Shown here one piece after another: positions 1 through 64,000 of a stretch of DNA of 64,000 nucleotides. Location: NCBI RefSeq assembly GCF_021389935.1, contig NZ_CP089979.1:2151001-2215000 (forward strand), read 5' to 3'. Position numbers and translations under genes: made by a program. This DNA is from Fulvivirga ligni. GTDB lineage: Bacteria; Bacteroidota; Bacteroidia; Cytophagales; Cyclobacteriaceae. The notes under the pieces were generated by a model, which saw nothing but the letters and a program-made list of their open reading frames with translations, did no database searches and had not been told where the DNA came from. Position 1 is the stretch's first letter; each line of letters starts with the position of its first letter.

Positions 1-222
1 CAAAGAGAGCATTTGGCCTTAAATGAAAGGGAAGTGTTGCTTACCAAATACCACCTGAAACGTTATGGCCTTATTTCACTTATTCCATTAGTATCGATGC
101 TGGTGGTCATTCTTTTTGGAGGCACAGCATCAGGATGGGCAGGACTGATTTATCTGGGAAATGTCTTCATCATTATCTTCGATAAAAGATTTAGAAGAAG
201 GTTGCAGGCTACTCCCAAATGA
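1..222 (+). CDS. C-terminal end of a small membrane protein (partial)
   Basis: The frame is open from the first base of the window, so this is the 3' end of a gene that starts upstream; the internal TTG at base 13 need not be the real start. The visible 73 residues hold two hydrophobic stretches separated by a short Gly/Ala/Ser turn, followed by a basic tail (KRFRRRLQ) that would sit in the cytoplasm. The pattern resembles the C-terminal helices of TMEM175/DUF1211-type membrane proteins, but too little is present to assign a family. Its 3' end overlaps the convergent protease gene by 14 bp. Confidence 0.6.
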   Translation, partial: QREHLALNEREVLLTKYHLKRYGLISLIPLVSMLVVILFGGTASGWAGLIYLGNVFIIIFDKRFRRRLQATPK

Positions 223-1672
223 TCTCAACACAGTTTTCAGGTGAAGCTACGGTGGTTCTCTTGGCTTCTTTCTGTCTTTTTACCGTTACTTTGCCATTTC
301 TGGATATCAATAGTTTCTGAAACAGCACATTAACAGCATCTGATTTATAAAATGCTACCAGATTGTCAGAACCCATCATCACTTCTACCTCATCGGCTTT
401 AGTCTTTATTATCTTTCTTTGGGTTTTGTTTTTCCCTCCATTCAGTATATCAATGGCCTTTTTGATATTAGGTACACCATAACCCAGATAATTATTAGGC
501 AGCTGAGATAAATGAGCTGACTGCTCCAAAGCTTTCCTGATTTCTTGTGGTGTAGCTTCTGGAAAGCCCTGTTGCAAGCTGGCGATAAGCCCTGTGATTA
601 CCGGAGCAGCAAATGAGGTTCCTGAAACGGAATAGCAGGAGAGGTCCGGCTTTATATGTTTCAGATTTTCTGGCCCGATGGAGCTGTAATATTGTCTTTT
701 CCAGTTACGTATGTCTGTGGCCCCCACGGTGATAACCCCTTCAGCATCAGCAGGCACGGAAACTACTTTAAATTTATTATTGCCGTCATTTCCAGCAGCC
801 AGCACTATGGTCATGCCTTTTTCTTTAGTGGCGATATTGGCCGCTTTTGTAATAGCGCTGGATGAGCCATCTACATCAGAAGGAGAGTAGTTTTGAGAGG
901 CATCATTGAAGCCGGTAGAATAACCCACTGAGGAGTTGATAAGGTATACACCCTGCTCATACATCCATTCTACAGCAGCAACCCAGTGGTCTTCCTCGCC
1001 TCGGTACTCTTTATCGCCCTGGTCGGTACGGGCTAAGTAGAACATGGCTTCTGTAGCAGTACCAAAGTACTTTTCAGAGCCCGATCGGCCTGCGATCATA
1101 GTCCAAACTTTGGTGCCATGATTATCCTGATATCGGGCTGACCCTGTATATGGATTAGTTACATCCTTTTCAATATAATTTTTGTAGGCAGCCACCTGCT
1201 TGTTACTGAGGATATGAATGAGTTCATCCGCTTCATCGGCACCCAGAAAGCCACCGTCAATAATTCCTATTTTAATTCCTTTTCCGAACCAGCCTAATGC
1301 TATCAGTGTATCAGCATTCATTTGATTGAGTACCTGTACAGCTTGCAGGGAGCCGGTGCCTGAGTGTTCTCTAAAATGGATTTCAACCGGGCTGAGCGCT
1401 TTTACAAAGCCTAGGTTTGAAATGGATTCATATTCATTTTGAGATAAATAGGCCGTTGTGGCATTGAGCCATTTGGAGTTAGTTCTTGCGGTTATTCCCA
1501 GTTGTGAAAGGCTATCTAAATAGGCCTGATTTACGGGTAGGTCGTAGAGCTCTGTCTTACTGAGAGTGGGGACTTCCTGCGTTTTGTCTTTGAAATATAT
1601 CCAGTACTTTTGTTGCGCATGAAGGGATAATGAAAATAGCGTGATACACGCCAATAATAGTGATTTTTTCAT
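209..1672 (-). CDS. Secreted subtilisin-family (S8) serine protease
   Basis: 487-residue exported peptidase. Residues 1-20 form a Sec signal peptide ending in HAQ. The catalytic triad of the subtilase fold is visible: Asp139 in IGIIDGG, His185 in DNHGT and Ser353 in SGTSFAAP; Asn295 in AAGND is the oxyanion-hole residue. Residues about 20-120 resemble an inhibitory propeptide region. The roughly 80 residues after the catalytic domain look like a beta-rich C-terminal extension, perhaps linked to secretion, but no clear type IX sorting motif is seen. It is transcribed alone and converges on the upstream membrane-protein gene. A role in degrading extracellular or periplasmic protein is inferred from the family; the substrate is unknown. 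Confidence 0.93.
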   Translation of the reverse strand: MKKSLLLACITLFSLSLHAQQKYWIYFKDKTQEVPTLSKTELYDLPVNQAYLDSLSQLGITARTNSKWLNATTAYLSQNEYESISNLGFVKALSPVEIHFREHSGTGSLQAVQVLNQMNADTLIALGWFGKGIKIGIIDGGFLGADEADELIHILSNKQVAAYKNYIEKDVTNPYTGSARYQDNHGTKVWTMIAGRSGSEKYFGTATEAMFYLARTDQGDKEYRGEEDHWVAAVEWMYEQGVYLINSSVGYSTGFNDASQNYSPSDVDGSSSAITKAANIATKEKGMTIVLAAGNDGNNKFKVVSVPADAEGVITVGATDIRNWKRQYYSSIGPENLKHIKPDLSCYSVSGTSFAAPVITGLIASLQQGFPEATPQEIRKALEQSAHLSQLPNNYLGYGVPNIKKAIDILNGGKNKTQRKIIKTKADEVEVMMGSDNLVAFYKSDAVNVLFQKLLISRNGKVTVKRQKEAKRTTVASPENCVEIIWE

Positions 1673-1711
1673 GCTTTAATTTATTGAATTGAAAACCAAC
1701 TACCAGAAGTA

Positions 1712-3001
1712 ATGAGATACCAACCCATAAATAACGAGCTTTTTACCATAAATAGAAGTCGATTTGCTGAAATGTTGAAGCCTAACTCCATTGCAGTCTT
1801 CAATTCTAATGACATTATGCCTACCAATGCGGACGGTACTATGGCTTTCAGGCAAAATAATGACCTGTACTATCTATCAGGCATTGATCAGGAAGAAAGT
1901 ATTCTGGTTATTTATCCTGATTTTCATAATGAAAGGCTAAGGGAGATATTGTTTCTAAGAGAGACTAATGATGAAATTGCCATTTGGGAAGGTCATAAAT
2001 ATACCAAGCAAGAAGCCAAGGAGGCGAGTGGTATAGAAACCATCTTTTGGTTATCTCAGTTTGATAATGTTTTTAATACGTTAATGGCTGAGGCTGAATA
2101 TGTTTACTTAAATACTAACGAACATATCAGAGCTGCTGTTAGTGTAGAAACGCGTGATTCCAGATTTATTAAACAGTGTATGGCCAGCTTTCCGTTGCAT
2201 AAATACGAGCGTGTGGCGCCTATTATGCATGAGCTTAGGGCGGTGAAATCAAATTTGGAAATAGCCACGATGCAGAAGGCCTGCGATATTACCGAAAAGG
2301 GTTTTAGAAGAGTGCTGGAATTCACTAAACCTGGAGTGATGGAATACGAAGTTGAGGCTGAGTATATTCATGAATTTGTTCGTAATGGCTCCAGAGGTTT
2401 TGCATATACACCAATAGTAGCGTCAGGATTTAATGCTTGCGTGCTTCATTATATCGAAAACAGTCAGGAATGTAAAGATGGCGATCTATTGCTGATGGAT
2501 GTAGGGGCAGAATATGCTAACTACAATTCCGATATGACTCGTACTATTCCGGTGTCAGGTAGATTTACTGATAGACAAAAAGATGTTTATAATGCTGTGC
2601 TGAGGGTGATGAAAGAGGCTATGCAAATGTTAGTGCCTGGAAATGTAATTTCTCAATACCATAAAGAGGTTGGTCTATTCATGCAGAGTGAACTGGTGCA
2701 GCTTGGTCTTCTAGATCAGACAGATATTAAAAATGGAACTGATCTCATGCCAGCATACAAAAAGTATTTCATGCATGGCACATCTCACCATCTCGGCCTG
2801 GACGTGCATGATGTAGGTAATATTTATCAGGAGATGAAGCCTGGAATGGTCTTCACTGTGGAGCCTGGAATTTACATTCGCGAAGAGAATATGGGTATTC
2901 GCTTAGAGAATAATGTGGTTATCACAGAAGACGGCATCATAGACCTGATGGAAAATATTCCTTTAGAGGCTGATGAAATTGAAGACCTGATGAACTCCTG
3001 A
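1712..3001 (+). CDS. pepP: Xaa-Pro aminopeptidase (M24B)
   Basis: 429-residue cytosolic metallopeptidase that removes N-terminal residues preceding proline. Residues 1-150 match the aminopeptidase P N-terminal domain and residues about 175-420 form the pita-bread catalytic domain. The five dimetal ligands are all present: Asp263 (LLLMDVGAEY), Asp274 (NSDMTRT), His359 (HGTSHHLGLDVHD), Glu384 (FTVEPGIY) and Glu399 (GIRLENN). Length equals that of E. coli PepP. The gene is divergent from the subtilase with about 40 bp between the start codons. It appears to be monocistronic and is followed by an inverted repeat. Confidence 0.95.
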   Translation: MRYQPINNELFTINRSRFAEMLKPNSIAVFNSNDIMPTNADGTMAFRQNNDLYYLSGIDQEESILVIYPDFHNERLREILFLRETNDEIAIWEGHKYTKQEAKEASGIETIFWLSQFDNVFNTLMAEAEYVYLNTNEHIRAAVSVETRDSRFIKQCMASFPLHKYERVAPIMHELRAVKSNLEIATMQKACDITEKGFRRVLEFTKPGVMEYEVEAEYIHEFVRNGSRGFAYTPIVASGFNACVLHYIENSQECKDGDLLLMDVGAEYANYNSDMTRTIPVSGRFTDRQKDVYNAVLRVMKEAMQMLVPGNVISQYHKEVGLFMQSELVQLGLLDQTDIKNGTDLMPAYKKYFMHGTSHHLGLDVHDVGNIYQEMKPGMVFTVEPGIYIREENMGIRLENNVVITEDGIIDLMENIPLEADEIEDLMNS

Positions 3002-3009
3002 TATCGTGC

Positions 3010-3028
3010 TGTGGAATTATTTTCCACA
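3010..3028. terminator. Small inverted repeat between convergent genes
   Basis: A 7-bp perfect inverted repeat (TGTGGAA / TTCCACA) with a 5-nt spacer sits between the convergent pepP and the small membrane-protein gene. There is no T-tract on either side, so its role as a terminator is only suggested by position. Confidence 0.35.
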
Positions 3029-3048
3029 ACTTGCACCAAATTCATCAA

Positions 3049-3252
3049 TTACACTTCTGGTTGGAGCTCTACACGGGGCTCCTTCACCTCTTTATTTTTA
3101 CCCCAGTTTCTTTTGTAAGCTACTGCACTTTGATACTTTAAAGCTGCTCTATTCTTGAATTCTGTGATTTTTGAGGCCTTTTTCTTGATATATCGACCTA
3201 AAACGAAAAGGGCAATGGCACTATAGATAATGGTAAGTATTGTTACGAACAT
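3049..3252 (-). CDS. Small single-pass membrane protein, unknown function
   Basis: 67 residues. Residues 3-20 form one hydrophobic helix, followed by a strongly basic segment (RYIKKKASKITEFKNR) that would face the cytoplasm, and a hydrophilic tail. No family is recognised. It lies between two housekeeping genes with its own upstream spacer, and the start is the only ATG that includes the membrane helix. Coding potential is supported mainly by the coherent membrane-anchor/basic-tail layout. Confidence 0.6.
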   Translation of the reverse strand: MFVTILTIIYSAIALFVLGRYIKKKASKITEFKNRAALKYQSAVAYKRNWGKNKEVKEPRVELQPEV

Positions 3253-3306
3253 AGTTTTATCTGTTTAATTTTACTTAATAAACCTTCAACATAAGTGCCA
3301 TAAATT

Positions 3307-3729
3307 ATGACCGACTCTAAAAATATATTCAATTCAAGTAACGCACCTGAGGCCGTAGGATTGTATCCGCATGCTCGGAAAGTAGGAGAACTGCTGTTTC
3401 TTTCGGGGGTGGGGCCTCGTAAAAAAGGAACTAAAGAAATACCCGGAGTAACCCTAAATGCAGCGGGTGAAATTGAAGCTTATAACATAGAAGAGCAGTG
3501 TAGATCGGTCTTTGAAAATGTAAGAACCATACTTGAAGATGCAGGCTCTTCATGGGATAAGTTAGTAGACGTTACGGTTTTTCTTACCAATATGAAAGGG
3601 GACTTTGCCACTTATAATAAGATTTATGCAGAGTACTTTAATGATACTCAACCTTGTCGCACCACAGTGGAAGTAAATGCTTTACCAACGCCAATTGCTA
3701 TTGAGTTGAAGTGTATAGCTACTATATAA
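3307..3729 (+). CDS. RidA/YjgF family reactive-intermediate deaminase
   Basis: 140-residue protein of the RidA (YjgF/YER057c/UK114) family, whose members hydrolyse reactive enamine/imine intermediates released by PLP enzymes or act in amino-acid and aromatic catabolism. The family core runs from about residue 20 to the end. Arg118 in PCRTTVEV is the substrate-carboxylate-binding arginine, and the C-terminal IAIELKCIA block is typical. It is slightly longer than E. coli RidA (about 128 residues) because of an N-terminal extension and an insert near residue 40, so it may belong to a subfamily other than RidA proper. It is monocistronic, with a strong terminator directly after the stop codon. 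Confidence 0.88.
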   Translation: MTDSKNIFNSSNAPEAVGLYPHARKVGELLFLSGVGPRKKGTKEIPGVTLNAAGEIEAYNIEEQCRSVFENVRTILEDAGSSWDKLVDVTVFLTNMKGDFATYNKIYAEYFNDTQPCRTTVEVNALPTPIAIELKCIATI

Positions 3730-3730
3730 A

Positions 3731-3755
3731 AAAAAGCCTCAAAAGAGGCTTTTTT
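3731..3755. terminator. Bidirectional rho-independent terminator
   Basis: The stem AAAAAGCCTC / GAGGCTTTTT with an AAAA loop lies two bases after the ridA-like stop codon and between convergent genes. A-tract and T-tract flanks let it serve both strands. Confidence 0.85.
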
Positions 3756-3776
3756 ATTTAATATCTAAAGTAGTCC

Positions 3777-4103
3777 TTAAACAGCGAAGCTTTCACCGCA
3801 TCCACAGGTACGAGTAGCATTGGGGTTAATGAATTGAAAACCCTTACCATTTAAGCCATCAGAAAAGTCTAAAGTGGTACCTAGTAAATACAGTAGACTT
3901 TTCTTATCTACTAATATTTTAATTCCTTTATCTTCAAATATCTCATCTGAAGCTTCTACAGCGGCGTCAAATTTCAGGTCATACATTAAGCCTGAGCATC
4001 CACCACCTTGTACAAGTACTCTTATATTATGATCAGATGTTTTTCCTTCTTCATTTCGAAGTGAAACAATCTTGTCTTTTGCTTTATCGGTTACGTTAAT
4101 CAT
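3777..4103 (-). CDS. A-type Fe-S cluster carrier (HesB/IscA/ErpA/SufA family)
   Basis: 108-residue cytosolic protein that accepts or transfers Fe-S clusters. The three cluster-binding cysteines of the family are present: Cys36 in GGGCSGLMY, and Cys100 and Cys102 in the C-terminal CGCGESF motif. Length is typical. It lies apart from the suf operon found near 26-32 kb in this window but probably works with it. A small conserved gene (4115-4528) is 11 bp upstream on the same strand, suggesting co-transcription. IscA, ErpA and SufA cannot be told apart from sequence alone, so no symbol is given. Confidence 0.93.
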   Translation of the reverse strand: MINVTDKAKDKIVSLRNEEGKTSDHNIRVLVQGGGCSGLMYDLKFDAAVEASDEIFEDKGIKILVDKKSLLYLLGTTLDFSDGLNGKGFQFINPNATRTCGCGESFAV

Positions 4104-4114
4104 GTTTTGTTAAT

Positions 4115-4528
4115 TTAAGCTACTGGGTTTAAAACCACACTAAATACCGTGATGGTGTTAGAGTCACGGCCGTAATATAATTTATCCAAGGCATCATACA
4201 CTCCGCTGGCTCTGAAATAAGAGGTGTGAAGCTCTTTTTCACCGTTAGCGATCCACTGTATGGTGTAGCTGCTCTCTTTCTCTTTATAGTGCTGCACATA
4301 TTCCAGCATTTTTTGTAGAGCATCTACTTTGTCAAACCCTCTCACAGAGTGAAATAAGAATGACTGATGGTGCCTTGGGTTGATGGTGATCAGGTCCAGC
4401 TTCACTTTTCCCTCTACATTGCCGTACTCAAACATAAGGGCATTACTCCTTAGCCCGAGATGGCTTTTTATCTCTTTCTGTATGCGTGCTGCCTCTACGT
4501 GAACATCACTGGAAGTTTCCATCATCAT
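4115..4528 (-). CDS. Conserved hypothetical protein next to the Fe-S carrier
   Basis: 137-residue soluble protein of mixed alpha/beta composition with no signal peptide or membrane segment. No family is recognised. It begins with three consecutive ATG codons, so the exact start is uncertain by up to two residues. It is immediately upstream of the A-type Fe-S carrier with an 11-bp gap, which suggests one transcript; a link to Fe-S metabolism would be inference only. It contains no cysteine, so it is unlikely to bind a cluster itself. Confidence 0.72.
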   Translation of the reverse strand: MMMETSSDVHVEAARIQKEIKSHLGLRSNALMFEYGNVEGKVKLDLITINPRHHQSFLFHSVRGFDKVDALQKMLEYVQHYKEKESSYTIQWIANGEKELHTSYFRASGVYDALDKLYYGRDSNTITVFSVVLNPVA

Positions 4529-4646
4529 AGCGGTATTTCTGATACTAATTGAATAAATTTAAAAATAAAACTTTACCAAAATTTAAAAAGTTTCAAATTT
4601 TGAGCAAAGTTAGCCAAAAGCTGGCTTATCCCCTAAACGTAGAATT

Positions 4647-5054
4647 ATGATTAAAGTTGAACATATAGGAATAGCAGTTAAAAATATAAACAACTCAAAT
4701 GAGCTTTTTACCAAGCTATTTAACCAGCAGCCATATAAATTAGAATCAGTGGAATCCGAAAAAGTGTCCACTTCTTTTTTTCAGATGGGTGAAACAAAGA
4801 TAGAATTATTGGAAGCTACTGATCCGGATTCACCGATTGCTAAATTTATAGAGAAGCGCGGTGAGGGTATTCATCATATTGCTTACGAAGTTGAAAACAT
4901 TGAAGCAGAGATGAAGAGGTTAAAAAATGAAGGATTTACCTTACTGAATGAAACACCGAAAAAAGGAGCAGACAATAAGTTGGTTTGCTTTTTACATCCC
5001 AAATCTACTAACGGTGTTTTAATAGAGCTTTGCCAGGAAATTACTTCTTCTTGA
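4647..5054 (+). CDS. mce: Methylmalonyl-CoA epimerase
   Basis: 135-residue vicinal-oxygen-chelate protein that interconverts (2S)- and (2R)-methylmalonyl-CoA in propionate/succinyl-CoA metabolism. Two VOC modules of beta-alpha-beta-beta-beta type are visible. Likely metal ligands are His6 in VEHIGIAV, His76 or His77 in GIHHIAYE and Glu127 in VLIELCQ, which matches the family layout and length. No mutase or carboxylase gene is adjacent. Its last 14 bp overlap an antisense small lipoprotein gene. The pathway normally uses a B12-dependent mutase, consistent with the B12-dependent ethanolamine lyase also found in this window. Confidence 0.93.
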   Translation: MIKVEHIGIAVKNINNSNELFTKLFNQQPYKLESVESEKVSTSFFQMGETKIELLEATDPDSPIAKFIEKRGEGIHHIAYEVENIEAEMKRLKNEGFTLLNETPKKGADNKLVCFLHPKSTNGVLIELCQEITSS

Positions 5055-5217
5055 AGCTCTTAAATTTCTTTGGAGTTGCCTGCCCGTACTGAATAGAGTT
5101 ATAGTGCTTCAGTTTCTTCTTACCCACAGCAGTTTTGTATTGCGGCTTTGGTCCGCAAGAGGTAAGAATGGCAAGTAAAGTCAGTATAAAACAAAAATAT
5201 TTGATCGTGGCTTTCAT
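5041..5217 (-). CDS. Small basic lipoprotein, unknown function
   Basis: A 58-residue reading frame, read by eye, starting at ATG 5217. Residues 1-20 form a lipoprotein signal peptide with lipobox LTSC (Cys21). The mature part is short and lysine-rich, starting CGPKPQYKT and ending KFKSFKKK. The signal peptide, lipobox and clean stop make it a credible gene although it is short. It runs convergently into mce and the two overlap by 14 bp. Small basic lipoproteins of this kind are common in Bacteroidota; no function can be assigned. Confidence 0.72.
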   Translation of the reverse strand: MKATIKYFCFILTLLAILTSCGPKPQYKTAVGKKKLKHYNSIQYGQATPKKFKSFKKK

Positions 5218-5320
5218 AATAGTTGGTGTTCTTCTGTGCTGCTACTCGAGCAATCTGTAGATTGATAGGTTTCAAGCCACATTTGTAACCCCGAATGAAG
5301 CCGATTTAAGGATATAGCCT

Positions 5321-5328
5321 TACCTTTG
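5321..5328 (+). promoter_or_regulatory. Candidate -7 box (TACCTTTG) for thiL
   Basis: TACCTTTG matches the Bacteroidota -7 consensus TAnnTTTG and lies about 70 bp before the thiL start. No convincing -33 TTTG partner is visible. Confidence 0.5.
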
Positions 5329-5398
5329 CAGGGTAAATGACAAAATATATCGATGAATTGAAATTTTCAGTTTCATCACATGATAATAAAACTTGATA

Positions 5399-6430
5399 AT
5401 GAGCGAAAATAGAACGGAAATAGGTAAGCTGGGAGAGTTTGGGTTAATAGATAAAATAAGTGAGAACTTTTCAATCACTAATCAGGAAACGGCTCTGGGA
5501 ATAGGAGATGACGCCGCGCTTATTGATAGTGGTGATCATTACACTGTGCTGTCTACTGACATGTTATTAGAAGGAGTGCATTTTGATCTTTCTTTCATGC
5601 CATTGCAGCATTTGGGCTATAAAGCTATTGCTGTGAATGTTTCAGACATAGCAGCCATGAACGCTACTCCTAAGCAAGTTACGGTGAGCCTGGGCTTGAG
5701 TAACAGATTTTCGGTAGAAGCAGTTGAAGAGCTTTATAGAGGTATAAAAGCAGCATGTGATAGCTATAAGGTAGACCTCATTGGCGGAGATACTACTTCT
5801 TCAAGAAGTGGTTTGGTGATTTCTGTTACCGTAACCGGTATAGCCAACAAAGACGCAGTGGTTAAAAGAAGCGGAGCACAAATAGACGACGTGATTTGTG
5901 TAACAGGTGATTTAGGTGGTGCCTATATGGGACTTCAGATATTAGAAAGAGAGAAGCAGGTTTTCCTGGCTAATCCTGATATGAAGCCTCAGCTGGATAA
6001 GTATGATTACATCGTACAAAGGCAGCTTAAGCCTGAAGCCAGAATGGACATTATCCATGAACTAAAAGACTTTGGTGTAGTGCCTACTTCTATGATAGAC
6101 GTTTCTGATGGTTTAGCGTCTGAGCTTTTCCACATCAGCAAGCAGTCTGAGGTAGGAATGAAGATTTATGAAGATAAATTACCGATCGATAAGCAGACTT
6201 ATGACACTGGTTATGAGTTAAATATAGATGCTACTACTGCATCACTAAACGGTGGTGAAGATTATGAGCTGCTGTTTACAGTTTCTAAAGCAGACATGGA
6301 AAAGCTAAAGAAACATGCTGATATTCACTTTATAGGAGTGGTGCAAGCTAAAGAAGCTGGAAATATTATGATTACTAAAGGGGAGAGAGAAGTGATACTT
6401 CAGGCGCAGGGCTGGAACCACTTTGAATAG
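5399..6430 (+). CDS. thiL: Thiamine-monophosphate kinase
   Basis: 343-residue enzyme that phosphorylates thiamine monophosphate to the cofactor thiamine diphosphate. The PurM/ThiL ATP-binding fold is recognised from GIGDDAA (residues 34-40), STDMLLEGVHF (52-62), DIAAMNATP, GGDTTSS and the C-terminal MIDVSDGLASE block with its Asp. The ATG at 5399 is preferred over an in-frame TTG two codons upstream. No other thi genes are adjacent. A strong hairpin follows the gene. Confidence 0.95.
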   Translation: MSENRTEIGKLGEFGLIDKISENFSITNQETALGIGDDAALIDSGDHYTVLSTDMLLEGVHFDLSFMPLQHLGYKAIAVNVSDIAAMNATPKQVTVSLGLSNRFSVEAVEELYRGIKAACDSYKVDLIGGDTTSSRSGLVISVTVTGIANKDAVVKRSGAQIDDVICVTGDLGGAYMGLQILEREKQVFLANPDMKPQLDKYDYIVQRQLKPEARMDIIHELKDFGVVPTSMIDVSDGLASELFHISKQSEVGMKIYEDKLPIDKQTYDTGYELNIDATTASLNGGEDYELLFTVSKADMEKLKKHADIHFIGVVQAKEAGNIMITKGEREVILQAQGWNHFE

Positions 6431-6453
6431 TAATCCAGGTTAAATAAGATTGT

Positions 6454-6490
6454 AAAGGTTTTTGAAGTAGTAAGAACTTCAAAAACCTTT
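6454..6490. terminator. Strong bidirectional terminator
   Basis: A perfect 15-bp stem (6454-6468 with 6476-6490) and a 7-nt loop, followed by a T-rich run, lie between the convergent thiL and the next gene. Confidence 0.88.
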
Positions 6491-6497
6491 TTTTATT

Positions 6498-6866
6498 TTA
6501 ATCTATCGGGTAAGGAATGAAAACGAAATTGGTAAAGTCTTCATCCACCACAAAAAGACAGCAAAACTCATCAGGGTCTTTGTAGTTAGCCTTAAATTCT
6601 TCCAACGCATCTTCTGCTACAATCTCTCTCTGCACAAATTCATCTAAATAAGAAGCATTGTAGTGCCAGTTTACCGCCAGCTCAGTTTTGCCTACAAGTA
6701 ATTGACCAATAGGTAATTCTATTTTTGAAATAGGAAAAATAGGGTAATCTGAAAATCCCCTTTTTCTAATTTGGTAAGAAGCCTCTTTTAGTGTGTCTGA
6801 TACTACCACAAAGTCTTCAGATATCTGTCCTAAATACTTTCCGTTAAGTTCCGGATCGTTATTCAT
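6498..6866 (-). CDS. Conserved hypothetical protein
   Basis: 122-residue acidic soluble protein without signal peptide or membrane helix. The N-terminal half (residues 8-60) reads like a small alpha/beta domain with hydrophobic strands, and the C-terminal half is rich in Glu, Asp and Phe. No family is recognised. The gene stands alone, with a shared terminator on its 3' side, and is probably monocistronic. It could be a small regulatory or immunity-type protein, but the sequence gives no basis for choosing. Confidence 0.68.
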   Translation of the reverse strand: MNNDPELNGKYLGQISEDFVVVSDTLKEASYQIRKRGFSDYPIFPISKIELPIGQLLVGKTELAVNWHYNASYLDEFVQREIVAEDALEEFKANYKDPDEFCCLFVVDEDFTNFVFIPYPID

Positions 6867-6927
6867 AATAATGATTCTTTTATTGTGAGCTACAAAATTA
6901 ACAAAACAAGTGCTTTTGAGTATTGGT

Positions 6928-7512
6928 TTAGTTGTTAAGTAGCCAATCTGAGGTAAATTTCTTTATCTGTGGGAAAAATTCATTGAATTCTTCTTTAAAC
7001 TCCTGCTCATATTTAATCAGTTCTTCCACTGCTTCATCCATTTTAGATTCGAACTTGGTGCGGCTACTAAGGCCTGTTAGCGCCCTATCTATGCCTTCAG
7101 TATACTGATAGCTATATAACCAATCGCCCCGTTCCATATACTTAAACATTTCTTTGGCCCGGCTGGGAATATTATCTTTCAAAGTGGCAATGGATTGGTA
7201 TACACTCAGAGAAAAATCTTTAAGCCCTTTTTGGTGGAATTTATCCCACTGGCTGGCTAAAAAGTAGTCATAAAAAAGATCTACTATAACGCCGCTGTAA
7301 TGCCGGTATTTCTGGCTCAAACGTTTTTTGCTCTCCAAAACCAGCGGGTGTGCATCAGTATAATTATCAATCTGCCGGTGAAGTAAAATGCCTCTTTTTA
7401 AATCTCCTGAATAGTGCTCATATCTTTTGCCCTTTACAAAATCACCGATGAGGTTTCCCACCAATAATTCAGTGTTTTCTCCAGATAAATATGCATGAGC
7501 GAGTAGATTCAT
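6928..7512 (-). CDS. acpH: Acyl carrier protein phosphodiesterase (AcpH family)
   Basis: 194-residue protein of the ACP phosphodiesterase family (HD-related fold), which removes the 4'-phosphopantetheine arm from holo-ACP. The N-terminal motif NLLAHAYLSG, followed by LVGNLIGDFVKG (Asp24) and RGILLHRQID with downstream YTDAHP, matches the conserved metal-binding pattern. Length equals that of E. coli AcpH. It is monocistronic and divergent from the methyltransferase gene. The in vivo importance of this activity is unclear even where it has been studied. Confidence 0.85.
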   Translation of the reverse strand: MNLLAHAYLSGENTELLVGNLIGDFVKGKRYEHYSGDLKRGILLHRQIDNYTDAHPLVLESKKRLSQKYRHYSGVIVDLFYDYFLASQWDKFHQKGLKDFSLSVYQSIATLKDNIPSRAKEMFKYMERGDWLYSYQYTEGIDRALTGLSSRTKFESKMDEAVEELIKYEQEFKEEFNEFFPQIKKFTSDWLLNN

Positions 7513-7656
7513 AAGGGGTAATTATAAAAAAGATTTGCTTAAGATAGGTCATTTTGAGTCAGCAAAAGCACGTTTGTTATATGGTTTCTTTTTTTTAATG
7601 AATAATTAATGAAATTGAAATATATTTAGCCATCTCTTAATCACAATATTGCAAGC

Positions 7657-8349
7657 ATGTCTAAAGATGTTTATGGTCAGGCGCTAAAAGATTACTTACA
7701 GGGTAAATTTGAAGCGCCTTTATTAATTCATAATAACTATGGAGAGCCTGAAGAAATGCCAGTGGAGGTGTTTTTTCGAGAGCCTGATGACCTTTCTGAG
7801 CTTGAACATTACGCTCTGGAACTGTGCGATGGTAAAATACTAGATGTAGGCGCTGGTACCGGCGTACATACACTAATGCTTCAGGATAAATATTATACTG
7901 TGGCGCTTGATAGCTCGAAAGATGCTTGTAAGGTAATGAGTCAGCGCGGAGTAAAGAACATCGTTCATGCAGATTTAATGCACTACAAACCAGATAGAAA
8001 GTTTGATACCATGCTTATGCTTATGAATGGTACAGGTATTCTGGGTACACTTCAGGCCTTTAAAAACTTTCTTACCTATGCTCAAAATTTGCTTAATGAA
8101 AACGGCAGGATCATAGTGGATTCCAGTGATATAGAATACTTATATGAGGAAGGAAATTACCCTGACTACTATTATGGGCAGATTGAATATCAGTTTGAAT
8201 ACAAGCAGGAGCTGGGCGAAATGTTCAAGTGGCTATATATAGACCAGGATTCTTTAACCAGAATAGCTGCTGAGGTGGGTTGGGCTACTCATATTGTTTT
8301 TGAGGGGGAAGAGGATGAGTACCTTGCTGTACTGCAGCCTTTTAGTTAA
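7657..8349 (+). CDS. Class I SAM-dependent methyltransferase
   Basis: 230 residues. Motif I for SAM binding is seen at residues 61-70 (ILDVGAGTGV), followed by an acidic residue at the end of strand 2 (ALDSS) and a motif IV-like segment (FDTMLMLMNGTG). The C-terminal part is rich in Tyr, Asp and Glu. The substrate cannot be deduced. It precedes the ethanolamine permease by 42 bp on the same strand, so read-through into the eat-eut operon is possible, but a functional link is not evident. Confidence 0.85.
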   Translation: MSKDVYGQALKDYLQGKFEAPLLIHNNYGEPEEMPVEVFFREPDDLSELEHYALELCDGKILDVGAGTGVHTLMLQDKYYTVALDSSKDACKVMSQRGVKNIVHADLMHYKPDRKFDTMLMLMNGTGILGTLQAFKNFLTYAQNLLNENGRIIVDSSDIEYLYEEGNYPDYYYGQIEYQFEYKQELGEMFKWLYIDQDSLTRIAAEVGWATHIVFEGEEDEYLAVLQPFS

Positions 8350-8391
8350 ATTGTTGCCTTTACCTAATTAATCCTAAACTAAACCTATCTT

Positions 8392-9729
8392 ATGAGCAGC
8401 AAACCGGAATCCACTGGCTTGAAAAAAGTACTACGTCCTATTCATTTATGGGCAATTGCCGTAGGGCTGGTAATAAGTGGTGAATATTTCGGTTGGAATT
8501 ATGGGTGGGAGGTGTCCGGAACGGTAGGTTTTCTGCTGGCAACTTTGGTGATCACCGTGATGTACATCACCTTTATATTTAGCTTCACCGAGCTTACATC
8601 TGCTATACCTCATGCCGGCGGTCCGTTCGCCTATTCATACCGAGCATTTGGATTTATGGGCGGTTTTATTGCCGGATATGCCACTTTAGTAGAATTCTTA
8701 TTTGCTCCACCAGCCATAGCCTTAGCATTAAGTAGTTATTTACATTTTCTCCATTCGGCCATTCCTGTTTTGCCGTCGGCTATAGTTTGCTTTGTGATTT
8801 TTATTGGTATTAACCTGTTGGGAATCAAAGAGTCAGCTATATTTTCTTTGGTAGTGACTTTGCTGGCTGTGGCCGAGCTACTTCTTTATATGGGGCTGGT
8901 AGGTCCTGCTTTTGAATCGGAAACTTTTCTTTCAGATCCTATGCCCTTTGGTGTGTCTGGTATCTTTGCGGCACTTCCTTTTGCCATCTGGTTTTACCTG
9001 GCTATTGAGGGCGTGGCCATGGTGGCTGAAGAGGTAGAAGAGCCCAAAAAGAATATTCCGAAAGGATACATCTACAGCCTCATCACCTTAGTGCTCCTGG
9101 CTTTGGGAGTAATGATATTAACAGGAGGTGTGAGTCATTGGCAAAATCTGAGCAGTATTGATTACCCTCTACCTGAGGCTTTAGGCATAGTGCTGGGTAA
9201 GGATAACTCATGGACTAAACTATTTGCTAGCATAGGCCTTTTTGGACTTATAGCTTCCTTTCACGGTATAGTCATTGGGTATTCCCGTCAGCTTTTTGCA
9301 TTGTCTAGAGCGGGATATTTGCCTGGGTTTTTGGCTCAGGTCAACAAGAAATTCAGAACCCCTCACTGGGCATTGATCGGTGGGGGAGTGGTAGGCTGTG
9401 TGGCCTTGTTAACCGGCACTACAGATCAAGTAATTATAATGAGTGTTTTAGGTGCGGTATTAATGTATATTATTTCTATGATTAGCCTATTTGCACTCAG
9501 AAGGAAGGAGCCAAATTTGGAAAGACCTTTTAAGGCCCCTTTTTATCCCTGGTTTCCTGCCATTGCGCTAATATTATGTGTAGTGAGTCTCATAGCCATT
9601 ATCTGGTATAATCTTCTTATCAGTGTTATCTTCTTTGCTGCTTTATTCGTTACTATGGGTGTATACTTAGTTTTGGGCAAGCATAAAAACAAAATCAAAG
9701 CTGATTTGCTATTAGAAAAGGAGGTCTGA
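8392..9729 (+). CDS. eat: Ethanolamine permease, APC superfamily
   Basis: 445-residue inner-membrane transporter with about twelve hydrophobic helices. The N-terminal block around residues 15-60 (AIAVGLVISGEYFGWNYGW) and the downstream SAIPHAGGPFAYSYRAFG segment are typical of ethanolamine permeases of the amino acid/polyamine/organocation superfamily. Assignment is reinforced by its place as first gene of a tight operon with eutB (3-bp gap) and eutC (1-bp gap). It would import ethanolamine for the cytosolic lyase. Confidence 0.92.
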   Translation: MSSKPESTGLKKVLRPIHLWAIAVGLVISGEYFGWNYGWEVSGTVGFLLATLVITVMYITFIFSFTELTSAIPHAGGPFAYSYRAFGFMGGFIAGYATLVEFLFAPPAIALALSSYLHFLHSAIPVLPSAIVCFVIFIGINLLGIKESAIFSLVVTLLAVAELLLYMGLVGPAFESETFLSDPMPFGVSGIFAALPFAIWFYLAIEGVAMVAEEVEEPKKNIPKGYIYSLITLVLLALGVMILTGGVSHWQNLSSIDYPLPEALGIVLGKDNSWTKLFASIGLFGLIASFHGIVIGYSRQLFALSRAGYLPGFLAQVNKKFRTPHWALIGGGVVGCVALLTGTTDQVIIMSVLGAVLMYIISMISLFALRRKEPNLERPFKAPFYPWFPAIALILCVVSLIAIIWYNLLISVIFFAALFVTMGVYLVLGKHKNKIKADLLLEKEV

Positions 9730-9732
9730 TAT

Positions 9733-11118
9733 ATGGAATACAAGCACACCTATAATAACATCACTTATCATTTCAAGAACTTGAAGGAGGTGATGGCTAA
9801 GGCCTCTCCATTGAGGTCTGGGGATGTGCTGGCCGGATTAGCAGCGGAGAGTTACAAGGAAAGAGTTGCTGCTCAAATGACTTTGGCCAATGTACCACTC
9901 AATCGCTTTTTAGATGAAGAACTTATTCCATCAGAAGAAGATGAGGTTACGCGCCTAATTCAGGAATCGCATAATGCAGATGTATTTCGATCAATCGCAC
10001 ATTTTACGGTGGGTGATCTAAGAGACTGGTTGCTTTCTCAAGAAGTAACTGGGGATGTGATCATGGAAACAAATCAAGGCCTGACTCCGGAAATGATAGC
10101 TGCCGTTTCTAAGCTTATGCGTAATCAAGAGCTAATAATTGTGGCCGCCAAATGCGAAGTAGTCACTCGTTTTCGAAATACGTTAGGCCTTAAAGACTGC
10201 TTCTCTACGCGGCTACAACCTAACCACCCCACGGATGATATAAAAGGAATAGCTGCTAGTTTAATAGACGGTCTCATGTACGGCAGTGGTGATGCCGTGA
10301 TTGGTATAAACCCTGCTACAGATAGCCCTTCTCAGGTGCTACATCTGTTAGAGGTGCTCAATTCATTTCGCGAAAGCTATGACATACCTACTCAGACCTG
10401 TGTTTTATGTCATGTTACCACTATTTTAGAGCTCATTGAAAACAATAAAAATGCTCCTATCGATCTCACGTTCCAATCAATAGCTGGTACAGAGGCTGCT
10501 AACAATAGCTTCGGAGTTAATTTATCTATTCTGGAGGAGGCTTATGAAGCTACACTATCTTTAGGAAGAGGCACCATCGGTGATAATGTAATGTATTTTG
10601 AAACCGGGCAGGGCAGCTGTCTGTCAGCCGATGCGCATCATGGTGTAGATCAGCAGACCTGTGAAGCCAGGGCTTACGCAGTGGCCAGGCAGTTTAAGCC
10701 ATTACTGGTGAATTCTGTAGTGGGCTTCATTGGTCCGGAATATCTGTATGATGGTAAGCAGATTACAAGAGCTGCATTGGAAGATCATTTTTGCGCTAAG
10801 CTCATGGGGCTTCCTATGGGTGTGGATGTTTGTTATACGAACCATGCAGAGGCTGATCAGGATGATATGGATAACCTTCTTACGTTGCTGGGTGTAGCCG
10901 GTTGCAATTACATTATGGGGGTGCCTGGTGCCGATGATATTATGCTGAACTATCAATCAACTTCTTTTCATGATGCGCTGTACATCAGGGAGTTGCTGAA
11001 GTTGACTCCAGCGCCTGAATTTGAAAACTGGCTTATAAAACAGGGTATGATGACGGCTCAGGGAGTAATCCAGCCTTCAGAGCCACTAAGGTTTTTAGAA
11101 AGTATTAATAAGCTCTGA
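9733..11118 (+). CDS. eutB: Ethanolamine ammonia-lyase large subunit
   Basis: 461-residue catalytic subunit of the adenosylcobalamin-dependent enzyme that splits ethanolamine into acetaldehyde and ammonia. It has the expected TIM-barrel length (E. coli EutB is about 453 residues) and family blocks such as ETNQGLTPEM, MYGSGDAVIGINPATDS, AGTEAANNSFGVNL and YFETGQGS. It starts 3 bp after the permease stop codon and is followed one base later by eutC, so all three are clearly one operon. Neither the reactivating factor EutA nor shell-protein genes are nearby. Confidence 0.96.
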   Translation: MEYKHTYNNITYHFKNLKEVMAKASPLRSGDVLAGLAAESYKERVAAQMTLANVPLNRFLDEELIPSEEDEVTRLIQESHNADVFRSIAHFTVGDLRDWLLSQEVTGDVIMETNQGLTPEMIAAVSKLMRNQELIIVAAKCEVVTRFRNTLGLKDCFSTRLQPNHPTDDIKGIAASLIDGLMYGSGDAVIGINPATDSPSQVLHLLEVLNSFRESYDIPTQTCVLCHVTTILELIENNKNAPIDLTFQSIAGTEAANNSFGVNLSILEEAYEATLSLGRGTIGDNVMYFETGQGSCLSADAHHGVDQQTCEARAYAVARQFKPLLVNSVVGFIGPEYLYDGKQITRAALEDHFCAKLMGLPMGVDVCYTNHAEADQDDMDNLLTLLGVAGCNYIMGVPGADDIMLNYQSTSFHDALYIRELLKLTPAPEFENWLIKQGMMTAQGVIQPSEPLRFLESINKL

Positions 11119-11119
11119 T

Positions 11120-11863
11120 ATGGCAGAAAACGGGAAAGCATGGGAATCACTGAGAGATTATACTAAAGCCAGAATTCTTCTGGGTAGGTCAGGAACAAGC
11201 GTACCTCTGCAAGCTGATCTCGAGTTTAGAATGGCCCATGCTTTTGCAAGGGATGCCGTTTATTCCAACATGGAATCTGATCGATTAAAAGGTGAGATTG
11301 AGAAATTGGGCCAATCAGTATTGCTACTTCAAACTCAGGCAAGTGATAGAGCTAAATATCTAAAAAGGCCTGATTTAGGTCGAAAACTGGACGAGAATTC
11401 GGCTAACCTGGTTAAAGATAATGGCGCCAACTGTGATGTGGCCATAGTTCTGGCAGATGGATTGTCAGCCACCGCTTTGAATAAAAATTCAATTCCACTC
11501 TTAGAACTACTATTGCCAAAGCTAAAAGATACTGGGCTTACTGTGGGGCCAATATCAATCGTGGAAGGTGGAAGAGTAGCGGTTGGTGATGAAATAGGAG
11601 AGGCCTTGCTAGCTAAGCTGGTCATTATTCTTATCGGTGAGCGCCCCGGATTAAGTTCTCCTGATAGTCTAGGTGCATATTTAACCTACAGACCCAAAAG
11701 AGGTCTTACCGATGAGAGTAGAAATTGTGTTTCTAACATCCGTCCACATGGTTTGGTGTATGAGCTGGCGGCCGACAAAATATTCTACCTTATATCTGAA
11801 GCATTAAAAAGAAAGCTGTCCGGTGTGAAGCTTAAAGATAATATGGGTAAGTTGCCCTCCTGA
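11120..11863 (+). CDS. eutC: Ethanolamine ammonia-lyase small subunit
   Basis: 247-residue small subunit that completes the adenosylcobalamin site of ethanolamine ammonia-lyase. Recognised from LRDYTKARILLGRSG near the N-terminus, the DVAIVLADGLSA block around residue 110, the LIGERPGLSSPDSLGAYLTY block and the NCVSNIRP segment carrying a conserved cysteine. It is shorter than E. coli EutC (about 295 residues) because it lacks the N-terminal extension associated with microcompartment targeting. This fits the absence of shell genes and suggests a free cytosolic enzyme. Confidence 0.95.
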   Translation: MAENGKAWESLRDYTKARILLGRSGTSVPLQADLEFRMAHAFARDAVYSNMESDRLKGEIEKLGQSVLLLQTQASDRAKYLKRPDLGRKLDENSANLVKDNGANCDVAIVLADGLSATALNKNSIPLLELLLPKLKDTGLTVGPISIVEGGRVAVGDEIGEALLAKLVIILIGERPGLSSPDSLGAYLTYRPKRGLTDESRNCVSNIRPHGLVYELAADKIFYLISEALKRKLSGVKLKDNMGKLPS

Positions 11864-11890
11864 AAATAATATTTTGACCTAAATTGACTT

Positions 11891-13177
11891 ATGAAAAAGA
11901 TTTACCTACTACTAATGCTGATGAGCATAGTGGCAGCACAGTCATTTGCTCAGAGAACGCTCATTCACTGCGGTACGCTTATAGACGGAAAGAGTGATAA
12001 AGTGCAGAAGGAAATGACCATTGTAATAAAAGATGGTGAGATTGAAAGTGTAGCAAAGGGCTATCAAAGTCCATCCCAGGGCGATTCAGTGATTGATCTC
12101 AAATCAAAAACGGTGATGCCAGGCCTTATGGATATGCACGTTCATTTGGAAGGAGAAACTAGCCCAACTAGTTATATCGACGAATTTAAATTGAATGAAG
12201 CTGACATTGCGTTTAATTCAACAGTTTATGCTAAGCGTACTTTAATGGCTGGCTTTACCACAGTAAGAGATCTCGGTGGTACTGGCGTAAATACAGCCTT
12301 GAGAAATGCCATTAACAGCGGAAAAGTAGTGGGGCCAAGAATATATTCGGCAGGTAAAATTATCTCCACCACAGGCGGCCACGGAGATCCTACTAATAGC
12401 TATCGTCATGATTTGATGGGTGATCCGGCACCGATTGATGGAGTGGTTAACGGTCCCTATGAAGCTAGAAAAGCCGTGAGACAGCATTATAAAGATGGTG
12501 CGGATGTGATAAAGATTACTGCTACTGGTGGGGTTCTTAGTGTAGCAAAAGATGGTTCAGGACCTCAATTTCAGATGGATGAGCTAAAAGCGATAATAGA
12601 AACAGCCAACGAATACGGCATGATTACAGCGGCTCACGCTCACGGACCAGAAGGTATGAAGAGAGCTGTGGAAGCAGGAATTACTTCTATAGAACACGGT
12701 ACTTTAATGACTCCGGAAGTAATGGAGCTGATGAAAGAAAAAGGGACCTATTATGTGCCAACCATTACAGCAGGTAAATATGTAGCGGAGAAGGCGAAGA
12801 TTGATGGTTTTTACCCTGCATTGGTGGTGCCTAAAGCATTGGCAATTGGTCCTAAAATTCAAAGCACATTTGGAGAAGCTTATAAGAAAGGCGTGAAAAT
12901 AGCTTTCGGTACTGATGCCGGCGTATTTCCTCATGGTGAGAATGGTAAAGAGTTTGGCTACATGGTAGAAGTAGGCATGCCGCCGATGAAAGCCATCCAG
13001 TCGGCCACTATAGTTGCTGCCCAAATGCTTAAGATAGATAACAAGTATGGTTCTGTTGAAAAAGGTAAAAAGGCAGATATTATTGCGGTGGATGAAAACC
13101 CCATAGATAACATCCATACCATGGAAAACGTGTCTTTTGTGATGAAAGACGGAGTAGTATATAAAAGCAGTAAATAG
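11891..13177 (+). CDS. Secreted metal-dependent amidohydrolase (prolidase-like)
   Basis: 428 residues with a Sec signal peptide (1-20, ending SFAQ), so it works outside the cytoplasm. The amidohydrolase metal centre is complete: His83 and His85 (MDMHVHLEG), a likely carboxylated Lys208 (DVIKITATGG), His249 (AAHAHG), His269 (SIEHGT) and Asp342 (FGTDAG). The sequence resembles the imidazolonepropionase-like and Xaa-Pro/Xaa-Arg dipeptidase subgroup, so a dipeptidase acting on C-terminally substituted dipeptides is the best guess. It starts 27 bp after eutC and may share that transcript, though nothing links it to ethanolamine. Confidence 0.9.
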   Translation: MKKIYLLLMLMSIVAAQSFAQRTLIHCGTLIDGKSDKVQKEMTIVIKDGEIESVAKGYQSPSQGDSVIDLKSKTVMPGLMDMHVHLEGETSPTSYIDEFKLNEADIAFNSTVYAKRTLMAGFTTVRDLGGTGVNTALRNAINSGKVVGPRIYSAGKIISTTGGHGDPTNSYRHDLMGDPAPIDGVVNGPYEARKAVRQHYKDGADVIKITATGGVLSVAKDGSGPQFQMDELKAIIETANEYGMITAAHAHGPEGMKRAVEAGITSIEHGTLMTPEVMELMKEKGTYYVPTITAGKYVAEKAKIDGFYPALVVPKALAIGPKIQSTFGEAYKKGVKIAFGTDAGVFPHGENGKEFGYMVEVGMPPMKAIQSATIVAAQMLKIDNKYGSVEKGKKADIIAVDENPIDNIHTMENVSFVMKDGVVYKSSK

Positions 13178-13199
13178 TAATTATTGATGCGTTTAAATT

Positions 13200-13237
13200 A
13201 TTAGTCTTGAGAAAACGCTAGTCTTCTCAAGACTAAT
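13200..13237. terminator. Inverted repeat between convergent genes
   Basis: A perfect 14-bp inverted repeat (13200-13213 with 13224-13237) with a 10-nt loop separates the amidohydrolase gene from the convergent DUF4924 gene. The T-tract is weak, but position and stem length favour a bidirectional terminator. Confidence 0.7.
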
Positions 13238-13240
13238 ATT

Positions 13241-13774
13241 CTAGTTCTTATTCAAGAAGTTTTTCTGCTTGTATTTGTAGCTTAGGTAGGAAAGAATATC
13301 TCCAAAAGCATTAATTCCCGGCATTACTTCCTCTGGCACTTGCTTTCCGTTCATTCTAGCCAGAAGCAGACCATAAATTCCATTAAGACAAAGTTGAACC
13401 TCATCCGTAATGGCGCCCTCTGCCAATTCAATATACTCTTTGATATATGGCTCAGCATTTTTATAAATCTTTGTAAACTCATCGTCCTCACTTTGAAGTA
13501 GAGTCATTAACTCTGAAAGTTGAGCCACATAAGTCTGCACGGATGATAAATGGCCTCTTTCTTTAATACCTTCCTCATTCATCTGCTCCATGAGCTGAAC
13601 ATACCATTGTGTCATTTCAGCTTTCTCCTCGTCACTCACAGGGAAATGTTTGATAACATACTGTTTAACTAGCTCAATATCAAACTCATAGACTCTTATC
13701 AAGTCTTCTGTTTGATACATGTGAATAATATATTCTGAAATGTTGTTCTGCTTTTTGCTTTCGGCAATATTCAT
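13241..13774 (-). CDS. DUF4924 family protein
   Basis: 177 residues when started at ATG 13774 (MNIAESKKQNN), which is preferred over an in-frame TTG three codons upstream. The N-terminal NIAESKKQNNISEYIIHMYQ block and the all-helical, acidic composition match the DUF4924 family found in Bacteroidota. Function is unknown. It has no signal peptide or membrane segment. It is divergent from lepA and probably monocistronic. Confidence 0.85.
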   Translation of the reverse strand: MNIAESKKQNNISEYIIHMYQTEDLIRVYEFDIELVKQYVIKHFPVSDEEKAEMTQWYVQLMEQMNEEGIKERGHLSSVQTYVAQLSELMTLLQSEDDEFTKIYKNAEPYIKEYIELAEGAITDEVQLCLNGIYGLLLARMNGKQVPEEVMPGINAFGDILSYLSYKYKQKNFLNKN

Positions 13775-13888
13775 GAAAATCAAAATTTAGAAAATGAAGC
13801 TTATACCATCAATAAATCAAAATTAATGGTTTCATTCGTCTATAAATAATTAGTATTCTGCAATGTTAGTTAAGTACATATAAATATC

Positions 13889-13896
13889 TACCTTTG
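13889..13896 (+). promoter_or_regulatory. Candidate -7 box (TACCTTTG) for lepA
   Basis: TACCTTTG matches the TAnnTTTG consensus and lies about 50 bp before the lepA start codon, in an AT-rich divergent intergenic region. A -33 partner is not clear. Confidence 0.6.
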
Positions 13897-13946
13897 CACT
13901 TTTAAAATTCTACCAGTTAGAATAGAAAAGAGAGGATAATTCGTAC

Positions 13947-15731
13947 ATGGAGCATATAAGAAACTTTTGTATAATAGCCCACATTGACCACGGTAAGAGT
14001 ACTTTGGCAGACAGGCTTTTGCAATCAACAGGAACTGTTACTGAGCGTGATATGCAAGCACAGTTGCTTGATGATATGGATCTGGAAAGAGAGCGTGGTA
14101 TCACTATTAAGAGTCATGCTATTCAGATGGACTACGTTCACGAGGGGCAGGCATATACGCTAAACCTAATCGATACTCCGGGACACGTAGACTTTTCATA
14201 CGAAGTTTCTAGATCAATTGCTGCCTGTGAGGGTGCTCTTCTTATTGTAGATGCAGCTCAGGGTATTGAGGCACAAACAATATCTAACTTATACCTTGCT
14301 CTTGAGCATGACCTGGAAATAATACCGGTGCTTAATAAAATAGATTTGCCTAGTGCAATGCCAGAGGTGGTTACAGACGAGATCGTAGGTCTTATCGGCT
14401 GTGATCCTTCAGATATTATCCATGCCAGTGCTAAAGAAGGTATAGGAATCTCTGAAATTCTTGAAGCAATTATAAACAGAATTCCAGCGCCTAAAGGAAG
14501 TCTTGATAAGCCATTAAAAGCTATGATCTTCGACTCTGTATTTAATCCATTCAGAGGAATTGAAGTTTATTTTAGAGTTTTTGATGGTGAGATAAATAAA
14601 GGCGACAAAGTAAAATTCGTAAATACGGGTAAAACCTATGAGGCGGATGAAATTGGCGTGCTGAAATTAAAGCAGCAGCCTAAAGATACCATCAAGGCCG
14701 GAAACGTAGGATACATCATATCAGGTATCAAAGTAGCCAAAGAGGTAAAGGTAGGGGATACGATAACTCACGTAAATAAGCCTTGTGAAGCGGTAAAAGG
14801 TTTCGAAAATGTGAAGCCAATGGTATTCGCGGGTATCTACCCGGTGGAAACCAGTGAGTTTGAAGAGCTTAGAGCCTCTATGGAAAAGCTTCAGCTAAAT
14901 GATGCTTCACTAATTTGGGAGCCTGAAACATCTGCTGCCCTTGGGTTCGGATTTAGATGCGGGTTCTTAGGTATGCTTCACATGGAAATTGTGCAGGAAA
15001 GGCTTGAGCGTGAGTTTGATATGACGGTTATTACTACGGTTCCTTCAGTGCAGTTTCATGCAGTAAGAACAGATGGTAGTATCATGAAAATCAATGCTCC
15101 TTCAGAAATGCCGGAGCCTAACACTATATCTCACATTGAGGAACCGTTCATTAGAGCTCAAATAATTACCAAGGATGAATTTATTGGTAATATCATTAGC
15201 CTTTGTATGGATAAGCGTGGTATTATTAAAAATCAGGTTTATCTAACTACAGAAAGAGTTGAGCTTACATTTGAACTACCACTTTCAGAAATAGTATTTG
15301 ACTTCTTCGATAAATTGAAGACTTTATCAAGAGGTTATGCTTCATTAGACTATGAACTTATAGGTTTCAGACAGTCTACCATGGTTAAGCTTGATATTAT
15401 GCTTAATGGAGACAGAGTAGATGCGCTTTCAGCCATTGTTCATAGAGATAAGGCCTATGAATGGGGTAAGAGGCTGTGTGAAAAGCTTAGGGAATTGATC
15501 CCGCGTCAGATGTTCGAGATCGCTATCCAGGCATCTATAGGCACTAAAATTATAGCCAGAGAAAGTGTGAAGGCTATGAGAAAGAACGTATTGGCTAAAT
15601 GTTATGGTGGTGATATTTCCAGAAAGAGAAAGCTTTTGGAAAAACAGAAGAAAGGTAAGAAGAGAATGAGACAGGTGGGTAACGTAGAAATACCTCAGGA
15701 AGCATTTATGGCTGTACTAAAGTTAGATTAA
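13947..15731 (+). CDS. lepA: Elongation factor 4 (back-translocating GTPase)
   Basis: 594-residue translational GTPase that acts on stalled or mistranslocated ribosomes. The start codon is fixed by the family N-terminus ([17 protein letters not shown]). G motifs are visible: P-loop [20 protein letters not shown]. The EF4-specific C-terminal domain is present, with the conserved [15 protein letters not shown] segment and the basic stretch [16 protein letters not shown]. Length is typical. folD begins 31 bp downstream on the same strand, so the two may be co-transcribed. Confidence 0.97.
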
Positions 15732-15762
15732 TCCTTTTTAGATAACACATAAGAATTTAATA

Positions 15763-16656
15763 ATGTCTCAGAAATCCATCATACTGGACGGTAAGAAAGT
15801 TGCCGATGATATTAAAGATGAAATAGCTCAAGAAGTAGAGATCCTGGTGTCAGGTGGAGGCAAAAGACCGCACCTTGCAGCTATTCTGGTGGGTGATGAT
15901 GGTGCCAGCCAGACTTATGTGAATAATAAAATCAGAGCCTGCAAGAGAGTTGGCTTTGAATATACATTGCTAAACTTTCCTGAGACTATTTCTGAAAATA
16001 AGCTGATGTCAGAAATCGAGCGTATCAACGCAGATGATGATGTTGATGGCTTAATAGTGCAGCTTCCTTTGCCAGAGCATATTTCTTCATCTAAGGTTAC
16101 TGAGCGTATTATGCCAGAGAAGGATGTTGATGGTTTTACTAACCTTAATTATGGTAAAATCACTTCTAAAAATCCTGGACTAATGCCAGCTACACCTTAT
16201 GGAATAGTGGAGCTTCTTAAAAGATATGATATCGACATATTAGGTAAGCACTGTGTAATGGTTGGGAATAGCCGTACTGTTGGTGCTCCCATGAGTATCA
16301 TCATGTCGTATCATGAAAATGCAACGGTTACAGTATGTCATATTCATACTAAAAATCTGGAAGAGCATACCAAAAAAGCTGACATTCTTATTGTAGCTAC
16401 CGGAAAGCCTGGTCTTATTAAAGGAGATATGGTAAAAGAAGGGGTAATTGTAGTGGATGTAGGCATCACCAGAATTACTACTGATGAGAATGATAGAGGT
16501 TATTATTTAAAAGGTGATGTTGAGTTTGAGGAAGTAGAGCCTAAAGCTAGTTATATAACTCCTGTTCCTGGCGGAGTTGGGCCTATGACCATTGCTTCTC
16601 TATTGCTTAATACACTTAAAGCATCTAAAAACAGAGCGCAGTTAAAGCAAGCCTAA
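15763..16656 (+). CDS. folD: Methylenetetrahydrofolate dehydrogenase / cyclohydrolase
   Basis: 297-residue bifunctional enzyme that converts 5,10-methylene-THF to 10-formyl-THF with NADP. Family signatures include the DGASQTYVNNKIRACKRVGF region with the catalytic Lys, DGLIVQLPLP, the PEKDVDGF motif, and the Rossmann segment VMVGNSRTVGAPMS followed by the terminal PVPGGVGPMT motif. It is located directly after lepA and is followed by a hairpin overlapping its stop codon. Confidence 0.96.
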   Translation: MSQKSIILDGKKVADDIKDEIAQEVEILVSGGGKRPHLAAILVGDDGASQTYVNNKIRACKRVGFEYTLLNFPETISENKLMSEIERINADDDVDGLIVQLPLPEHISSSKVTERIMPEKDVDGFTNLNYGKITSKNPGLMPATPYGIVELLKRYDIDILGKHCVMVGNSRTVGAPMSIIMSYHENATVTVCHIHTKNLEEHTKKADILIVATGKPGLIKGDMVKEGVIVVDVGITRITTDENDRGYYLKGDVEFEEVEPKASYITPVPGGVGPMTIASLLLNTLKASKNRAQLKQA

Positions 16657-16671
16657 TTCGTAAGGCTTTTT
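16649..16671 (+). terminator. Terminator hairpin overlapping the folD stop
   Basis: AAGCCT / AGGCTT form a 6-bp stem with an 8-nt loop, followed by TTTT. The stop codon lies in the left arm and loop. Confidence 0.6.
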
Positions 16672-16717
16672 AGTATTTCTCATAACAGATTCATAAGTTT
16701 ACCATAACTATTTTGTT

Positions 16718-18637
16718 ATGAGAGCTACTATTATATTTATAGGTTTTCTATTTGGCTTTATTTTTTCTCAACCTGCTCTTGCTCAGAAAGGACTTCATAC
16801 TAAGTCCAAAAAAGCAATCGAATATTATCGGGAGGCCGATAATCATAGAGTAAGAATGCAGTATCAGACTGCTGAGCAACTTATTCAGGTTGCCATCAAA
16901 AAAGACGACAAATTTCAAGAAGCATACATGATCCTGGCTCTTATATATAGAGCCACAGGGCGTATCGATGAGGCTGTGAGTCAGATGGAGTTCGCAAAAT
17001 CTTTAGATGAGAAAAACTCCATTGTCTTGTACGAACTCGCCAAGCTATATTTACGACAAGGTAAATATAATGAGGTTTTAACAACTACTCGGGAATACCT
17101 GGCTTCGTCTCCCACCTATGACAGGCGTATTGAGGATGCCAAGAAGATGGAAGCTACTGCAGAATTTGCCATTCATCACATGAATGATGCCTCTCTGTAT
17201 AACCCCCATCCATTAAGCGATACCGTGAACGCTTTCCCGACACAATACTTTCCTGTGGTGACCGTAGATAAATCGGCCATTCTTTTTACAAGAAGGTTCG
17301 GAGCATCCATGGACTTTGATGAAGACCTGGTGATCAGTTACAAAAAGGATGATGGGCAATGGGGGTTTGCAAAAAGTTTGTCCCGTAATATTAACACAGA
17401 TGGTAATGAAGGTACCTGTACACTTTCGGCTGACGGAAGGACTTTAATATTTACTTCTTGCTTTGGTAGGCCTGGTTATGGTAGCTGTGATTTATATGTG
17501 AGTAAAAAAATAGGAGATGAATGGACAGTGCCTGTGAACCTTGGTCCGAAGATAAATACCAGAGCTTGGGAATCTCAGCCATCATTATCAGCAGATGGTA
17601 GGACATTATATTTTGTTTCTGACAGACATAAAGGTGATGTTGGTCACAGAGACCTATATGTAAGTATATTAGATGATCAGGATGAGTGGACATCCGCTAA
17701 AGCCTTAAGTGAGGAGGTGAACTCTATGGGAGATGAGGTGTCTCCGTTTATTCACCCAAATGGAGTTACGTTATACTTTGCTTCCAATGGATTAATGGGT
17801 TTCGGTGGCTTTGATATTTTCCGTACCGAAAAAACAGATACAGGCTGGACCACGCCTGTAAATATGGGATACCCACTCAATAATAGTGAGGATCAACTTT
17901 CTCTATTCATTACTTCAGATGGTGAGCAGGGCTATTATTCACATGAAGATATATTTGAGAATCAGAAAAGAAGTATCCTGTATGAATTTGATGTTCCAGA
18001 AGAGACACAAGTGAAATATAAAACCTCTTATGTAAAAGGACATGTATATGATGCCAAAACTCAAAAACCAATCAAAGCCGAAATTGAATTATTTGATTTA
18101 AAGAAAGTACAGAAAATTTCTCAGGTAAAATCTGACTCTGTGAGCGGAGACTATTTAATGGTGCTCACGGAAGGCGCAGAATATGCTCTGTATGTGGATA
18201 AAAAAGGCTATTTGTTTAAAAGTATGTCCTTTAACTATGAAAAGGGAACAGAAAAGCCTGTGGAGGTAGATATTTTTTTAAATCCAATTAGCGAAGGTAC
18301 TTCAGTTATATTGAATAACATTTTCTTCAAATTGGATAGTTATGAGTTAGAAAATAAATCCACCACGGAGCTTGACCGGTTAATCAGATTTCTTAAAATC
18401 AATGACCAAATCAAAGTAGAAATCGGAGGCCACACAGATGATTTAGGGTCCGATGAATACAATAAAAAGCTCTCCCTACAACGTGCTGAATCGGTTTATA
18501 AATACCTGGTATCACATGGCATTCCGAAGGCTCAACTTAGGTACCAAGGCTACGGAAAGACCCAGCCAGCCGTACCTAACACATCAGAGATTAACCGTCA
18601 ATACAATCGACGAATAGAATTTAAGGTCGTTAAGTGA
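16718..18637 (+). CDS. OmpA-family envelope protein with TPR and beta-propeller repeats
   Basis: 639 residues in the usual Bacteroidota arrangement. Residues 1-22 are a signal peptide (ending PALAQ). Residues about 30-140 contain TPR-like helical repeats. Residues about 165-400 contain PD40/WD40-like propeller blades with repeated LSADGRTL-type strands. Residues about 430-510 are a carboxypeptidase-regulatory-like beta domain. Residues about 520-637 form a peptidoglycan-binding OmpA C-terminal domain (VEIGGHTDDLGSDEYN, then LSLQRAESVYKYL). It is probably anchored to peptidoglycan in the periplasm. Related proteins take part in envelope integrity or type IX secretion, but no such partner genes are adjacent. 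Confidence 0.92.
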   Translation: MRATIIFIGFLFGFIFSQPALAQKGLHTKSKKAIEYYREADNHRVRMQYQTAEQLIQVAIKKDDKFQEAYMILALIYRATGRIDEAVSQMEFAKSLDEKNSIVLYELAKLYLRQGKYNEVLTTTREYLASSPTYDRRIEDAKKMEATAEFAIHHMNDASLYNPHPLSDTVNAFPTQYFPVVTVDKSAILFTRRFGASMDFDEDLVISYKKDDGQWGFAKSLSRNINTDGNEGTCTLSADGRTLIFTSCFGRPGYGSCDLYVSKKIGDEWTVPVNLGPKINTRAWESQPSLSADGRTLYFVSDRHKGDVGHRDLYVSILDDQDEWTSAKALSEEVNSMGDEVSPFIHPNGVTLYFASNGLMGFGGFDIFRTEKTDTGWTTPVNMGYPLNNSEDQLSLFITSDGEQGYYSHEDIFENQKRSILYEFDVPEETQVKYKTSYVKGHVYDAKTQKPIKAEIELFDLKKVQKISQVKSDSVSGDYLMVLTEGAEYALYVDKKGYLFKSMSFNYEKGTEKPVEVDIFLNPISEGTSVILNNIFFKLDSYELENKSTTELDRLIRFLKINDQIKVEIGGHTDDLGSDEYNKKLSLQRAESVYKYLVSHGIPKAQLRYQGYGKTQPAVPNTSEINRQYNRRIEFKVVK

Positions 18638-18641
18638 CGTT

Positions 18642-18659
18642 ATCCCCCATTTTGGGGTA
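18642..18659. promoter_or_regulatory. Near-palindrome upstream of the first susC-like gene
   Basis: ATCCCCCATTTTGGGGTA lies 140 bp before the SusC start. Its reverse complement differs at a single base from the element at 33781-33798 upstream of the second SusC gene. An operator shared by both uptake operons is a reasonable inference. A terminator role for the preceding gene is less likely, because there is no T-tract. Confidence 0.5.
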
Positions 18660-18798
18660 ATTATCAATGTTGAAACAAAATAATATTTTAAACTTCACCC
18701 AAATTGCAGTAAAATGTTGATGAAATATTTCTCGTAAAGTGATTTTTATATTATGTTTGGAAATACGAATAAATAATTCTTAAACTAAACAAAACAAT

Positions 18799-21771
18799 AT
18801 GAAGAACTTTTTACTAGGAAGTTTCGTGTTGATTCTAATGTTCTCTTTCGGAGAATCCTGGGCTCAACAAAGAACGATATCTGGGAAAGTAACCTCGAGT
18901 GAGGATGGAAGTGCTTTGCCGGGTGTGAATGTGGTTCTAAAAGGAACTACTAATGGTACAGTAACCGATATCGATGGTAACTATTCCTTGTCAGTATCTT
19001 CTTCTGACGGAATATTGACATTCTCTTTTATAGGGCTTAAAACGGAAGAGGTTGAGATCGGTTCTAAGACTGTGGTAGATGTGCAGATGGCAGACGATGT
19101 GCAGCAATTAAGTGAAGTGGTAGTTACTGGATATTCAAAGGAAAGCAAAGCTAAGGTTGCAGGTTCAATTGCCACCGTAGACGCTAGTACTATTGAAAAA
19201 GTTCCATTGGCAACTTTTGATCAAATTCTTCAAGGACAAAGCCCTGGTTTAGTAGTGACTGCCGGATCGGGTCAGCCTGGAACAAATGCGGTAAAGGTTA
19301 GAATTAGAGGTAACGGTTCCATAAATGGAGGTAATGATCCATTATATGTAGTCGACGGAGTGCCAATTGGAAGTGATGACATTGCAACACTAAACCCTAA
19401 TGATTTTGGTTCTGTAAGTATTCTAAAGGATGCTTCTGCTACTGCTATTTATGGTTCTAGAGGGGCCAATGGTGTTATAGTAATAACAACTAAGAGTGGT
19501 AGAACTGATGGGTCTGCAAGAGTAACTTATAGAACTCAGTATGGTACATCGCAATTGGCTAGAGAGAATTTTAAAATGATGAATTCTACTGAAAAAATTG
19601 CCTTTGAGCAATTTGTTCAAAGAGGACCTACTGCTGGTCTAGATCCTAACGATCCGGATGATGCAGCTGAACTGGATAGATTAAGAGCAATTAATACCAA
19701 TTGGAGGGATGCCTTTTTAAGAGATGGTAAAACTAAAAATCATGAGATTTCCATTTCAGGAGGTAACCAGAACATTAAATATTTCACATCAGGTAGTTAT
19801 TTTGATCAGGAGGGTACAGCATTATCATCAGATTTTGAAAGATATACATTAAGATTTAATGTTTACGCTAACGCTACTGATAAATTAAGGTTTGGACTTA
19901 ATTCAAGTTTGGGTTATTCACTTTCTAACTTTGCTCCTGGTCAGGGTGTGAATCTAGCAAACCCATTTGCTGCAGCTTATTTAGCTAATCCATACGAGCA
20001 GCCATATGATCCTGAAACTGGAGAATTAGTTACAGGTAATGGACGTACAGGATCTAACTCTCTTGAGCGACTTTTGAAGAATACAGATAAGCAAAATGAA
20101 ACAAAAGTTGTAATGTCAGCTTTCGCAGAATATGAGTTTATTCCTGATTTAACACTCAGATCAACTTTTGGTATTGATTATACTCAAGAAGATGATGAGT
20201 TTTTTGTTCCACCAAATACTTTTGGAGGGAGAAATGTGGCAAATGGAAACCAAGGTCAGTATAGTAAGAATTTCTACCGAGACTTCCAGTACGTATGGAC
20301 CAACTTATTGTCGTACTCATTTAATATAAATGCAGACCATGATTTTGGGGTAAGTCTTGGTATGGAGGCTATTGATAACTACGATGAAGGCTTCGGGTTT
20401 TCTGGCTTTGGAATCAACTCAAAATTACCAAATAGTAATAGTGGTATAACTCCAGGTTCGGCAGAAGGTTTCATTCCTACCCTAGGAGGTTATAAGACTT
20501 CTAGTTCATTGCTTTCATATTTTGGAATCTTGAATTATACATTTAATCAGAAATATAATTTGAAGTTAAGTCTTAGAAGAGATGGATCTTCAAGATTTGG
20601 TGATGAAAACCAATTTGCTACACTTTGGTCAGTAGGTGGATCTTGGAATGCTTCAAGTGAACCATTCTTAAAAGATATAGATTTTATTAATAACCTTAAA
20701 TTAAGAGCAAGTTACGGTCAAGTAGGAAATCAGGTTGGTATTGGTAATTTCCAATCAATTGGTACTTTCGGTTCTGTTAGCTATGGTGCTGAATCAGGCT
20801 TAGCTCCAACGAGTATTGGTAACCCTAATTTGAAATGGGAAATTCAAAAACAGGCAAACGTTGGTATTGACTTTGGACTATGGCAAGATAGGATTTCTGG
20901 TTCATTAGATTTTTATAACTCCATTACAGATGATCTATTTATTGATACACAGTTATCAAGAACAACTGGCTTCTCTGTAATACAGACCAATGCGGGTCAG
21001 GTAAGAAACAGAGGTATTGAATTCTCGCTTTCTGCAGAAGTACTAAGAATAGGTGATTTTAGCTGGACAATTGGTGGTAACATTGCACACAATGATAACG
21101 AAATTCTGGACTTAGGTCAGGTTTCTGAATTTGAATCAGGTACAAGTATTATTAGAGAAGGATTGCCTATCGGATCACATTATGTGGTGGAGTGGGCTGG
21201 AGTTAATCCTGCCAACGGTCAGCCTTTATATAGAGATAAAGAGGGTAATTTGACATCAGTATTTGATGCAAGTAATGCTGTAGCAAAATTTGGAACATCA
21301 GAGCCACCGACTACTGGAGGTATTAATACAAAGCTTGTTTGGAAAGGATTTACCTTGACAGGTTTGATGTCTTTTGCTCATGGTTATTCTAGATTTAATA
21401 ACCAAACATTCTTCCAAGAGAACCCGAACTTTGCTCAATATAATCTTTCTACTATAATGAATACAATGTGGAAAGAGCCGGGAGATGTGACTGAGGTTCA
21501 AAGTTATGCATATGGAAGACAATTTTCTTCTAAAGATATAGAAGATGCTTCTTTTATGAGGTTAAGAAATGTAATGCTTAGCTACAATTTACCTAGTACG
21601 CTATTAAGTAAAACCAAAATTATAAGAAGTGTCAGAGTGTTTGTTCAAGGGCAAAATTTAGCAACATGGACAAAGTGGACTGGTTTCGATCCAGAGGATG
21701 ATAATAACATTGGTCAGTATGAATATCCTGTTCCAAAAATTTACACTATGGGTCTAGACGTAACATTTTAA
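18799..21771 (+). CDS. SusC/RagA-family TonB-linked outer-membrane transporter
   Basis: 990-residue TonB-dependent transporter. It has a signal peptide (1-22, ending ESWAQ), a carboxypeptidase-regulatory-like domain (about 24-110, beginning RTISGKVTSSEDG), a plug domain (about 115-230) with the SusC signature YGSRGANGVIVITTK, then a 22-strand barrel to the C-terminal aromatic residue. It partners with the SusD-like lipoprotein 11 bp downstream to import oligomers across the outer membrane. No glycoside hydrolase, SusE or sigma/anti-sigma gene is adjacent, so the substrate may not be a polysaccharide. Confidence 0.96.
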   Translation: MKNFLLGSFVLILMFSFGESWAQQRTISGKVTSSEDGSALPGVNVVLKGTTNGTVTDIDGNYSLSVSSSDGILTFSFIGLKTEEVEIGSKTVVDVQMADDVQQLSEVVVTGYSKESKAKVAGSIATVDASTIEKVPLATFDQILQGQSPGLVVTAGSGQPGTNAVKVRIRGNGSINGGNDPLYVVDGVPIGSDDIATLNPNDFGSVSILKDASATAIYGSRGANGVIVITTKSGRTDGSARVTYRTQYGTSQLARENFKMMNSTEKIAFEQFVQRGPTAGLDPNDPDDAAELDRLRAINTNWRDAFLRDGKTKNHEISISGGNQNIKYFTSGSYFDQEGTALSSDFERYTLRFNVYANATDKLRFGLNSSLGYSLSNFAPGQGVNLANPFAAAYLANPYEQPYDPETGELVTGNGRTGSNSLERLLKNTDKQNETKVVMSAFAEYEFIPDLTLRSTFGIDYTQEDDEFFVPPNTFGGRNVANGNQGQYSKNFYRDFQYVWTNLLSYSFNINADHDFGVSLGMEAIDNYDEGFGFSGFGINSKLPNSNSGITPGSAEGFIPTLGGYKTSSSLLSYFGILNYTFNQKYNLKLSLRRDGSSRFGDENQFATLWSVGGSWNASSEPFLKDIDFINNLKLRASYGQVGNQVGIGNFQSIGTFGSVSYGAESGLAPTSIGNPNLKWEIQKQANVGIDFGLWQDRISGSLDFYNSITDDLFIDTQLSRTTGFSVIQTNAGQVRNRGIEFSLSAEVLRIGDFSWTIGGNIAHNDNEILDLGQVSEFESGTSIIREGLPIGSHYVVEWAGVNPANGQPLYRDKEGNLTSVFDASNAVAKFGTSEPPTTGGINTKLVWKGFTLTGLMSFAHGYSRFNNQTFFQENPNFAQYNLSTIMNTMWKEPGDVTEVQSYAYGRQFSSKDIEDASFMRLRNVMLSYNLPSTLLSKTKIIRSVRVFVQGQNLATWTKWTGFDPEDDNNIGQYEYPVPKIYTMGLDVTF

Positions 21772-21782
21772 TTAGATAGGAG

Positions 21783-23177
21783 ATGAAAAAAATATATAAA
21801 ATACCTTTCTTAATATTGATTATAAGCTTTGTCGGATGTCAAGACATTCTTGATAAAGAGCCTATTGATATTATTGACTCTAATAAGGCATTTCAAAGTG
21901 CTGAAGATATTGATGCTGGGGTTATAGGTGTATATGCTGCTATGACGGCTACAACCTATATAGATATATCCTCAAGAATGAGTGATGACGTACGTCTAAG
22001 TCCTGAGAATAGAGGGCAAGGGGTGCAGATTCATGATTGGTCATTTGCTGCCAATGAGGGATCAACTACGAGCGCCTGGAATAATTGCTATCAGGTGGTA
22101 TCGCGTATTAATAGAGTATTAGATGCTATTGAGCGGTTAACAGCGGAAGGTGTAGTAACTGAAGCAGATGTTGCTCAAAGTAAGGCTGAGTTATTGGCTA
22201 TTCGCGCATTAAGCCATTTTGATTTATGGAGAATATTTTCGACTAAATATAATCCTTCAGCTCTGGCAATTCCATATATGGCCTTGCCAGAAGGGCTTCA
22301 GGTAGATATAAAACCTGAAAGAGAAACTACCGAAAGTGTGTTTACCAAGATTAAAGCGGATTTAGCTGAGGCGCAAAATTTAATGCCTGATGGTTTTGAT
22401 AGCCCAACAAGAATCACTGATTTAGCTATCAGTGCATTAAGAGCTAGAGTTGCGCTTTACTCTGAGGACTGGGATGATGCGATAACTTTTTCTACTCAGG
22501 TAATAGATAACATGGAGTTGGCAGGTGCTGATGACCTTAAAAATGTATTTTCTGATGTGTCTAATGAAGGGATTGTTTTTGAATTACTTCGTGTAAGTGG
22601 TGATGAAAGAGTTGGTACATTATTTACTGATACTAATGGAGATATATTCTTTAATCCATCAAATGAAATCATTTCTGTTTATGATTCAGTTAATGATGCA
22701 AGATTCGATGCTTACATCGAAGATGATCGTACTGAAGCTGATAGAGATCAGGTGATCAAATATCCAGGAAAAGTAGGTTTGGATAAACTTAATGATATTA
22801 AAATCTTTAGAGTAGCTGAGCAATTCTTAATTAGAGCTGAGGCATATGCTAATAATAATCAAACTTCTTTAGGTAATGCTGATTTAAATACATTAAGAGC
22901 TAATAGAATATCTGGTTGGGTTAATCAGTCTTATAGCCAATCTGATCTGTTGGATGAAATTATGTTAGAAAGACGTAGGGAGCTGGCATTTGAAGGTCAT
23001 AGATTCTTTGACCTTAAAAGGCGTGGTTTGGCTATCGATAGAGAGGGTGATGACTGTTTTAGAGTGCCTAATGCATGTACTTTAGAAGCTAGTAGCTTCA
23101 GGTTTGCTTTGCCAATACCTCAGTCAGAGATATTCGCAAGTGATATGGAGCAAAACCCAGGTTATTCAAATAATTAA
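21783..23177 (+). CDS. SusD/RagB-family surface nutrient-binding lipoprotein
   Basis: 464 residues with a lipoprotein signal peptide (lipobox FVGC, Cys19) followed by DILDKEPIDI, the usual SusD start. TPR-like helices and the RagB/SusD C-terminal signature (LDEIMLERRRELAFEGHRFFDLKR region and final NPGYSNN) are present. It forms the lid of the SusC pore encoded 11 bp upstream and is followed after 3 bp by another lipoprotein gene. Mature length is slightly short but within family range. Confidence 0.95.
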   Translation: MKKIYKIPFLILIISFVGCQDILDKEPIDIIDSNKAFQSAEDIDAGVIGVYAAMTATTYIDISSRMSDDVRLSPENRGQGVQIHDWSFAANEGSTTSAWNNCYQVVSRINRVLDAIERLTAEGVVTEADVAQSKAELLAIRALSHFDLWRIFSTKYNPSALAIPYMALPEGLQVDIKPERETTESVFTKIKADLAEAQNLMPDGFDSPTRITDLAISALRARVALYSEDWDDAITFSTQVIDNMELAGADDLKNVFSDVSNEGIVFELLRVSGDERVGTLFTDTNGDIFFNPSNEIISVYDSVNDARFDAYIEDDRTEADRDQVIKYPGKVGLDKLNDIKIFRVAEQFLIRAEAYANNNQTSLGNADLNTLRANRISGWVNQSYSQSDLLDEIMLERRRELAFEGHRFFDLKRRGLAIDREGDDCFRVPNACTLEASSFRFALPIPQSEIFASDMEQNPGYSNN

Positions 23178-23180
23178 AAT

Positions 23181-23987
23181 ATGATTATGAAAAAAATATT
23201 AAATCTGATACTAGCATTTGGCTTTGGACTCATGCTTGTGGCGTGTGATGAAGAAGAACCAGCCCTTTTGGAGGAAAGTATAATAGTATTTCAGTCATCT
23301 TCTGTTTCAATCCAGGAAAGTGGAACTACATATAGCATTAAAATTCTAGGTTCTGAGATTGGAAATTCTTCAACAGTAACAATTGAAGGTACTGCAGTTG
23401 AAGGTGAGGATTATACAACTACATTTACTAATCCTGCGACAGTTGGAGATGACTATGCCTTTTACATAGATATTACGCCTATTGATAATGCGATATCTGA
23501 TGGGAATAAAACTTTAACTTTCACCTTGAACGAAGGTGGATACTCAGATAATACTGATGAAGGTAAAGTTTTTACATTAACAATTATAGATGACGATTGT
23601 CCTTATGTATCTACTAATTTTGAGGGGGCAGCTGCAACAGATGATCTCATTGGGGGTGAATCTAATGGCACCTACGATACATCTGTTGAATTAGTAAGTG
23701 ATGAAAATGGTGTAGCATTGTTTAATGTTCCTGATTACGTTGCTAGCTTTTTAGATGTAGGATATCCATATGAATTCTCTATCGACTCATCAGATCCATC
23801 TAATATTAAAGTAAATGTGGAGACTCAAGAATTTTCTGCATATGGTTTTGATTGGGTAATTACGGAAATCGCAGGTGGAGAAGTTAGTACTTGTGGAAAT
23901 ACAGTAACAGTAGCTACAAATTTAAGGTCTACTGATAATAGTTACAACATTGATTGGAATGTGGTTTACACCATTTCGGCTGAATAA
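23181..23987 (+). CDS. Surface lipoprotein with Calx-beta-like domain, third gene of sus locus
   Basis: 268 residues. The signal peptide ends in lipobox LVAC and the mature protein begins CDEEEP, an acidic stretch of the kind that directs surface export in Bacteroidota. Residues about 33-130 look like a Calx-beta/immunoglobulin-like module (SVSIQESGTTYSI and VEGEDYTTTFTNP). The rest is beta-rich without recognised family. Starts at codon 1 (ATG 23181) or codon 3 (ATG 23187) are both possible. The position after susC/susD implies a substrate-binding accessory role like SusE/F. Confidence 0.85.
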   Translation: MIMKKILNLILAFGFGLMLVACDEEEPALLEESIIVFQSSSVSIQESGTTYSIKILGSEIGNSSTVTIEGTAVEGEDYTTTFTNPATVGDDYAFYIDITPIDNAISDGNKTLTFTLNEGGYSDNTDEGKVFTLTIIDDDCPYVSTNFEGAAATDDLIGGESNGTYDTSVELVSDENGVALFNVPDYVASFLDVGYPYEFSIDSSDPSNIKVNVETQEFSAYGFDWVITEIAGGEVSTCGNTVTVATNLRSTDNSYNIDWNVVYTISAE

Positions 23988-24000
23988 TCATAGCTTGTAG

Positions 24001-24003
24001 ATG
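24001..24003. repeat. Target-site duplication ATG (left copy)
   Basis: ATG directly flanks the left end of the element and is repeated at 25332-25334. Three bp is a typical IS3-family duplication, although a match this short has modest weight alone. Confidence 0.65.
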
Positions 24004-24028
24004 TGACTAGTCCTAAAATAGATTGACA
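24004..24028. repeat. IS terminal inverted repeat (orfB side)
   Basis: 25 bp that match 19 of 25 positions of the reverse complement of 25307-25331; both share GTCCT, AAATA and TTGACA blocks. Confidence 0.88.
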
Positions 24029-24044
24029 CTATTTTAATTAAAAA

Positions 24045-24863
24045 TTAATTAAGAACCACAGGATATTCTTCTGTGGTTTTTTCATGTATTTGATTTGGGG
24101 TTTTCATATTTAAACTCAAATGAGGTCTTATGTTATTGTAGGTGTTAATAGATTCACTTAAATAGCGTTCTAATTCTTCCACAGTTTTACATTGATGGAT
24201 CAAGAATTCTCCCTTAAGAATTCCGTTTACACGCTCTGCTAATGCATTCTGATAACAGTCATATCCTTCAGTCATAGAAGGAGTAACTCGGTTATTTTTT
24301 AGTTCTCTTTGATATATTTCAGAACAATATTGTAAACCTCTATCGGAATGATGAATAAGGTCTTTGGTTGTTTTTCTACTTTTAAAAGCTTTTTTTAATG
24401 CTTTCACGACACTTTCTGCATTCATATCATTGCTTAAATGGTGGCCTACAATTTTTCTTGAGTACGCGTCTGTTACCAATGAGAGGTAATGTGTCCCCTG
24501 ATCTGTTTTTATATAGGTGATGTCACTTACAAATACCTCTTCTGGTCTACTCAGCTTTCTGTTTTGATACAGGTTAGGATGCTTGCGAAGCCAATGTTTT
24601 GAGTGAGTCGTTTTTGTGTAATTTTTCTTTGGTTTAACCAACATCCTTTCTCTTCTTAAGTAATCAAACAGTCCATCTCGACCTATTTTTACTCCATTTT
24701 CAACAAAGTCAGCTTTGAGTAAAGCATATAGTTTGCGTGTCCCTAAGCGAGGCATTAACCTTCTTTTGTTCTCAACTAGTTGTTTTACAAGTAGAAGATC
24801 AGACTCTCTTTCAAGCCATGCTTTTTCGTGCTGGTAAATAGTTTGACGGCTTATCCCGAACAA
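24045..24863 (-). CDS. IS3-family transposase OrfB (DDE integrase domain)
   Basis: 272 residues from a TTG at 24863, but the open frame continues upstream past the orfA stop to the slippery site at 24929-24935. The natural product is therefore an OrfAB fusion rather than a separate protein. The catalytic triad is complete: Asp114 (FVSDITYI), Asp174 (HHSDRG) and Glu210 (NALAERVNG), with 35 residues between the second Asp and the Glu. The N-terminal HTH_21-type region (LGTRKLYALL) is present. No internal stop or truncation is visible. Confidence 0.93.
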   Translation of the reverse strand: MFGISRQTIYQHEKAWLERESDLLLVKQLVENKRRLMPRLGTRKLYALLKADFVENGVKIGRDGLFDYLRRERMLVKPKKNYTKTTHSKHWLRKHPNLYQNRKLSRPEEVFVSDITYIKTDQGTHYLSLVTDAYSRKIVGHHLSNDMNAESVVKALKKAFKSRKTTKDLIHHSDRGLQYCSEIYQRELKNNRVTPSMTEGYDCYQNALAERVNGILKGEFLIHQCKTVEELERYLSESINTYNNIRPHLSLNMKTPNQIHEKTTEEYPVVLN

Positions 24864-24883
24864 GCGGCAAGCATGAGCTAAAC

Positions 24884-25291
24884 TTAGCTTTCTTTCTTGC
24901 TGGAGTTCTCTTGCTGTCCGGGCAAGTGCTTTTTTCTGATCGCTGTTCCAAACTCTTTGTCTGATATGTCGATCATTCTATTTAAAACTAGGTTTCTTGC
25001 TTTTTCATCTGCAAGTTCTTTTTCCAAACGCTTGATTTTTTGTGCAGGAGTTTCTTCTGAATTTGGCATCTTTTTAAAATGGATATAGGGTTGACTCCAA
25101 TCTAATCGTCCATGCTTTCTTAACCAAGTTAAAACCGTACTTCTTCCTTGAATACCATAACGCCTTTGTGCTTGCTTATAGGTCAGATCGCCCTTTTCTA
25201 CTAAATCTACTACTGATAATTTAAAGCCTAAGGTATAATCCCGTTGGGTACGCTTTTTGGCTTTTTCTGAATTCTTTTTGTCCTGTTTCAT
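24884..25291 (-). CDS. IS3-family transposase OrfA (helix-turn-helix)
   Basis: 135 residues. Residues about 15-60 form the terminal-repeat-binding HTH (DYTLGFKLSVVDLVEKG, then YKQAQRRYGIQGRSTVLTWLRKHG). Residues about 84-105 form the leucine-zipper-like coiled coil (KIKRLEKELADEKARNLVLN) used for multimerisation. The last 20 codons overlap the OrfB frame, and the AAAAAAG heptamer within the overlap allows -1 frameshifting into OrfB. Confidence 0.93.
   Translation of the reverse strand: MKQDKKNSEKAKKRTQRDYTLGFKLSVVDLVEKGDLTYKQAQRRYGIQGRSTVLTWLRKHGRLDWSQPYIHFKKMPNSEETPAQKIKRLEKELADEKARNLVLNRMIDISDKEFGTAIRKKHLPGQQENSSKKES
24929..24935 (-). other. Programmed -1 ribosomal frameshift site (A6G)
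   Basis: In the OrfA frame the ribosome reads AGA AAA AAG CAC. Slipping back one base after A-AAA-AAG continues as GCA CTT GCC in the OrfB frame, which stays open through the whole DDE domain. This is the standard IS3-family arrangement. Confidence 0.85.
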
Positions 25292-25306
25292 TATAAGTCT
25301 GGTTTA

Positions 25307-25331
25307 TGTCAACTTATTTCAGGACGGGACA
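25307..25331. repeat. IS terminal inverted repeat (orfA side)
   Basis: Partner of 24004-24028, located 15 bp upstream of the orfA start codon and ending GGGACA, followed by the duplicated ATG. Confidence 0.88.
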
Positions 25332-25334
25332 ATG
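25332..25334. repeat. Target-site duplication ATG (right copy)
   Basis: Matches the ATG at 24001-24003 on the far side of the element. Confidence 0.65.
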
Positions 25335-25340
25335 AAATAA

Positions 25341-25371
25341 AAAAAGCCATCTCGAAAGAGATGGCTTTTTT
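25341..25371. terminator. Bidirectional terminator shared by the tRNA-like gene and the sus locus
   Basis: The stem AAAAAGCCATCTC / GAGATGGCTTTTT with a GAAA loop and T-tracts on both strands sits 4 nt from the 3' end of the tRNA-like RNA. On the plus strand it would have ended the sus operon before the IS separated them. Confidence 0.88.
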
Positions 25372-25374
25372 TTG

Positions 25375-25504
25375 CTGTAGGGGAAGGATTCGAACCTCCA
25401 CGGAGCAGTTAGTTCCTATTGCTATTGGATGCTTTAAGGAATTTATCCTGTTATCTCCACCCTCGAGACCGGAGGGCATGTCTGCCAGTTTCAACACCCT
25501 ACAG
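25375..25504 (-). ncRNA. tRNA-like RNA with Leu-type body and 60-nt variable region
   Basis: The ends pair as a 7-bp acceptor TGTAGGG / CCCTACA, extendable to 8 bp with C/G. The T arm is canonical (GGAGG, TTCGAAT, CCTTC), and the D loop carries the GG pair (AAACTGGCAGA) typical of class II tRNA-Leu. The anticodon stem CCCTC / GAGGG is perfect, but its loop CGGTCTC has G at position 33 instead of U, with GTC in the anticodon place. The region between anticodon and T stems is 60 nt (25400-25459), with nested stems GGAG/CTCC and TTCCT/AGGAA; normal class II tRNAs have about 10-24 nt there. The D stem has a T-T mismatch. A promoter box upstream and terminator downstream indicate a real transcription unit. 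CCA is not encoded. It may be a non-translational tRNA-like RNA or a decayed tRNA-Leu. Confidence 0.6.
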
Positions 25505-25522
25505 TGTTATGTTTTGACAAGC

Positions 25523-25530
25523 CAAAGGTA
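25523..25530 (-). promoter_or_regulatory. Candidate -7 box (TACCTTTG) for the tRNA-like gene
   Basis: On the minus strand TACCTTTG lies 19 bp before the predicted RNA 5' end, leaving room for a start site and short 5' trailer. The upstream DNA is very AT-rich. Confidence 0.6.
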
Positions 25531-25639
25531 GTGAAAGCCTCTTTTTTTTAAAATTTTTATAATCAATTGCTTAATTATTTATAATATTTTGAATATTATT
25601 GAGTATTGAATAAAAGCTCTACAATTAATCAATACTTTT

Positions 25640-26116
25640 ATGCCTGCTAATTATGAAATTGATAACGTAGATCTCAAGATTTTAGAGATCCTACTTAAAA
25701 ACGCTAAAAAACCATATACTGAAGTAGCTAAGCAAGTATTTGTGTCTGGTGGTACCGTTCACGTACGCATGAAAAAGCTCGAAGATATGGGGGTGGTTGA
25801 AGGCACTACCTTGAAAATCGACTACACAAAATTAGGTTATGATATCACCGCTTTCATAGGTATTTTCCTTTCTAAAAGTGAGCTATATGATCAGGTGATT
25901 TCAGAACTAAAGCAAATCCCTGAGATTGTGAATGTTCATTATACTACTGGTAACTATAGTATGTTTGCTAAAATTCACTGCAAGGATACCCAGCACCTTA
26001 AAGACGTTCTACACGATAAGATACAACGTGTGGAAGGAATTATCAGAACGGATACTATGATTTCCCTTGAGGAAAGTATCAATAGAAATATTCAATTAGA
26101 GATGAAAAATAATTGA
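25640..26116 (+). CDS. Lrp/AsnC-family transcriptional regulator
   Basis: 158 residues. The N-terminal winged HTH (about 8-60) reads DLKILEILLKNAKKPYTEVA with recognition helix VSGGTVHVRMKKLEDMG. The C-terminal RAM/AsnC ligand-binding domain (about 70-150) contains GYDITAFIGI and VHYTTGNYSMFAKI. It forms dimers/octamers and senses amino acids in characterised family members. It is located 115 bp upstream of sufB on the same strand but has its own spacer, and a promoter box precedes sufB, so it is not clearly part of the suf operon. Confidence 0.93.
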   Translation: MPANYEIDNVDLKILEILLKNAKKPYTEVAKQVFVSGGTVHVRMKKLEDMGVVEGTTLKIDYTKLGYDITAFIGIFLSKSELYDQVISELKQIPEIVNVHYTTGNYSMFAKIHCKDTQHLKDVLHDKIQRVEGIIRTDTMISLEESINRNIQLEMKNN

Positions 26117-26192
26117 ATTTGCCTATCATAGTATAGGTTTTATTGATCTCAAAAAAGCCTTATGCCGGAACCCTAAAGTGTAGATTTTGTTG

Positions 26193-26200
26193 TACCTTTG
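26193..26200 (+). promoter_or_regulatory. Candidate -7 box (TACCTTTG) for the suf operon
   Basis: TACCTTTG lies 31 bp before the sufB start codon, in the short gap after the Lrp-type regulator. It supports sufB as the first gene of its transcript. Confidence 0.6.
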
Positions 26201-26230
26201 CAGAACATTTGACAACAAGTCTACAACGGT

Positions 26231-27676
26231 ATGAGCAAAGATAATCAGATATTAGAAGAATTTACCTCTAAAGAATACGAGCACGGATGGAACATAGATC
26301 TGGAAGCAGATCAGGCTCCTAAGGGCTTAAGTGAGGAAATTGTACATTTTATCTCGGCGAAGAAGGAAGAACCAGAATGGCTTCTAGAGTGGAGATTGAA
26401 GGCCTACCGTGCCTGGACAAAGATGGAAGAGCCGGAGTGGGCGAATGTTACATTTCCAAAGATCAACTACCAGGATATTATTTACTATTCAGCTCCCAAG
26501 CAGAAAGTGAAACCTAAAAGTCTTGACGAGATCGATCCTGAATTAAGGGAGACTTTTAAGAAACTTGGTATCAGTTTGGAAGAGCAGAAAAGACTTACCG
26601 GTGTGGCGGTAGATGCTGTATTGGACAGTGTTTCTGTTGCTACTACCTTTAAAGATAAATTGGCTGAATTAGGAATCATTTTCTGCTCATTCAGTGAGGC
26701 AGTAAAAGAACATCCTGAGTTAGTGAAGAAATACTTAGGCTCTGTAGTTCCTCAAAATGATAATTACTTTTCAGCCTTAAATTCAGCTGTATTCTCTGAT
26801 GGGTCATTTTGTTATATCCCGAAAGGAGTACGTTGCCCTATGGAGTTGAGTACCTATTTCAGAATTAATGCTGCTAATACTGGTCAGTTTGAAAGAACTT
26901 TGATTGTTGCTGAAGAAGGATCATATGTAAGCTATCTAGAAGGTTGTACTGCTCCTCAGCGTGATGAAAACCAGCTTCATGCTGCAGTAGTAGAGATTTA
27001 TGCTAAGAAGGAGGCTGAGGTCAAATATTCTACCGTGCAGAACTGGTACCCTGGTGATAAAGAAGGTAAAGGAGGTATTTATAACTTCGTTACTAAGAGA
27101 GGTATCTGCGCTGGTGATCATTCTAAAATTTCCTGGACACAGGTTGAAACAGGTTCATCCGTAACCTGGAAATACCCATCTTGTATATTAAAAGGAGATC
27201 ATTCAATAGGAGAGTTTTATTCAGTGGCTGTTACCAATAACAGACAGCAGGCTGATACCGGAACCAAGATGATCCACATTGGTAAAAATACCAAGTCGAG
27301 AATCGTTTCTAAAGGTGTGTCAGCGGGATACTCGCAAAATAGTTATAGAGGTCAAGTAAAAGTAATGAAGAGAGCTGAAGGTGCAAGAAACTTCTCTCAG
27401 TGTGATTCATTGCTTATGGGAGATAAGTGCGGTGCGCATACTTTCCCTTACATCGATATAGAAAATAAATCAGCACAGGTAGAGCACGAGGCTACCACTT
27501 CAAAAATTGGTGAGGATCAAATCTTCTACTGTACTCAGAGAGGTATAGACGAGGAGAGTGCCGTGGCATTAATCGTAAACGGTTACTGTAAAGAGGTACT
27601 TAACCAGTTGCCAATGGAGTTTGCTGTGGAGGCTCAAAAATTATTAGCCCTTACCCTGGAAGGAAGTGTGGGTTAA
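26231..27676 (+). CDS. sufB: Fe-S cluster scaffold SufB
   Basis: 481-residue core subunit of the SufBCD scaffold on which new Fe-S clusters are built. The beta-helix domain runs from about residue 130, with conserved blocks [23 protein letters not shown]-region, the EGCTAPQR motif and the C-terminal [18 protein letters not shown] area, whose cysteines are implicated in cluster assembly and interaction with SufD. It is the first gene of sufB-C-D-S-E. A 77-bp spacer with a small hairpin separates it from sufC. Confidence 0.97.
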
Positions 27677-27753
27677 TTAACACCCACCTTTGGCTATCGC
27701 AAGCGTAGCTTGACATTAAATATCAAAAAGAAAATAACACAATACTTAGTAGA

Positions 27754-28515
27754 ATGCTTAAGATAAAGAACTTACACGCATCAATAGAAGGAAAAGATAT
27801 ACTAAACGGTATAAACTTAGAGATTAAGCCTGGTGAAGTACATGCTATTATGGGGCCTAACGGTTCTGGAAAAAGTACATTGGCTTCTGTATTAGCGGGC
27901 AGAGAGGAATATGAAGTTACTGATGGCGAAGTAGAGTATCTTGGTAAAGATTTGTTAGATCTTTCTCCAGAAGATAGAGCTAGAGAAGGAGTTTTCTTGG
28001 CATTTCAGTATCCTGTAGAAATACCAGGTGTAAGTACTACTAACTTCTTAAAAACTGCACTTAACCAAATTCGTGAGTATAGAGGGCAGGAGCCTTTAGA
28101 TGCTGTTTCCTTCCTTACTTTGATGAAGGAGAAAATGAAATTGGTGGAAATAGACCAATCATTATTGAGCAGAGCACTTAATGAAGGATTCTCTGGAGGT
28201 GAGAAGAAAAGAAACGAAATTTTCCAAATGGCAATGCTAGAGCCTAAGTTATCTATCTTGGATGAAACAGATTCAGGACTTGATATAGATGCTCTAAGAA
28301 TTGTAGCCAACGGAGTTAATAAACTAAAAACTAGCGAGACTTCTACTATTGTGGTAACGCATTATCAGAGATTGCTAGATTATATAGTACCAGATTTTGT
28401 GCACGTACTGTACAAAGGTAAGATTGTGAAAAGTGGAGATAAAAACCTTGCTCTTGAATTAGAGGAGAAAGGTTATGATTGGATTAAAGAAGAAGTAGAT
28501 ACTACCACTGCCTAG
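27754..28515 (+). CDS. sufC: Fe-S assembly ATPase SufC
   Basis: 253-residue ABC-type ATPase of the SufBCD complex. Walker A is GPNGSGKST (residues 34-42), the signature is [11 protein letters not shown], Walker B is [12 protein letters not shown], and the switch His lies in VVTHYQR. The sequence has the SufC-specific EKKR after the signature. ATP hydrolysis drives conformational change of the SufB-SufD dimer. It is followed 11 bp later by sufD. Confidence 0.97.
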
Positions 28516-28526
28516 ATTTTAATTAC

Positions 28527-29855
28527 ATGAGTGAAATAACACAAGAAAGTCTGGAAAGCAAATTTGTAAATCATTTCGAAGCTCTTGAGTCAAGAATTAA
28601 TGGTGCTTCAGCCTTGCCTTTTCATAAGGTGAGAAAAGAGGCCCTTGAATCTTTTAAGTCATTAGGACTGCCAGGTGTAAAAAATGAAGAATATAAGTAT
28701 ACACCTATCCAAAAGGTTTTAACCAAAAACTTTGATTTACAGGGAGCTAACGCAACTGATGGTGTATCAGATCAGTTTGTGAATGATGCCTTTATTCCAG
28801 ACCTGAAAACGAACACTTTAGTTTTTATTAATGGAATATTGTCTGATGAATACAGCAATATCATTAGTGAAAACCTAATTATAAAAAGCTTTAAAGAGGC
28901 ATTAGAAGAGAATGCTGAAGATGTGGCAGAGTACTTAGCGAAGTATGCTGATTATAAAGAAGATGCATTCGTGGCTTTGAACACTGCACTAGCAGAGCAT
29001 GGCTCTTTTATTAAAATAGCTGATAAGCAAATAGTTGAAGAGCCAATTGCCCTTTACTTCATTAATGATACTTCAGCTAATGAGGTGCATATTCAGCCAA
29101 GAAACTTATTTGTAGCTGGGAAAAACAGCCAGGCTACTTTCATGGAGATCTACAAGACTGCAGGTGATAAGCCAAGTTTTATAAATATCGTTTCTGAAAT
29201 TGTAGTGAATGAGAATGCTCATATCGACTTTTTTAAGATCCAAAACAATAAAGATTCTGCATATCAGGTAGGAACCACTCAGGTTTGGCAGGATAGATCA
29301 AGCTATTTCTCAGCCTATACATTTACCTTAAATGGAGCGTTGGTGAGAAATAACTTGAATATTACTGTAGATGCAGAAGGCTGTGAATCTCACATGTATG
29401 GCCTTTATCTACTTAACGGTAACACTCACGTTGATAATCACACAGCAGTAGACCATAGAAAGCCTAACTGCTTTAGCAATGAACTTTACAAGGGAATTCT
29501 AGAGGATCAATCTCATGGCGTTTTTAATGGTAAAGTTTATGTGAGACAGGAAGCACAGAAGACTAATGCCTTCCAGTCTAATAAGAACATATTGCTTAGC
29601 AATGATGCGGTTATAAATACCAAGCCTCAGCTTGAAATATGGGCAGATGATGTGAAGTGCTCTCATGGTTGTACCACTGGTCAGCTAGATGAAGAAGCTT
29701 TGTTCTATTTGCAGTCGCGTGGGGTAGGTAAGGAGAGAGCCAGAGTTTTATTATTGTATGCTTTTGCAGCAGAGGTGCTAGAAAGTGTGAAAATAGAACC
29801 ATTGAAAAAATACTTGGAAGGATTAATATCAGAAAGGTTGCATAAAGATTTTTAA
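28527..29855 (+). CDS. sufD: Fe-S assembly protein SufD
   Basis: 442-residue paralogue of SufB that pairs with it and SufC. The C-terminal beta-helix has the SufD signature blocks AEGCESHMYGLYLLNG, TAVDHRKPNC and KTNAFQSNKNILLS; the conserved His in VDNHTAVDH is near the cluster-assembly site at the SufB interface. The N-terminal helical domain includes VRKEALESFKSLGLP. The gene lies in the suf operon, with a single base between its stop and the sufS start codon. Confidence 0.96.
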   Translation: MSEITQESLESKFVNHFEALESRINGASALPFHKVRKEALESFKSLGLPGVKNEEYKYTPIQKVLTKNFDLQGANATDGVSDQFVNDAFIPDLKTNTLVFINGILSDEYSNIISENLIIKSFKEALEENAEDVAEYLAKYADYKEDAFVALNTALAEHGSFIKIADKQIVEEPIALYFINDTSANEVHIQPRNLFVAGKNSQATFMEIYKTAGDKPSFINIVSEIVVNENAHIDFFKIQNNKDSAYQVGTTQVWQDRSSYFSAYTFTLNGALVRNNLNITVDAEGCESHMYGLYLLNGNTHVDNHTAVDHRKPNCFSNELYKGILEDQSHGVFNGKVYVRQEAQKTNAFQSNKNILLSNDAVINTKPQLEIWADDVKCSHGCTTGQLDEEALFYLQSRGVGKERARVLLLYAFAAEVLESVKIEPLKKYLEGLISERLHKDF

Positions 29856-29856
29856 T

Positions 29857-31104
29857 ATGACTGACATAAGCCAGGAAACTAAGAAAGTGCTTGATATTCA
29901 AGCTATAAGAAATGAATTTCCTGTACTTGATCAGGAGGTTAACGGTAAGCCTTTAGCCTATTTCGATAATGCAGCTACTACCCAAAAACCCATACAGGTA
30001 ATTAATGCTCTGGATGAATATTACAGAGGTTATAATGCCAATATTCATAGAGGTATCCATACACTCGCTGAAAAGGCTACCAAGGCATTTGAAGATACCC
30101 GTGTAGTACTTCAGCAGTTTTTAAATAGTAGAGAAAAGGAAGAGATTGTTTTTACCAAAGGAACAACCGACTCTATTAATTTGGTGGTGGCTACTTATGG
30201 TAGAAAATTCATTGGAGCGGGAGATGAAATTATTCTCTCTGGTTTGGAACATCATTCTAACATAGTGCCTTGGCAGATATTAGCCGAAGAAAAAGGTGCA
30301 ATTATAAAAGTTATTCCTGTGTTCGATAACGGGGAGCTTGATTATGAAACCTTCGAAAACCTTCTTTCTGATAAGACCAAATTTGTTTCAGTAAACCACG
30401 CTTCCAATAGTCTGGGTACCATAAATGATATTAAAAGAATTATCAATGGAGCTCATGGAGTTGGAGCAAAAGTTTTAATAGACGGGGCACAGGCTAGTGC
30501 GCATATTGAGCTTGATGTTCAGGACTTTGACTGCGACTTTTATGCAGTATCATCACATAAATTTTATGGCCCTACTGGGGCAGGTGCGCTTTATGGAAAG
30601 CGTGAACTTTTAGAATCGATGCCGCCTTATCAGGGTGGGGGAGAAATGATAAAAGATGTTAGTTTCTCTGGAACTACATACAACGATATTCCGTATAAGT
30701 TTGAGGCTGGCACACCGAACATAGCTGATATAGTGGCTCTTAAAGAAGGGATCAATTTTATTAAACGTTTCGGTAAGGAGAATATAGCAGCGCACGAACT
30801 TGATCTATTGGCTTACACCGTAGATGGATTAAATACCATCGAAGGAATGAGGCTAATAGGTACGGCTAAGCATAAGGTAAGTGTACAGTCATTTTTAATA
30901 GATGGTGTCCACCCATTTGATATTGGTCAGATGTTAGATGCCAGAGGGGTTGCGGTGAGAACGGGACACCATTGTACGCAGCCGCTTATGGATAGCATGG
31001 GAATTGAAGGTACCGTAAGGGCTTCTTTTGCGATCTATAACACAAGAGAAGAGATTGATAGAATGGTAGAAGGCTTGACCCGTATAGTGAAATTTATGAA
31101 GTAA
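29857..31104 (+). CDS. sufS: Cysteine desulfurase SufS
   Basis: 415-residue group II PLP-dependent cysteine desulfurase that supplies persulfide sulfur. The PLP lysine is Lys235 in SSHKFYGPTG, and the catalytic cysteine is Cys373 in RTGHHCTQP. The N-terminal FPVLDQEVNGKPLAYFDNAATTQ block is characteristic of SufS. Its stop codon overlaps the sufE start by one base, which points to tight coupling between desulfurase and sulfur acceptor. Confidence 0.97.
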   Translation: MTDISQETKKVLDIQAIRNEFPVLDQEVNGKPLAYFDNAATTQKPIQVINALDEYYRGYNANIHRGIHTLAEKATKAFEDTRVVLQQFLNSREKEEIVFTKGTTDSINLVVATYGRKFIGAGDEIILSGLEHHSNIVPWQILAEEKGAIIKVIPVFDNGELDYETFENLLSDKTKFVSVNHASNSLGTINDIKRIINGAHGVGAKVLIDGAQASAHIELDVQDFDCDFYAVSSHKFYGPTGAGALYGKRELLESMPPYQGGGEMIKDVSFSGTTYNDIPYKFEAGTPNIADIVALKEGINFIKRFGKENIAAHELDLLAYTVDGLNTIEGMRLIGTAKHKVSVQSFLIDGVHPFDIGQMLDARGVAVRTGHHCTQPLMDSMGIEGTVRASFAIYNTREEIDRMVEGLTRIVKFMK

Positions 31105-31538
31105 TGGCTGAAGGAATTAAGGAAGTACAATATAATATAATTCAAGAGTTTTCAATTCTTGATGGGGATATGGAAATGACCAATTTTTATATTATGGAAC
31201 TTGGTCAGAAACTTCCACCTATGAAGGAAGAAGAGAAAACAGAAGACAATATTGTAAAAGGTTGCCAATCTAAAGTGTGGCTAACAGCTCATTTGGAGGG
31301 TAATAAAATTTTTTACAACGCAGATAGCAACACTGCTATAACCAAAGGTCTTGTAAGCTTACTTACAAGGGTGCTGTCAGGGAATACACCTGATGATATA
31401 ATTAATGCTGAGCTTTATTTTCCTCAAGAAATTGGGATGGATAGATTCATAGGAACTCAAAGATCCAATGGTTTTGGAGCTATGATGAAGCAAATGAAAT
31501 TATATGCAATTGCTTTAAAAAGTAAAGTTGAGGCTTAA
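31104..31538 (+). CDS. sufE: Sulfur acceptor SufE
   Basis: 144-residue protein that takes persulfide from SufS and passes it to SufB. The acceptor cysteine is Cys54 in VKGCQSKVWL, with family features LGQKLPPM upstream and SLLTRVLSGNTPDDI and FPQEIGM downstream. The length is typical, and it starts on the last base of the sufS stop. Confidence 0.96.
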   Translation: MAEGIKEVQYNIIQEFSILDGDMEMTNFYIMELGQKLPPMKEEEKTEDNIVKGCQSKVWLTAHLEGNKIFYNADSNTAITKGLVSLLTRVLSGNTPDDIINAELYFPQEIGMDRFIGTQRSNGFGAMMKQMKLYAIALKSKVEA

Positions 31539-31548
31539 ATAGTAGACA

Positions 31549-31884
31549 ATGAGTGAAGAAACAAATTTGAAAGAAGCTTCTGATACCTTGAGAGATAAGG
31601 TAATGTATGCTTTGAAATCAGTTTATGATCCGGAAATTCCGGTTGATATATACGAGTTGGGCTTGATTTATGAAATCAGTGTACATCCAGTGAATAATGT
31701 ATATATCCTCATGACTTTGACGTCTCCTAACTGTCCTGCAGCTGAGTCTATACCGGCAGAGGTTGAGGCGAGTATTAAAAAGATAGAAGGGGTAAATGAT
31801 GTGAATGTAGAAATTACATTTGATCCTCCGTATTCTCAGGATATGATGTCTGAGGCAGCAAAGTTAGAACTAGGTTTTTTATAA
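31549..31884 (+). CDS. MIP18/DUF59-family Fe-S maturation protein (SufT-like)
   Basis: 111-residue protein of the MIP18 (DUF59) family, members of which help mature Fe-S proteins. Seen features: VYDPEIPVDIYELGLIY, the conserved Cys62 in TSPNCPAAES, and the C-terminal VEITFDPPYSQDMMS. It sits 10 bp after sufE within the suf operon, the typical setting for SufT-like proteins. The name SufT is not used as a symbol because DUF59 subfamilies are not separable by eye. Confidence 0.9.
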   Translation: MSEETNLKEASDTLRDKVMYALKSVYDPEIPVDIYELGLIYEISVHPVNNVYILMTLTSPNCPAAESIPAEVEASIKKIEGVNDVNVEITFDPPYSQDMMSEAAKLELGFL

Positions 31885-31908
31885 AATCATTATTATAAAT
31901 ATATAAGT

Positions 31909-32325
31909 ATGTATCCAGAAGAGTTAGTAGCGCCTATGCGAACCGATCTTACTCAGGTTGGTTTCGAGGAGCTTAAGACCTCAGAAGAGGTTGATAATCA
32001 TTTTAATGATCACAAGGGCACAACCCTATTAGTTATAAATTCAGTATGTGGATGTGCGGCAGGTGCGGCAAGACCAGGGGTGAAATGGGCTGTTCAGCAA
32101 ACTGACAAAAAACCGTCTTCATTAGCTACTGTATTCGCAGGAGTGGATAAAGACGCTGTAGCTAAGGCTAGAGAATACACTTTACCTTATCCTCCGTCTT
32201 CTCCATCAATAGCTCTATTTAAAGATGGTGAGTTGGTTCATTTCATTGAAAGACACCACATTGAAGGTAGAAATGCAGAAATGATAGGTAATCACTTATT
32301 AGAAGTGTTTAAGGAGTTCTGTTAA
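31909..32325 (+). CDS. BrxA/BrxB-family bacilliredoxin
   Basis: 138 residues of the YphP/YqiW family with the active-site motif CGC (Cys47-Gly-Cys49 in SVCGCAAGAARPG). These proteins act as thiol-disulfide exchangers on bacillithiol-protected proteins in organisms with that thiol. It is the last gene of the suf cluster, 24 bp after the MIP18-like gene, and is followed by a terminator. The placement suggests redox protection of cluster assembly, which is inference. Confidence 0.92.
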   Translation: MYPEELVAPMRTDLTQVGFEELKTSEEVDNHFNDHKGTTLLVINSVCGCAAGAARPGVKWAVQQTDKKPSSLATVFAGVDKDAVAKAREYTLPYPPSSPSIALFKDGELVHFIERHHIEGRNAEMIGNHLLEVFKEFC

Positions 32326-32347
32326 TAGGAAACAGTTAGATATAAAT

Positions 32348-32379
32348 AAAAAAGGAAAGCTATTTAGCTTTCCTTTTTT
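32348..32379. terminator. Bidirectional terminator after the suf operon
   Basis: A-rich/T-rich 15-bp inverted repeat around GGAAAGC / GCTTTCC with a short loop. It also ends the small minus-strand ORF that starts at 32558. Confidence 0.88.
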
Positions 32380-32381
32380 AT

Positions 32382-32558
32382 TTATTGAAGTTTCGGTTCT
32401 ATCCTGTAACAATTGATGTTATCTATATTTAAAAACAATTTGCTCCGGTTGAGGAAGGATTGTAATCTAGAGTTTTGCTCTAAGTCATCTTTCTTGGCTG
32501 TAGTCTCATACACCAAGTTTAATTTGTCGTCGTAAATTCTGTAATTTGAGTTGTTCAT
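32382..32558 (-). CDS. Possible 58-residue protein, unknown
   Basis: A reading frame of 58 codons from ATG 32558, read by eye, that ends 3 bp from a strong terminator on the same strand. The product is hydrophilic with no signal peptide (starts MNNSNYRIYDDK, ends YRIEPKLQ). Support is limited to the open frame with natural-looking codon use and the terminator fit; no Shine-Dalgarno or clear promoter box is seen. It is divergent from the potassium channel gene. Confidence 0.5.
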   Translation of the reverse strand: MNNSNYRIYDDKLNLVYETTAKKDDLEQNSRLQSFLNRSKLFLNIDNINCYRIEPKLQ

Positions 32559-32664
32559 GTGAGTTAGTTTTGACCATGTGTTGTATTAATTTGACCCTTT
32601 GATGCAGTTGAGTTCTACATCTGCTCCTTTATACGTGAAAAGTAGGTTATTGTTGTAAATTTTA

Positions 32665-33627
32665 ATGAAAAGAATGCTTAAGCCAAAGATTGACTCTTCC
32701 AGAACCGAAGATCCAGGTACAGGTACCCAGTATACTATAAACTCTAAAAGAATTATCAATAGAGATGGTTCTTTTAATGTGATTAAACAAGGGCTGGGTT
32801 ATAGTACGCGAAATGTATACCAGTCTTTGATTAGAATGTCCTGGACAAGATTCTTTATTATCATATTTGCCTTTCTATTGCTGGTTAATGCATTGTTTGC
32901 CTCTATTTATGCTCTTATTGGTATAGATCAGCTTGGGGGTATTACCACCACCAAAGGATTGAATAACTTTCTAGAAGCTTACTATTTTAGCTTTCAAACA
33001 TTTACCACAGTGGGATACGGTGTGCTGCACCCAGTGGGACACTTGGCTAATATTCTTGCAGTTCTAGAAGCTGTCATCGGATGGATGTGCTTCGCACTAA
33101 TCACAGGTATGCTATATGGTAGGTTCAGTAAGCCCAGTGCTCATTTGCACTACAGTGATAAAGCATTAGTGTCGCCGGGTAAGAATGGATATAAGACATT
33201 GCAGTTTAGGATTGCAAATATGAGAAACAGTAATCTCATGGAAATGCAAGCTACCTTGATTCTGGTGATAGTGGAAAAGAATTCAGACGGTACGGGTATC
33301 TCCAAAAGATCATTCGTTGACCTTAAATTACAGCGTAATTCCATCATTTTCTTTCCCCTAAATTGGACTATTGTTCATGTTATAGATGAGGAGAGTCCTT
33401 TCTATGGCAAGGAGTATCAAGACTTCGTAGATATGAATGCCGAACTGATAGTAATGGTCAAAGGATATGATGATACTTTCAGCCAAACAGTACATTCCAG
33501 ATTCTCCTATAAATGCAAAGAAATAGTATGGGGCGCCCGCTTCAAACCAGCCTACCAAACACAAACATCAGGTGATATATTCCTCTATTTTGATAAAATG
33601 AGTGAGTATGATGAGGTGGATTTGTAA
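32665..33627 (+). CDS. Inward-rectifier (Kir/KirBac) potassium channel
   Basis: 320 residues. TM1 is about residues 62-84 (FFIIIFAFLLLVNALFASIY). A pore helix leads to the selectivity filter TTVGYG at 114-119, and TM2 is about 127-151. The remaining 170 residues form the immunoglobulin-like cytoplasmic domain typical of Kir channels (KTLQFRIANMRNSNL, then the LNWTIVHVIDEESPF area). N-terminal residues 30-60 fit the slide helix. It conducts K+ and is probably gated by lipids or ligands. It stands alone, between the small minus-strand ORF and the second sus locus. Confidence 0.94.
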   Translation: MKRMLKPKIDSSRTEDPGTGTQYTINSKRIINRDGSFNVIKQGLGYSTRNVYQSLIRMSWTRFFIIIFAFLLLVNALFASIYALIGIDQLGGITTTKGLNNFLEAYYFSFQTFTTVGYGVLHPVGHLANILAVLEAVIGWMCFALITGMLYGRFSKPSAHLHYSDKALVSPGKNGYKTLQFRIANMRNSNLMEMQATLILVIVEKNSDGTGISKRSFVDLKLQRNSIIFFPLNWTIVHVIDEESPFYGKEYQDFVDMNAELIVMVKGYDDTFSQTVHSRFSYKCKEIVWGARFKPAYQTQTSGDIFLYFDKMSEYDEVDL

Positions 33628-33780
33628 AAATTTTCAAGTAGAATTTTTCTTATATAGAATGTGTCTTTTTAACATAAAGGCTGGTGTGATATTGATATGA
33701 ACCTTTTAATAATTGAAGTTTAAAATTAAACTATGATTAAGTAGAGAAAACGTTTGCAATAAAAAAATAGGTTAAAATAA

Positions 33781-33798
33781 TACCCCAAATTGGGGGAT
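33781..33798. promoter_or_regulatory. Near-palindrome upstream of the second susC-like gene
   Basis: TACCCCAAATTGGGGGAT lies 51 bp before the SusC start and matches the reverse complement of 18642-18659 at 17 of 18 positions. The leader just before both start codons is also similar (TAAACAAAACAA). Likely the binding site of a dimeric regulator. Confidence 0.5.
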
Positions 33799-33849
33799 TA
33801 TATATATTGTGAGATCCTAACAAATCAATTATTAACTTAAACAAAACAA

Positions 33850-36800
33850 ATGAGAAGGATTTTACTTTTAACCTTTACGGTTGTCTTTGTAATGTTCATG
33901 CAAACATTGCAAGCGCAAGATCGTACCATTTCAGGTAAGGTTACGTCTTTAGAAGATGGTAGTGCATTACCAGGAGTGAACGTAGTTTTAAAAGGAACTA
34001 CATTGGGTGCGGTTACCGATATTGACGGTAATTACTCCGTAAGCGTGCCTGCCAATTCGAAAACGTTGGTTTTTTCATTTATTGGTCTTTCAACAGAAGA
34101 GATAGAGATTGGAGAAAGAACAACAATTAATGTTCAGATGTCACCTGATGTTCAGCAATTGAGTGAAGTTATTATTTCTGGTGTGGCTGGAGCAACACCC
34201 AGAGAAAAACTGACCGTTTCTGTTGCGAAGATAGGAGAGGATCGCCTTAATGCGGTGACCGGGATGTCTCTAGCTACATCTTTAACAGGTAAGGTCGCTG
34301 GTGTGAGAATCAGTAATCCTAGTGGTGCTCCTGGGGGCGCTTCTAACATACTACTACGTGCTGACAATAACTTAAATAATGTGGATTCCGACCCATTGAT
34401 AATTATCGATGGTCAAATTATGGTGGGTAGTTTGGCTGACATCAATGCAGATGATGTAGCCTCTATGGAAGTTATAAAAGGTGCATCTGCTTCTGCACTC
34501 TACGGATCAAGAGCAGGTAATGGTGTGATAGCAATCACTACAAAAAGAGGTTCAAGTCTCAAAAAAGGCGATGTTAGAGTAACACTTAGAAATGAGGTTG
34601 GTGTTCAACAAATTGGTAAAACATTAGATCTTGCTACACATCATCCATATGCTCTAGCTGATGATTATCAGGATTTTGTTGGTCAATATACTAAATACGA
34701 TGGTGTTACTTATCCAGATGGATATAGGGATTCAGGATGGCATCCAGGTATAGCTGGTAACAGAACTATTGATGACGATCATTATATGGATAATGAATAC
34801 GGCGTCGTTAGAGATCAACAGGATATGTTCTTTAGGATAGGGGTGAATTATACTAACTATGTGGCTGTGGCGGCTAATAATACCAAAAGTAGCATCTTTG
34901 CTTCTTTTGAGAATAACTCTCAAGAAGGTATTATTATGAATACTGATGGTTACGATAGACAAAACTTTAGAGTAAATTACGATTTAGATGTTAAGCCTTG
35001 GTTAAGGCTATCTACTTCTAATCTGTTTATCAATACTGAGACTAATTATCCAGGAAGTGGTGGTGGAGTATTTTTCAATATTGCACTAGCTGAACCTGAC
35101 GCTAATCTAGAGGCAGAAAATCCTGATGGACAACCTTATTATTTAAGGATGAATCAGTTCAATGGTGAAACAGTTAATCCTCTTTACCCTCTTTATAAAG
35201 CTGAAAGAGATAATAAATCTCGCAGGTGGATGGGTAATTATGCGGCAAATATAGAATTCGCAGATTGGATTAATTTGGATCTTTCACAATCTATTGAGAT
35301 TTATAATTATAGATATACCTTAAATAATCCTGCGGATACCTGGACGCCAACTGGCGGAACAGATGAAACTTTTGGGATGTCTTATACTAAGGGGTCTTTA
35401 AATAAATACTCAAGAGAACGAGTTACTAAAAACTCGCAAGCAACATTGAATCTGCATGGTAAAGTTGGAGATCTAACCATGAAAGGAAAGTTATCTTATT
35501 TATTTGAAGATCGCCATGATGAGAATTTTCAGGCCTCAGCTAGTCAATATGCATATAAGGCCACTCCGGATTTTGATAATTTTAGTAATATAAGTAATGC
35601 CTCTTCAGGTGAGTTTGTAGAAAAGGCGCAAAATTATTTTGCTATCCTGGGGTTAGACTGGAGGGATAAACTTCTTTTTGATGGTATGTTCAGATATGAC
35701 GGTTCATCACTTTTTGGTCCAGATTCAAGATGGAATTCGTATTACCGTTTATCAGGTGCTTACAGAATTACGGAAGATGTTGAGATACCAGGTATTAATG
35801 AGCTAAAGATTAGAGCTGCATATGGTACTGCTGGAATGAGACCAGGTTTTGATTTTCAATATGAAATTTATAGAGTTAGCAGTGGTAGCTTTATTCAGGA
35901 GCAAGTGGGGAACTATGATTTAAAACCTTCAGTGACCACTGAAAGAGAGATCGGTCTTAATGCATCAATCATCAATAAGATAAATTTTGAAGCATCATAT
36001 GCAAAGTCTACTACTGAGGATCAGTTCTTACGAGTGCCTTTATTTGCTCCAACTAACGAAGGGTTTGCATATCAGTATCAAAATGCTGGAACAGTTGAAT
36101 CCAATACATTTGAGATGTCTCTTGGAGGGAATTGGGTAAATAAGTCTGATTTCACCTGGAACTCTAATATTGTATTTTCTAGGGTGAGACAAAAAATTAC
36201 TGAACTGCCAATCGCACCTTACGTATTTGGAGATACTGATGGTGGGGCGCAATCTATATTTTATGTAAGAGAAGGTGAGACCTATGGTTCAATGTATGGT
36301 TATACTTGGGTTCGTTCTTTAGAGCAAATGGCTCAACAGTTACCGGAAGGATCTACTATTGAAGATTATGAGGTTAATTCTGATGGTTACGTTGTGCCGG
36401 CGGGAAGTATAGGTACCCCAGGTGAGCAAGCCATTAAGGTTTTGGATGAAGAAGGAAATCCATTATACACAAAAATTGGAGATGGAGTGGCTGATTTTAA
36501 TATGGGTATTGCCAACACATTGACCTATAAAGGATTTACTCTTTACTTTTTGTTTGATATAAAAGCAGGCGGTGATGTATATAATTCTAAAGGTCAGTGG
36601 GTAACAAGAGATTTGCGTAACGGAATTATGGATATGAGCGGTGTGCCTGACAGCGAAAAGAAAGCTTACGATTATTATGTGAATTTCTACGATGTTAACA
36701 CTCCTAATTCTTATTGGGTTGAGGATGCTAGCTTCGTTAAATTAAGAGAATTGTCACTGGGATACTCTGTTCCTACAACCTCTCTGAGCGGATTTCTTAA

Positions 36801-36969
36801 CGGAACGTTTAAGGCAGTTAGATTTAAGTTGGTGGGAAGAAATCTTCTAACTTTCTCTGACTATTCTGGATATGATCCTGAAATTGGTACAGTTCGTCAG
36901 CCTTATGACGGTACTTATGCTTATCCGAATTTTAGAAATTATGCAGCTTCTCTAACCTTAGAATTTTAA
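33850..36969 (+). CDS. SusC/RagA-family TonB-linked outer-membrane transporter
   Basis: 1039 residues with signal peptide (ending TLQAQ), carboxypeptidase-regulatory-like domain (RTISGKVTSLEDGSALPG), plug domain with YGSRAGNGVIAITTK, and a long barrel ending in an aromatic residue (LTLEF). The first 110 residues are very similar to those of the SusC at 18799, but the plug and barrel diverge strongly, so the two transporters probably take different substrates. SusD follows after 4 bp. No degradative enzyme is in the locus. Confidence 0.96.
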   Translation: MRRILLLTFTVVFVMFMQTLQAQDRTISGKVTSLEDGSALPGVNVVLKGTTLGAVTDIDGNYSVSVPANSKTLVFSFIGLSTEEIEIGERTTINVQMSPDVQQLSEVIISGVAGATPREKLTVSVAKIGEDRLNAVTGMSLATSLTGKVAGVRISNPSGAPGGASNILLRADNNLNNVDSDPLIIIDGQIMVGSLADINADDVASMEVIKGASASALYGSRAGNGVIAITTKRGSSLKKGDVRVTLRNEVGVQQIGKTLDLATHHPYALADDYQDFVGQYTKYDGVTYPDGYRDSGWHPGIAGNRTIDDDHYMDNEYGVVRDQQDMFFRIGVNYTNYVAVAANNTKSSIFASFENNSQEGIIMNTDGYDRQNFRVNYDLDVKPWLRLSTSNLFINTETNYPGSGGGVFFNIALAEPDANLEAENPDGQPYYLRMNQFNGETVNPLYPLYKAERDNKSRRWMGNYAANIEFADWINLDLSQSIEIYNYRYTLNNPADTWTPTGGTDETFGMSYTKGSLNKYSRERVTKNSQATLNLHGKVGDLTMKGKLSYLFEDRHDENFQASASQYAYKATPDFDNFSNISNASSGEFVEKAQNYFAILGLDWRDKLLFDGMFRYDGSSLFGPDSRWNSYYRLSGAYRITEDVEIPGINELKIRAAYGTAGMRPGFDFQYEIYRVSSGSFIQEQVGNYDLKPSVTTEREIGLNASIINKINFEASYAKSTTEDQFLRVPLFAPTNEGFAYQYQNAGTVESNTFEMSLGGNWVNKSDFTWNSNIVFSRVRQKITELPIAPYVFGDTDGGAQSIFYVREGETYGSMYGYTWVRSLEQMAQQLPEGSTIEDYEVNSDGYVVPAGSIGTPGEQAIKVLDEEGNPLYTKIGDGVADFNMGIANTLTYKGFTLYFLFDIKAGGDVYNSKGQWVTRDLRNGIMDMSGVPDSEKKAYDYYVNFYDVNTPNSYWVEDASFVKLRELSLGYSVPTTSLSGFLNGTFKAVRFKLVGRNLLTFSDYSGYDPEIGTVRQPYDGTYAYPNFRNYAASLTLEF

Positions 36970-36973
36970 AGAA

Positions 36974-38470
36974 TTGAAAATGATAAATATAAATTTCAGA
37001 AAGGTATCAATTTTCGCAATATTGATACTCTTAACTATTTCTTGTGATACTTCATTAGACTATGAAAACCCTAATGATCCTGATCGCTATAGAGTGTTGT
37101 CTGATGCTAGTGATGTGGAAGCACTTGCCGGAGGTTTGTATGTGAATGTTTATTCAGGTATGCATGAATATGACGGTGTTCAAATGATGTTGGCGACTGC
37201 GGCTGATAATATTTCTTGTTCTTGGGGAAATCAGGCTATGAGAGATATGTCCTGGGAGCCAAGAAATAATGCATGGGTGAATACTCCAGCCTACTCCTAC
37301 AAAGGTACAACTAAGCTTCTTTTCGATAGAATGTATAGTGCGATTAACACCTCTTCCAATATTTTATTTGTAATGGATGGTGAATTAGATTTAGGTGATA
37401 ATGAAATGAAGATTAGAGCCTGGTGTAAATTTATTCAAGGTGTGGCCTATGGAAATTTAGCACTTGTATTTGATAGAGCTTTTCTAATTGATGAAAAGAC
37501 CTCTGTAGAAAGTAATCTTGAAGCAGCTGTAGGTTTTGAAACTATACATGAGGCAGCAATGACCTATTTAGACGACGCTATCGACTTTGCATCGAGCAAT
37601 GATTTTACGATTAGTGCTGATTGGTTGGGGCAAAGTGGCGATATGAGTAGCACTGAATTTGTTAAGCTTATTAATACATATGCAGCTAGGTTTATGTCAT
37701 ATACTCCACGTAACTCTGCTCAGAAAATGGCTGTTGATTGGTCTAAAGTAAAAGAATATGCTGATGCTGGGATTACCAGTGACTTTAATATTTTAAATGA
37801 TAATTATGTTAACTGGTATGACGAGGCGGGTGATTATTTAACATATAATGGATGGGGTATTACAGACATGTATGTAGTTCATTTAATGGATGCATCTCAG
37901 CCTCAGCATTGGGATGATGATCCTGATTTTCCTCACCCGGCTAAATCGACTGATCCTGACGATAAAAGATTGGACACCGATTTCGCTTATGTTGCATCCA
38001 ATTGGTTTCAGGCCGCAAGAGGATATTATCATTATTCAAATTACAGACATAAGAGGTATGATGCTTTTTATGTGAATGCTACAGGGTTAAAACCTGAAAT
38101 TATGCTGTCAGAAAATGATATGTTGAGAGCTGAGGCTTTAGTATATTCTGGTGGTAGCTTGAGTGCTGCAGCGGATATAATTAACTCAGGAACCCGGAAA
38201 ACTAGAGGTGAAATGGAGGATGTAGAACCTGTTCAAGATGACCTTATCCAGGCTATTCACCATGAGAGACATGTGGAGATGTACACTACCGGTATGGGGC
38301 TGCAGTTCTTTGAAATGAGAAAGCTTGATTTGTTGCAGAAAGGAACGCCTTTACATTTACCATTACCTGCACAAACACTACAAACTTTAGAAGTGGCTGA
38401 GCCTTACTATACCTTTGGTACTGAGGCTAAAGCAGATGGAGTGAACACTTCGAACGGAGGTTGGAGATAA
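36974..38470 (+). CDS. SusD/RagB-family surface nutrient-binding lipoprotein
   Basis: 498 residues with lipobox TISC (mature CDTSLDYENPNDPD). The N-terminal pattern SDASDVEALAGGLYVN and the C-terminal block HERHVEMYTTGMGLQFFEMRK are SusD-like, although divergent from the SusD at 21783; it probably belongs to a different SusD subfamily. It is encoded 4 bp after its SusC partner and followed by a strong terminator, so the locus is a simple two-gene operon. Confidence 0.93.
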   Translation: MKMININFRKVSIFAILILLTISCDTSLDYENPNDPDRYRVLSDASDVEALAGGLYVNVYSGMHEYDGVQMMLATAADNISCSWGNQAMRDMSWEPRNNAWVNTPAYSYKGTTKLLFDRMYSAINTSSNILFVMDGELDLGDNEMKIRAWCKFIQGVAYGNLALVFDRAFLIDEKTSVESNLEAAVGFETIHEAAMTYLDDAIDFASSNDFTISADWLGQSGDMSSTEFVKLINTYAARFMSYTPRNSAQKMAVDWSKVKEYADAGITSDFNILNDNYVNWYDEAGDYLTYNGWGITDMYVVHLMDASQPQHWDDDPDFPHPAKSTDPDDKRLDTDFAYVASNWFQAARGYYHYSNYRHKRYDAFYVNATGLKPEIMLSENDMLRAEALVYSGGSLSAAADIINSGTRKTRGEMEDVEPVQDDLIQAIHHERHVEMYTTGMGLQFFEMRKLDLLQKGTPLHLPLPAQTLQTLEVAEPYYTFGTEAKADGVNTSNGGWR

Positions 38471-38491
38471 TATTTTATTATTAATTGTTAT

Positions 38492-38526
38492 AAAGAAAGC
38501 CCAAGTTTCAAGCTTGGGCTTTCTTT
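38492..38526. terminator. Bidirectional terminator after the second sus locus
   Basis: A perfect 14-bp stem AAAGAAAGCCCAAG / CTTGGGCTTTCTTT with a 7-nt loop lies between convergent susD-like and hldD genes. Confidence 0.9.
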
Positions 38527-38550
38527 ATTTAAAGAATTCAATATTTTAAT

Positions 38551-39507
38551 TTATTTAAGTAACAAATACCCCTTCACATAATCCTCAACCCCATCTTCTA
38601 GCTCATAAAACTTTTTGCCATAGCCAATAGATTTAAGTTTATCCATGTTGGCTTCGGTGAAATATTGATATTTATCTCTAATATCCTCTGGGGTATCTAT
38701 GAAACTGATATTTTCTTCCTTATCCATGGCTTTGAATACGGCTTTGGTTAAATCCAGGAAAGTTCTGGCCTTACCACTTCCGAGATTGTAAATGCCCGAG
38801 TCTTTTCTGTGGTGCATGAGCCAAATGCATACATCTAACACATCTTTCACATATACAAAGTCTCTTTGCTGTTCGCCATCTTTATATTCAGGATTGTGAG
38901 ACCTAAATAATCTCATACCTCCGGTGTCACTTATTTGATTGAAAGCATGCCAGATTACGGAAGCCATACGTCCTTTATGGTTCTCATTGGGCCCATAAAC
39001 ATTGAAGAATTTTAAGCCAGCCCAAAAGAATGGTTTTTCGTCCTGATCCAGCGCCCATACATCAAAATCTTGCTTAGATTGACCGTAAGGGTTTAAAGGT
39101 TTTAATTTATCAATGTTAGATTCATCGTCATCGTAGCCATATTCGCCGAGACCATAGGTGGCTGCAGAAGAAGCGTAAACTAAAGGAATCTGATATTTTA
39201 CACATCTTTTCCACACCTCTTTGGTGTAATTGGTATTTAATCTCTCCAATAACTCTACATCGAATAATGTGGTGTCTGTTTTTGCTCCAATGTGAAAGAA
39301 GAATTCAACCTCTTCGTGATTTACATCAAGCCAGCTCATGAAGTCGTCTCTATCTACTTTTTGCTGAATCTTCAGGCCCTCAAGGTTCTTGTTCTTCTTC
39401 TCATTATCAAACTTATCTACAGCTATTATATAGTTGAAATTCTCTTGGTTGAGTTTGTGTATAAGTTGGCTTCCTATGAATCCTGCAGCACCCGTTACGA
39501 TAATCAT
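38551..39507 (-). CDS. hldD: ADP-glyceromanno-heptose 6-epimerase
   Basis: 318 residues from ATG 39507 (MIIVTGAAGFIGS), preferred over an in-frame TTG seven codons upstream because short-chain dehydrogenases of this family start at the NAD-binding GxxGxxG strand. The Rossmann motif is GAAGFIG, the catalytic Tyr-Lys pair lies in NPYGQSKQDFD, and the KFFNVYGPNENHKGRMASV block is specific for HldD. The enzyme makes ADP-L-glycero-D-manno-heptose for LPS core. Divergent from queD; lpxB, another LPS gene, is close by. Confidence 0.93.
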   Translation of the reverse strand: MIIVTGAAGFIGSQLIHKLNQENFNYIIAVDKFDNEKKNKNLEGLKIQQKVDRDDFMSWLDVNHEEVEFFFHIGAKTDTTLFDVELLERLNTNYTKEVWKRCVKYQIPLVYASSAATYGLGEYGYDDDESNIDKLKPLNPYGQSKQDFDVWALDQDEKPFFWAGLKFFNVYGPNENHKGRMASVIWHAFNQISDTGGMRLFRSHNPEYKDGEQQRDFVYVKDVLDVCIWLMHHRKDSGIYNLGSGKARTFLDLTKAVFKAMDKEENISFIDTPEDIRDKYQYFTEANMDKLKSIGYGKKFYELEDGVEDYVKGYLLLK

Positions 39508-39588
39508 ATTCTTCTTCTTTTTTGGCAAAGTAACCCAAACCCAACGTTATAATAAAATGCTGTTCCTTAAATCTTACTCCCTCTTTCG

Positions 39589-39596
39589 TATATTTG
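39589..39596 (+). promoter_or_regulatory. Candidate -7 box (TATATTTG) for queD-lpxB
   Basis: TATATTTG lies 20 bp before the queD start codon, which would give a leader of about 12-15 nt. Confidence 0.6.
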
Positions 39597-39616
39597 CACT
39601 TTGAAGGAAAAAGGTC

Positions 39617-40033
39617 ATGGTTTTTGTAAGTAGGAAAGAACATTTTAACGCTGCGCATAAATTATACAATCCAAAGTGGACTGAGGAAAAGAACGTGGAA
39701 GTATTTGGTCCTTGCGCTAATTCTAATTGGCATGGGCATAATTTTGATTTAATTGTTACCGTAAAAGGTGATCCTGATCCTGATACAGGATTTGTGGTAG
39801 ACCTGAAGAAGCTTAGTGTTCTTATTAAGGAACAAATTATTGAGAAGGTAGATCATAAAAACCTCAATATGGACGTTGATTTCATGCAGGGTAAAATGGC
39901 GAGTACAGAGAATCTGGTAATAGAGTTCTGGAGAATACTGGAAAGTAAACTGCCTCAGATTACTGATAATGCGGTTTTACATTGTCTAAAGCTTTATGAA
40001 ACACCTCGAAATTTTGTTGAATACTACGGTTAG
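39617..40033 (+). CDS. queD: 6-carboxytetrahydropterin synthase / PTPS family
   Basis: 138-residue pterin synthase family protein. Zinc ligands His14 (FNAAHKL), His39 and His41 (WHGHNF) and the catalytic Cys33 (GPCANSNW) are present. In bacteria without biopterin synthesis this family usually makes 6-carboxy-tetrahydropterin for queuosine. The CxxxHGH spacing fits QueD, but a pyruvoyl-tetrahydropterin synthase activity cannot be excluded. It is 6 bp upstream of lpxB and co-transcribed. Confidence 0.88.
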   Translation: MVFVSRKEHFNAAHKLYNPKWTEEKNVEVFGPCANSNWHGHNFDLIVTVKGDPDPDTGFVVDLKKLSVLIKEQIIEKVDHKNLNMDVDFMQGKMASTENLVIEFWRILESKLPQITDNAVLHCLKLYETPRNFVEYYG

Positions 40034-40039
40034 CCGTTA

Positions 40040-41137
40040 ATGAAGTACTATATCATAGCCGGAGAGCGATCTGGCGATTTACACTCCAGCAATCTCATCA
40101 AAAGCATAAAACAGCTTGATTCTCAGGCTGAATTTAAAGGCTATGGTGGGGATTATATGCAGGAGGCTGGGGCAGAAATTTCTGTACATTATAAAGACTT
40201 AGCCTTTATGGGCTTCCTGGAGGTGGTTAAAAATCTTCGAACCATCAAGGGCTATCTCAAGCGTTGCAAACAAGAGATTTTAGATTACAAGCCTAATGCG
40301 ATTATACTGGTAGATTACGCAGGCTTTAATCTCAAAATTGCCGGATTCGCTAAGAAACATAATATTCCAGTCTACTATTATATTTCACCAAAAGTATGGG
40401 CCTGGAATCAGAAAAGAGCCTGGAAAATTAAGGACAGAGTGGATCATATGATGACCATTATGCCTTTTGAAAAGGAATTCTATAAGAAGTTTGATTGGGA
40501 AGTTGACTATGTAGGAAACCCTGTTCTGGATGCGGTAAAGAGCCATCAGGTCAGCGCGGATAAGCTTAATGGAATTACCGATTACGTGGCCATACTTCCA
40601 GGTAGTAGAAAGCAGGAGTTAGAATCCATCTTACCTACTTTAAGTAAGGTTGTAGATGCATTTCCTGAGATGAAATTTGCCGTGGCTGCAGTAAATAATC
40701 TGCCCGAAGACTCATACTCGGTTATAGCGGATAAGCCTAACGTTCAGCTTTTTGAAGGGTCTACTTATGACTTGCTTGCAGGTGCTAAGGCTGCTATTGT
40801 AACATCAGGAACAGCTACATTAGAAACAGCCATGTGGGAAGTGCCGCAGATTGTTGTTTATAAAACAAGTGGTGTGTCATATGCTATTGCCAAGAGTTTG
40901 ATCAAGGTGCCATATATTTCATTGGTAAATCTCATTGCAGATAAGGAAGTGGTGAGAGAGTTAATTCAAAAGGAAATGAATCCACAGTCTATTCAAAAGG
41001 AGCTCAATAGGGTGCTCAACGATTCTGATTACAGGCAGAATATGCTGAGTGATTACCAGAAAATTAAAAAGAAGCTGGACATCGGCAGGGCTTCTGATAA
41101 TGCTGCCAAAATTATAGTGGATAGAATGAAATCATAA
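40040..41137 (+). CDS. lpxB: Lipid-A-disaccharide synthase
   Basis: 365-residue peripheral membrane glycosyltransferase (GT19) that joins UDP-diacylglucosamine and lipid X in lipid A biosynthesis. It begins YYIIAGERSGDLHSSNLI, the LpxB signature, and contains YYYISPKVWAWNQKRAWKIK, PFEKEFYKKF, VGNPVLD, LPGSRKQE and the SGTATLETA block. It starts 6 bp after queD and ends before a hairpin shared with the convergent typA. Confidence 0.96.
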   Translation: MKYYIIAGERSGDLHSSNLIKSIKQLDSQAEFKGYGGDYMQEAGAEISVHYKDLAFMGFLEVVKNLRTIKGYLKRCKQEILDYKPNAIILVDYAGFNLKIAGFAKKHNIPVYYYISPKVWAWNQKRAWKIKDRVDHMMTIMPFEKEFYKKFDWEVDYVGNPVLDAVKSHQVSADKLNGITDYVAILPGSRKQELESILPTLSKVVDAFPEMKFAVAAVNNLPEDSYSVIADKPNVQLFEGSTYDLLAGAKAAIVTSGTATLETAMWEVPQIVVYKTSGVSYAIAKSLIKVPYISLVNLIADKEVVRELIQKEMNPQSIQKELNRVLNDSDYRQNMLSDYQKIKKKLDIGRASDNAAKIIVDRMKS

Positions 41138-41143
41138 AATAGA

Positions 41144-41170
41144 AAAGGCCAACATCAAATGTTGGCCTTT
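41144..41170. terminator. Bidirectional terminator between lpxB and typA
   Basis: A perfect 12-bp stem AAAGGCCAACAT / ATGTTGGCCTTT with a CAA loop plus one base lies between two convergent genes. Confidence 0.88.
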
Positions 41171-41192
41171 CTTATATTAATCTGTTGAATGA

Positions 41193-42998
41193 TTAACTTT
41201 CTTTGTTACTCATTCTTTTTCTCTCGTTCTCATCAAGATAGATCTTTCTCATTCTCATAGACTTAGGAGTTACCTCTAGGTATTCATCTTTTTGGATGTA
41301 TTCCAAGGCTTCTTCTAAAGAGAATTTTCTAGCAGGAGCAATCTTGGCATTGTTATCAGAACCTGATGCTCTCATGTTAGTTAATTTCTTTCCTTTTTGA
41401 ACATTAACTACCAGGTCATTATCTCTTGAGTGCTCGCCGATAACCTGTCCCATATATAAATCATCTCCTGGATCTACGAAGAATACACCTCTATCCTGAA
41501 GTTTATCTATAGAATATGCAGTAGAAGGACCTGACTCCATTGAGATTAAAGATCCGTTGATTCTTCCAGGTATATCACCTTTGAATGGAGCATATTCTTT
41601 GAATCGGTGAGTCATAATTGCTTCACCAGCAGTGGCTGTAAGCACGTTATTTCTTAAACCGATGATTCCTCTTGCAGGGATGTCAAACTCAAGGTGCTGT
41701 AAATCTCCTTTTGGCTCCATGATTTTCATTTCACCTTTCTTGGCACTTACAAGCTCTATCACTTTTCCAGAGCTTTCTTGAGGTACATCTACTACCAAGT
41801 GTTCAATTGGCTCGTGTTTTACACCATCTATTTCTTTGAAAAGCACTTGCGGCTGACCTACTTGTAGCTCATAACCCTCTCTTCTCATAGTTTCTATAAG
41901 TACAGACAAGTGAAGGATACCACGACCAAATACGTTGAAACGATCCTCAGAAGTTGTATCTTCTATTCTTAAAGCAAGGTTCTTTTCAGTTTCTTTATAT
42001 AAACGATCTCTCAAATGTCTTGAAGTAACGAATTTACCTTCTTTACCGAAGAAAGGAGAGTTGTTTATAGTGAAAAGCATACTCATAGTAGGCTCATCAA
42101 TAGCTATACGAGGCAGTGGTTGTGGATTTTCCAGACTGGTAACAGTATCTCCCAGTTCGAAATCTTCAATACCTACTAACGCACAAATTTCTCCGGAAGA
42201 GGCATCAGTAACACGTTTTTTACCTAAGCCTTCAAATATATGTACTTCTTTTACCTTGGCTCTTTTTACAGATCCGTCAGCTTTCGTAAGTCCTACAGTA
42301 TCTCCTTCTTTTACAGTACCCTGGTTAATTCTTCCTATGGCAATTCTTCCTACATAAGAAGAGAAGTCAAGGGATGTAACCTGCATTTGTAAAATACCTT
42401 CATTTTGAGGAGCTGGTGGTATGAATTCCACTATCGCATCTAAAAGTGGTATTATATTATCAGTAGGAGTTTTCCAGTCTGTATTCATCCAGCCTTGCTT
42501 AGAAGAACCATATAGCGTAGGGAAATCTAATTGCTCCTCAGTAGCATCAAGGTTGAACATTAAATCGAATACCTGTTCGTGAACTTCGTCTGGGCGACAG
42601 TTTTCTTTATCCACCTTGTTCACAATTACTATAGGCTTAAGGCCTAATGAAAGTGCTTTACCAAGTACGAATCGGGTCTGAGGCATTGGTCCTTCAAAGG
42701 CATCTACAAGAAGAATTACCCCATCGGCCATTTTCAAAACCCTTTCTACCTCACCACCAAAGTCGGCGTGACCAGGAGTGTCAATAATGTTAATCTTTAC
42801 ATCATTATATCTTACTGAAACGTTCTTAGATACAATGGTGATACCTCTTTCTTTCTCAAGATCTTCGTTATCAAGGATTAAGTCATCTGTTTCCTCGTTA
42901 TCTCTTAAGATTTTAGAAGCATGAATGATTTTGTCAACCAAAGTAGTTTTACCGTGGTCAACGTGAGCTATAATAGCTACGTTTCTAATATTTTGCAT
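41193..42998 (-). CDS. typA: Ribosome-associated GTPase TypA/BipA
   Basis: 601-residue translational GTPase involved in ribosome assembly and stress adaptation. The start is placed at ATG 42998 (MQNIRNVAIIAHVDHGKTT), since the family begins here and a TAnnTTTG box at 43016-43023 would put the transcript start downstream of the alternative ATG at 43028. G motifs: AHVDHGKTT, DTPGHADF, NKVDKE. The C-terminal TypA-specific domain ends SLEEALEYIQKDEYLEVTPKS-like. Monocistronic; convergent with lpxB. Confidence 0.95.
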   Translation of the reverse strand: MQNIRNVAIIAHVDHGKTTLVDKIIHASKILRDNEETDDLILDNEDLEKERGITIVSKNVSVRYNDVKINIIDTPGHADFGGEVERVLKMADGVILLVDAFEGPMPQTRFVLGKALSLGLKPIVIVNKVDKENCRPDEVHEQVFDLMFNLDATEEQLDFPTLYGSSKQGWMNTDWKTPTDNIIPLLDAIVEFIPPAPQNEGILQMQVTSLDFSSYVGRIAIGRINQGTVKEGDTVGLTKADGSVKRAKVKEVHIFEGLGKKRVTDASSGEICALVGIEDFELGDTVTSLENPQPLPRIAIDEPTMSMLFTINNSPFFGKEGKFVTSRHLRDRLYKETEKNLALRIEDTTSEDRFNVFGRGILHLSVLIETMRREGYELQVGQPQVLFKEIDGVKHEPIEHLVVDVPQESSGKVIELVSAKKGEMKIMEPKGDLQHLEFDIPARGIIGLRNNVLTATAGEAIMTHRFKEYAPFKGDIPGRINGSLISMESGPSTAYSIDKLQDRGVFFVDPGDDLYMGQVIGEHSRDNDLVVNVQKGKKLTNMRASGSDNNAKIAPARKFSLEEALEYIQKDEYLEVTPKSMRMRKIYLDENERKRMSNKES

Positions 42999-43015
42999 AG
43001 ACTGAAATTGAGCTG

Positions 43016-43023
43016 CAAAGCTA
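43016..43023 (-). promoter_or_regulatory. Candidate -7 box (TAGCTTTG) for typA
   Basis: On the minus strand TAGCTTTG ends 18 bp before ATG 42998. It supports the shorter TypA start and implies a very short leader. Confidence 0.5.
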
Positions 43024-43264
43024 ATCATTTAATAGCAGAATATAGTGATAGCTATGTTAAAATTAAATGATTAATGAGGTGCTCTCAGAAGTGTTGTTTG
43101 GTCGATGAAATGCCAAAATGAACAGTTGAAATGCGGGTAAGTACCTTAAACGTATAAAATGGTGAATTGTTTTCTTAGTTATATTAATAATTAAGAAACT
43201 TCAATAGTGGATATGTAAGGTCTGTTTATAAGTATATATAATTAGGTATATACTCGTAGAGAAA

Positions 43265-43272
43265 CAAAGGTA
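43265..43272 (-). promoter_or_regulatory. Second candidate -7 box upstream of typA
   Basis: TACCTTTG on the minus strand, about 270 bp before typA. It would give a long leader containing an AT-rich inverted repeat (AGTATATA / TATATACT). It is less certain than the proximal box. Apart from these boxes, bases 43024-43419 hold no convincing gene. Confidence 0.35.
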
Positions 43273-43419
43273 ACCTTATTTGATAAGAGTACGTCTGTTA
43301 AATGATTCTCCTATGTATTGCTTTAAATATTATTAGGTAACCCATTGTATAACAAATTTTTATTGCAAAATGTTTTTATGAACAACGGGATCCTAATGAA
43401 TATCGAACTAGATCTGGAA

Positions 43420-43590
43420 TTAGAATTGAGTCGTGTCGCTCATTGTGAATCCTCCTACAGGTTCTTGAGTCTTAGTTGGGGTTGATTTTTCTTCTAATTT
43501 TTTTCTGTTATTTATTTTGTTTACAGGGATGAAAGCAAATGAAGCTGCAATAGCTAATATAGATGTGAGTATTAATATTTTCTTTTTCAT
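43420..43590 (-). CDS. Small exported peptide with internal VGGF motif
   Basis: 56 residues from ATG 43590, read by eye. Residues 1-20 are a Sec-type signal/anchor (MKKKILILTS, then AAASFAF-like), with no lipobox cysteine. The following segment is basic (NKINNRKKLEEK), and the tail reads EPVGGFTMSDTTQF. It is the last gene of a minus-strand array; the start context resembles the three lipopeptide genes upstream, and it shares their GGF tripeptide but little else. Function unknown. If the GG were a cleavage site, a nine-residue peptide would be released; that is only a conjecture. Confidence 0.65.
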   Translation of the reverse strand: MKKKILILTSILAIAASFAFIPVNKINNRKKLEEKSTPTKTQEPVGGFTMSDTTQF

Positions 43591-43622
43591 GTTCGATATT
43601 CTTTTAGTTCTGTTGATATGTT

Positions 43623-43769
43623 TTAGAATCCACCAGTTTCGCGAATTACTGAACCATCTCCGCTGGTGTGGTCCACATTATTATTGGGAGTGATCTCCTC
43701 TTCAGTGCATGAGGCAAAGAATGTGATAGTAAATAATGCTAACAATAAGGCTGTAAATAATCTTTTCAT
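43623..43769 (-). CDS. Small lipopeptide, array copy C
   Basis: 48 residues with lipoprotein signal peptide (MKRLFTALLL, lipobox FASC, Cys21) and mature start CTEEEITP. It has the same length as copies A and B and differs from them at seven positions: one in the signal peptide (residue 11) and six between residues 22 and 33. The last 15 residues, HTSGDGSVIRETGGF, are identical in all three. It is the third unit of a 195-bp tandem repeat. The acidic run after the cysteine resembles a Bacteroidota surface-export signal. Confidence 0.82.
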   Translation of the reverse strand: MKRLFTALLLALFTITFFASCTEEEITPNNNVDHTSGDGSVIRETGGF

Positions 43770-43817
43770 GTTCAAGTTTGGTTTTATATAGTAGAAGAAA
43801 TGTTATGGTAGATTGAA

Positions 43818-43964
43818 TTAGAATCCTCCAGTTTCACGAATCACAGAACCGTCCCCGCTGGTATGTCCAGTGGTGTTTTTAGGTGCAATTTCTTCTTCCG
43901 CACAAGAGGCAAAGAATGTGATAGTAAATAATACTAATAATAGGGCTGTAAATAATCTTTTCAT
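43818..43964 (-). CDS. Small lipopeptide, array copy B
   Basis: 48 residues, identical in protein sequence to copy A (44013-44159). By eye the two genes differ at eight nucleotide positions, all synonymous, which indicates that the whole 48-residue product is under selection rather than freshly duplicated. Signal peptide with lipobox FASC (Cys21), mature part CAEEEIAPKNTTG followed by the invariant HTSGDGSVIRETGGF. No family is recognised. It probably shares a transcript with copies A and C and the following small peptide gene. Confidence 0.85.
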   Translation of the reverse strand: MKRLFTALLLVLFTITFFASCAEEEIAPKNTTGHTSGDGSVIRETGGF

Positions 43965-44012
43965 GTTCAAGTTTAGTTTTGTAAAGTAGAAGAAATGTTA
44001 AGGTAGGTTGAA

Positions 44013-44159
44013 TTAAAATCCACCAGTTTCGCGAATCACAGAACCGTCTCCGCTAGTATGTCCGGTGGTGTTTTTAGGTGCAATTTCTTCTTCCGCACAA
44101 GAGGCAAAGAATGTGATAGTGAATAATACTAATAATAAGGCTGTAAATAATCTTTTCAT
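44013..44159 (-). CDS. Small lipopeptide, array copy A
   Basis: 48 residues from ATG 44159; a longer in-frame start at 44198 would add 13 residues before the signal peptide and is disfavoured because copies B and C begin at the same MKRLFTALLL. The lipobox is FASC, and the predicted mature product is a 28-residue acylated peptide. It is the first unit of the array and lies 360 bp from the divergent TPR histidine kinase. No TAnnTTTG box was found upstream. Confidence 0.85.
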   Translation of the reverse strand: MKRLFTALLLVLFTITFFASCAEEEIAPKNTTGHTSGDGSVIRETGGF

Positions 44160-44521
44160 GTTCAAGTTTAGTTTTGGGGTTTTAGAATTGTAAAGCAAGA
44201 TTTGATTAAAAGAAATTGATATATTTAGGGTTGATTTATTTCTAGTTAACCATGAGGTAGGTGCTTAATTAGGTTCGAAAATTCAGCACTATTATTCCTC
44301 TAAACCTTGATTTCATTGTATAATTAGTTTTAGTTTTAGTCTTCTTTTATTTTTTTGTTTTAACTTATTGCTGGACTTGTTAATTTTTAACAAATCATAC
44401 ATAAATATTACATGTGTTATAGTGTCGGGGTTTTTTGTAATTGTTGTGTTTGAGTTTGTATGACACAAAAATGGATGGTTGGGTTTGTAAAAACTAATCA
44501 AAAATTAATGTAAACTTACTT
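44160..44521. other. AT-rich divergent intergenic region
   Basis: About 360 bp between the lipopeptide array and the sensor kinase gene. It is rich in T-runs and short TTAATT motifs, with no TAnnTTTG box on either strand and no convincing small gene. A short minus-strand frame here has biased composition and is not accepted. Promoters for both directions must lie in it. Confidence 0.6.
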
Positions 44522-46621
44522 GTGTGTTTCTTGTATAAATTATTGAAGAAAATAGTAGCAACACTTTTGATGTCAATTTTGATGTCAATGTCACATCTTT
44601 ATGCTGATGATATTGATTCATTAAAGGCGATTCTTTCCACTCAGGATTTTGCTGAAAAGGCTGAAGTGGCAAGGCAGCTTTTTGTGGCTTATAGTAATAG
44701 TAATTTAGACTCGGCTCTATATTTTGCTAAAGTGTCTAGTGAATATGCTACATATGCAGGTGATAGTTTATTGCTGTCAAGAGCTGAGTTTTGTATAGGC
44801 TGGGCATTAGATAATAAAGGTTTTTATCAAGATGCCATTGATCACTATGCCAAATCTTTAAGCATAGCTAATAATAATAATTATGATAGCCGGAAGAAGT
44901 ATATTTTAAATAATTTGGCTAATGCCAATTATCTGGTTGGTAATTATGATGATGCACTCAAATATCATTTTGAATCCCTCAGAATTAGAGAGCAAGAGGG
45001 TAATATGCTGGAAGTGGCTATTTCCCTGAATAATATAGGGCTGGTTTATTATAAAATAAGGGATTTTAAAAATGCCATTAGCTTTTTCAATCAGTCGGTT
45101 AAGATAAAAAAGGAGATTCAAAACGAGCAGGATATTGAAAGTGTTCTGGTTAATCTCGGGTTGTGTTATTCGGAATTAGAACAATATAAAAAGGCTATTG
45201 AGTATTTTGACCAAGTTTTAAATATTTGCCAGGAGGGATGTTCTGATAGGATGAAGATTGAGGCTCTTAATGGTGCAGGTATAGCAAACTATAATTTGGG
45301 GGAAATAGTTGAGGCTGACAGATATTTTAATAGCTCAAATGAGTTAGCTGTAGGAGAGGACTATCAGGTATACCGGGTTATCAATGATCATTATTTGGCA
45401 AAGGTTAAATTAGATAGAGATGAGCTGGAGGAGGCTAAAAGTTATATAAATAGAAGTTTAGCTTTGGCAGAGCATTTAGGCTATAGAACTTGGATTAGAG
45501 ATAATTATCAATTACTGGGCAAAATTAAATTCGATGAAGGAGAATTTAAGGAAGCCTATAAATATCAGATTATATACGACTCCTTAAGTAGTTTAATACT
45601 AAATGAAGAGGTAATCCAAAACTTAACGCAGATTCAGGTTGAATATCGAGAGCGGGAGAATATTGAAACCATAAGTAATCAAAAATCAGAATTATCTAAA
45701 CGCACTACTTTACTTGTTTTATCCGCGATTATCATCCTTCTAGCTATAGTAATTTTAGTAATCTTATATAAGAGTAATCACCACAGGAGAAAAGTAAATA
45801 AAGAACTCTCCGTGGCTAATGAAAAGCTTTCTGAAGCCAACGATACCATCGAGCGGCAGAACCAGGAATTGACAGATGTTAATTTTAAGCTAGAGGAAAT
45901 TGTAAAAGATAGAACTAAGGAGCTTAAAGCTACTAACGCTGCACTTTTAAAGTCAAATAATGAGCTTGACAATTTCATTTATAAAACCTCTCATGATATT
46001 AGAGGTCCACTAGCTACGTTGCAAGGAGTCTGTAATGTGGCACTGATTGATATTAAGGATGAAAGAGCTATTGATTATTTCCAAAAATTAGGCAATACGG
46101 CACGAAATTTGAACGAAATCCTTTCTAAGCTTTTGATTATCAATCAGATAAACAACTCCTTAATTTCCGACGATAAAATTGATTTCGATTCATTGATAGA
46201 TAGCATCGTCAAAGAACAGAAAACTCTGAAGCGAGCGAAGAATATTTCTGTCAATAAAGAGATTGATGATAACCTATATTTTAAAAGTGACGTAGATCTG
46301 TTAAAGATTATATTAAATAATTTGATCGGTAATTCGTTCAAGTTTTATAATACCTCTAACAGGCTTGATTCATTTGTTACTATAAGGATATTTAAGGAGA
46401 AGGATCTGGTTATGCAGGTGATTGATAATGGAATTGGCATTGAAGATAAGGCGTCTGACAAGATCTTTGAGATCTTTTCAAAGGCATCTGAAATGGCTGA
46501 TTCGGCAGGTCTTGGTCTGTACTTGGTGAAACTGGCAGTGGAAAAGCTGGAAGGCGAAATAGCGTTGGTGAAAACAGAAGAGGGGCACACATGTTTTCAT
46601 GTAACTATTCCTCAGGGGTAA
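44522..46621 (+). CDS. TPR-containing sensor histidine kinase
   Basis: 699 residues if read from GTG 44522; TTG 44543 or ATG 44570 are alternatives, and the first ~27 residues (KKIVATLLMSILMSMSHLYA) look like a signal peptide. Residues about 35-365 contain some seven TPR repeats, followed by a coiled coil, a single TM helix (395-417), a second coiled coil (420-485), the HisKA region with phospho-acceptor His491 (SHDIRGPLATL) and the HATPase domain with N box (NNLIGNSFKF), DNGIGIE and GLGLYLVK. The topology puts the TPR sensor in the periplasm. No response regulator is adjacent. Divergent from the lipopeptide array. Confidence 0.92.
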   Translation: MCFLYKLLKKIVATLLMSILMSMSHLYADDIDSLKAILSTQDFAEKAEVARQLFVAYSNSNLDSALYFAKVSSEYATYAGDSLLLSRAEFCIGWALDNKGFYQDAIDHYAKSLSIANNNNYDSRKKYILNNLANANYLVGNYDDALKYHFESLRIREQEGNMLEVAISLNNIGLVYYKIRDFKNAISFFNQSVKIKKEIQNEQDIESVLVNLGLCYSELEQYKKAIEYFDQVLNICQEGCSDRMKIEALNGAGIANYNLGEIVEADRYFNSSNELAVGEDYQVYRVINDHYLAKVKLDRDELEEAKSYINRSLALAEHLGYRTWIRDNYQLLGKIKFDEGEFKEAYKYQIIYDSLSSLILNEEVIQNLTQIQVEYRERENIETISNQKSELSKRTTLLVLSAIIILLAIVILVILYKSNHHRRKVNKELSVANEKLSEANDTIERQNQELTDVNFKLEEIVKDRTKELKATNAALLKSNNELDNFIYKTSHDIRGPLATLQGVCNVALIDIKDERAIDYFQKLGNTARNLNEILSKLLIINQINNSLISDDKIDFDSLIDSIVKEQKTLKRAKNISVNKEIDDNLYFKSDVDLLKIILNNLIGNSFKFYNTSNRLDSFVTIRIFKEKDLVMQVIDNGIGIEDKASDKIFEIFSKASEMADSAGLGLYLVKLAVEKLEGEIALVKTEEGHTCFHVTIPQG

Positions 46622-46662
46622 TCTTAAGCTAATAGTTTATTATCAACCGCATTAATTCATTT

Positions 46663-47079
46663 ATGCTAGGTAAAATATGTTTAAAACAGCCTAGTGCTGC
46701 AGAAAGTAGCACGGCTTGCATCGCCTCGGTTTCTGTTTATTATGGTCTTAATATTCCTCTCCAGATCATAAGAAGGTTTGCTCCATTAGAAAATGAGAAG
46801 GCTACTTACGAAAAGCTTGTTATGGCAGCGCAGTCTGTTGGTTTCGAGGTGATTGAGCTGGTAAATGATGAGTTTTATCTGCGAAACATGAGAAAGCCAT
46901 TGATTACTTCATTTGGCACTGATGATAATCCACACTTTGTAGTAGTGTATGATGTTTCAGATACCAGAGTGGCCTTAATGGATCCAAAAGATGGTAAGAT
47001 ACATGAGTTTTCACTAGATGAGTTTAAACAGGGTTGTGGTTCTTTCCTTTTGCAATTAAAGCCAACTCTTTTCCGATAA
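46663..47079 (+). CDS. C39-peptidase-like protein lacking the catalytic cysteine
   Basis: 138-residue stand-alone domain resembling C39 bacteriocin-processing peptidases. The region ESSTACIASVSVYYGLNI aligns with the family block DCGPACLAMVxxYYG, the middle reads YEKLVMAAQSVGFEV, and the end contains DNPHFVVVYDV (His91) and ALMDPKDGK (Asp107). The catalytic Cys position is Ser15; only the second family cysteine (Cys19) is kept. Like the C39-like domains of peptide exporters it may bind rather than cut peptides. No signal peptide or TM helix, so it is cytosolic. It starts 42 bp after the TPR kinase gene on the same strand. Confidence 0.75.
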   Translation: MLGKICLKQPSAAESSTACIASVSVYYGLNIPLQIIRRFAPLENEKATYEKLVMAAQSVGFEVIELVNDEFYLRNMRKPLITSFGTDDNPHFVVVYDVSDTRVALMDPKDGKIHEFSLDEFKQGCGSFLLQLKPTLFR

Positions 47080-47119
47080 GGTCTATAGGTTATGGTAGGT
47101 ATAAACTACCAATAAATTT

Positions 47120-47127
47120 TATCTTTG
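47120..47127 (+). promoter_or_regulatory. Candidate -7 box (TATCTTTG) for metG
   Basis: TATCTTTG lies 19 bp before the metG ATG, implying a leader of only about a dozen nucleotides. A small inverted repeat (GGTAG / CTACC at 47094-47110) overlaps the region just upstream. Confidence 0.6.
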
Positions 47128-47145
47128 CAGTTATAATTCAAAGAT

Positions 47146-49242
47146 ATGACACAAGAGACCGAAACCAACTTTAAAAGACATACTATTACTGCCGCTTTGC
47201 CTTATGCAAACGGCCCTGTTCATATAGGTCACCTGGCTGGTGTTTATGTGCCGGCAGATATCTATGCCAGATATTTGAGAAGTAAAAAGGAGGATGTTGC
47301 TTTCGTATGCGGTTCTGATGAGCACGGCGTAGCCATTACCTTAAGGGCTAAAAAAGAGGGAGTTACACCTCAGGAAATCGTAGACAAATACCATACATTA
47401 ATCAAAGACTCTTTCGAGAAATTCGGAATAGAGTTCGATATATATTCAAGAACATCTTCTGAAGTGCATAAAAAAACTTCAATGGATATGTTCAAAAAGC
47501 TCTATGACAAGGGCGGCTTTGAAGAGAAAACGTCACAGCAATGCTTTGATGAAAAGAGTAACCTTTTCTTAGCAGATAGATACATCGTAGGTACATGTCC
47601 TAAGTGTGGTTATGATCAAGCTTATGGAGATCAGTGCGAGAAGTGTGGCTCATCTCTGAGTCCGTCCGAGCTTATTGATCCACGTTCTGCGCTTAGTGGA
47701 GATAAGCCAGTGTTGAAAGAAACTACCCATTGGTTCTTTCCTATGGATAAGTATGAAGGCTGGTTAAAGGAATGGATACTGGAAGGACATACAGAATGGA
47801 AGGCTAACGTTTATGGCCAATGTAAATCATGGTTAGATGGTGGCTTGGCTCCAAGAGCTATGACTCGTGATTTAGATTGGGGCGTGCCAGTGCCGATAGA
47901 GGGGGCTGAAGGAAAAGTGCTTTATGTATGGTTCGACGCGCCAATCGGTTATATCTCTGCTACCAAAGAATGGGCTGAAAGAGAAGGTAAAAACTGGGAG
48001 GATTATTGGAAAAGTGATGATACTCGTTTACTACATTTTATAGGTAAAGACAATATCGTTTTCCATTGTATTATATTCCCAAGCATATTGCATGCTGATG
48101 GTGATTATATTCTGCCTGATAATGTTCCTGCTAATGAGTTTTTAAACCTGGAAGGTAATAAGATCAGTACATCTAAGAACTGGGCGGTTTGGCTGCATGA
48201 GTTCTTGGAAGATTTACCTGGTAAGGAAGATGTTCTTAGATATGTTTTATGTGCCAATGCACCAGAAACAAAGGATAACGACTTCACCTGGAAGGATTTT
48301 CAGACCAGAAACAATAGCGAGTTGGTAGCCATTTTTGGAAACTTCATCAATAGAGCGGTAGTTCTTACCAATAAGTACTATGATGGTGAAATTCCTGAAA
48401 GAGGAGAGCTTTTTGATATTGATAAGGATACCATTGAGAAATTGAAGGCCGCTCCAGTGAAGATTGCTAATGCCTTGGATTCATTCAGGTTTAGAGAAGC
48501 AATGTCTGAATTTATAGACCTGGCCAGAACAGGTAATAAATACCTGGCTGATACGGAGCCTTGGAAGCTGATCAAAGAAAACCCTAATAGAGTAAAAACT
48601 ATTATGAATATTGGTCTGCAAATAGCAGCTAATCTTGCTGTAGTGGGTAAGCCGTTACTTCCAAAGACTATTGACAAGCTTTGTGGTATTTTAAATATAG
48701 AAAATAAGTTCTGGGAAGAAGCTGGGTCCATTGACTTATTGGCGGCAGGTCATAAAATTAATGAGGCAGAGCTTTTATTTGAAAAGATTGAGGACGAAGT
48801 AGTAGAAAAACAGATGGCTAAATTAGAAGCAACAAAGAAATCAAATCAAGAAGAAACAGCGGTAGCTGCGGCTGCTGCGCAAACTCAGGAGCCAGAGGCT
48901 GTAGAGGAAAGTAAAAGCCAGATCACTTATGATGACTTTGTGAAGCTGGATATGAGAGTAGGAACTATTTTGGAAGCCGAGAAAATGCCTAAGTCTAAAA
49001 AGCTTTTGAAGATGCTAGTGGATACAGGTATTGACAAGAGAACTATTCTTAGTGGAATTGCCGAGCATTTTAGTCCGGAAGAAGTTGTGGGTAAGCAGGT
49101 TTCAGTACTGGTGAATCTAGCCCCAAGAAAAATGATGGGAATAGAGTCCCAAGGTATGATTCTTATGGCTGAAGATACTGATGGCAAACTAAAATTTATC
49201 CAACCATCTGAGGCGGTGGCCCCAGGGTCAGGAATAAGTTAA
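47146..49242 (+). CDS. metG: Methionyl-tRNA synthetase
   Basis: 698-residue class I aminoacyl-tRNA synthetase. HIGH motif in [10 protein letters not shown], a zinc knuckle with two CxxC pairs ([18 protein letters not shown]), and a KMSKS-type motif KISTS (ISTSKNWAV). After a linker rich in Ala, Gln and Glu (about 555-590), residues about 595-698 form the EMAP/Arc1p-like tRNA-binding domain ([17 protein letters not shown]). The full-length MetG form is common in this phylum. Followed by the hybrid kinase gene after a long inverted repeat. Confidence 0.97.
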
Positions 49243-49266
49243 TTATTAATTAATCAATATTTTTTT

Positions 49267-49313
49267 AAGGGCGTTTAAGATCGCTTATATTTAATATGAT
49301 CTTAAGCGCCCTT
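49267..49313 (+). promoter_or_regulatory. Inverted repeat ending 2 nt before the hybrid kinase start
   Basis: AAGGGCGTTTAAGATC (49267-49282) pairs with GATCTTAAGCGCCCTT (49298-49313) with one mismatch. The right arm ends two bases before ATG 49316. It may terminate metG transcripts or mask the kinase translation start; a T-run precedes rather than follows it, so on the minus strand it would look like a terminator. Confidence 0.5.
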
Positions 49314-49315
49314 AT

Positions 49316-51919
49316 ATGTTTAAAAAGATTATATCCACAATAGTAGGGTTCGGCATAGTTGAAGATATGCCATTCACACAGGCCAAGCGGGTGAAGCTGG
49401 TGAACGTTTGTTCATTTCTGGCGGCTCTTTCTACCTTCCCCTACATCTTTCTATTTATTGGCCAGATCACCTATCTGGGAATTGCCTCATTGACTTTCTT
49501 TCTCGCGTTTATAGGTACATTGTTATGGAATTGTGCTGGTAAGTACCAGGTAGCTAAATTTTGGATACTGGTTAATAGTCATGCCTATATATTGCTCACG
49601 GCTTCATCATTTGGTAGATATGCCGGTGAGCAACTCATTCTCATTCCAGTGCTTTTTGGTGCGGTACTGGTTTTTGAGTTCAAAGAAAAGCTGAGCTTAT
49701 ACTTTTCCATAGGTCTCACAGTCGCTTGCTTCCTATTTTTGGAGTATACTAACTATTCACTGTTGAATCTTGACATTTCCCCTGCTGAGCAATTGGAATA
49801 TTATCAGGGTAATCTGGTCATTACAGTTGCTTGTTGCGTAACCATTGCAATTTTCTATTTCTACCTCTACGGACAGCAACTGGATGAAAATCAGCGGGCT
49901 ATGAATACTAGTAAGGAGATAGAGGAGATGATCAGCTATTTTTCTAATTCATTGTATGGTAAGAATACCGTGGACGAGATATTGTGGGATGTAGCTAAGA
50001 ATTGTATTGGTAGATTGGGCTTGGTGGATTGTGTAATATACATGATGGATGAAGACAGGCAGGTTCTGGTTCAGAAAGCAGCCTTTGGAGATAAAAATCC
50101 TCATGACTTTGAGATTTTTAATCCCATAGTGATACCGGCAGGTAAGGGCATAGTAGGCCATGTGGCGAAAACGATGAAGCCATTTATTGTGCAGGATACC
50201 TCCAAAGAACCCATGTATATCGCTGATGACCGAGTGAGGCTGTCGGAAGTGGCTGTGCCATTAATTTACAACAATAAGACTATTGGGGTTATTGATTCTG
50301 AGCATCCAGAAAAGAATTTTTATAAGCAGCGCCATGTAGATTTATTAAATATTGTAGCTTCATTATGTGCTAATAAAGTAGTGAGAGCCATGGCTGATGA
50401 AGAGCGAGCTAAGGCCTTGAAGATTAAAATGGAAGCTGAAAAGATAAAGGCCTTTGATGAATTTAAAACCAAACTATTTGCTAATGTTTCTCATGAATTA
50501 AGAACGCCACTTACATTAATAAAAGGCACAGTTTCAAAACACCGGGAAGAATCAGAAGATTGGATACTTATGCATAGGCATACTGATCATCTATTGAGAC
50601 TGATCAATCAAATACTGGACCTTACCAAAATAGAGTCGGGGCATTTTGAATTACATCATCAGCCGAATGACATAACAGCATTCTTTAAAATATTAGTTTC
50701 TACTTTTAGCTCATTGGCTAGTCATAAACAAGTGGAGATTATTGACAATATAGGAGATGATCCGTTTTACCTTTCTTATGATCAGGATGCTTTGGAGAAG
50801 ATAATGTTCAACCTTTTCTCTAATGCCATTAAGTTTTCGCCTCACCATTCCTCCATAGAGTTAAAGGTCACTTATGATGATGTTCTCGTTATTCAGGTGA
50901 TAGATAGGGGACCTGGTATACCTGATTTACTTCAAAATAAGATTTTTGAGAGGTACTATCAGGTGCCATCAGTAACTAGTGGAGGAACAGGAATAGGCTT
51001 GGCTCTGACCAAAGAACTGGTGGAATTGTTTAATGGAGATATTTCTGTATCTAACGCCTCTGATGGTGGAGCTGTATTTACAGTGAAGTTACCTGTTCCT
51101 ATCTCAGGAGCATCTGAGAATGAGGTGCAAATGGAAGTGGAAGATTCACTTTCAGAGGTAGATAGTAAGCGTTTGGTCTTATTGGTAGAGGATAATGTGG
51201 AGCTGCTTGCCTACATCCGGAATGAGCTAAAAGAAAGCTTTAAGGTGATAACAGCTGCTGATGGTGAATTGGCTAAAAAGAAAGCCCAGGATCAGTTGCC
51301 TGATGTTATCATCAGTGATATTATGATGCCTAATACAGATGGGATAGAGTTCTGTAAATGGTTGAAAAATAATGAGCTTACCAGCCATATTCCGATAATG
51401 CTGCTTACGGCAGTTGCTGATCAGAAAAAAAGGCTTGAAGGCTATGAACAGGGTGCAGATGATTATCTTACTAAACCATTTGATAGTCATGAGCTTAGAG
51501 TTAGGGTAAATAACTTATTAAGATCTCGGGATAAGTTGAAAGAGAAGTATCAAAATGTATTAAAGATGCCTTCTCATGATATTGTAATACAGAGCTCGGA
51601 TGAGCTTTTTATGAAAAAGGTTTTAAAGGCAATTGATAATAATATTGAAAACAACGACTACAGTGTATCTCAGCTATGTGAAGAGGTGGGGCTAAGTAGA
51701 ATGCAGATGCATAGAAAGCTGGTAGCACTTACTGACTTTTCTGCGACTTCTTTTATCAGAGAAGTGCGTTTGCATCGAGCTATGGAATTGCTCTCCTCAG
51801 GTGAGCCAGTGTCTCAGGTGGCCTATGCTGTTGGATTTAACAGCCTTTCTTATTTTAGTAAAATCTTTAAGGGTAAGTTTGGTCACTTACCTTCGGAGGT
51901 AGTTGCAGTTAATCGTTAA
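49316..51919 (+). CDS. Hybrid sensor kinase / response regulator with AraC-type output
   Basis: 867-residue single-protein two-component system. Residues about 28-185 form six membrane helices (7TM-like sensor), about 205-355 a GAF domain, about 380-450 HisKA with His393 (SHELRTPLTLIKG), about 485-595 HATPase (NLFSNAIKFS, DRGPGIPD, GTGIGLAL), about 618-735 a receiver with Asp668 (ISDIMMPNTDG) and Lys720, and about 765-865 an AraC-type double HTH ending GFNSLSYFSKIFKGKFGHLPS. Unlike classic Bacteroidota hybrid systems it has no periplasmic beta-propeller sensor. An alternative start is Met18. Overlaps the convergent pth gene by 11 bp. Confidence 0.93.
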   Translation: MFKKIISTIVGFGIVEDMPFTQAKRVKLVNVCSFLAALSTFPYIFLFIGQITYLGIASLTFFLAFIGTLLWNCAGKYQVAKFWILVNSHAYILLTASSFGRYAGEQLILIPVLFGAVLVFEFKEKLSLYFSIGLTVACFLFLEYTNYSLLNLDISPAEQLEYYQGNLVITVACCVTIAIFYFYLYGQQLDENQRAMNTSKEIEEMISYFSNSLYGKNTVDEILWDVAKNCIGRLGLVDCVIYMMDEDRQVLVQKAAFGDKNPHDFEIFNPIVIPAGKGIVGHVAKTMKPFIVQDTSKEPMYIADDRVRLSEVAVPLIYNNKTIGVIDSEHPEKNFYKQRHVDLLNIVASLCANKVVRAMADEERAKALKIKMEAEKIKAFDEFKTKLFANVSHELRTPLTLIKGTVSKHREESEDWILMHRHTDHLLRLINQILDLTKIESGHFELHHQPNDITAFFKILVSTFSSLASHKQVEIIDNIGDDPFYLSYDQDALEKIMFNLFSNAIKFSPHHSSIELKVTYDDVLVIQVIDRGPGIPDLLQNKIFERYYQVPSVTSGGTGIGLALTKELVELFNGDISVSNASDGGAVFTVKLPVPISGASENEVQMEVEDSLSEVDSKRLVLLVEDNVELLAYIRNELKESFKVITAADGELAKKKAQDQLPDVIISDIMMPNTDGIEFCKWLKNNELTSHIPIMLLTAVADQKKRLEGYEQGADDYLTKPFDSHELRVRVNNLLRSRDKLKEKYQNVLKMPSHDIVIQSSDELFMKKVLKAIDNNIENNDYSVSQLCEEVGLSRMQMHRKLVALTDFSATSFIREVRLHRAMELLSSGEPVSQVAYAVGFNSLSYFSKIFKGKFGHLPSEVVAVNR

Positions 51920-52469
51920 AGTTGTTCATGGTATGAACAGCTCCTACTGTACAGAATGATAAGCACATATCAATGGCTTTGTCCATCATGAAAGGCAGCT
52001 CTTCAAATTCTTTTTTTGTGAAAGGACTTAAAACGAAGTCAACCTGCTTTCCTTTAGAATAATCATCACCAATACCCATTTTAAGTCTTGAGTAATTGCT
52101 TCCGCCTGTTACTTGCTCTATGTTCTTTAATCCATTATGGCCGGCTGCAGATCCTTTGGTTCTTAACCTTAGATTGCCGAAAGGAATAGCAATATCATCT
52201 ACCAATACCAGGAGATTTTCTTTAGGTATTTTTAGCTCTTGCAGCCAGAAATTGATCGCCTTGCCACTTAAATTCATATACGTGGTAGGTTTGATGAGGT
52301 GAATGTGCCTCGACTTATGTTTAAACTCTGCTTTTTCTGCTAATCGAGTATTTTCAAAGGTAAACCCCTCCTTATCAGCAAGCCTATCTAAGGTAAGAAA
52401 GCCAATGTTATGTCTTGTAAGCTCATATTCAGCGCCAATATTTCCCAGTCCGGCTATTAGATATTTCAT
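51909..52469 (-). CDS. pth: Peptidyl-tRNA hydrolase
   Basis: 186 residues from ATG 52469 (MKYLIAGLGN); an upstream ATG adding 13 residues is disfavoured because the family starts at this strand. Catalytic His20 lies in ELTRHNIGF, and the signature blocks KPTTYMNLSGKA, LVDDIAIPFG and GSAAGHNGLKNI are present. It recycles peptidyl-tRNAs that drop off ribosomes. Third gene of the minus-strand run prs-rplY-pth, a common bacterial order, but a terminator hairpin lies between rplY and pth. Confidence 0.96.
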   Translation of the reverse strand: MKYLIAGLGNIGAEYELTRHNIGFLTLDRLADKEGFTFENTRLAEKAEFKHKSRHIHLIKPTTYMNLSGKAINFWLQELKIPKENLLVLVDDIAIPFGNLRLRTKGSAAGHNGLKNIEQVTGGSNYSRLKMGIGDDYSKGKQVDFVLSPFTKKEFEELPFMMDKAIDMCLSFCTVGAVHTMNNFND

Positions 52470-52495
52470 GTTTGTGTAAGTCTTGTGTAAAACAA

Positions 52496-52530
52496 AAAAA
52501 TCCTGCACTAATAAATAGAGCAGGATTTTT
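52496..52530. terminator. Terminator hairpin between rplY and pth
   Basis: An 11-bp stem AAAAATCCTGC / GCAGGATTTTT with a 13-nt loop, T-rich on both strands. It would end or attenuate the prs-rplY transcript before pth. Confidence 0.8.
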
Positions 52531-52549
52531 AATATTATTCAGGTTAGGC

Positions 52550-53167
52550 TTATTCAGTAGCTTCTTCTGCTCCTTCTTCAGCTGCTCCTTCTTCCTCATC
52601 TTCCTCCATTTTCTTACCTCTAAGAGCTCTAGGTATCTCAACCACAGCCACAGAAGCAATTTTAGTATCAAGGATTTCAAAGTTGTTTTCTTCGATCTCT
52701 TGTACTTTGATAGCTTTACCAAAGTCCAAAGTTTTAAGGCTTACCGAAATATGCTCAGGCATATCTTTTGGTAAAGCAGAAACTTGAAGATATCTTCTTT
52801 TCTTAATTAAAGTACCACCTTTCGCTACTCCAGGAGCTTCTCCTTCGAAGTGAACAGGTACGTTCATTTTGATTTTCTTTCCTTCAAATAACTGTAAGAA
52901 ATCAACGTGTAAAAGAACTTCACTTACAGGGTGGAATTGAAGATCTTGCATGATTGCTTCATATTCTTCACCTTCAATGTTCAAGTGAACAAAGTGAGCC
53001 TCATCAGTATAAACAAGCTCTCTAAAAAGAATCATTGGTGCGGAAAAGTGAACTTGTTTGTCACCACCATAAAGTACGCAAGGAACGTTACCCTCAGCAC
53101 GAAGCTTTTTAGATTCAGCTTTGCCGAGATTTGCTCTTTTATACCCTATAATCTCAACTGTTTTCAT
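52550..53167 (-). CDS. rplY: 50S ribosomal protein L25 (long Ctc/TL5 form)
   Basis: 205 residues. Residues 1-90 are the L25 domain that binds 5S rRNA (EIIGYKRANLGKAESKKLRAEG, VPCVLYGG). Residues about 95-180 form the beta-rich TL5/Ctc C-terminal domain. The end is a highly acidic low-complexity tail (EEDEEEGAAEEGAEEATE). It lies between prs and pth on the same strand. Confidence 0.95.
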   Translation of the reverse strand: MKTVEIIGYKRANLGKAESKKLRAEGNVPCVLYGGDKQVHFSAPMILFRELVYTDEAHFVHLNIEGEEYEAIMQDLQFHPVSEVLLHVDFLQLFEGKKIKMNVPVHFEGEAPGVAKGGTLIKKRRYLQVSALPKDMPEHISVSLKTLDFGKAIKVQEIEENNFEILDTKIASVAVVEIPRALRGKKMEEDEEEGAAEEGAEEATE

Positions 53168-53201
53168 AATGAATATAATTTATAGTTTTAAAAATAAGTT
53201 C

Positions 53202-54134
53202 TTAAGAATGGATGAACAATGAGCTTATAGACTCATGATCATGAATTTTTCTGATTGCTTTTGCAAAAAGATCAGACACTGACAATACTTTGATTTTGCT
53301 ACGCTCTTCTTTAAGCGGTAAAGTATCAGTGATAACTAGTTCTTCCAAGGCAGAGTTCTGAATGTTTTCATACGCATTTCCTGAAAGAATAGGGTGAGTA
53401 GCTACAGCTCTTACTGAAGTCGCTCCTTTATCTTTTAGAAGCTGAGCTGCTTTGCAAATAGTGCCTCCTGTATCGATAAGGTCATCTACCATCACCACAT
53501 CTTTGCCTTCTACATCACCAATTAGCCTCATAGAAGCTACTTCATTGGCTTTCTCTCTGTACTTATCACAAACTACCATTTCAGCTCTAAAGAATTTAGC
53601 GAAACTTCTGGTTCTCTTCACACCACCCACGTCAGGAGATGCAAAAATAATGTTTTCTAAGTTCAGAGATCTGATATAAGGAATAAAGATTGAAGTACCA
53701 TCCAAGTGATCTACCGGAATGTCAAAGAAACCTTGAATCTGATCGGCATGTAAATCGCAAGTCATAATTCTATCCGCTCCGGCTGCTGAAAGCAGGTTGG
53801 CCATAAGTTTTGCTGCTATAGCAACTCTAGGCTTGTCTTTTCTATCCTGACGTGCATATCCAAAGTAAGGAACCACTACAGTAACATACTTAGCACTTGC
53901 TCTTTTAGCTGCATCAATCATTAATAGCAGCTCCATAAAGTTGTCAGAAGGAGGAAAAGTAGATTGGATAAGAAAGACGTCGCTTCCTCTTACAGATTCA
54001 GTGAAAAATGGAGACATTTCTCCGTCGCTAAATTGTTGGAGGATTACTTCTCCTAAGGGTTTGCCGTATGCCAAAGCAATTTTATCGGCTAAATATTTAG
54101 TTTCTTTTCCGGAGAAGATTTTAACTGAAGACAT
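53202..54134 (-). CDS. prs: Ribose-phosphate pyrophosphokinase
   Basis: 310-residue PRPP synthetase, the entry enzyme for nucleotide, His and Trp synthesis. Visible family motifs: SGKETKYLADKIA, QSTFPPSDNFMELLLMIDA-region, the catalytic PYFGYARQDRKDKPR loop, and the PRPP-binding motif VMVDDLIDTGGT. Length is typical. rplY follows 34 bp downstream, and the tRNA-Gln gene lies upstream on the same strand, separated by a terminator. Confidence 0.97.
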   Translation of the reverse strand: MSSVKIFSGKETKYLADKIALAYGKPLGEVILQQFSDGEMSPFFTESVRGSDVFLIQSTFPPSDNFMELLLMIDAAKRASAKYVTVVVPYFGYARQDRKDKPRVAIAAKLMANLLSAAGADRIMTCDLHADQIQGFFDIPVDHLDGTSIFIPYIRSLNLENIIFASPDVGGVKRTRSFAKFFRAEMVVCDKYREKANEVASMRLIGDVEGKDVVMVDDLIDTGGTICKAAQLLKDKGATSVRAVATHPILSGNAYENIQNSALEELVITDTLPLKEERSKIKVLSVSDLFAKAIRKIHDHESISSLFIHS

Positions 54135-54160
54135 CTTGTATTTATTTGCCGTTTTTAAAC

Positions 54161-54188
54161 AAAAAAGGCGGACTTTTTATGTCCGCCT
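54161..54188 (-). terminator. Terminator of the tRNA-Gln gene
   Basis: On the minus strand an 8-bp stem AGGCGGAC / GTCCGCCT with a 7-nt loop is followed by TTTTT, four bases after the tRNA 3' end. Confidence 0.85.
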
Positions 54189-54191
54189 GAG

Positions 54192-54264
54192 TTGCCCGAC
54201 TAGGGCTCGAACCTAGACTCTTCTGAACCAAAATCAGACGTGTTGCCAGTTACACCATCGGGCA
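54192..54264 (-). tRNA. tRNA-Gln (UUG)
   Basis: 73 nt with acceptor TGCCCGA / TCGGGCA and discriminator A, D stem GTGT/ACAC, anticodon stem TCTGA/TCAGA with loop TTTTGGT (anticodon TTG at 54231-54229, reads CAA/CAG), and T stem CTAGG/CCTAG with loop TTCGAGC. CCA is not encoded. All stems pair perfectly. Confidence 0.95.
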
Positions 54265-54354
54265 ATCTTTTGTTTCCCTCATTTTTGGGATGGCAAAAGT
54301 AAAATTAATTTTGAAAAATGAAAACACTGAGCCCGAAATAATTTAACTTTTTTT

Positions 54355-54936
54355 TCAAGGTGTCTGAGATAGTATCTTTTTTTGTTCATCAAGGAACCCA
54401 TCCGCAAAGAATTGATACTTGTTTAGGATGGATTTTACGGCATTATTTACATCTCTATAGTCAGAGAAATTAACTCTGCCATAGTAGTCAGTAGCATATC
54501 CTTGCCAGATGGAAGTTTTTTGTTTTCTATCAAAAATCTGAATAAGAAGGGTGCCTTCCTTCATACCTATCTTAAGTCTGTCATACTCAAGGTCTCGATC
54601 TTGCTTGGCCATCCAGTCTTCTATGCGGGGCTGATTATAGCCTCTGAAGTTAAGACTGTCTACAAAAACTCTGAAAGATAGAAGTAAATCGGGCTTACTG
54701 TCCTTACGCTTATATCCCAGAAATTTCATGTGCGATTCTATGGCAGTCTGAATGATCTTGCCACCACCTTCCAATTCTTCATTCTCTGATTGTATTAGGA
54801 AGTCATAGTTACTGTACTTATCAAATCTTCCCTTGTAGCTGTAGTCATATTCTACGGGAAGTTCACGGTAGGAAAAACAGGACGCTATCACCACAGATAA
54901 CGCACCTATCATAATTAAATGAGAGCGTGATTTCAT
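54355..54936 (-). CDS. DUF4136 family lipoprotein
   Basis: 193 residues with a lipoprotein signal peptide (lipobox IASC, Cys20). The mature part matches the DUF4136 pattern: a YDYSYKGRFDKYSNYDFL strand near the start, a helix (IIQTAIESHMKFLGYKRKDSKPDLLL) and a late segment IQIFDRKQKTSIWQGYAT. Family function is unknown; such lipoproteins are periplasmic or outer-membrane. It appears to be a single-gene transcript between purL and tRNA-Gln. Confidence 0.88.
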   Translation of the reverse strand: MKSRSHLIMIGALSVVIASCFSYRELPVEYDYSYKGRFDKYSNYDFLIQSENEELEGGGKIIQTAIESHMKFLGYKRKDSKPDLLLSFRVFVDSLNFRGYNQPRIEDWMAKQDRDLEYDRLKIGMKEGTLLIQIFDRKQKTSIWQGYATDYYGRVNFSDYRDVNNAVKSILNKYQFFADGFLDEQKKILSQTP

Positions 54937-55039
54937 ATAAAAGGGATTTAAACAGAGCCTATATAAATATAGTATAATAGGCTCTGTTTTAATAGTGTTT
55001 ACCCCAAAATGTTGGTGAAGCCACGCTAAATGCGGGAAA

Positions 55040-58000
55040 CTACTTATGTGTTTTTATCCACTCTTTTGCGTTTACAAATGCCTCTATCCAAGGTGTAATC
55101 TCATCGGCATTTCTGCCCTCAGGATAGTTAGCCCAGTTATGCGGATAAAGTGATCTTTCCAGGTGAGGCATAATAGCTAAATGGCGGCCATTTGAAGAGC
55201 ATACAGCGGCTGCATTGTGATCTGAACCATTAGGGTTAGCAGGATATGCATCACTAGCATAATTGGCCACAATGTTATATTCTGCTGCAGCTCCAGGTAG
55301 ATCAAATTTACCTTCTCCATGAGCTATCCATACACCCAGCTTAGATCCACTTAAAGAGCTAAACATAACGGTGTCATTTTGTGGGATCTCTACGTTTAAG
55401 AACGATGATTCGAACTTATGAGAGATGTTATGCTTCATGGTAGGATGATCGCTCATATTAGGGTATAAAAGCCCTAGCTCCATCATGAGCTGGCATCCAT
55501 TACAAACACCAAGGCTTAGTGTATTTTCCCTTGCGTAGAAGTTATCCAATGCCTGTTTTGCCTTTTCGTTATATAAGAAAGCACCAGCCCATCCTTTAGC
55601 TGATCCTAGTACATCTGAGTTAGAAAATCCTCCTACAAATACGATCAGATTTACGTCTGTAAGGTCCTCTCTGCCGCTGATGAGGTCAGTCATGTGAACG
55701 TCCTTCACGTCAAAGCCAGCAAGGTGCATGGTCCAGGCCATTTCACGGTCTCCATTAACTCCTTTCTCTCTGATGATGGCCGCCTTAATGCCGCTCTTGT
55801 CTTTGCGGTTAAGATCAAGGCCAAATTGGCTTAATTTACCTTCAAAGTTCTCTGGGAATTCATAAGAAAGAGCTTGTTTCTTATAGTTGTCAAAACGTGC
55901 CTTAGCTAGCTCTGATCCTGACTGTTTTCTGTCGAGTAAATAAGAGGTTTTAAACCAAAGGTCTCTTAGCTCTGCTACATCGAAAGTTAAGGAGCCACTG
56001 GCATGGGTAACATTCACTGATCCTGTGTCAGTAGATTTACCTATTTTATAAGCATTTATACCAGCTGTTTTAAAGTCATTTAATATGCTTTCATCAGTGG
56101 TTTGAATGATGACTCCAGGCTGCTCACTGAAAAGTAGTTTACAGATGTCTTTTTCCTCTATTGCAGTAAGGTCTATATCCAAACCTCCTTTTAGGGTAGG
56201 GAAGCACATTTCTAATAAAGCAGTGATCATACCACCAGCAGAAATGTCATGACCGGCAAGTATCTTATTGTCTACTATTAACTCTTGAGTTTTAGTAAAG
56301 GCCTTTTTGAAGTATTCAGCATCTTTTACTGTTGGTGCAGAGTTTCCAATTTTATTGAGAGCTTGCGCAAAGCTACTTCCTCCCAGCTTGTAGTCATCAC
56401 CAGAGAAATCTACATATATGATGGAAGAATCCGTGTTGGCCTTTAGGTCAGGGCTAATAACATTAGTGATGTCGCTTACCTCACCTACAGAACTTATAAT
56501 TACAGTTCCTGGAGAGTATACCACATCTCCATTCGGGTATTTCTGCGTCATAGAAAGGGAATCCTTTCCGGTAGGGATATTAATTCCCAAATCCTGAGCA
56601 AATTGGCTCACAGCTTCTACCGCTTTATAAAGGCGATTGTTTTCTCCTTCTATTTTTGCTGGCCACATCCAGTTGGCACTAAGCGAAACACCTTTTATGC
56701 CATGGCTTAGCGGAGCCCATACTAAATTGGTCAAAGCTTCAGCGATGGAAAGCTTAGATCCTGCATCCGGATCAGCCAGCGCTGACACTGGTGCGTGACC
56801 TATAGAGGTAGCTACACCTTTCTTTCCTTTATAATCAAGGGCCATTACAGCTACATCATTTAAAGGAAGCTGAATAGCTCCACATGTCTGTTGCTTGGCC
56901 ACTTTCCCAGATACAGAGCGGTCTACTTTGTTAGTTAACCAATCTTTACAAGCTACGCCTTCAAGTTGAAGTACAGCTTCTAGATATTCTTTGATATGGT
57001 CAGCACTGTAGGTAATGTCTGAGAATGAGCTTGAAGTATCATCATCTTCCAAAATTGTCTTTGGTGACGAGCCAAACATATGCGAAAGATCCCAATCAAT
57101 AGGGTTTTTACCTGTTTTCTTATTCTCAAATTTGAAATGATTGTCACCAGTAGCGTTTCCTACAGCGTACATTGGAGAGCGCTCTCTATCGGCAACATTT
57201 TTAAGAAGATCAAGGTCTTTGGTTTTCATAACCAAGCCCATTCTTTCTTGAGATTCATTACCCACTATTTCTTTATCAGAAAGGGTAGGGTCTCCTACAG
57301 GTAGTTTATTTACATCTATTGTTCCCCCGGTTTCTTCAACTAACTCAGAAAGACAGTTTAAGTGACCACCTGCACCATGATCATGGATTGAAATTATTGG
57401 GTTTTCATCACTTTCTACCATGGCTCTGATGGCGTTCATTACCCTCTTTTGCATCTCAGGGTTAGATCTTTGAATGGCGTTTAGCTCTATAGAGTTGCCA
57501 AATTCACCAGTGGCTACAGAAGATACTGCTCCTCCGCCCATACCAATTCGGTAATTATCGCCACCTAAAATAACGATCTCATCACCCACTTCTGGCGATG
57601 CTTTCAGGCTATCAGCTTTTTTACCAAAACCGATACCTCCAGCAAGCATGATCACCTTATCGAAGCCATACTTCTTATCGTTTTCTTCGTGCTCAAAGGT
57701 GAGTAAACTACCGCAGATAAGTGGCTGGCCAAATTTGTTTCCAAAGTCACTGGCTCCATCAGATGCCTTGATCAAAATGTCCATAGGCGTTTGATACAAC
57801 CATTTTCTTGGCTCAATATTCTCTTCCCATTTTTTGCCTTCTTCTAATCGAGAATAAGAGGTCATATACACAGCGGTACCAGCTAGCGGTAAACTACCTT
57901 TACCTCCTGCCAGTCTATCTCTTATTTCTCCTCCAGAGCCTGTAGCAGCACCATTAAATGGTTCTACAGTAGTAGGGAAGTTGTGTGTTTCAGCCTTTAA

Positions 58001-58729
58001 GCTGATAACAGTTTCTATATCTTTAGTTTGGAAATAATCAGGTTTGTCTTGTGTGGCCGGTGCAAACTGCTCAGCCTTAGGTCCTTGTATAAAAGCTACG
58101 TTGTCTTTGTAAGCAGATACAATGTAGTTAGGATTTTTGACGGAAGTTTCTTTGATCATTTGGAAAAGAGACTTGTCCATTTCTTTCCCGCTAATGATAA
58201 ACGTACCGTTGAATATTTTGTGACGGCAGTGCTCTGAGTTTACTTGTGAAAATCCGAAAACTTCACTGTCAGACAATTTTCTGCCTAGTTTTTCGCTAAC
58301 ACCATTCAGGTATTCAACTTCTTCTCCACTAAGTGCCAGGCCTTCTTTCTTGTTGAAGGCATCTATATCTTCAATTTCTATTACCGGATCTGGACTTTTG
58401 GCAATGGTGAAAATACTTTGCTCCAAATCATGATACAAAACCTCAAGCATTGGGTCATGTGCTGCAGACTGATCTGCCACCTGAGTAAATTGCTCAATCC
58501 TTTTAATGCCTGAAATGCCCATATTCTGGGTTATTTCAACTGCATTAGTACTCCAAGGAGTGATCATCTCTTTTCTTGGCCCTATAAAGTAGCCCGATAA
58601 AGTAGAAGTTTCAATCAGTTCTGCCTGTCCGAAAAGCCATTTAAGTTTGTTTAAATCGGCTTCCTGAAGGCTGGTGGTGAGGTCTACTGCATAATACTGT
58701 TGACCTTGAGATCGGAAAAACTGGATCAT
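55040..58729 (-). CDS. purL: Phosphoribosylformylglycinamidine synthase, one-piece form
   Basis: 1229 residues from ATG 58729 (MIQFFRSQGQQYYAVD). A start at 58768 is rejected because the TAnnTTTG box at 58766-58773 overlaps it. The enzyme makes FGAM in purine synthesis. Order: N-terminal PurS-like domain, linker, two FGAM synthetase halves (SEHCRHKIF with catalytic His; ETHNFPTTVEPFNGAATGSGG), then a C-terminal class I glutaminase (about 960-1229) with Cys in GVCNGCQLM and the IAHGEGKF histidine region. Divergent from argB. Confidence 0.97.
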   Translation of the reverse strand: MIQFFRSQGQQYYAVDLTTSLQEADLNKLKWLFGQAELIETSTLSGYFIGPRKEMITPWSTNAVEITQNMGISGIKRIEQFTQVADQSAAHDPMLEVLYHDLEQSIFTIAKSPDPVIEIEDIDAFNKKEGLALSGEEVEYLNGVSEKLGRKLSDSEVFGFSQVNSEHCRHKIFNGTFIISGKEMDKSLFQMIKETSVKNPNYIVSAYKDNVAFIQGPKAEQFAPATQDKPDYFQTKDIETVISLKAETHNFPTTVEPFNGAATGSGGEIRDRLAGGKGSLPLAGTAVYMTSYSRLEEGKKWEENIEPRKWLYQTPMDILIKASDGASDFGNKFGQPLICGSLLTFEHEENDKKYGFDKVIMLAGGIGFGKKADSLKASPEVGDEIVILGGDNYRIGMGGGAVSSVATGEFGNSIELNAIQRSNPEMQKRVMNAIRAMVESDENPIISIHDHGAGGHLNCLSELVEETGGTIDVNKLPVGDPTLSDKEIVGNESQERMGLVMKTKDLDLLKNVADRERSPMYAVGNATGDNHFKFENKKTGKNPIDWDLSHMFGSSPKTILEDDDTSSSFSDITYSADHIKEYLEAVLQLEGVACKDWLTNKVDRSVSGKVAKQQTCGAIQLPLNDVAVMALDYKGKKGVATSIGHAPVSALADPDAGSKLSIAEALTNLVWAPLSHGIKGVSLSANWMWPAKIEGENNRLYKAVEAVSQFAQDLGINIPTGKDSLSMTQKYPNGDVVYSPGTVIISSVGEVSDITNVISPDLKANTDSSIIYVDFSGDDYKLGGSSFAQALNKIGNSAPTVKDAEYFKKAFTKTQELIVDNKILAGHDISAGGMITALLEMCFPTLKGGLDIDLTAIEEKDICKLLFSEQPGVIIQTTDESILNDFKTAGINAYKIGKSTDTGSVNVTHASGSLTFDVAELRDLWFKTSYLLDRKQSGSELAKARFDNYKKQALSYEFPENFEGKLSQFGLDLNRKDKSGIKAAIIREKGVNGDREMAWTMHLAGFDVKDVHMTDLISGREDLTDVNLIVFVGGFSNSDVLGSAKGWAGAFLYNEKAKQALDNFYARENTLSLGVCNGCQLMMELGLLYPNMSDHPTMKHNISHKFESSFLNVEIPQNDTVMFSSLSGSKLGVWIAHGEGKFDLPGAAAEYNIVANYASDAYPANPNGSDHNAAAVCSSNGRHLAIMPHLERSLYPHNWANYPEGRNADEITPWIEAFVNAKEWIKTHK

Positions 58730-58765
58730 TAATAGAGGATTTGAATAGTAAATGTCTTTCAGCCG

Positions 58766-58773
58766 CAAAAGTA
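58766..58773 (-). promoter_or_regulatory. Candidate -7 box (TACTTTTG) for purL
   Basis: TACTTTTG on the minus strand fits TAnnTTTG and lies 37 bp before ATG 58729, supporting the shorter PurL start. Confidence 0.55.
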
Positions 58774-58940
58774 GAAAAAAGAATTATAATATGCTTTAAA
58801 TAAAGCCGCTGTAAAACGGTGTTGTTCAGTACGCTGTAAATTGGGAATGTTCTAATAAAACTGTTTAAAAGTTGATTTTTTGAGAAATTTTGAACATTAA
58901 TAAGGGCATTCTTTTTAATTAATAAAGCGTAATCAATTTC

Positions 58941-59756
58941 ATGAACAAAATTAAGGTACTGATAAAGTATGGTGGAAACGCTATGCTGAACGAAAGTTTG
59001 AAAAATCAGATAGCCAGGAAAATCAAAAAATTACAGGATCAGGGCTATGAGGTGCTACTAGTGCACGGTGGTGGCCCATTTATTAACAAGGCCCTCGAAG
59101 TGGCCGGCATAGAGTCAGAATTCTTTGACGGACAGCGACATACCAGTGCAGAAGCTTTGGTACACATAGAAAAGGCGCTGAAAGGGGAGGTGAATAGCTC
59201 TCTGGTAGGTTTGCTGAATAATCACGGTCTCAAAGCCGTAGGGCTGTCAGGGAAAGACGGACAGTTAGTTCTCGCAGAGAAGAGATGGCATGAGCCTCTG
59301 TCTGGTGGCGATAAGATCGACTTGGGACAGGTAGGAGATGTAAAGCAAATTAATGCTGAGCTGGTAGAAGTTTTATTGAAGTCAGGATTTACACCGGTAA
59401 TTACCTGCATAGCCTCCGATGAAGAAGGGGCTGACTATAATATTAATGCAGATATGTTCGCAGGGCACCTTGCTGCAGCATTAGGGGTGGATGAATTTGT
59501 GTTGCTCACAGACGTTGATGGGCTGTTTGAGAATTATCCAGACCCTGAATCTATTCTGCATCAGGTGAGCTTAAATGAGTTGGAATCTATGTATGGCAAT
59601 GTGATCACCGGAGGCATGATTCCGAAGCTTGAGTCTTGCGAGATAGCGCTAAAGGGTGGAGCAGGTAAAGCTGTGATACTCAACGGCACTCAGCCTGATC
59701 AGATTACAGATCATTTACTAGATAATAAATCAATAGGTACAACAATTAATAAATAA
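58941..59756 (+). CDS. argB: N-acetylglutamate kinase
   Basis: 271-residue amino-acid kinase catalysing the second step of arginine synthesis. Motifs: KVLIKYGGNAML (ATP-phosphate Lys8), LVHGGGPFINK, GQRHTSAE, and VLLTDVDGLF. The C-terminal GGMIPKLESCEIALKGG block is typical. First gene of an arginine operon argB-argD-argC-argJ; its stop overlaps the argD start by one base. Confidence 0.95.
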   Translation: MNKIKVLIKYGGNAMLNESLKNQIARKIKKLQDQGYEVLLVHGGGPFINKALEVAGIESEFFDGQRHTSAEALVHIEKALKGEVNSSLVGLLNNHGLKAVGLSGKDGQLVLAEKRWHEPLSGGDKIDLGQVGDVKQINAELVEVLLKSGFTPVITCIASDEEGADYNINADMFAGHLAAALGVDEFVLLTDVDGLFENYPDPESILHQVSLNELESMYGNVITGGMIPKLESCEIALKGGAGKAVILNGTQPDQITDHLLDNKSIGTTINK

Positions 59757-60958
59757 TGAGTTTTACTAACGAAGAATTATATCAATTAGATAGAGAAAAC
59801 TATTTGCCAACATTCAAGCGGTTTCCATTGGCTTTTTCAAAAGGGAAGGGCAGCAAGCTGTACGATGTGGAAGGTAAAGAATATATAGACCTGCTTGCAG
59901 GAATAGCGGTTTGTAATGTAGGACACTGCCACCCAGATGTGGTGAGTGCCGTACAAAAGCAGGCAGCAGAACTAATGCATATTTCTAACTTTTTCGTGAC
60001 CCCCGCACAGGTGGAGCTAAGTAAGAAGTTAAACACAATCAGTGGATTAGATCATACTTTCATAACCAATAGCGGAGCAGAATCTGTAGAAGGTGCTATT
60101 AAAGTGGCGCGTAAATATGCTCACAAAAATGGCCGGGGAGGAGAAGTGATATCCATGACCAAGTCATTTCACGGACGTACTTTAGGTACTATAGCTACAG
60201 GTCAGGCCAAATATCAAAAAGGATTTGAGCCCATTCCTTCTGGTTTTAAGCAGGTGGAGTTCAATGACTGGCATACTTTAAAATCGATGATCACCAATGA
60301 GACGGCAGCTATAATTTTAGAGCCCGTACAAGGTGAAGGTGGTATAAATCCAGTGAATAAAGAATTTTTAAAAAACGTAAGAGAACTATGTGATCAGGAA
60401 GGCATAGCACTGATTTTTGATGAGGTGCAATGCGGTATTGGACGTACTGGAAAATGGTTCGCTAAAGATCATTACGGAATCCAGCCAGACATCATGTCTC
60501 TGGCCAAAGGTCTTGGTGGTGGTTTCCCAGTAGGAGCATTTTTATGCTCTGCGAAGATTGGAGAGGCCATTGATTTTGGTGATCATGGTACCACGTTTGG
60601 AGGTAATCCTTTAGCATGTTCAGCTGCATTGGCTACCCTTTCGGTGATAGAAAAGGAGAATCTGATAGAGGAAGCTGTAAAGAAAGGAGAGTGGATTAAA
60701 GCTGAGTTTGAAAAAATGAAATCTACTCATCCTGAGATCAAAGAAATAAGAGGCTTGGGTTTAATGCTTGGAATAGAATTATCTCAGCCAGCAGCACCTT
60801 TGGTTAAAATGCTGCTAGAGAGAGGAATAATTGCAAATGCCACTGCAGATACAGTGTTAAGGCTGGTTCCTGCCTTAAACATTCCTATGGATGACCTGAA
60901 AGCGGTGATGAAAGAAATAGATAAGTGTTTATTAGAAATGGTGGTGGAACATGGGTAA
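59756..60958 (+). CDS. argD: Acetylornithine aminotransferase
   Basis: 400-residue class III PLP aminotransferase that converts N-acetylglutamate semialdehyde to N-acetylornithine. PLP-binding features: SGAESVEGAIKVARKY, FHGRTLGT, the DEVQCGIGRTGKW motif, and the Schiff-base Lys in SLAKGLGGGFPVGAF. Length is typical. The gene overlaps argB by one base and argC by up to 8 bp. Confidence 0.95.
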   Translation: MSFTNEELYQLDRENYLPTFKRFPLAFSKGKGSKLYDVEGKEYIDLLAGIAVCNVGHCHPDVVSAVQKQAAELMHISNFFVTPAQVELSKKLNTISGLDHTFITNSGAESVEGAIKVARKYAHKNGRGGEVISMTKSFHGRTLGTIATGQAKYQKGFEPIPSGFKQVEFNDWHTLKSMITNETAAIILEPVQGEGGINPVNKEFLKNVRELCDQEGIALIFDEVQCGIGRTGKWFAKDHYGIQPDIMSLAKGLGGGFPVGAFLCSAKIGEAIDFGDHGTTFGGNPLACSAALATLSVIEKENLIEEAVKKGEWIKAEFEKMKSTHPEIKEIRGLGLMLGIELSQPAAPLVKMLLERGIIANATADTVLRLVPALNIPMDDLKAVMKEIDKCLLEMVVEHG

Positions 60959-61994
60959 TATGCGTAAAAAAGTAGCAATAGTAGGTGCCTCAGGGTACAC
61001 AGGATCGGAGTTGGCAAGGTTTTTACTTCATCATCCGTTAGTAGAGATCATGATGATCACTTCGGAGACTCATGAAGGAAAGCCTTTTTCATCATTACAC
61101 CCACAGTTTGCAGGGCAGCTGGATATGCCACTGGTATCTGCACAGAAAGTGGCTGATGAAGATTTAGATATTGTTTTTCTGGCGCTACCACACGGCGTTT
61201 CCATGAATTTCGTGAAGCAGTGGGCCGATAAATCATTCAAAATTGTCGACCTGAGTGGTGACTTCAGGTTAAAGAATGCCGAAGTGTATCAGGAATGGTA
61301 TAAGAAAGATCATATTTACCAGGAAGGTTTTGATAGTGCTGTTTATGGCTTGCCAGAGCTTCACAGAGATGAGATAGTGAAAAGCAAGCTGGTGGCTAAT
61401 CCAGGTTGTTATCCCACTACGTCTACTTTAGGAGTAGCGCCATTGGTAGCCGAAGATCTTATTGATGTCACCAGCATCATTATCGATGCGAAATCTGGAA
61501 TCACAGGAGCAGGTATAAAACCGAGCCTCACCACACATTTCAGTAATGTAAATGATAATTTCAAGGCCTATGGAGTAAAGAGCCACAGGCATACCATAGA
61601 AATAGAAGAGCAGCTTGGCTTCTTAAAGCAAGCTGATGTAAGAGTTCAGTTCACGCCTCATTTACTTCCGGTAGATAGAGGCATCCTGGCCACAAGTTAT
61701 TCTACACCAAAAAATGGCATGACTCAGGAGAAACTAGACGATCTTTATAAAACATTTTATCATGATAAGCCTTTTGTAAGGGTAAGAGAAGACTTACCTA
61801 CCTTAAAAGATGTAAGAGGTAGCAATTATTGTGATATCCATCCTGTTTGGGATGAGCGTACCAATCGAATTATGGTGTTTTCGGCTATCGATAACCTTGT
61901 AAAAGGTGCTGCCGGACAGGCCATTCAAAATATGAACCTGATGATTGGTGCAGATGAAACTACAGGTCTATTATTAAATCCGTTAAAACCTTAA
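60951..61994 (+). CDS. argC: N-acetyl-gamma-glutamyl-phosphate reductase
   Basis: 347 residues. NADP-binding VAIVGASGYTGSELARFLLHH; catalytic cysteine in VANPGCYPTTS; C-terminal region VKGAAGQAIQNMNLM. Start may be ATG 60951, overlapping argD by 8 bp, or ATG 60960; both keep the Rossmann strand. Reduces acetylglutamyl phosphate to the semialdehyde used by ArgD. Confidence 0.96.
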   Translation: MGNMRKKVAIVGASGYTGSELARFLLHHPLVEIMMITSETHEGKPFSSLHPQFAGQLDMPLVSAQKVADEDLDIVFLALPHGVSMNFVKQWADKSFKIVDLSGDFRLKNAEVYQEWYKKDHIYQEGFDSAVYGLPELHRDEIVKSKLVANPGCYPTTSTLGVAPLVAEDLIDVTSIIIDAKSGITGAGIKPSLTTHFSNVNDNFKAYGVKSHRHTIEIEEQLGFLKQADVRVQFTPHLLPVDRGILATSYSTPKNGMTQEKLDDLYKTFYHDKPFVRVREDLPTLKDVRGSNYCDIHPVWDERTNRIMVFSAIDNLVKGAAGQAIQNMNLMIGADETTGLLLNPLKP

Positions 61995-62018
61995 ATTAAC
62001 AATATTATCAGCGATCAA

Positions 62019-63230
62019 ATGATTCAAAATATCACGAATGTAAAAGGTATCAAATGTTGGGGTGCTCATACCGGTATTAAATCTATGAGACGAGACCTGG
62101 CTATTATTTATTCAGAGGTGCCTTGTGCAGCTGCAGCTTGCTTTACGCAGAACAAGGTGCAGGCAGAGCCTGTAAAGCTTAGTATTAAGCACATTAAAGA
62201 CAATAAGGCTCAGGTAATAGTCTGTAATGCCGGTAATGCCAACGCATGTACCGGAGAGCAAGGTAAAAAGGGTGCGGAAGCTATGGCTAAGGCTGTGGCT
62301 GAAGGACTTAAAATACCTATAGAAGATGTAATTGTAGCATCTACCGGGCTTATAGGTGAGCCTTTTCCTACAGATGATATAGTGAAAGGAATTGAAGAAA
62401 ATATTCCTAAATTATCGAATACAGCCAAGGCAGGATCTTTCACGGCTAATGCAATTTTAACCACAGATACTTTCGCCAAAGAAGGTTTTCTGGAGTTCGA
62501 CTGTGATGGTTCTAAAGTAGCACTTGGAGGTATGGCCAAAGGGTCTGGTATGATTCACCCAAATATGGCTACTATGCTATCTTTTGTGGTTACAGACCTT
62601 CATATAGATGAGAAACTACTGGACGAAGCGGTAAAATATTGCGTAGATCGTACTTTTAATATGATCACAGTAGATGGCGATACTTCTACTAATGACATGG
62701 TAGTAGTTATGGCTAATGGGCTAGCAGGGAATAAAAAAATAACCCAAAAGACTGATCCTAATTACAAACTGTTTGAAGATAAACTAATGCAGTTATTAAC
62801 TCACCTGGCTAAACTGATTGTTTCCGATGGTGAAGGCGCTTCTAAGTTTGTAGAGTATAAAGTAGCTAAAGCCAAGTCTGAAGATGTAGCTCGTACTTTG
62901 GTGAGAGCCATATCAGATTCAACACTGGTAAAAACAGCCATGTTTGGTAGAGATCCTAACTGGGGTAGAATAGTTTCTGCTTGCGGAAATGCCGGCGTAC
63001 CGTTCAATTATGCTAAGGCAGACCTGTTTATTGGAGACAATAGCAATTTGGTACAAGTGCTTAAAAAAGGAACGCCTGCAGATTATGACAGAAATTATAT
63101 TAAGAAGTTATTGAGAGAATCTCATATAAGAATACAGCTAGACTTAAACACTGGTGAGGAGGAAAGTACCGGATGGGGTACAGACCTAACCACAGATTAC
63201 GTAATGTTTAATTCAGTGTATACTACTTAA
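62019..63230 (+). CDS. argJ: Ornithine acetyltransferase / glutamate N-acetyltransferase
   Basis: 403-residue self-cleaving acetyltransferase that moves the acetyl group from N-acetylornithine to glutamate. The autoproteolysis motif is seen in GMIHPNMATMLSF, where Thr becomes the nucleophile of the beta chain. Other motifs: NAGNANACTG and TSTGLIGEPFP-like. Its presence suggests an acetyl-recycling pathway, unlike the N-succinyl route of many Bacteroidales. Last gene of the operon, followed by a terminator. Confidence 0.96.
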   Translation: MIQNITNVKGIKCWGAHTGIKSMRRDLAIIYSEVPCAAAACFTQNKVQAEPVKLSIKHIKDNKAQVIVCNAGNANACTGEQGKKGAEAMAKAVAEGLKIPIEDVIVASTGLIGEPFPTDDIVKGIEENIPKLSNTAKAGSFTANAILTTDTFAKEGFLEFDCDGSKVALGGMAKGSGMIHPNMATMLSFVVTDLHIDEKLLDEAVKYCVDRTFNMITVDGDTSTNDMVVVMANGLAGNKKITQKTDPNYKLFEDKLMQLLTHLAKLIVSDGEGASKFVEYKVAKAKSEDVARTLVRAISDSTLVKTAMFGRDPNWGRIVSACGNAGVPFNYAKADLFIGDNSNLVQVLKKGTPADYDRNYIKKLLRESHIRIQLDLNTGEEESTGWGTDLTTDYVMFNSVYTT

Positions 63231-63238
63231 AAGTATTA

Positions 63239-63270
63239 GGAACTAGCCGCGTTGTAGAGCGGCTAGTTCT
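63239..63270. terminator. Terminator after the arginine operon
   Basis: A stem of at least 11 bp, GAACTAGCCGC / GCGGCTAGTTC, with an 8-nt loop lies between convergent argJ and the following minus-strand gene, overlapping the latter's stop. Confidence 0.8.
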
Positions 63271-63635
63271 TAAAAATATTTCTTGTAATTCTCTTCGTCT
63301 TGCCAGAACGCTTTGCATTTCTGAATCTGCTCCTCTTTAAAAGCCTCATCATTCTTTAGCTCTTTCCAATCTCCAAAGCCTAGTTGTTCTGCTAATTTGT
63401 AAAAGCGATCTCCCTGACCGTTCTTTTTATCTTGTACCATTACACTAAGTAAAGGTCTTTTATCCTCATACTCCTCTTCTGAAATTTCATCAAGGATGGT
63501 CCCCAAAAGCTGCTTTTCATGCTTTATGTCAAGGTTGAGACCCAGTTCTGTTGTGTTAATCAATCTTCGGTACGAAATAGGTGCACTATCAGTACGTGCA
63601 AGTTGAATTAGTTTATTTCTTACTCTCGTGTTCAA
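63270..63635 (-). CDS. Hypothetical protein
   Basis: 121 residues, hydrophilic, without signal peptide. An N-terminal helical part (VRNKLIQLARTDSAPISYRRLI) is followed by KRPLLSVMVQDKKNGQGDRFYKLAEQLG and a C-terminal KAFWQDEENYKKYF. This resembles small proteins often found alone in many bacterial genomes, but I do not recognise a named family. The gene stands alone, converging on argJ. Confidence 0.7.
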   Translation of the reverse strand: MNTRVRNKLIQLARTDSAPISYRRLINTTELGLNLDIKHEKQLLGTILDEISEEEYEDKRPLLSVMVQDKKNGQGDRFYKLAEQLGFGDWKELKNDEAFKEEQIQKCKAFWQDEENYKKYF

Positions 63636-63710
63636 ACCTGTATGGATCTTGTTTAGTTAAAATAATAGCCAATTTTAACAAATATTAGAAATTTTAACCA
63701 CTTAGAGCCA

Positions 63711-64000
63711 TTAAATATCATTAGAAACGTTCTGTATCAGGTTATTATGGCCACTTTTAACCATTATTACCTTGGTTGAGGCAGATTTTTTGGTGAGAGA
63801 CTCCATAATTTTCGCTGTTATGATCTTATCGTAAGTGCCCAGATAGATCTTAACAGGCAGATGATATTGATCAATAATCCGAGCTATATTATTCATATTG
63901 AAATTCAGCTTAGAAAAGATCATCCAGGTATAGTACACTCTTTTCCTGTTTTCAATGGTCAGCATCTGAGTTGCAGCAAACTTAACCACCCCCTTGTCTA
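63711..64000 (-). CDS. Alpha/beta-hydrolase-like protein, C-terminal part (partial)
   Basis: The reading frame stays open past the window edge, so only the last ~95 residues are seen; the internal GTG at 63989 is not a convincing start. The segment LPVKIYLGTYDKIIT carries the acidic residue, and VMVKSGHNNLI carries the histidine, in the spacing expected for the end of an alpha/beta hydrolase. The nucleophile region lies outside the window, so activity cannot be judged. Confidence 0.7.
   Translation of the reverse strand, partial: DKGVVKFAATQMLTIENRKRVYYTWMIFSKLNFNMNNIARIIDQYHLPVKIYLGTYDKIITAKIMESLTKKSASTKVIMVKSGHNNLIQNVSNDI

Follow-up and report, generated by a model that had tools for sequence, protein, structure and literature searches.

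A locus of Fulvivirga ligni raises the question of whether tiny exported peptides, encoded opposite a sensor histidine kinase, are ligands of that kinase. It lies in the window, the whole stretch of 64,000 nucleotides that was analysed.

The peptide array and the divergent kinase

As stated in the preliminary description, four tiny genes for exported peptides are present on the minus strand, and their open reading frames were confirmed. Three of them are tandem lipopeptide genes as described, but the fourth peptide lacks a lipobox. This type B gene (43420..43590) encodes a 56 aa exported peptide with an N-terminal hydrophobic segment, in which no firm cleavage site was seen by eye, and with the tail EPVGGFTMSDTTQF. 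The type A genes, copies 1 to 3 (43623..43769, 43818..43964 and 44013..44159; coordinates are based on the ATG starts used), form a 195-bp tandem repeat of three units and each encode a 48 aa lipopeptide with the same tail, SGDGSVIRETGGF.

A divergent intergenic region (44160..44521) separates the array from a plus-strand gene with a GTG start (44522..46621), which encodes a TPR sensor histidine kinase of 699 aa. Its order, signal peptide, TPR repeats, transmembrane helix and kinase, is the one first described, the signal peptide and the single transmembrane helix (about residues 395-416; 45704..45769) being read from the sequence. The TPR sensor domain (residues 40-355; 44639..45586; TPR_12, E 2.7e-31), predicted to be periplasmic, belongs to the half of the protein that varies with the peptides. 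The HisKA and HATPase half (residues 478-695; 45953..46606) is the conserved one; HATPase_c matched with an E value of 1.8e-17 and HisKA with 1.9e-5, just under its cut-off.

The layout is conserved in related genomes

The gene arrangement is not a chance one, because dozens of genomes have these genes in the same order. Eighty kinase loci were chosen by the kinase only, and 71 of these had at least 500 bp of upstream DNA. Type A was found divergent to the kinase in 68 and type B in 62 of the 71 loci, many of which are from genomes that were also used to build the peptide profiles. Kinase and array thus occur together and remain divergent, which is what the preliminary description proposed to check. 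Starting from the peptide, a type B match at E<=1e-4 was obtained in 53 of 295 family genomes. Inspection of the loci of all 53 revealed a divergent kinase in 49 (truncated at a contig end in G057 and G280, and split over two frames in G241); the remaining four type B loci (G003, G007, G195 and G312) are cut by contig ends.

The Fulvivirga ligni genome contains 35 other kinase matches. None of the 29 that were fetched has an A or B peptide; only four of these (L172, L184, L193 and L196) both include the sensor region in the match and have their upstream DNA in view, and the others are matches to the kinase half for which the upstream DNA may be only partly in view. In genome G027 a kinase with 30% identity is present at the same site, between typA-like and metG-like genes, and has no peptides. 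Genome G018 contains a solitary A-like lipopeptide without a neighbouring kinase, which we leave as an exception.

When the type B profile was searched order-wide in 341 genomes, 35 gave a match at E<=0.001. Matches spanning at least 50 of the 53 positions occurred only in family f1, and those outside this family were partial and located in larger frames. Kinase matches were obtained in 18 of 46 genomes of other families; neither A nor B was found at the 30 other-family kinase loci fetched, most of which are kinase-half matches with a 1500 bp flank, the upstream region being fully in view in few. A weak peptide search with a single sequence, at a threshold of E<=1, gave matches in 78 of the 117 genomes, which we rejected as mostly chance matches in larger frames. 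Among the open-licence PMC articles brought up by searches for the system, we recognised none describing this kinase-peptide module.

Features of the peptide tails

The tandem type A copies mostly keep identical tails, and their signal peptides diverge down to 16% identity. All copies share the same tail in 11 of 17 arrays (L169 being entered as its two-copy first module), and the DNA encoding these tails differs by synonymous changes only or not at all. In a larger set the last nine residues are common to the copies in 21 of 27 arrays, and the tails are unlike in the other six. Pooled over all arrays, the tails (pN 0.165, pS 0.436) show only modestly stronger constraint than the signal peptides (pN 0.230, pS 0.497), because some arrays have unequal tails. 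Within one genome the A and B tails resemble each other; when only the closest relatives are compared, this covariation is weaker (161 of 10000 permutations), and the sign count over 12 residues is even, 40 to 40.

In 127 of 133 type A proteins with a recognised lipobox, position +2 is polar or Ala and at least two acidic residues are present at +3 to +5, a pattern that resembles the surface-export signal given in PMC5080379. Type A also matches the PG1828 family lipoprotein model NF050142 weakly (residues 1-41, E 3.5e-5, 24.4 bits; residues 1-35, E 6.3e-4, 20.4 bits), below its curated cut-off of 50 bits and with the tail outside the match.

The TPR domain and its groove

The TPR region was confidently predicted to form a TPR superhelix, and the nearest solved folds to this model are those of LGN/Pins in complex with peptides. 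The domain also matches RapF in sequence (E about 8e-6 to 9e-6). By its own standard, the preliminary description would have been refuted by a groove without conserved residues. A ladder of conserved Asn residues (N130, N170, N171 and N211) is present, but such residues are part of the general TPR pattern, and groove positions are on average more variable than the B helices (2.42 versus 2.20 bits). Partial Mantel tests gave the groove no special status: its positions correlate with the signal peptide too, and helix-A positions outside the groove reach equally high scores.

Peptide tails follow the TPR half of the kinase

Removal of identical kinase ends reduced 132 units to 103, of which the 91 that have type A and whose kinase is 600 aa or longer constitute the test set (L097, L090 and L169 were excluded from it by hand). 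The relatives of the kinase half and of the TPR half disagree in 56 of the 91 units. In these discordant cases the A tail goes with the TPR half 44 to 8 and the B tail 35 to 5, each with 4 ties. The A signal peptide (38 to 16) and the N-terminal part of B (30 to 14) follow the TPR half as well, less strongly than do the 12-residue A tail and the B tail; restricted to its last 7 residues, the A tail scores 36 to 14 and does not surpass the signal peptide. Among the 31 pairs with a kinase-half identity of at least 0.85, the TPR identity is 0.88 for pairs with the same tail (n = 11), 0.70 for intermediate pairs (n = 5) and 0.51 for pairs with different tails (n = 15). The genetic evidence is thus that variation in the peptide tails is tied more closely to the TPR half than to the kinase half.

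Two other TPR kinases served as controls. For a neighbouring one without an array, TPR and kinase identities lie within about 0.10 of each other in 15 of 15 pairs. For the second, the sensor drops in some pairs (0.76 versus 0.97; 0.68 versus 0.91).

In some close relatives the kinase half and the flanks are alike and a block comprising B, A and the TPR half differs, the right edge of this block being near the TPR boundary. Eight pairs, picked by hand, were compared at the DNA level. For Ohtaekwangia koreensis L161 versus L142, the flanks and the kinase half display 93-99% identity and the block 51-72%; the left edge coincides with the stop of a bioB-like gene and the right edge is located at about +1150, the TPR domain ending at +1095. 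This pair, L233/L144 and L143/L132 show a drop in identity with recovery on both sides. Only a right edge was observed for L165/L146 and L084/L067, where the left flank is unlike or a contig ends. The pairs L138/L147 and L080/L082, which have alike tails, show no drop over the TPR half, and the pattern of L247/L249 is ambiguous.

Because the array and the TPR end are adjacent, one recombination tract could move both without any functional match between them, and linkage accounts for part of the association between tails and TPR half.

A proposed mechanism and its alternatives

The conserved layout, the constrained tails, the mosaic block in some close relatives and the tracking of the TPR half by the tails are all properties read directly from the genomes. 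We consider it probable that they reflect a self-encoded peptide-receptor module, in which the tails are candidate ligands of the periplasmic TPR domain and the array and the sensor half diversify as one cassette. Type A lipopeptides and type B peptides, presumably exported via the Sec and lipoprotein pathway, would display, outside the cytoplasm, a C-terminal tail that differs from species to species. This tail would dock in the concave groove of the TPR domain and set the activity of the histidine kinase, in a direction that may be positive or negative. The array and the sensor half would diversify together and, at least sometimes, be exchanged as one specificity cassette; neighbours might be sensed, perhaps through surface-exposed or vesicle-borne A. 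The earlier proposal that the peptides are TPR ligands gains from the co-occurrence and from the genetic association, and the outcome of the groove test is mixed.

The response regulator would be encoded elsewhere: as first noted, none is present beside the kinase in this genome. A receiver-domain gene lies downstream of the kinase in three Fulvivirga loci (G002, G009 and G012), and the gene of about 130 aa preceding it there, searched in 16 genomes, has no match in this one. Likewise, among ORFs of at least 90 aa in 21 loci, no gene for an enzyme of peptide modification or export is conserved next to the module.

Within this one Bacteroidota family, differences in the tails from species to species go together with differences in the sensing half, and this suggests a private peptide signalling channel. 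More tentatively, and at somewhat less than an even chance, the module may constitute a Gram-negative pherotype: strain-specific lipopeptide tails, at the surface or borne on vesicles, would be read by the periplasmic TPR half, type B would be the cell's own copy of the tail, kin would be told from non-kin, and ligand and receptor half would be swapped as one cassette.

A rather unlikely alternative, which overlaps with the self-encoded module in that the peptides would still bind the TPR domain, is that the kinase measures the cell's own lipopeptides en route to the outer membrane or surface, with no signal between cells. NlpE, which reports to Cpx in E. coli, is the model for such envelope surveillance. 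The surface-export-like signal of type A, the predicted extracytoplasmic location of both sensor and peptides, and the possibility that type B stays at the inner membrane would all fit. It offers no obvious reason why, among close relatives, tails and sensor should diverge jointly.

We regard as improbable that linkage explains the entire association, either through a recombination hot spot or through outside pressure (phage, predators) on surface peptides, TPR variation being carried along. The adjacency of array and TPR end, and the behaviour of the signal peptides and of the 7-residue tail, are what this would predict, but the L161/L142 right edge near the end of the TPR domain, the stronger signal of the 12-residue A tail and the B tail, and the unsplit neighbouring kinase without an array argue against it.

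Finally, the preliminary description included in the circuit a C39-like gene right after the kinase. This gene (46663..47079, plus strand) is indeed present, starting 41 bp after the kinase end on the same strand, and encodes a single-domain protein that matches C39 (E 3e-17; Pfam score 63.1 versus a cut-off of 22 bits). It has KQPSAAESSTAC where transporter relatives have KQHDITDCGAAC (the comparison leaves out rows L039, L042, L044, L045 and L066), so that Ser replaces the catalytic Cys of QxxxxDCG, the catalytic motif of C39 peptidases, which is also seen in the relatives. Despite its position, the gene is probably outside the module, and a fuller circuit in which its product processes or binds the peptides is very improbable: no counterpart lies beside the kinase in 20 other loci, the best matches in 117 genomes form the start of frames of about 730 aa (a few are in shorter frames elsewhere), and the catalytic Cys is absent.

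Relation to known systems

The module resembles ComQXPA pherotypes, although it is built from unrelated parts. In both, a small peptide precursor gene lies beside a sensor histidine kinase, and the peptide C terminus and the sensor part are variable and the kinase part conserved, a covariation that linkage partly explains here. For ComQXPA of Bacillus, PMC4008528 describes the C terminus of the peptide and the N-terminal sensor part as the most variable regions, the cytoplasmic part being conserved. Unlike ComQXPA, and unlike agr/ComQXPA-like systems in general, the module has neither a linked modifying or exporting enzyme, such as an isoprenyl transferase, nor a linked response regulator; moreover, its putative ligand is a lipoprotein tail, a periplasmic TPR domain takes the place of the multi-helix membrane domain as its sensor, and its host is Gram-negative. 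The RRNPP receptors (Rap, PlcR, NprR) share the TPR fold as peptide receptor, in line with the RapF match. They are cytoplasmic sensors of re-imported peptides, according to PMC4147580, whereas the TPR domain here is predicted to be periplasmic and is fused to a histidine kinase.

Another Bacteroidota histidine kinase with periplasmic TPR repeats is FimS of Porphyromonas gingivalis. The best NCBIfam match of our kinase is the FimS equivalog NF053520, at 94 bits far below the family cut-off of 600. The FimS signal is stated to be unknown, and a polypeptide suggested, in PMC11053733.

Matched polymorphic peptide and receptor pheromone systems are a classic form of private bacterial communication, and most of those known are Gram-positive. 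A Bacteroidota counterpart made of lipopeptides and a periplasmic TPR kinase would, if true, mean that this logic arose separately, and would point to a specific class of ligand for FimS and other periplasmic TPR kinases. With mosaic alleles occurring in nature, the specificity between tail and TPR domain can be tested directly.

Composition of the module

The Fulvivirga ligni genome is a single 6.52-Mb contig. The module, at 43420..46621 of the window, consists of minus-strand genes for three nearly identical type A lipopeptides of 48 aa each, one minus-strand gene for a type B exported peptide of 56 aa, and a divergent gene for a sensor kinase of 699 aa whose nearest named relatives are from Fulvivirga. 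The preliminary description had counted four minus-strand genes for exported peptides and spoken of tandem lipopeptides; the fourth peptide, type B, has no lipobox, leaving three lipopeptides. Its account of the divergent kinase was borne out, as the protein contains a signal peptide and TPR repeats, along with a single TM helix and HisKA/HATPase.

A C39-like gene, which begins 41 bp after the kinase gene, had been placed in the circuit as well. None of the 20 other loci compared has a counterpart next to the module, and the protein has Ser at the catalytic Cys position. Its best matches are to the start of ~730-aa frames, which by length and Pfam/NCBIfam match are transporters; a few matches fall in shorter frames, one of which (155 aa) lies elsewhere in the window genome. 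On these grounds the gene was dropped from the module. A hybrid sensor kinase (GAF, receiver, AraC-type HTH; window 49316-51919) follows the metG-like gene downstream of the module, and is absent from that place in the closest relative, genome G005.

The kinase and the peptide array occur together

A search with the peptides in 117 relatives, in which matches below the top ones were mostly chance, and one with the kinase in 68 converged on one set of loci, within the genus and in some other genera. In the fetched loci the A copies come next to the kinase and B lies beyond them, both peptide types being divergent to the kinase gene. A B-type profile matched in 73 of 295 family genomes (Cyclobacteriaceae/Flammeovirgaceae) at E<=0.01 and in 53 at E<=1e-4. 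Inspection of all 53 loci of the stricter set revealed a divergent kinase in 49 (truncated at a contig end in G057 and G280, and split over two frames in G241); the remaining four (G003, G007, G195 and G312) are interrupted by contig ends. For the converse test, 80 loci were chosen by the kinase alone, as the best of 403 kinase relatives; of the 71 with at least 500 bp upstream, A was present in 68 and B in 62, many of these loci coming from genomes that also built the peptide profiles. The co-occurrence that the preliminary description had proposed for checking is thus found in both directions.

Three kinase-chosen loci lack A: L259, which has 78 N in its upstream DNA, L277, which holds a second kinase of F. 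imtechensis, and L275. Upstream of the L275 kinase, in DNA with 7 N, a 107-aa ORF starts like A and ends like B; this fused ORF may be an assembly artefact. Genome G033 has A and no recognised B.

The usual module site has bioB or typA on one side and metG on the other (names assigned by eye from sequence, without a search). As this site is normally fixed, synteny accounts for part of the co-occurrence. Both flanks differ in G009, and the right flank in G002 and G012, and the peptide-kinase pair is still together. In G027 the module site is occupied by a kinase of 30% identity, with no peptides. Neither A nor B was found in 30 kinase loci fetched from other families (46 genomes), where upstream DNA is only partly in view, or in 29 other kinase neighbourhoods of the window genome, four of which show DNA upstream of a TPR kinase.

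Variants of the arrangement were also observed. In locus L169 (G339) two diverged modules follow one another, and both have an A, a B-like peptide and a kinase of their own; the B-like match of the first is weak. The TPR kinases of L278-L281 are more distant (30-31% identity) and lie divergent to a lipopeptide of another tail type, with no recognised B. A single A-like lipopeptide in L097 (7270-7404; G018) has no related kinase within the fetched stretch.

Tails are alike within arrays and differ between species

The C-terminal tails differ strongly across species. In the window, comparison of A tails copy against copy gave 5, 4 and 3 synonymous and 0 nonsynonymous changes. Among 17 arrays with at least two A copies (L169 being represented by its first module), the 11-residue tails were identical in every pair in 11 arrays, with synonymous DNA differences or none; signal peptides diverge by up to ~23 nonsynonymous changes. 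In four arrays (G220, G239, G194 and G143) the tails vary in length and have a core in common, one of 11 positions differs in G029, and the tails of G234 are 73-91% identical. When all pairs were pooled, unequal tails being compared ungapped, the difference was modest (tails pN 0.165, pS 0.436; signal peptides pN 0.230, pS 0.497). In a larger set, the last nine residues were common to all copies in 21 of 27 multi-copy arrays.

In some genomes the A tail also resembles the B tail (SERI/SERI in G250, SEKI/SEKI in G277). Permutations within genera were as good in 150 of 20000 cases; within kinase clusters none of 10000 was as good at an identity of 0.45 or 0.55, and 161 of 10000 were at 0.65 for 12-residue tails. 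A nearest-neighbour comparison gave p=0.02 for 12 residues and p=0.004 for 8 residues, with sign counts of 40/40 and 46/33, respectively.

Tails vary with the sensor half of the kinase

L161 (Ohtaekwangia koreensis) and L142 (from a metagenome-assembled genome) show no difference over 218 aligned residues of HisKA/HATPase, and their TPR domains are 64% identical. At the DNA level, identity is 95.9% as far as the bioB stop and 51-72% across the array and the stretch that encodes the TPR, where the alignment has large gaps ahead of the array; it recovers to at least 92% about 90 bases past the TPR end. Among seven further hand-picked pairs, a two-sided drop was seen in L233/L144 and L143/L132, the right edge only in L165/L146 and L084/L067, and no drop over the TPR half in L138/L147 and L080/L082, pairs with alike tails; the pattern of L247/L249 was unclear. 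Across all 70 pairs whose kinase halves reach an identity of 0.8, which are not independent, tail distance correlated with TPR identity (Spearman -0.80) and only slightly with kinase identity (-0.25). For 31 pairs at or above 0.85, TPR identity was 0.88 with the same tail (n=11), 0.70 with intermediate (n=5) and 0.51 with different tails (n=15).

The nearest relative by kinase half was not the nearest by TPR half in 56 of 91 units (non-redundant loci with A and a kinase of at least 600 aa). In these discordant units the A tail was closer to that of the TPR relative in 44, to that of the kinase relative in 8, with 4 ties; for B the counts were 35, 5 and 4 of 44. G005, for instance, has its nearest TPR half in the window (0.65; tails GSAISETGGF and GSVIRETGGF) and its nearest kinase half in L084 (0.89), where TPR identity is 0.32 and the tail is unlike. 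Linked non-tail sequence also sides with the TPR half (A signal peptide 38:16, A mature N-part 35:16, B N-part 30:14), so that linkage alone yields some of the signal. Tails exceed the linked sequence for the 12-residue A (44:8) and B tails, and not for the last 7 residues of A (36:14).

Two other TPR kinases served as controls. In six genomes of the genus a second TPR kinase adjoins the module, and its TPR identity was within ~0.10 of its kinase identity in 15 of 15 pairs; for the array-linked kinase of the same pairs, TPR identity was 0.05 to 0.24 below kinase identity, except in G001/G014 (0.90 and 0.90), which have their tail in common. For G005/G006 the L172-family kinase, found in 15 of 29 genomes, had a sensor identity of 0.86 and a kinase identity of 0.90, compared to 0.32 and 0.89 for the array-linked kinase; some pairs of this control drop in the sensor too (G133/G253 0.76 versus 0.97, G001/G014 0.68 versus 0.91, G000/G005 0.43 versus 0.61).

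The TPR domain

An AlphaFold2 model of the kinase (overall pTM 0.54) contains a confident TPR superhelix, with block pLDDT of at least 89 over residues 41-350. The closest solved folds are LGN/Pins TPR domains complexed with peptides or partner proteins, and LGN and RapF match by sequence too. The preliminary description had named a lack of conserved groove residues as a ground for refuting it. Asn residues are conserved in the 91 kinases (N171 invariant, N211 in 90, N130 and N170 in 86), but the groove as a whole is not: at putative groove positions, chosen after the TPR literature, mean entropy was 2.42, versus 2.20 in the B helices and 2.06 at the remaining helix-A positions. Conserved Asn residues and a variable groove would suit, without proving, a backbone grip that stays the same while specificity varies. 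C236 and C240, each present in 86 of 91 array-linked kinases as C-x3-C or C-x4-C, possibly form a disulfide; a motif scan found the pair in some other kinases (G002, G012, G190) and in none of the six second kinases that stand in tandem within the genus.

Predicted localisation and proposed function

Among 134 distinct A proteins, 133 have a recognised lipobox, and in 127 of these the Cys is followed by a polar residue or Ala with at least two acidic residues among the next three. Surface-export signals of Bacteroidetes are described in PMC5080379 as acidic residues that come after a polar or basic one; given this likeness, type A is predicted to be surface-exposed. Downstream of the kinase in G002, G009 and G012 (L083, L085, L088) come a ~130-aa gene of unknown family and then a gene for a single-domain receiver protein.

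The closest named kinase is FimS, whose signal PMC11053733 gives as unknown. The variation pattern reported for ComQXPA in PMC4008528 matches that of the module, but no common part was seen beyond the kinase domain. We file the module as a new form of peptide two-component signalling, outside any named family.

We propose that the tails would act as ligands of the periplasmic TPR domain, and that array and sensor half together would constitute a specificity cassette. Confidence in this reading comes from the layout counts, the mosaic block, the discordance test and the neighbouring TPR-kinase control. The lipoprotein nature of type A would be compatible with envelope surveillance, in which the producing cell itself reads the signal; the mosaic seen between close relatives favours communication between cells or kin discrimination.
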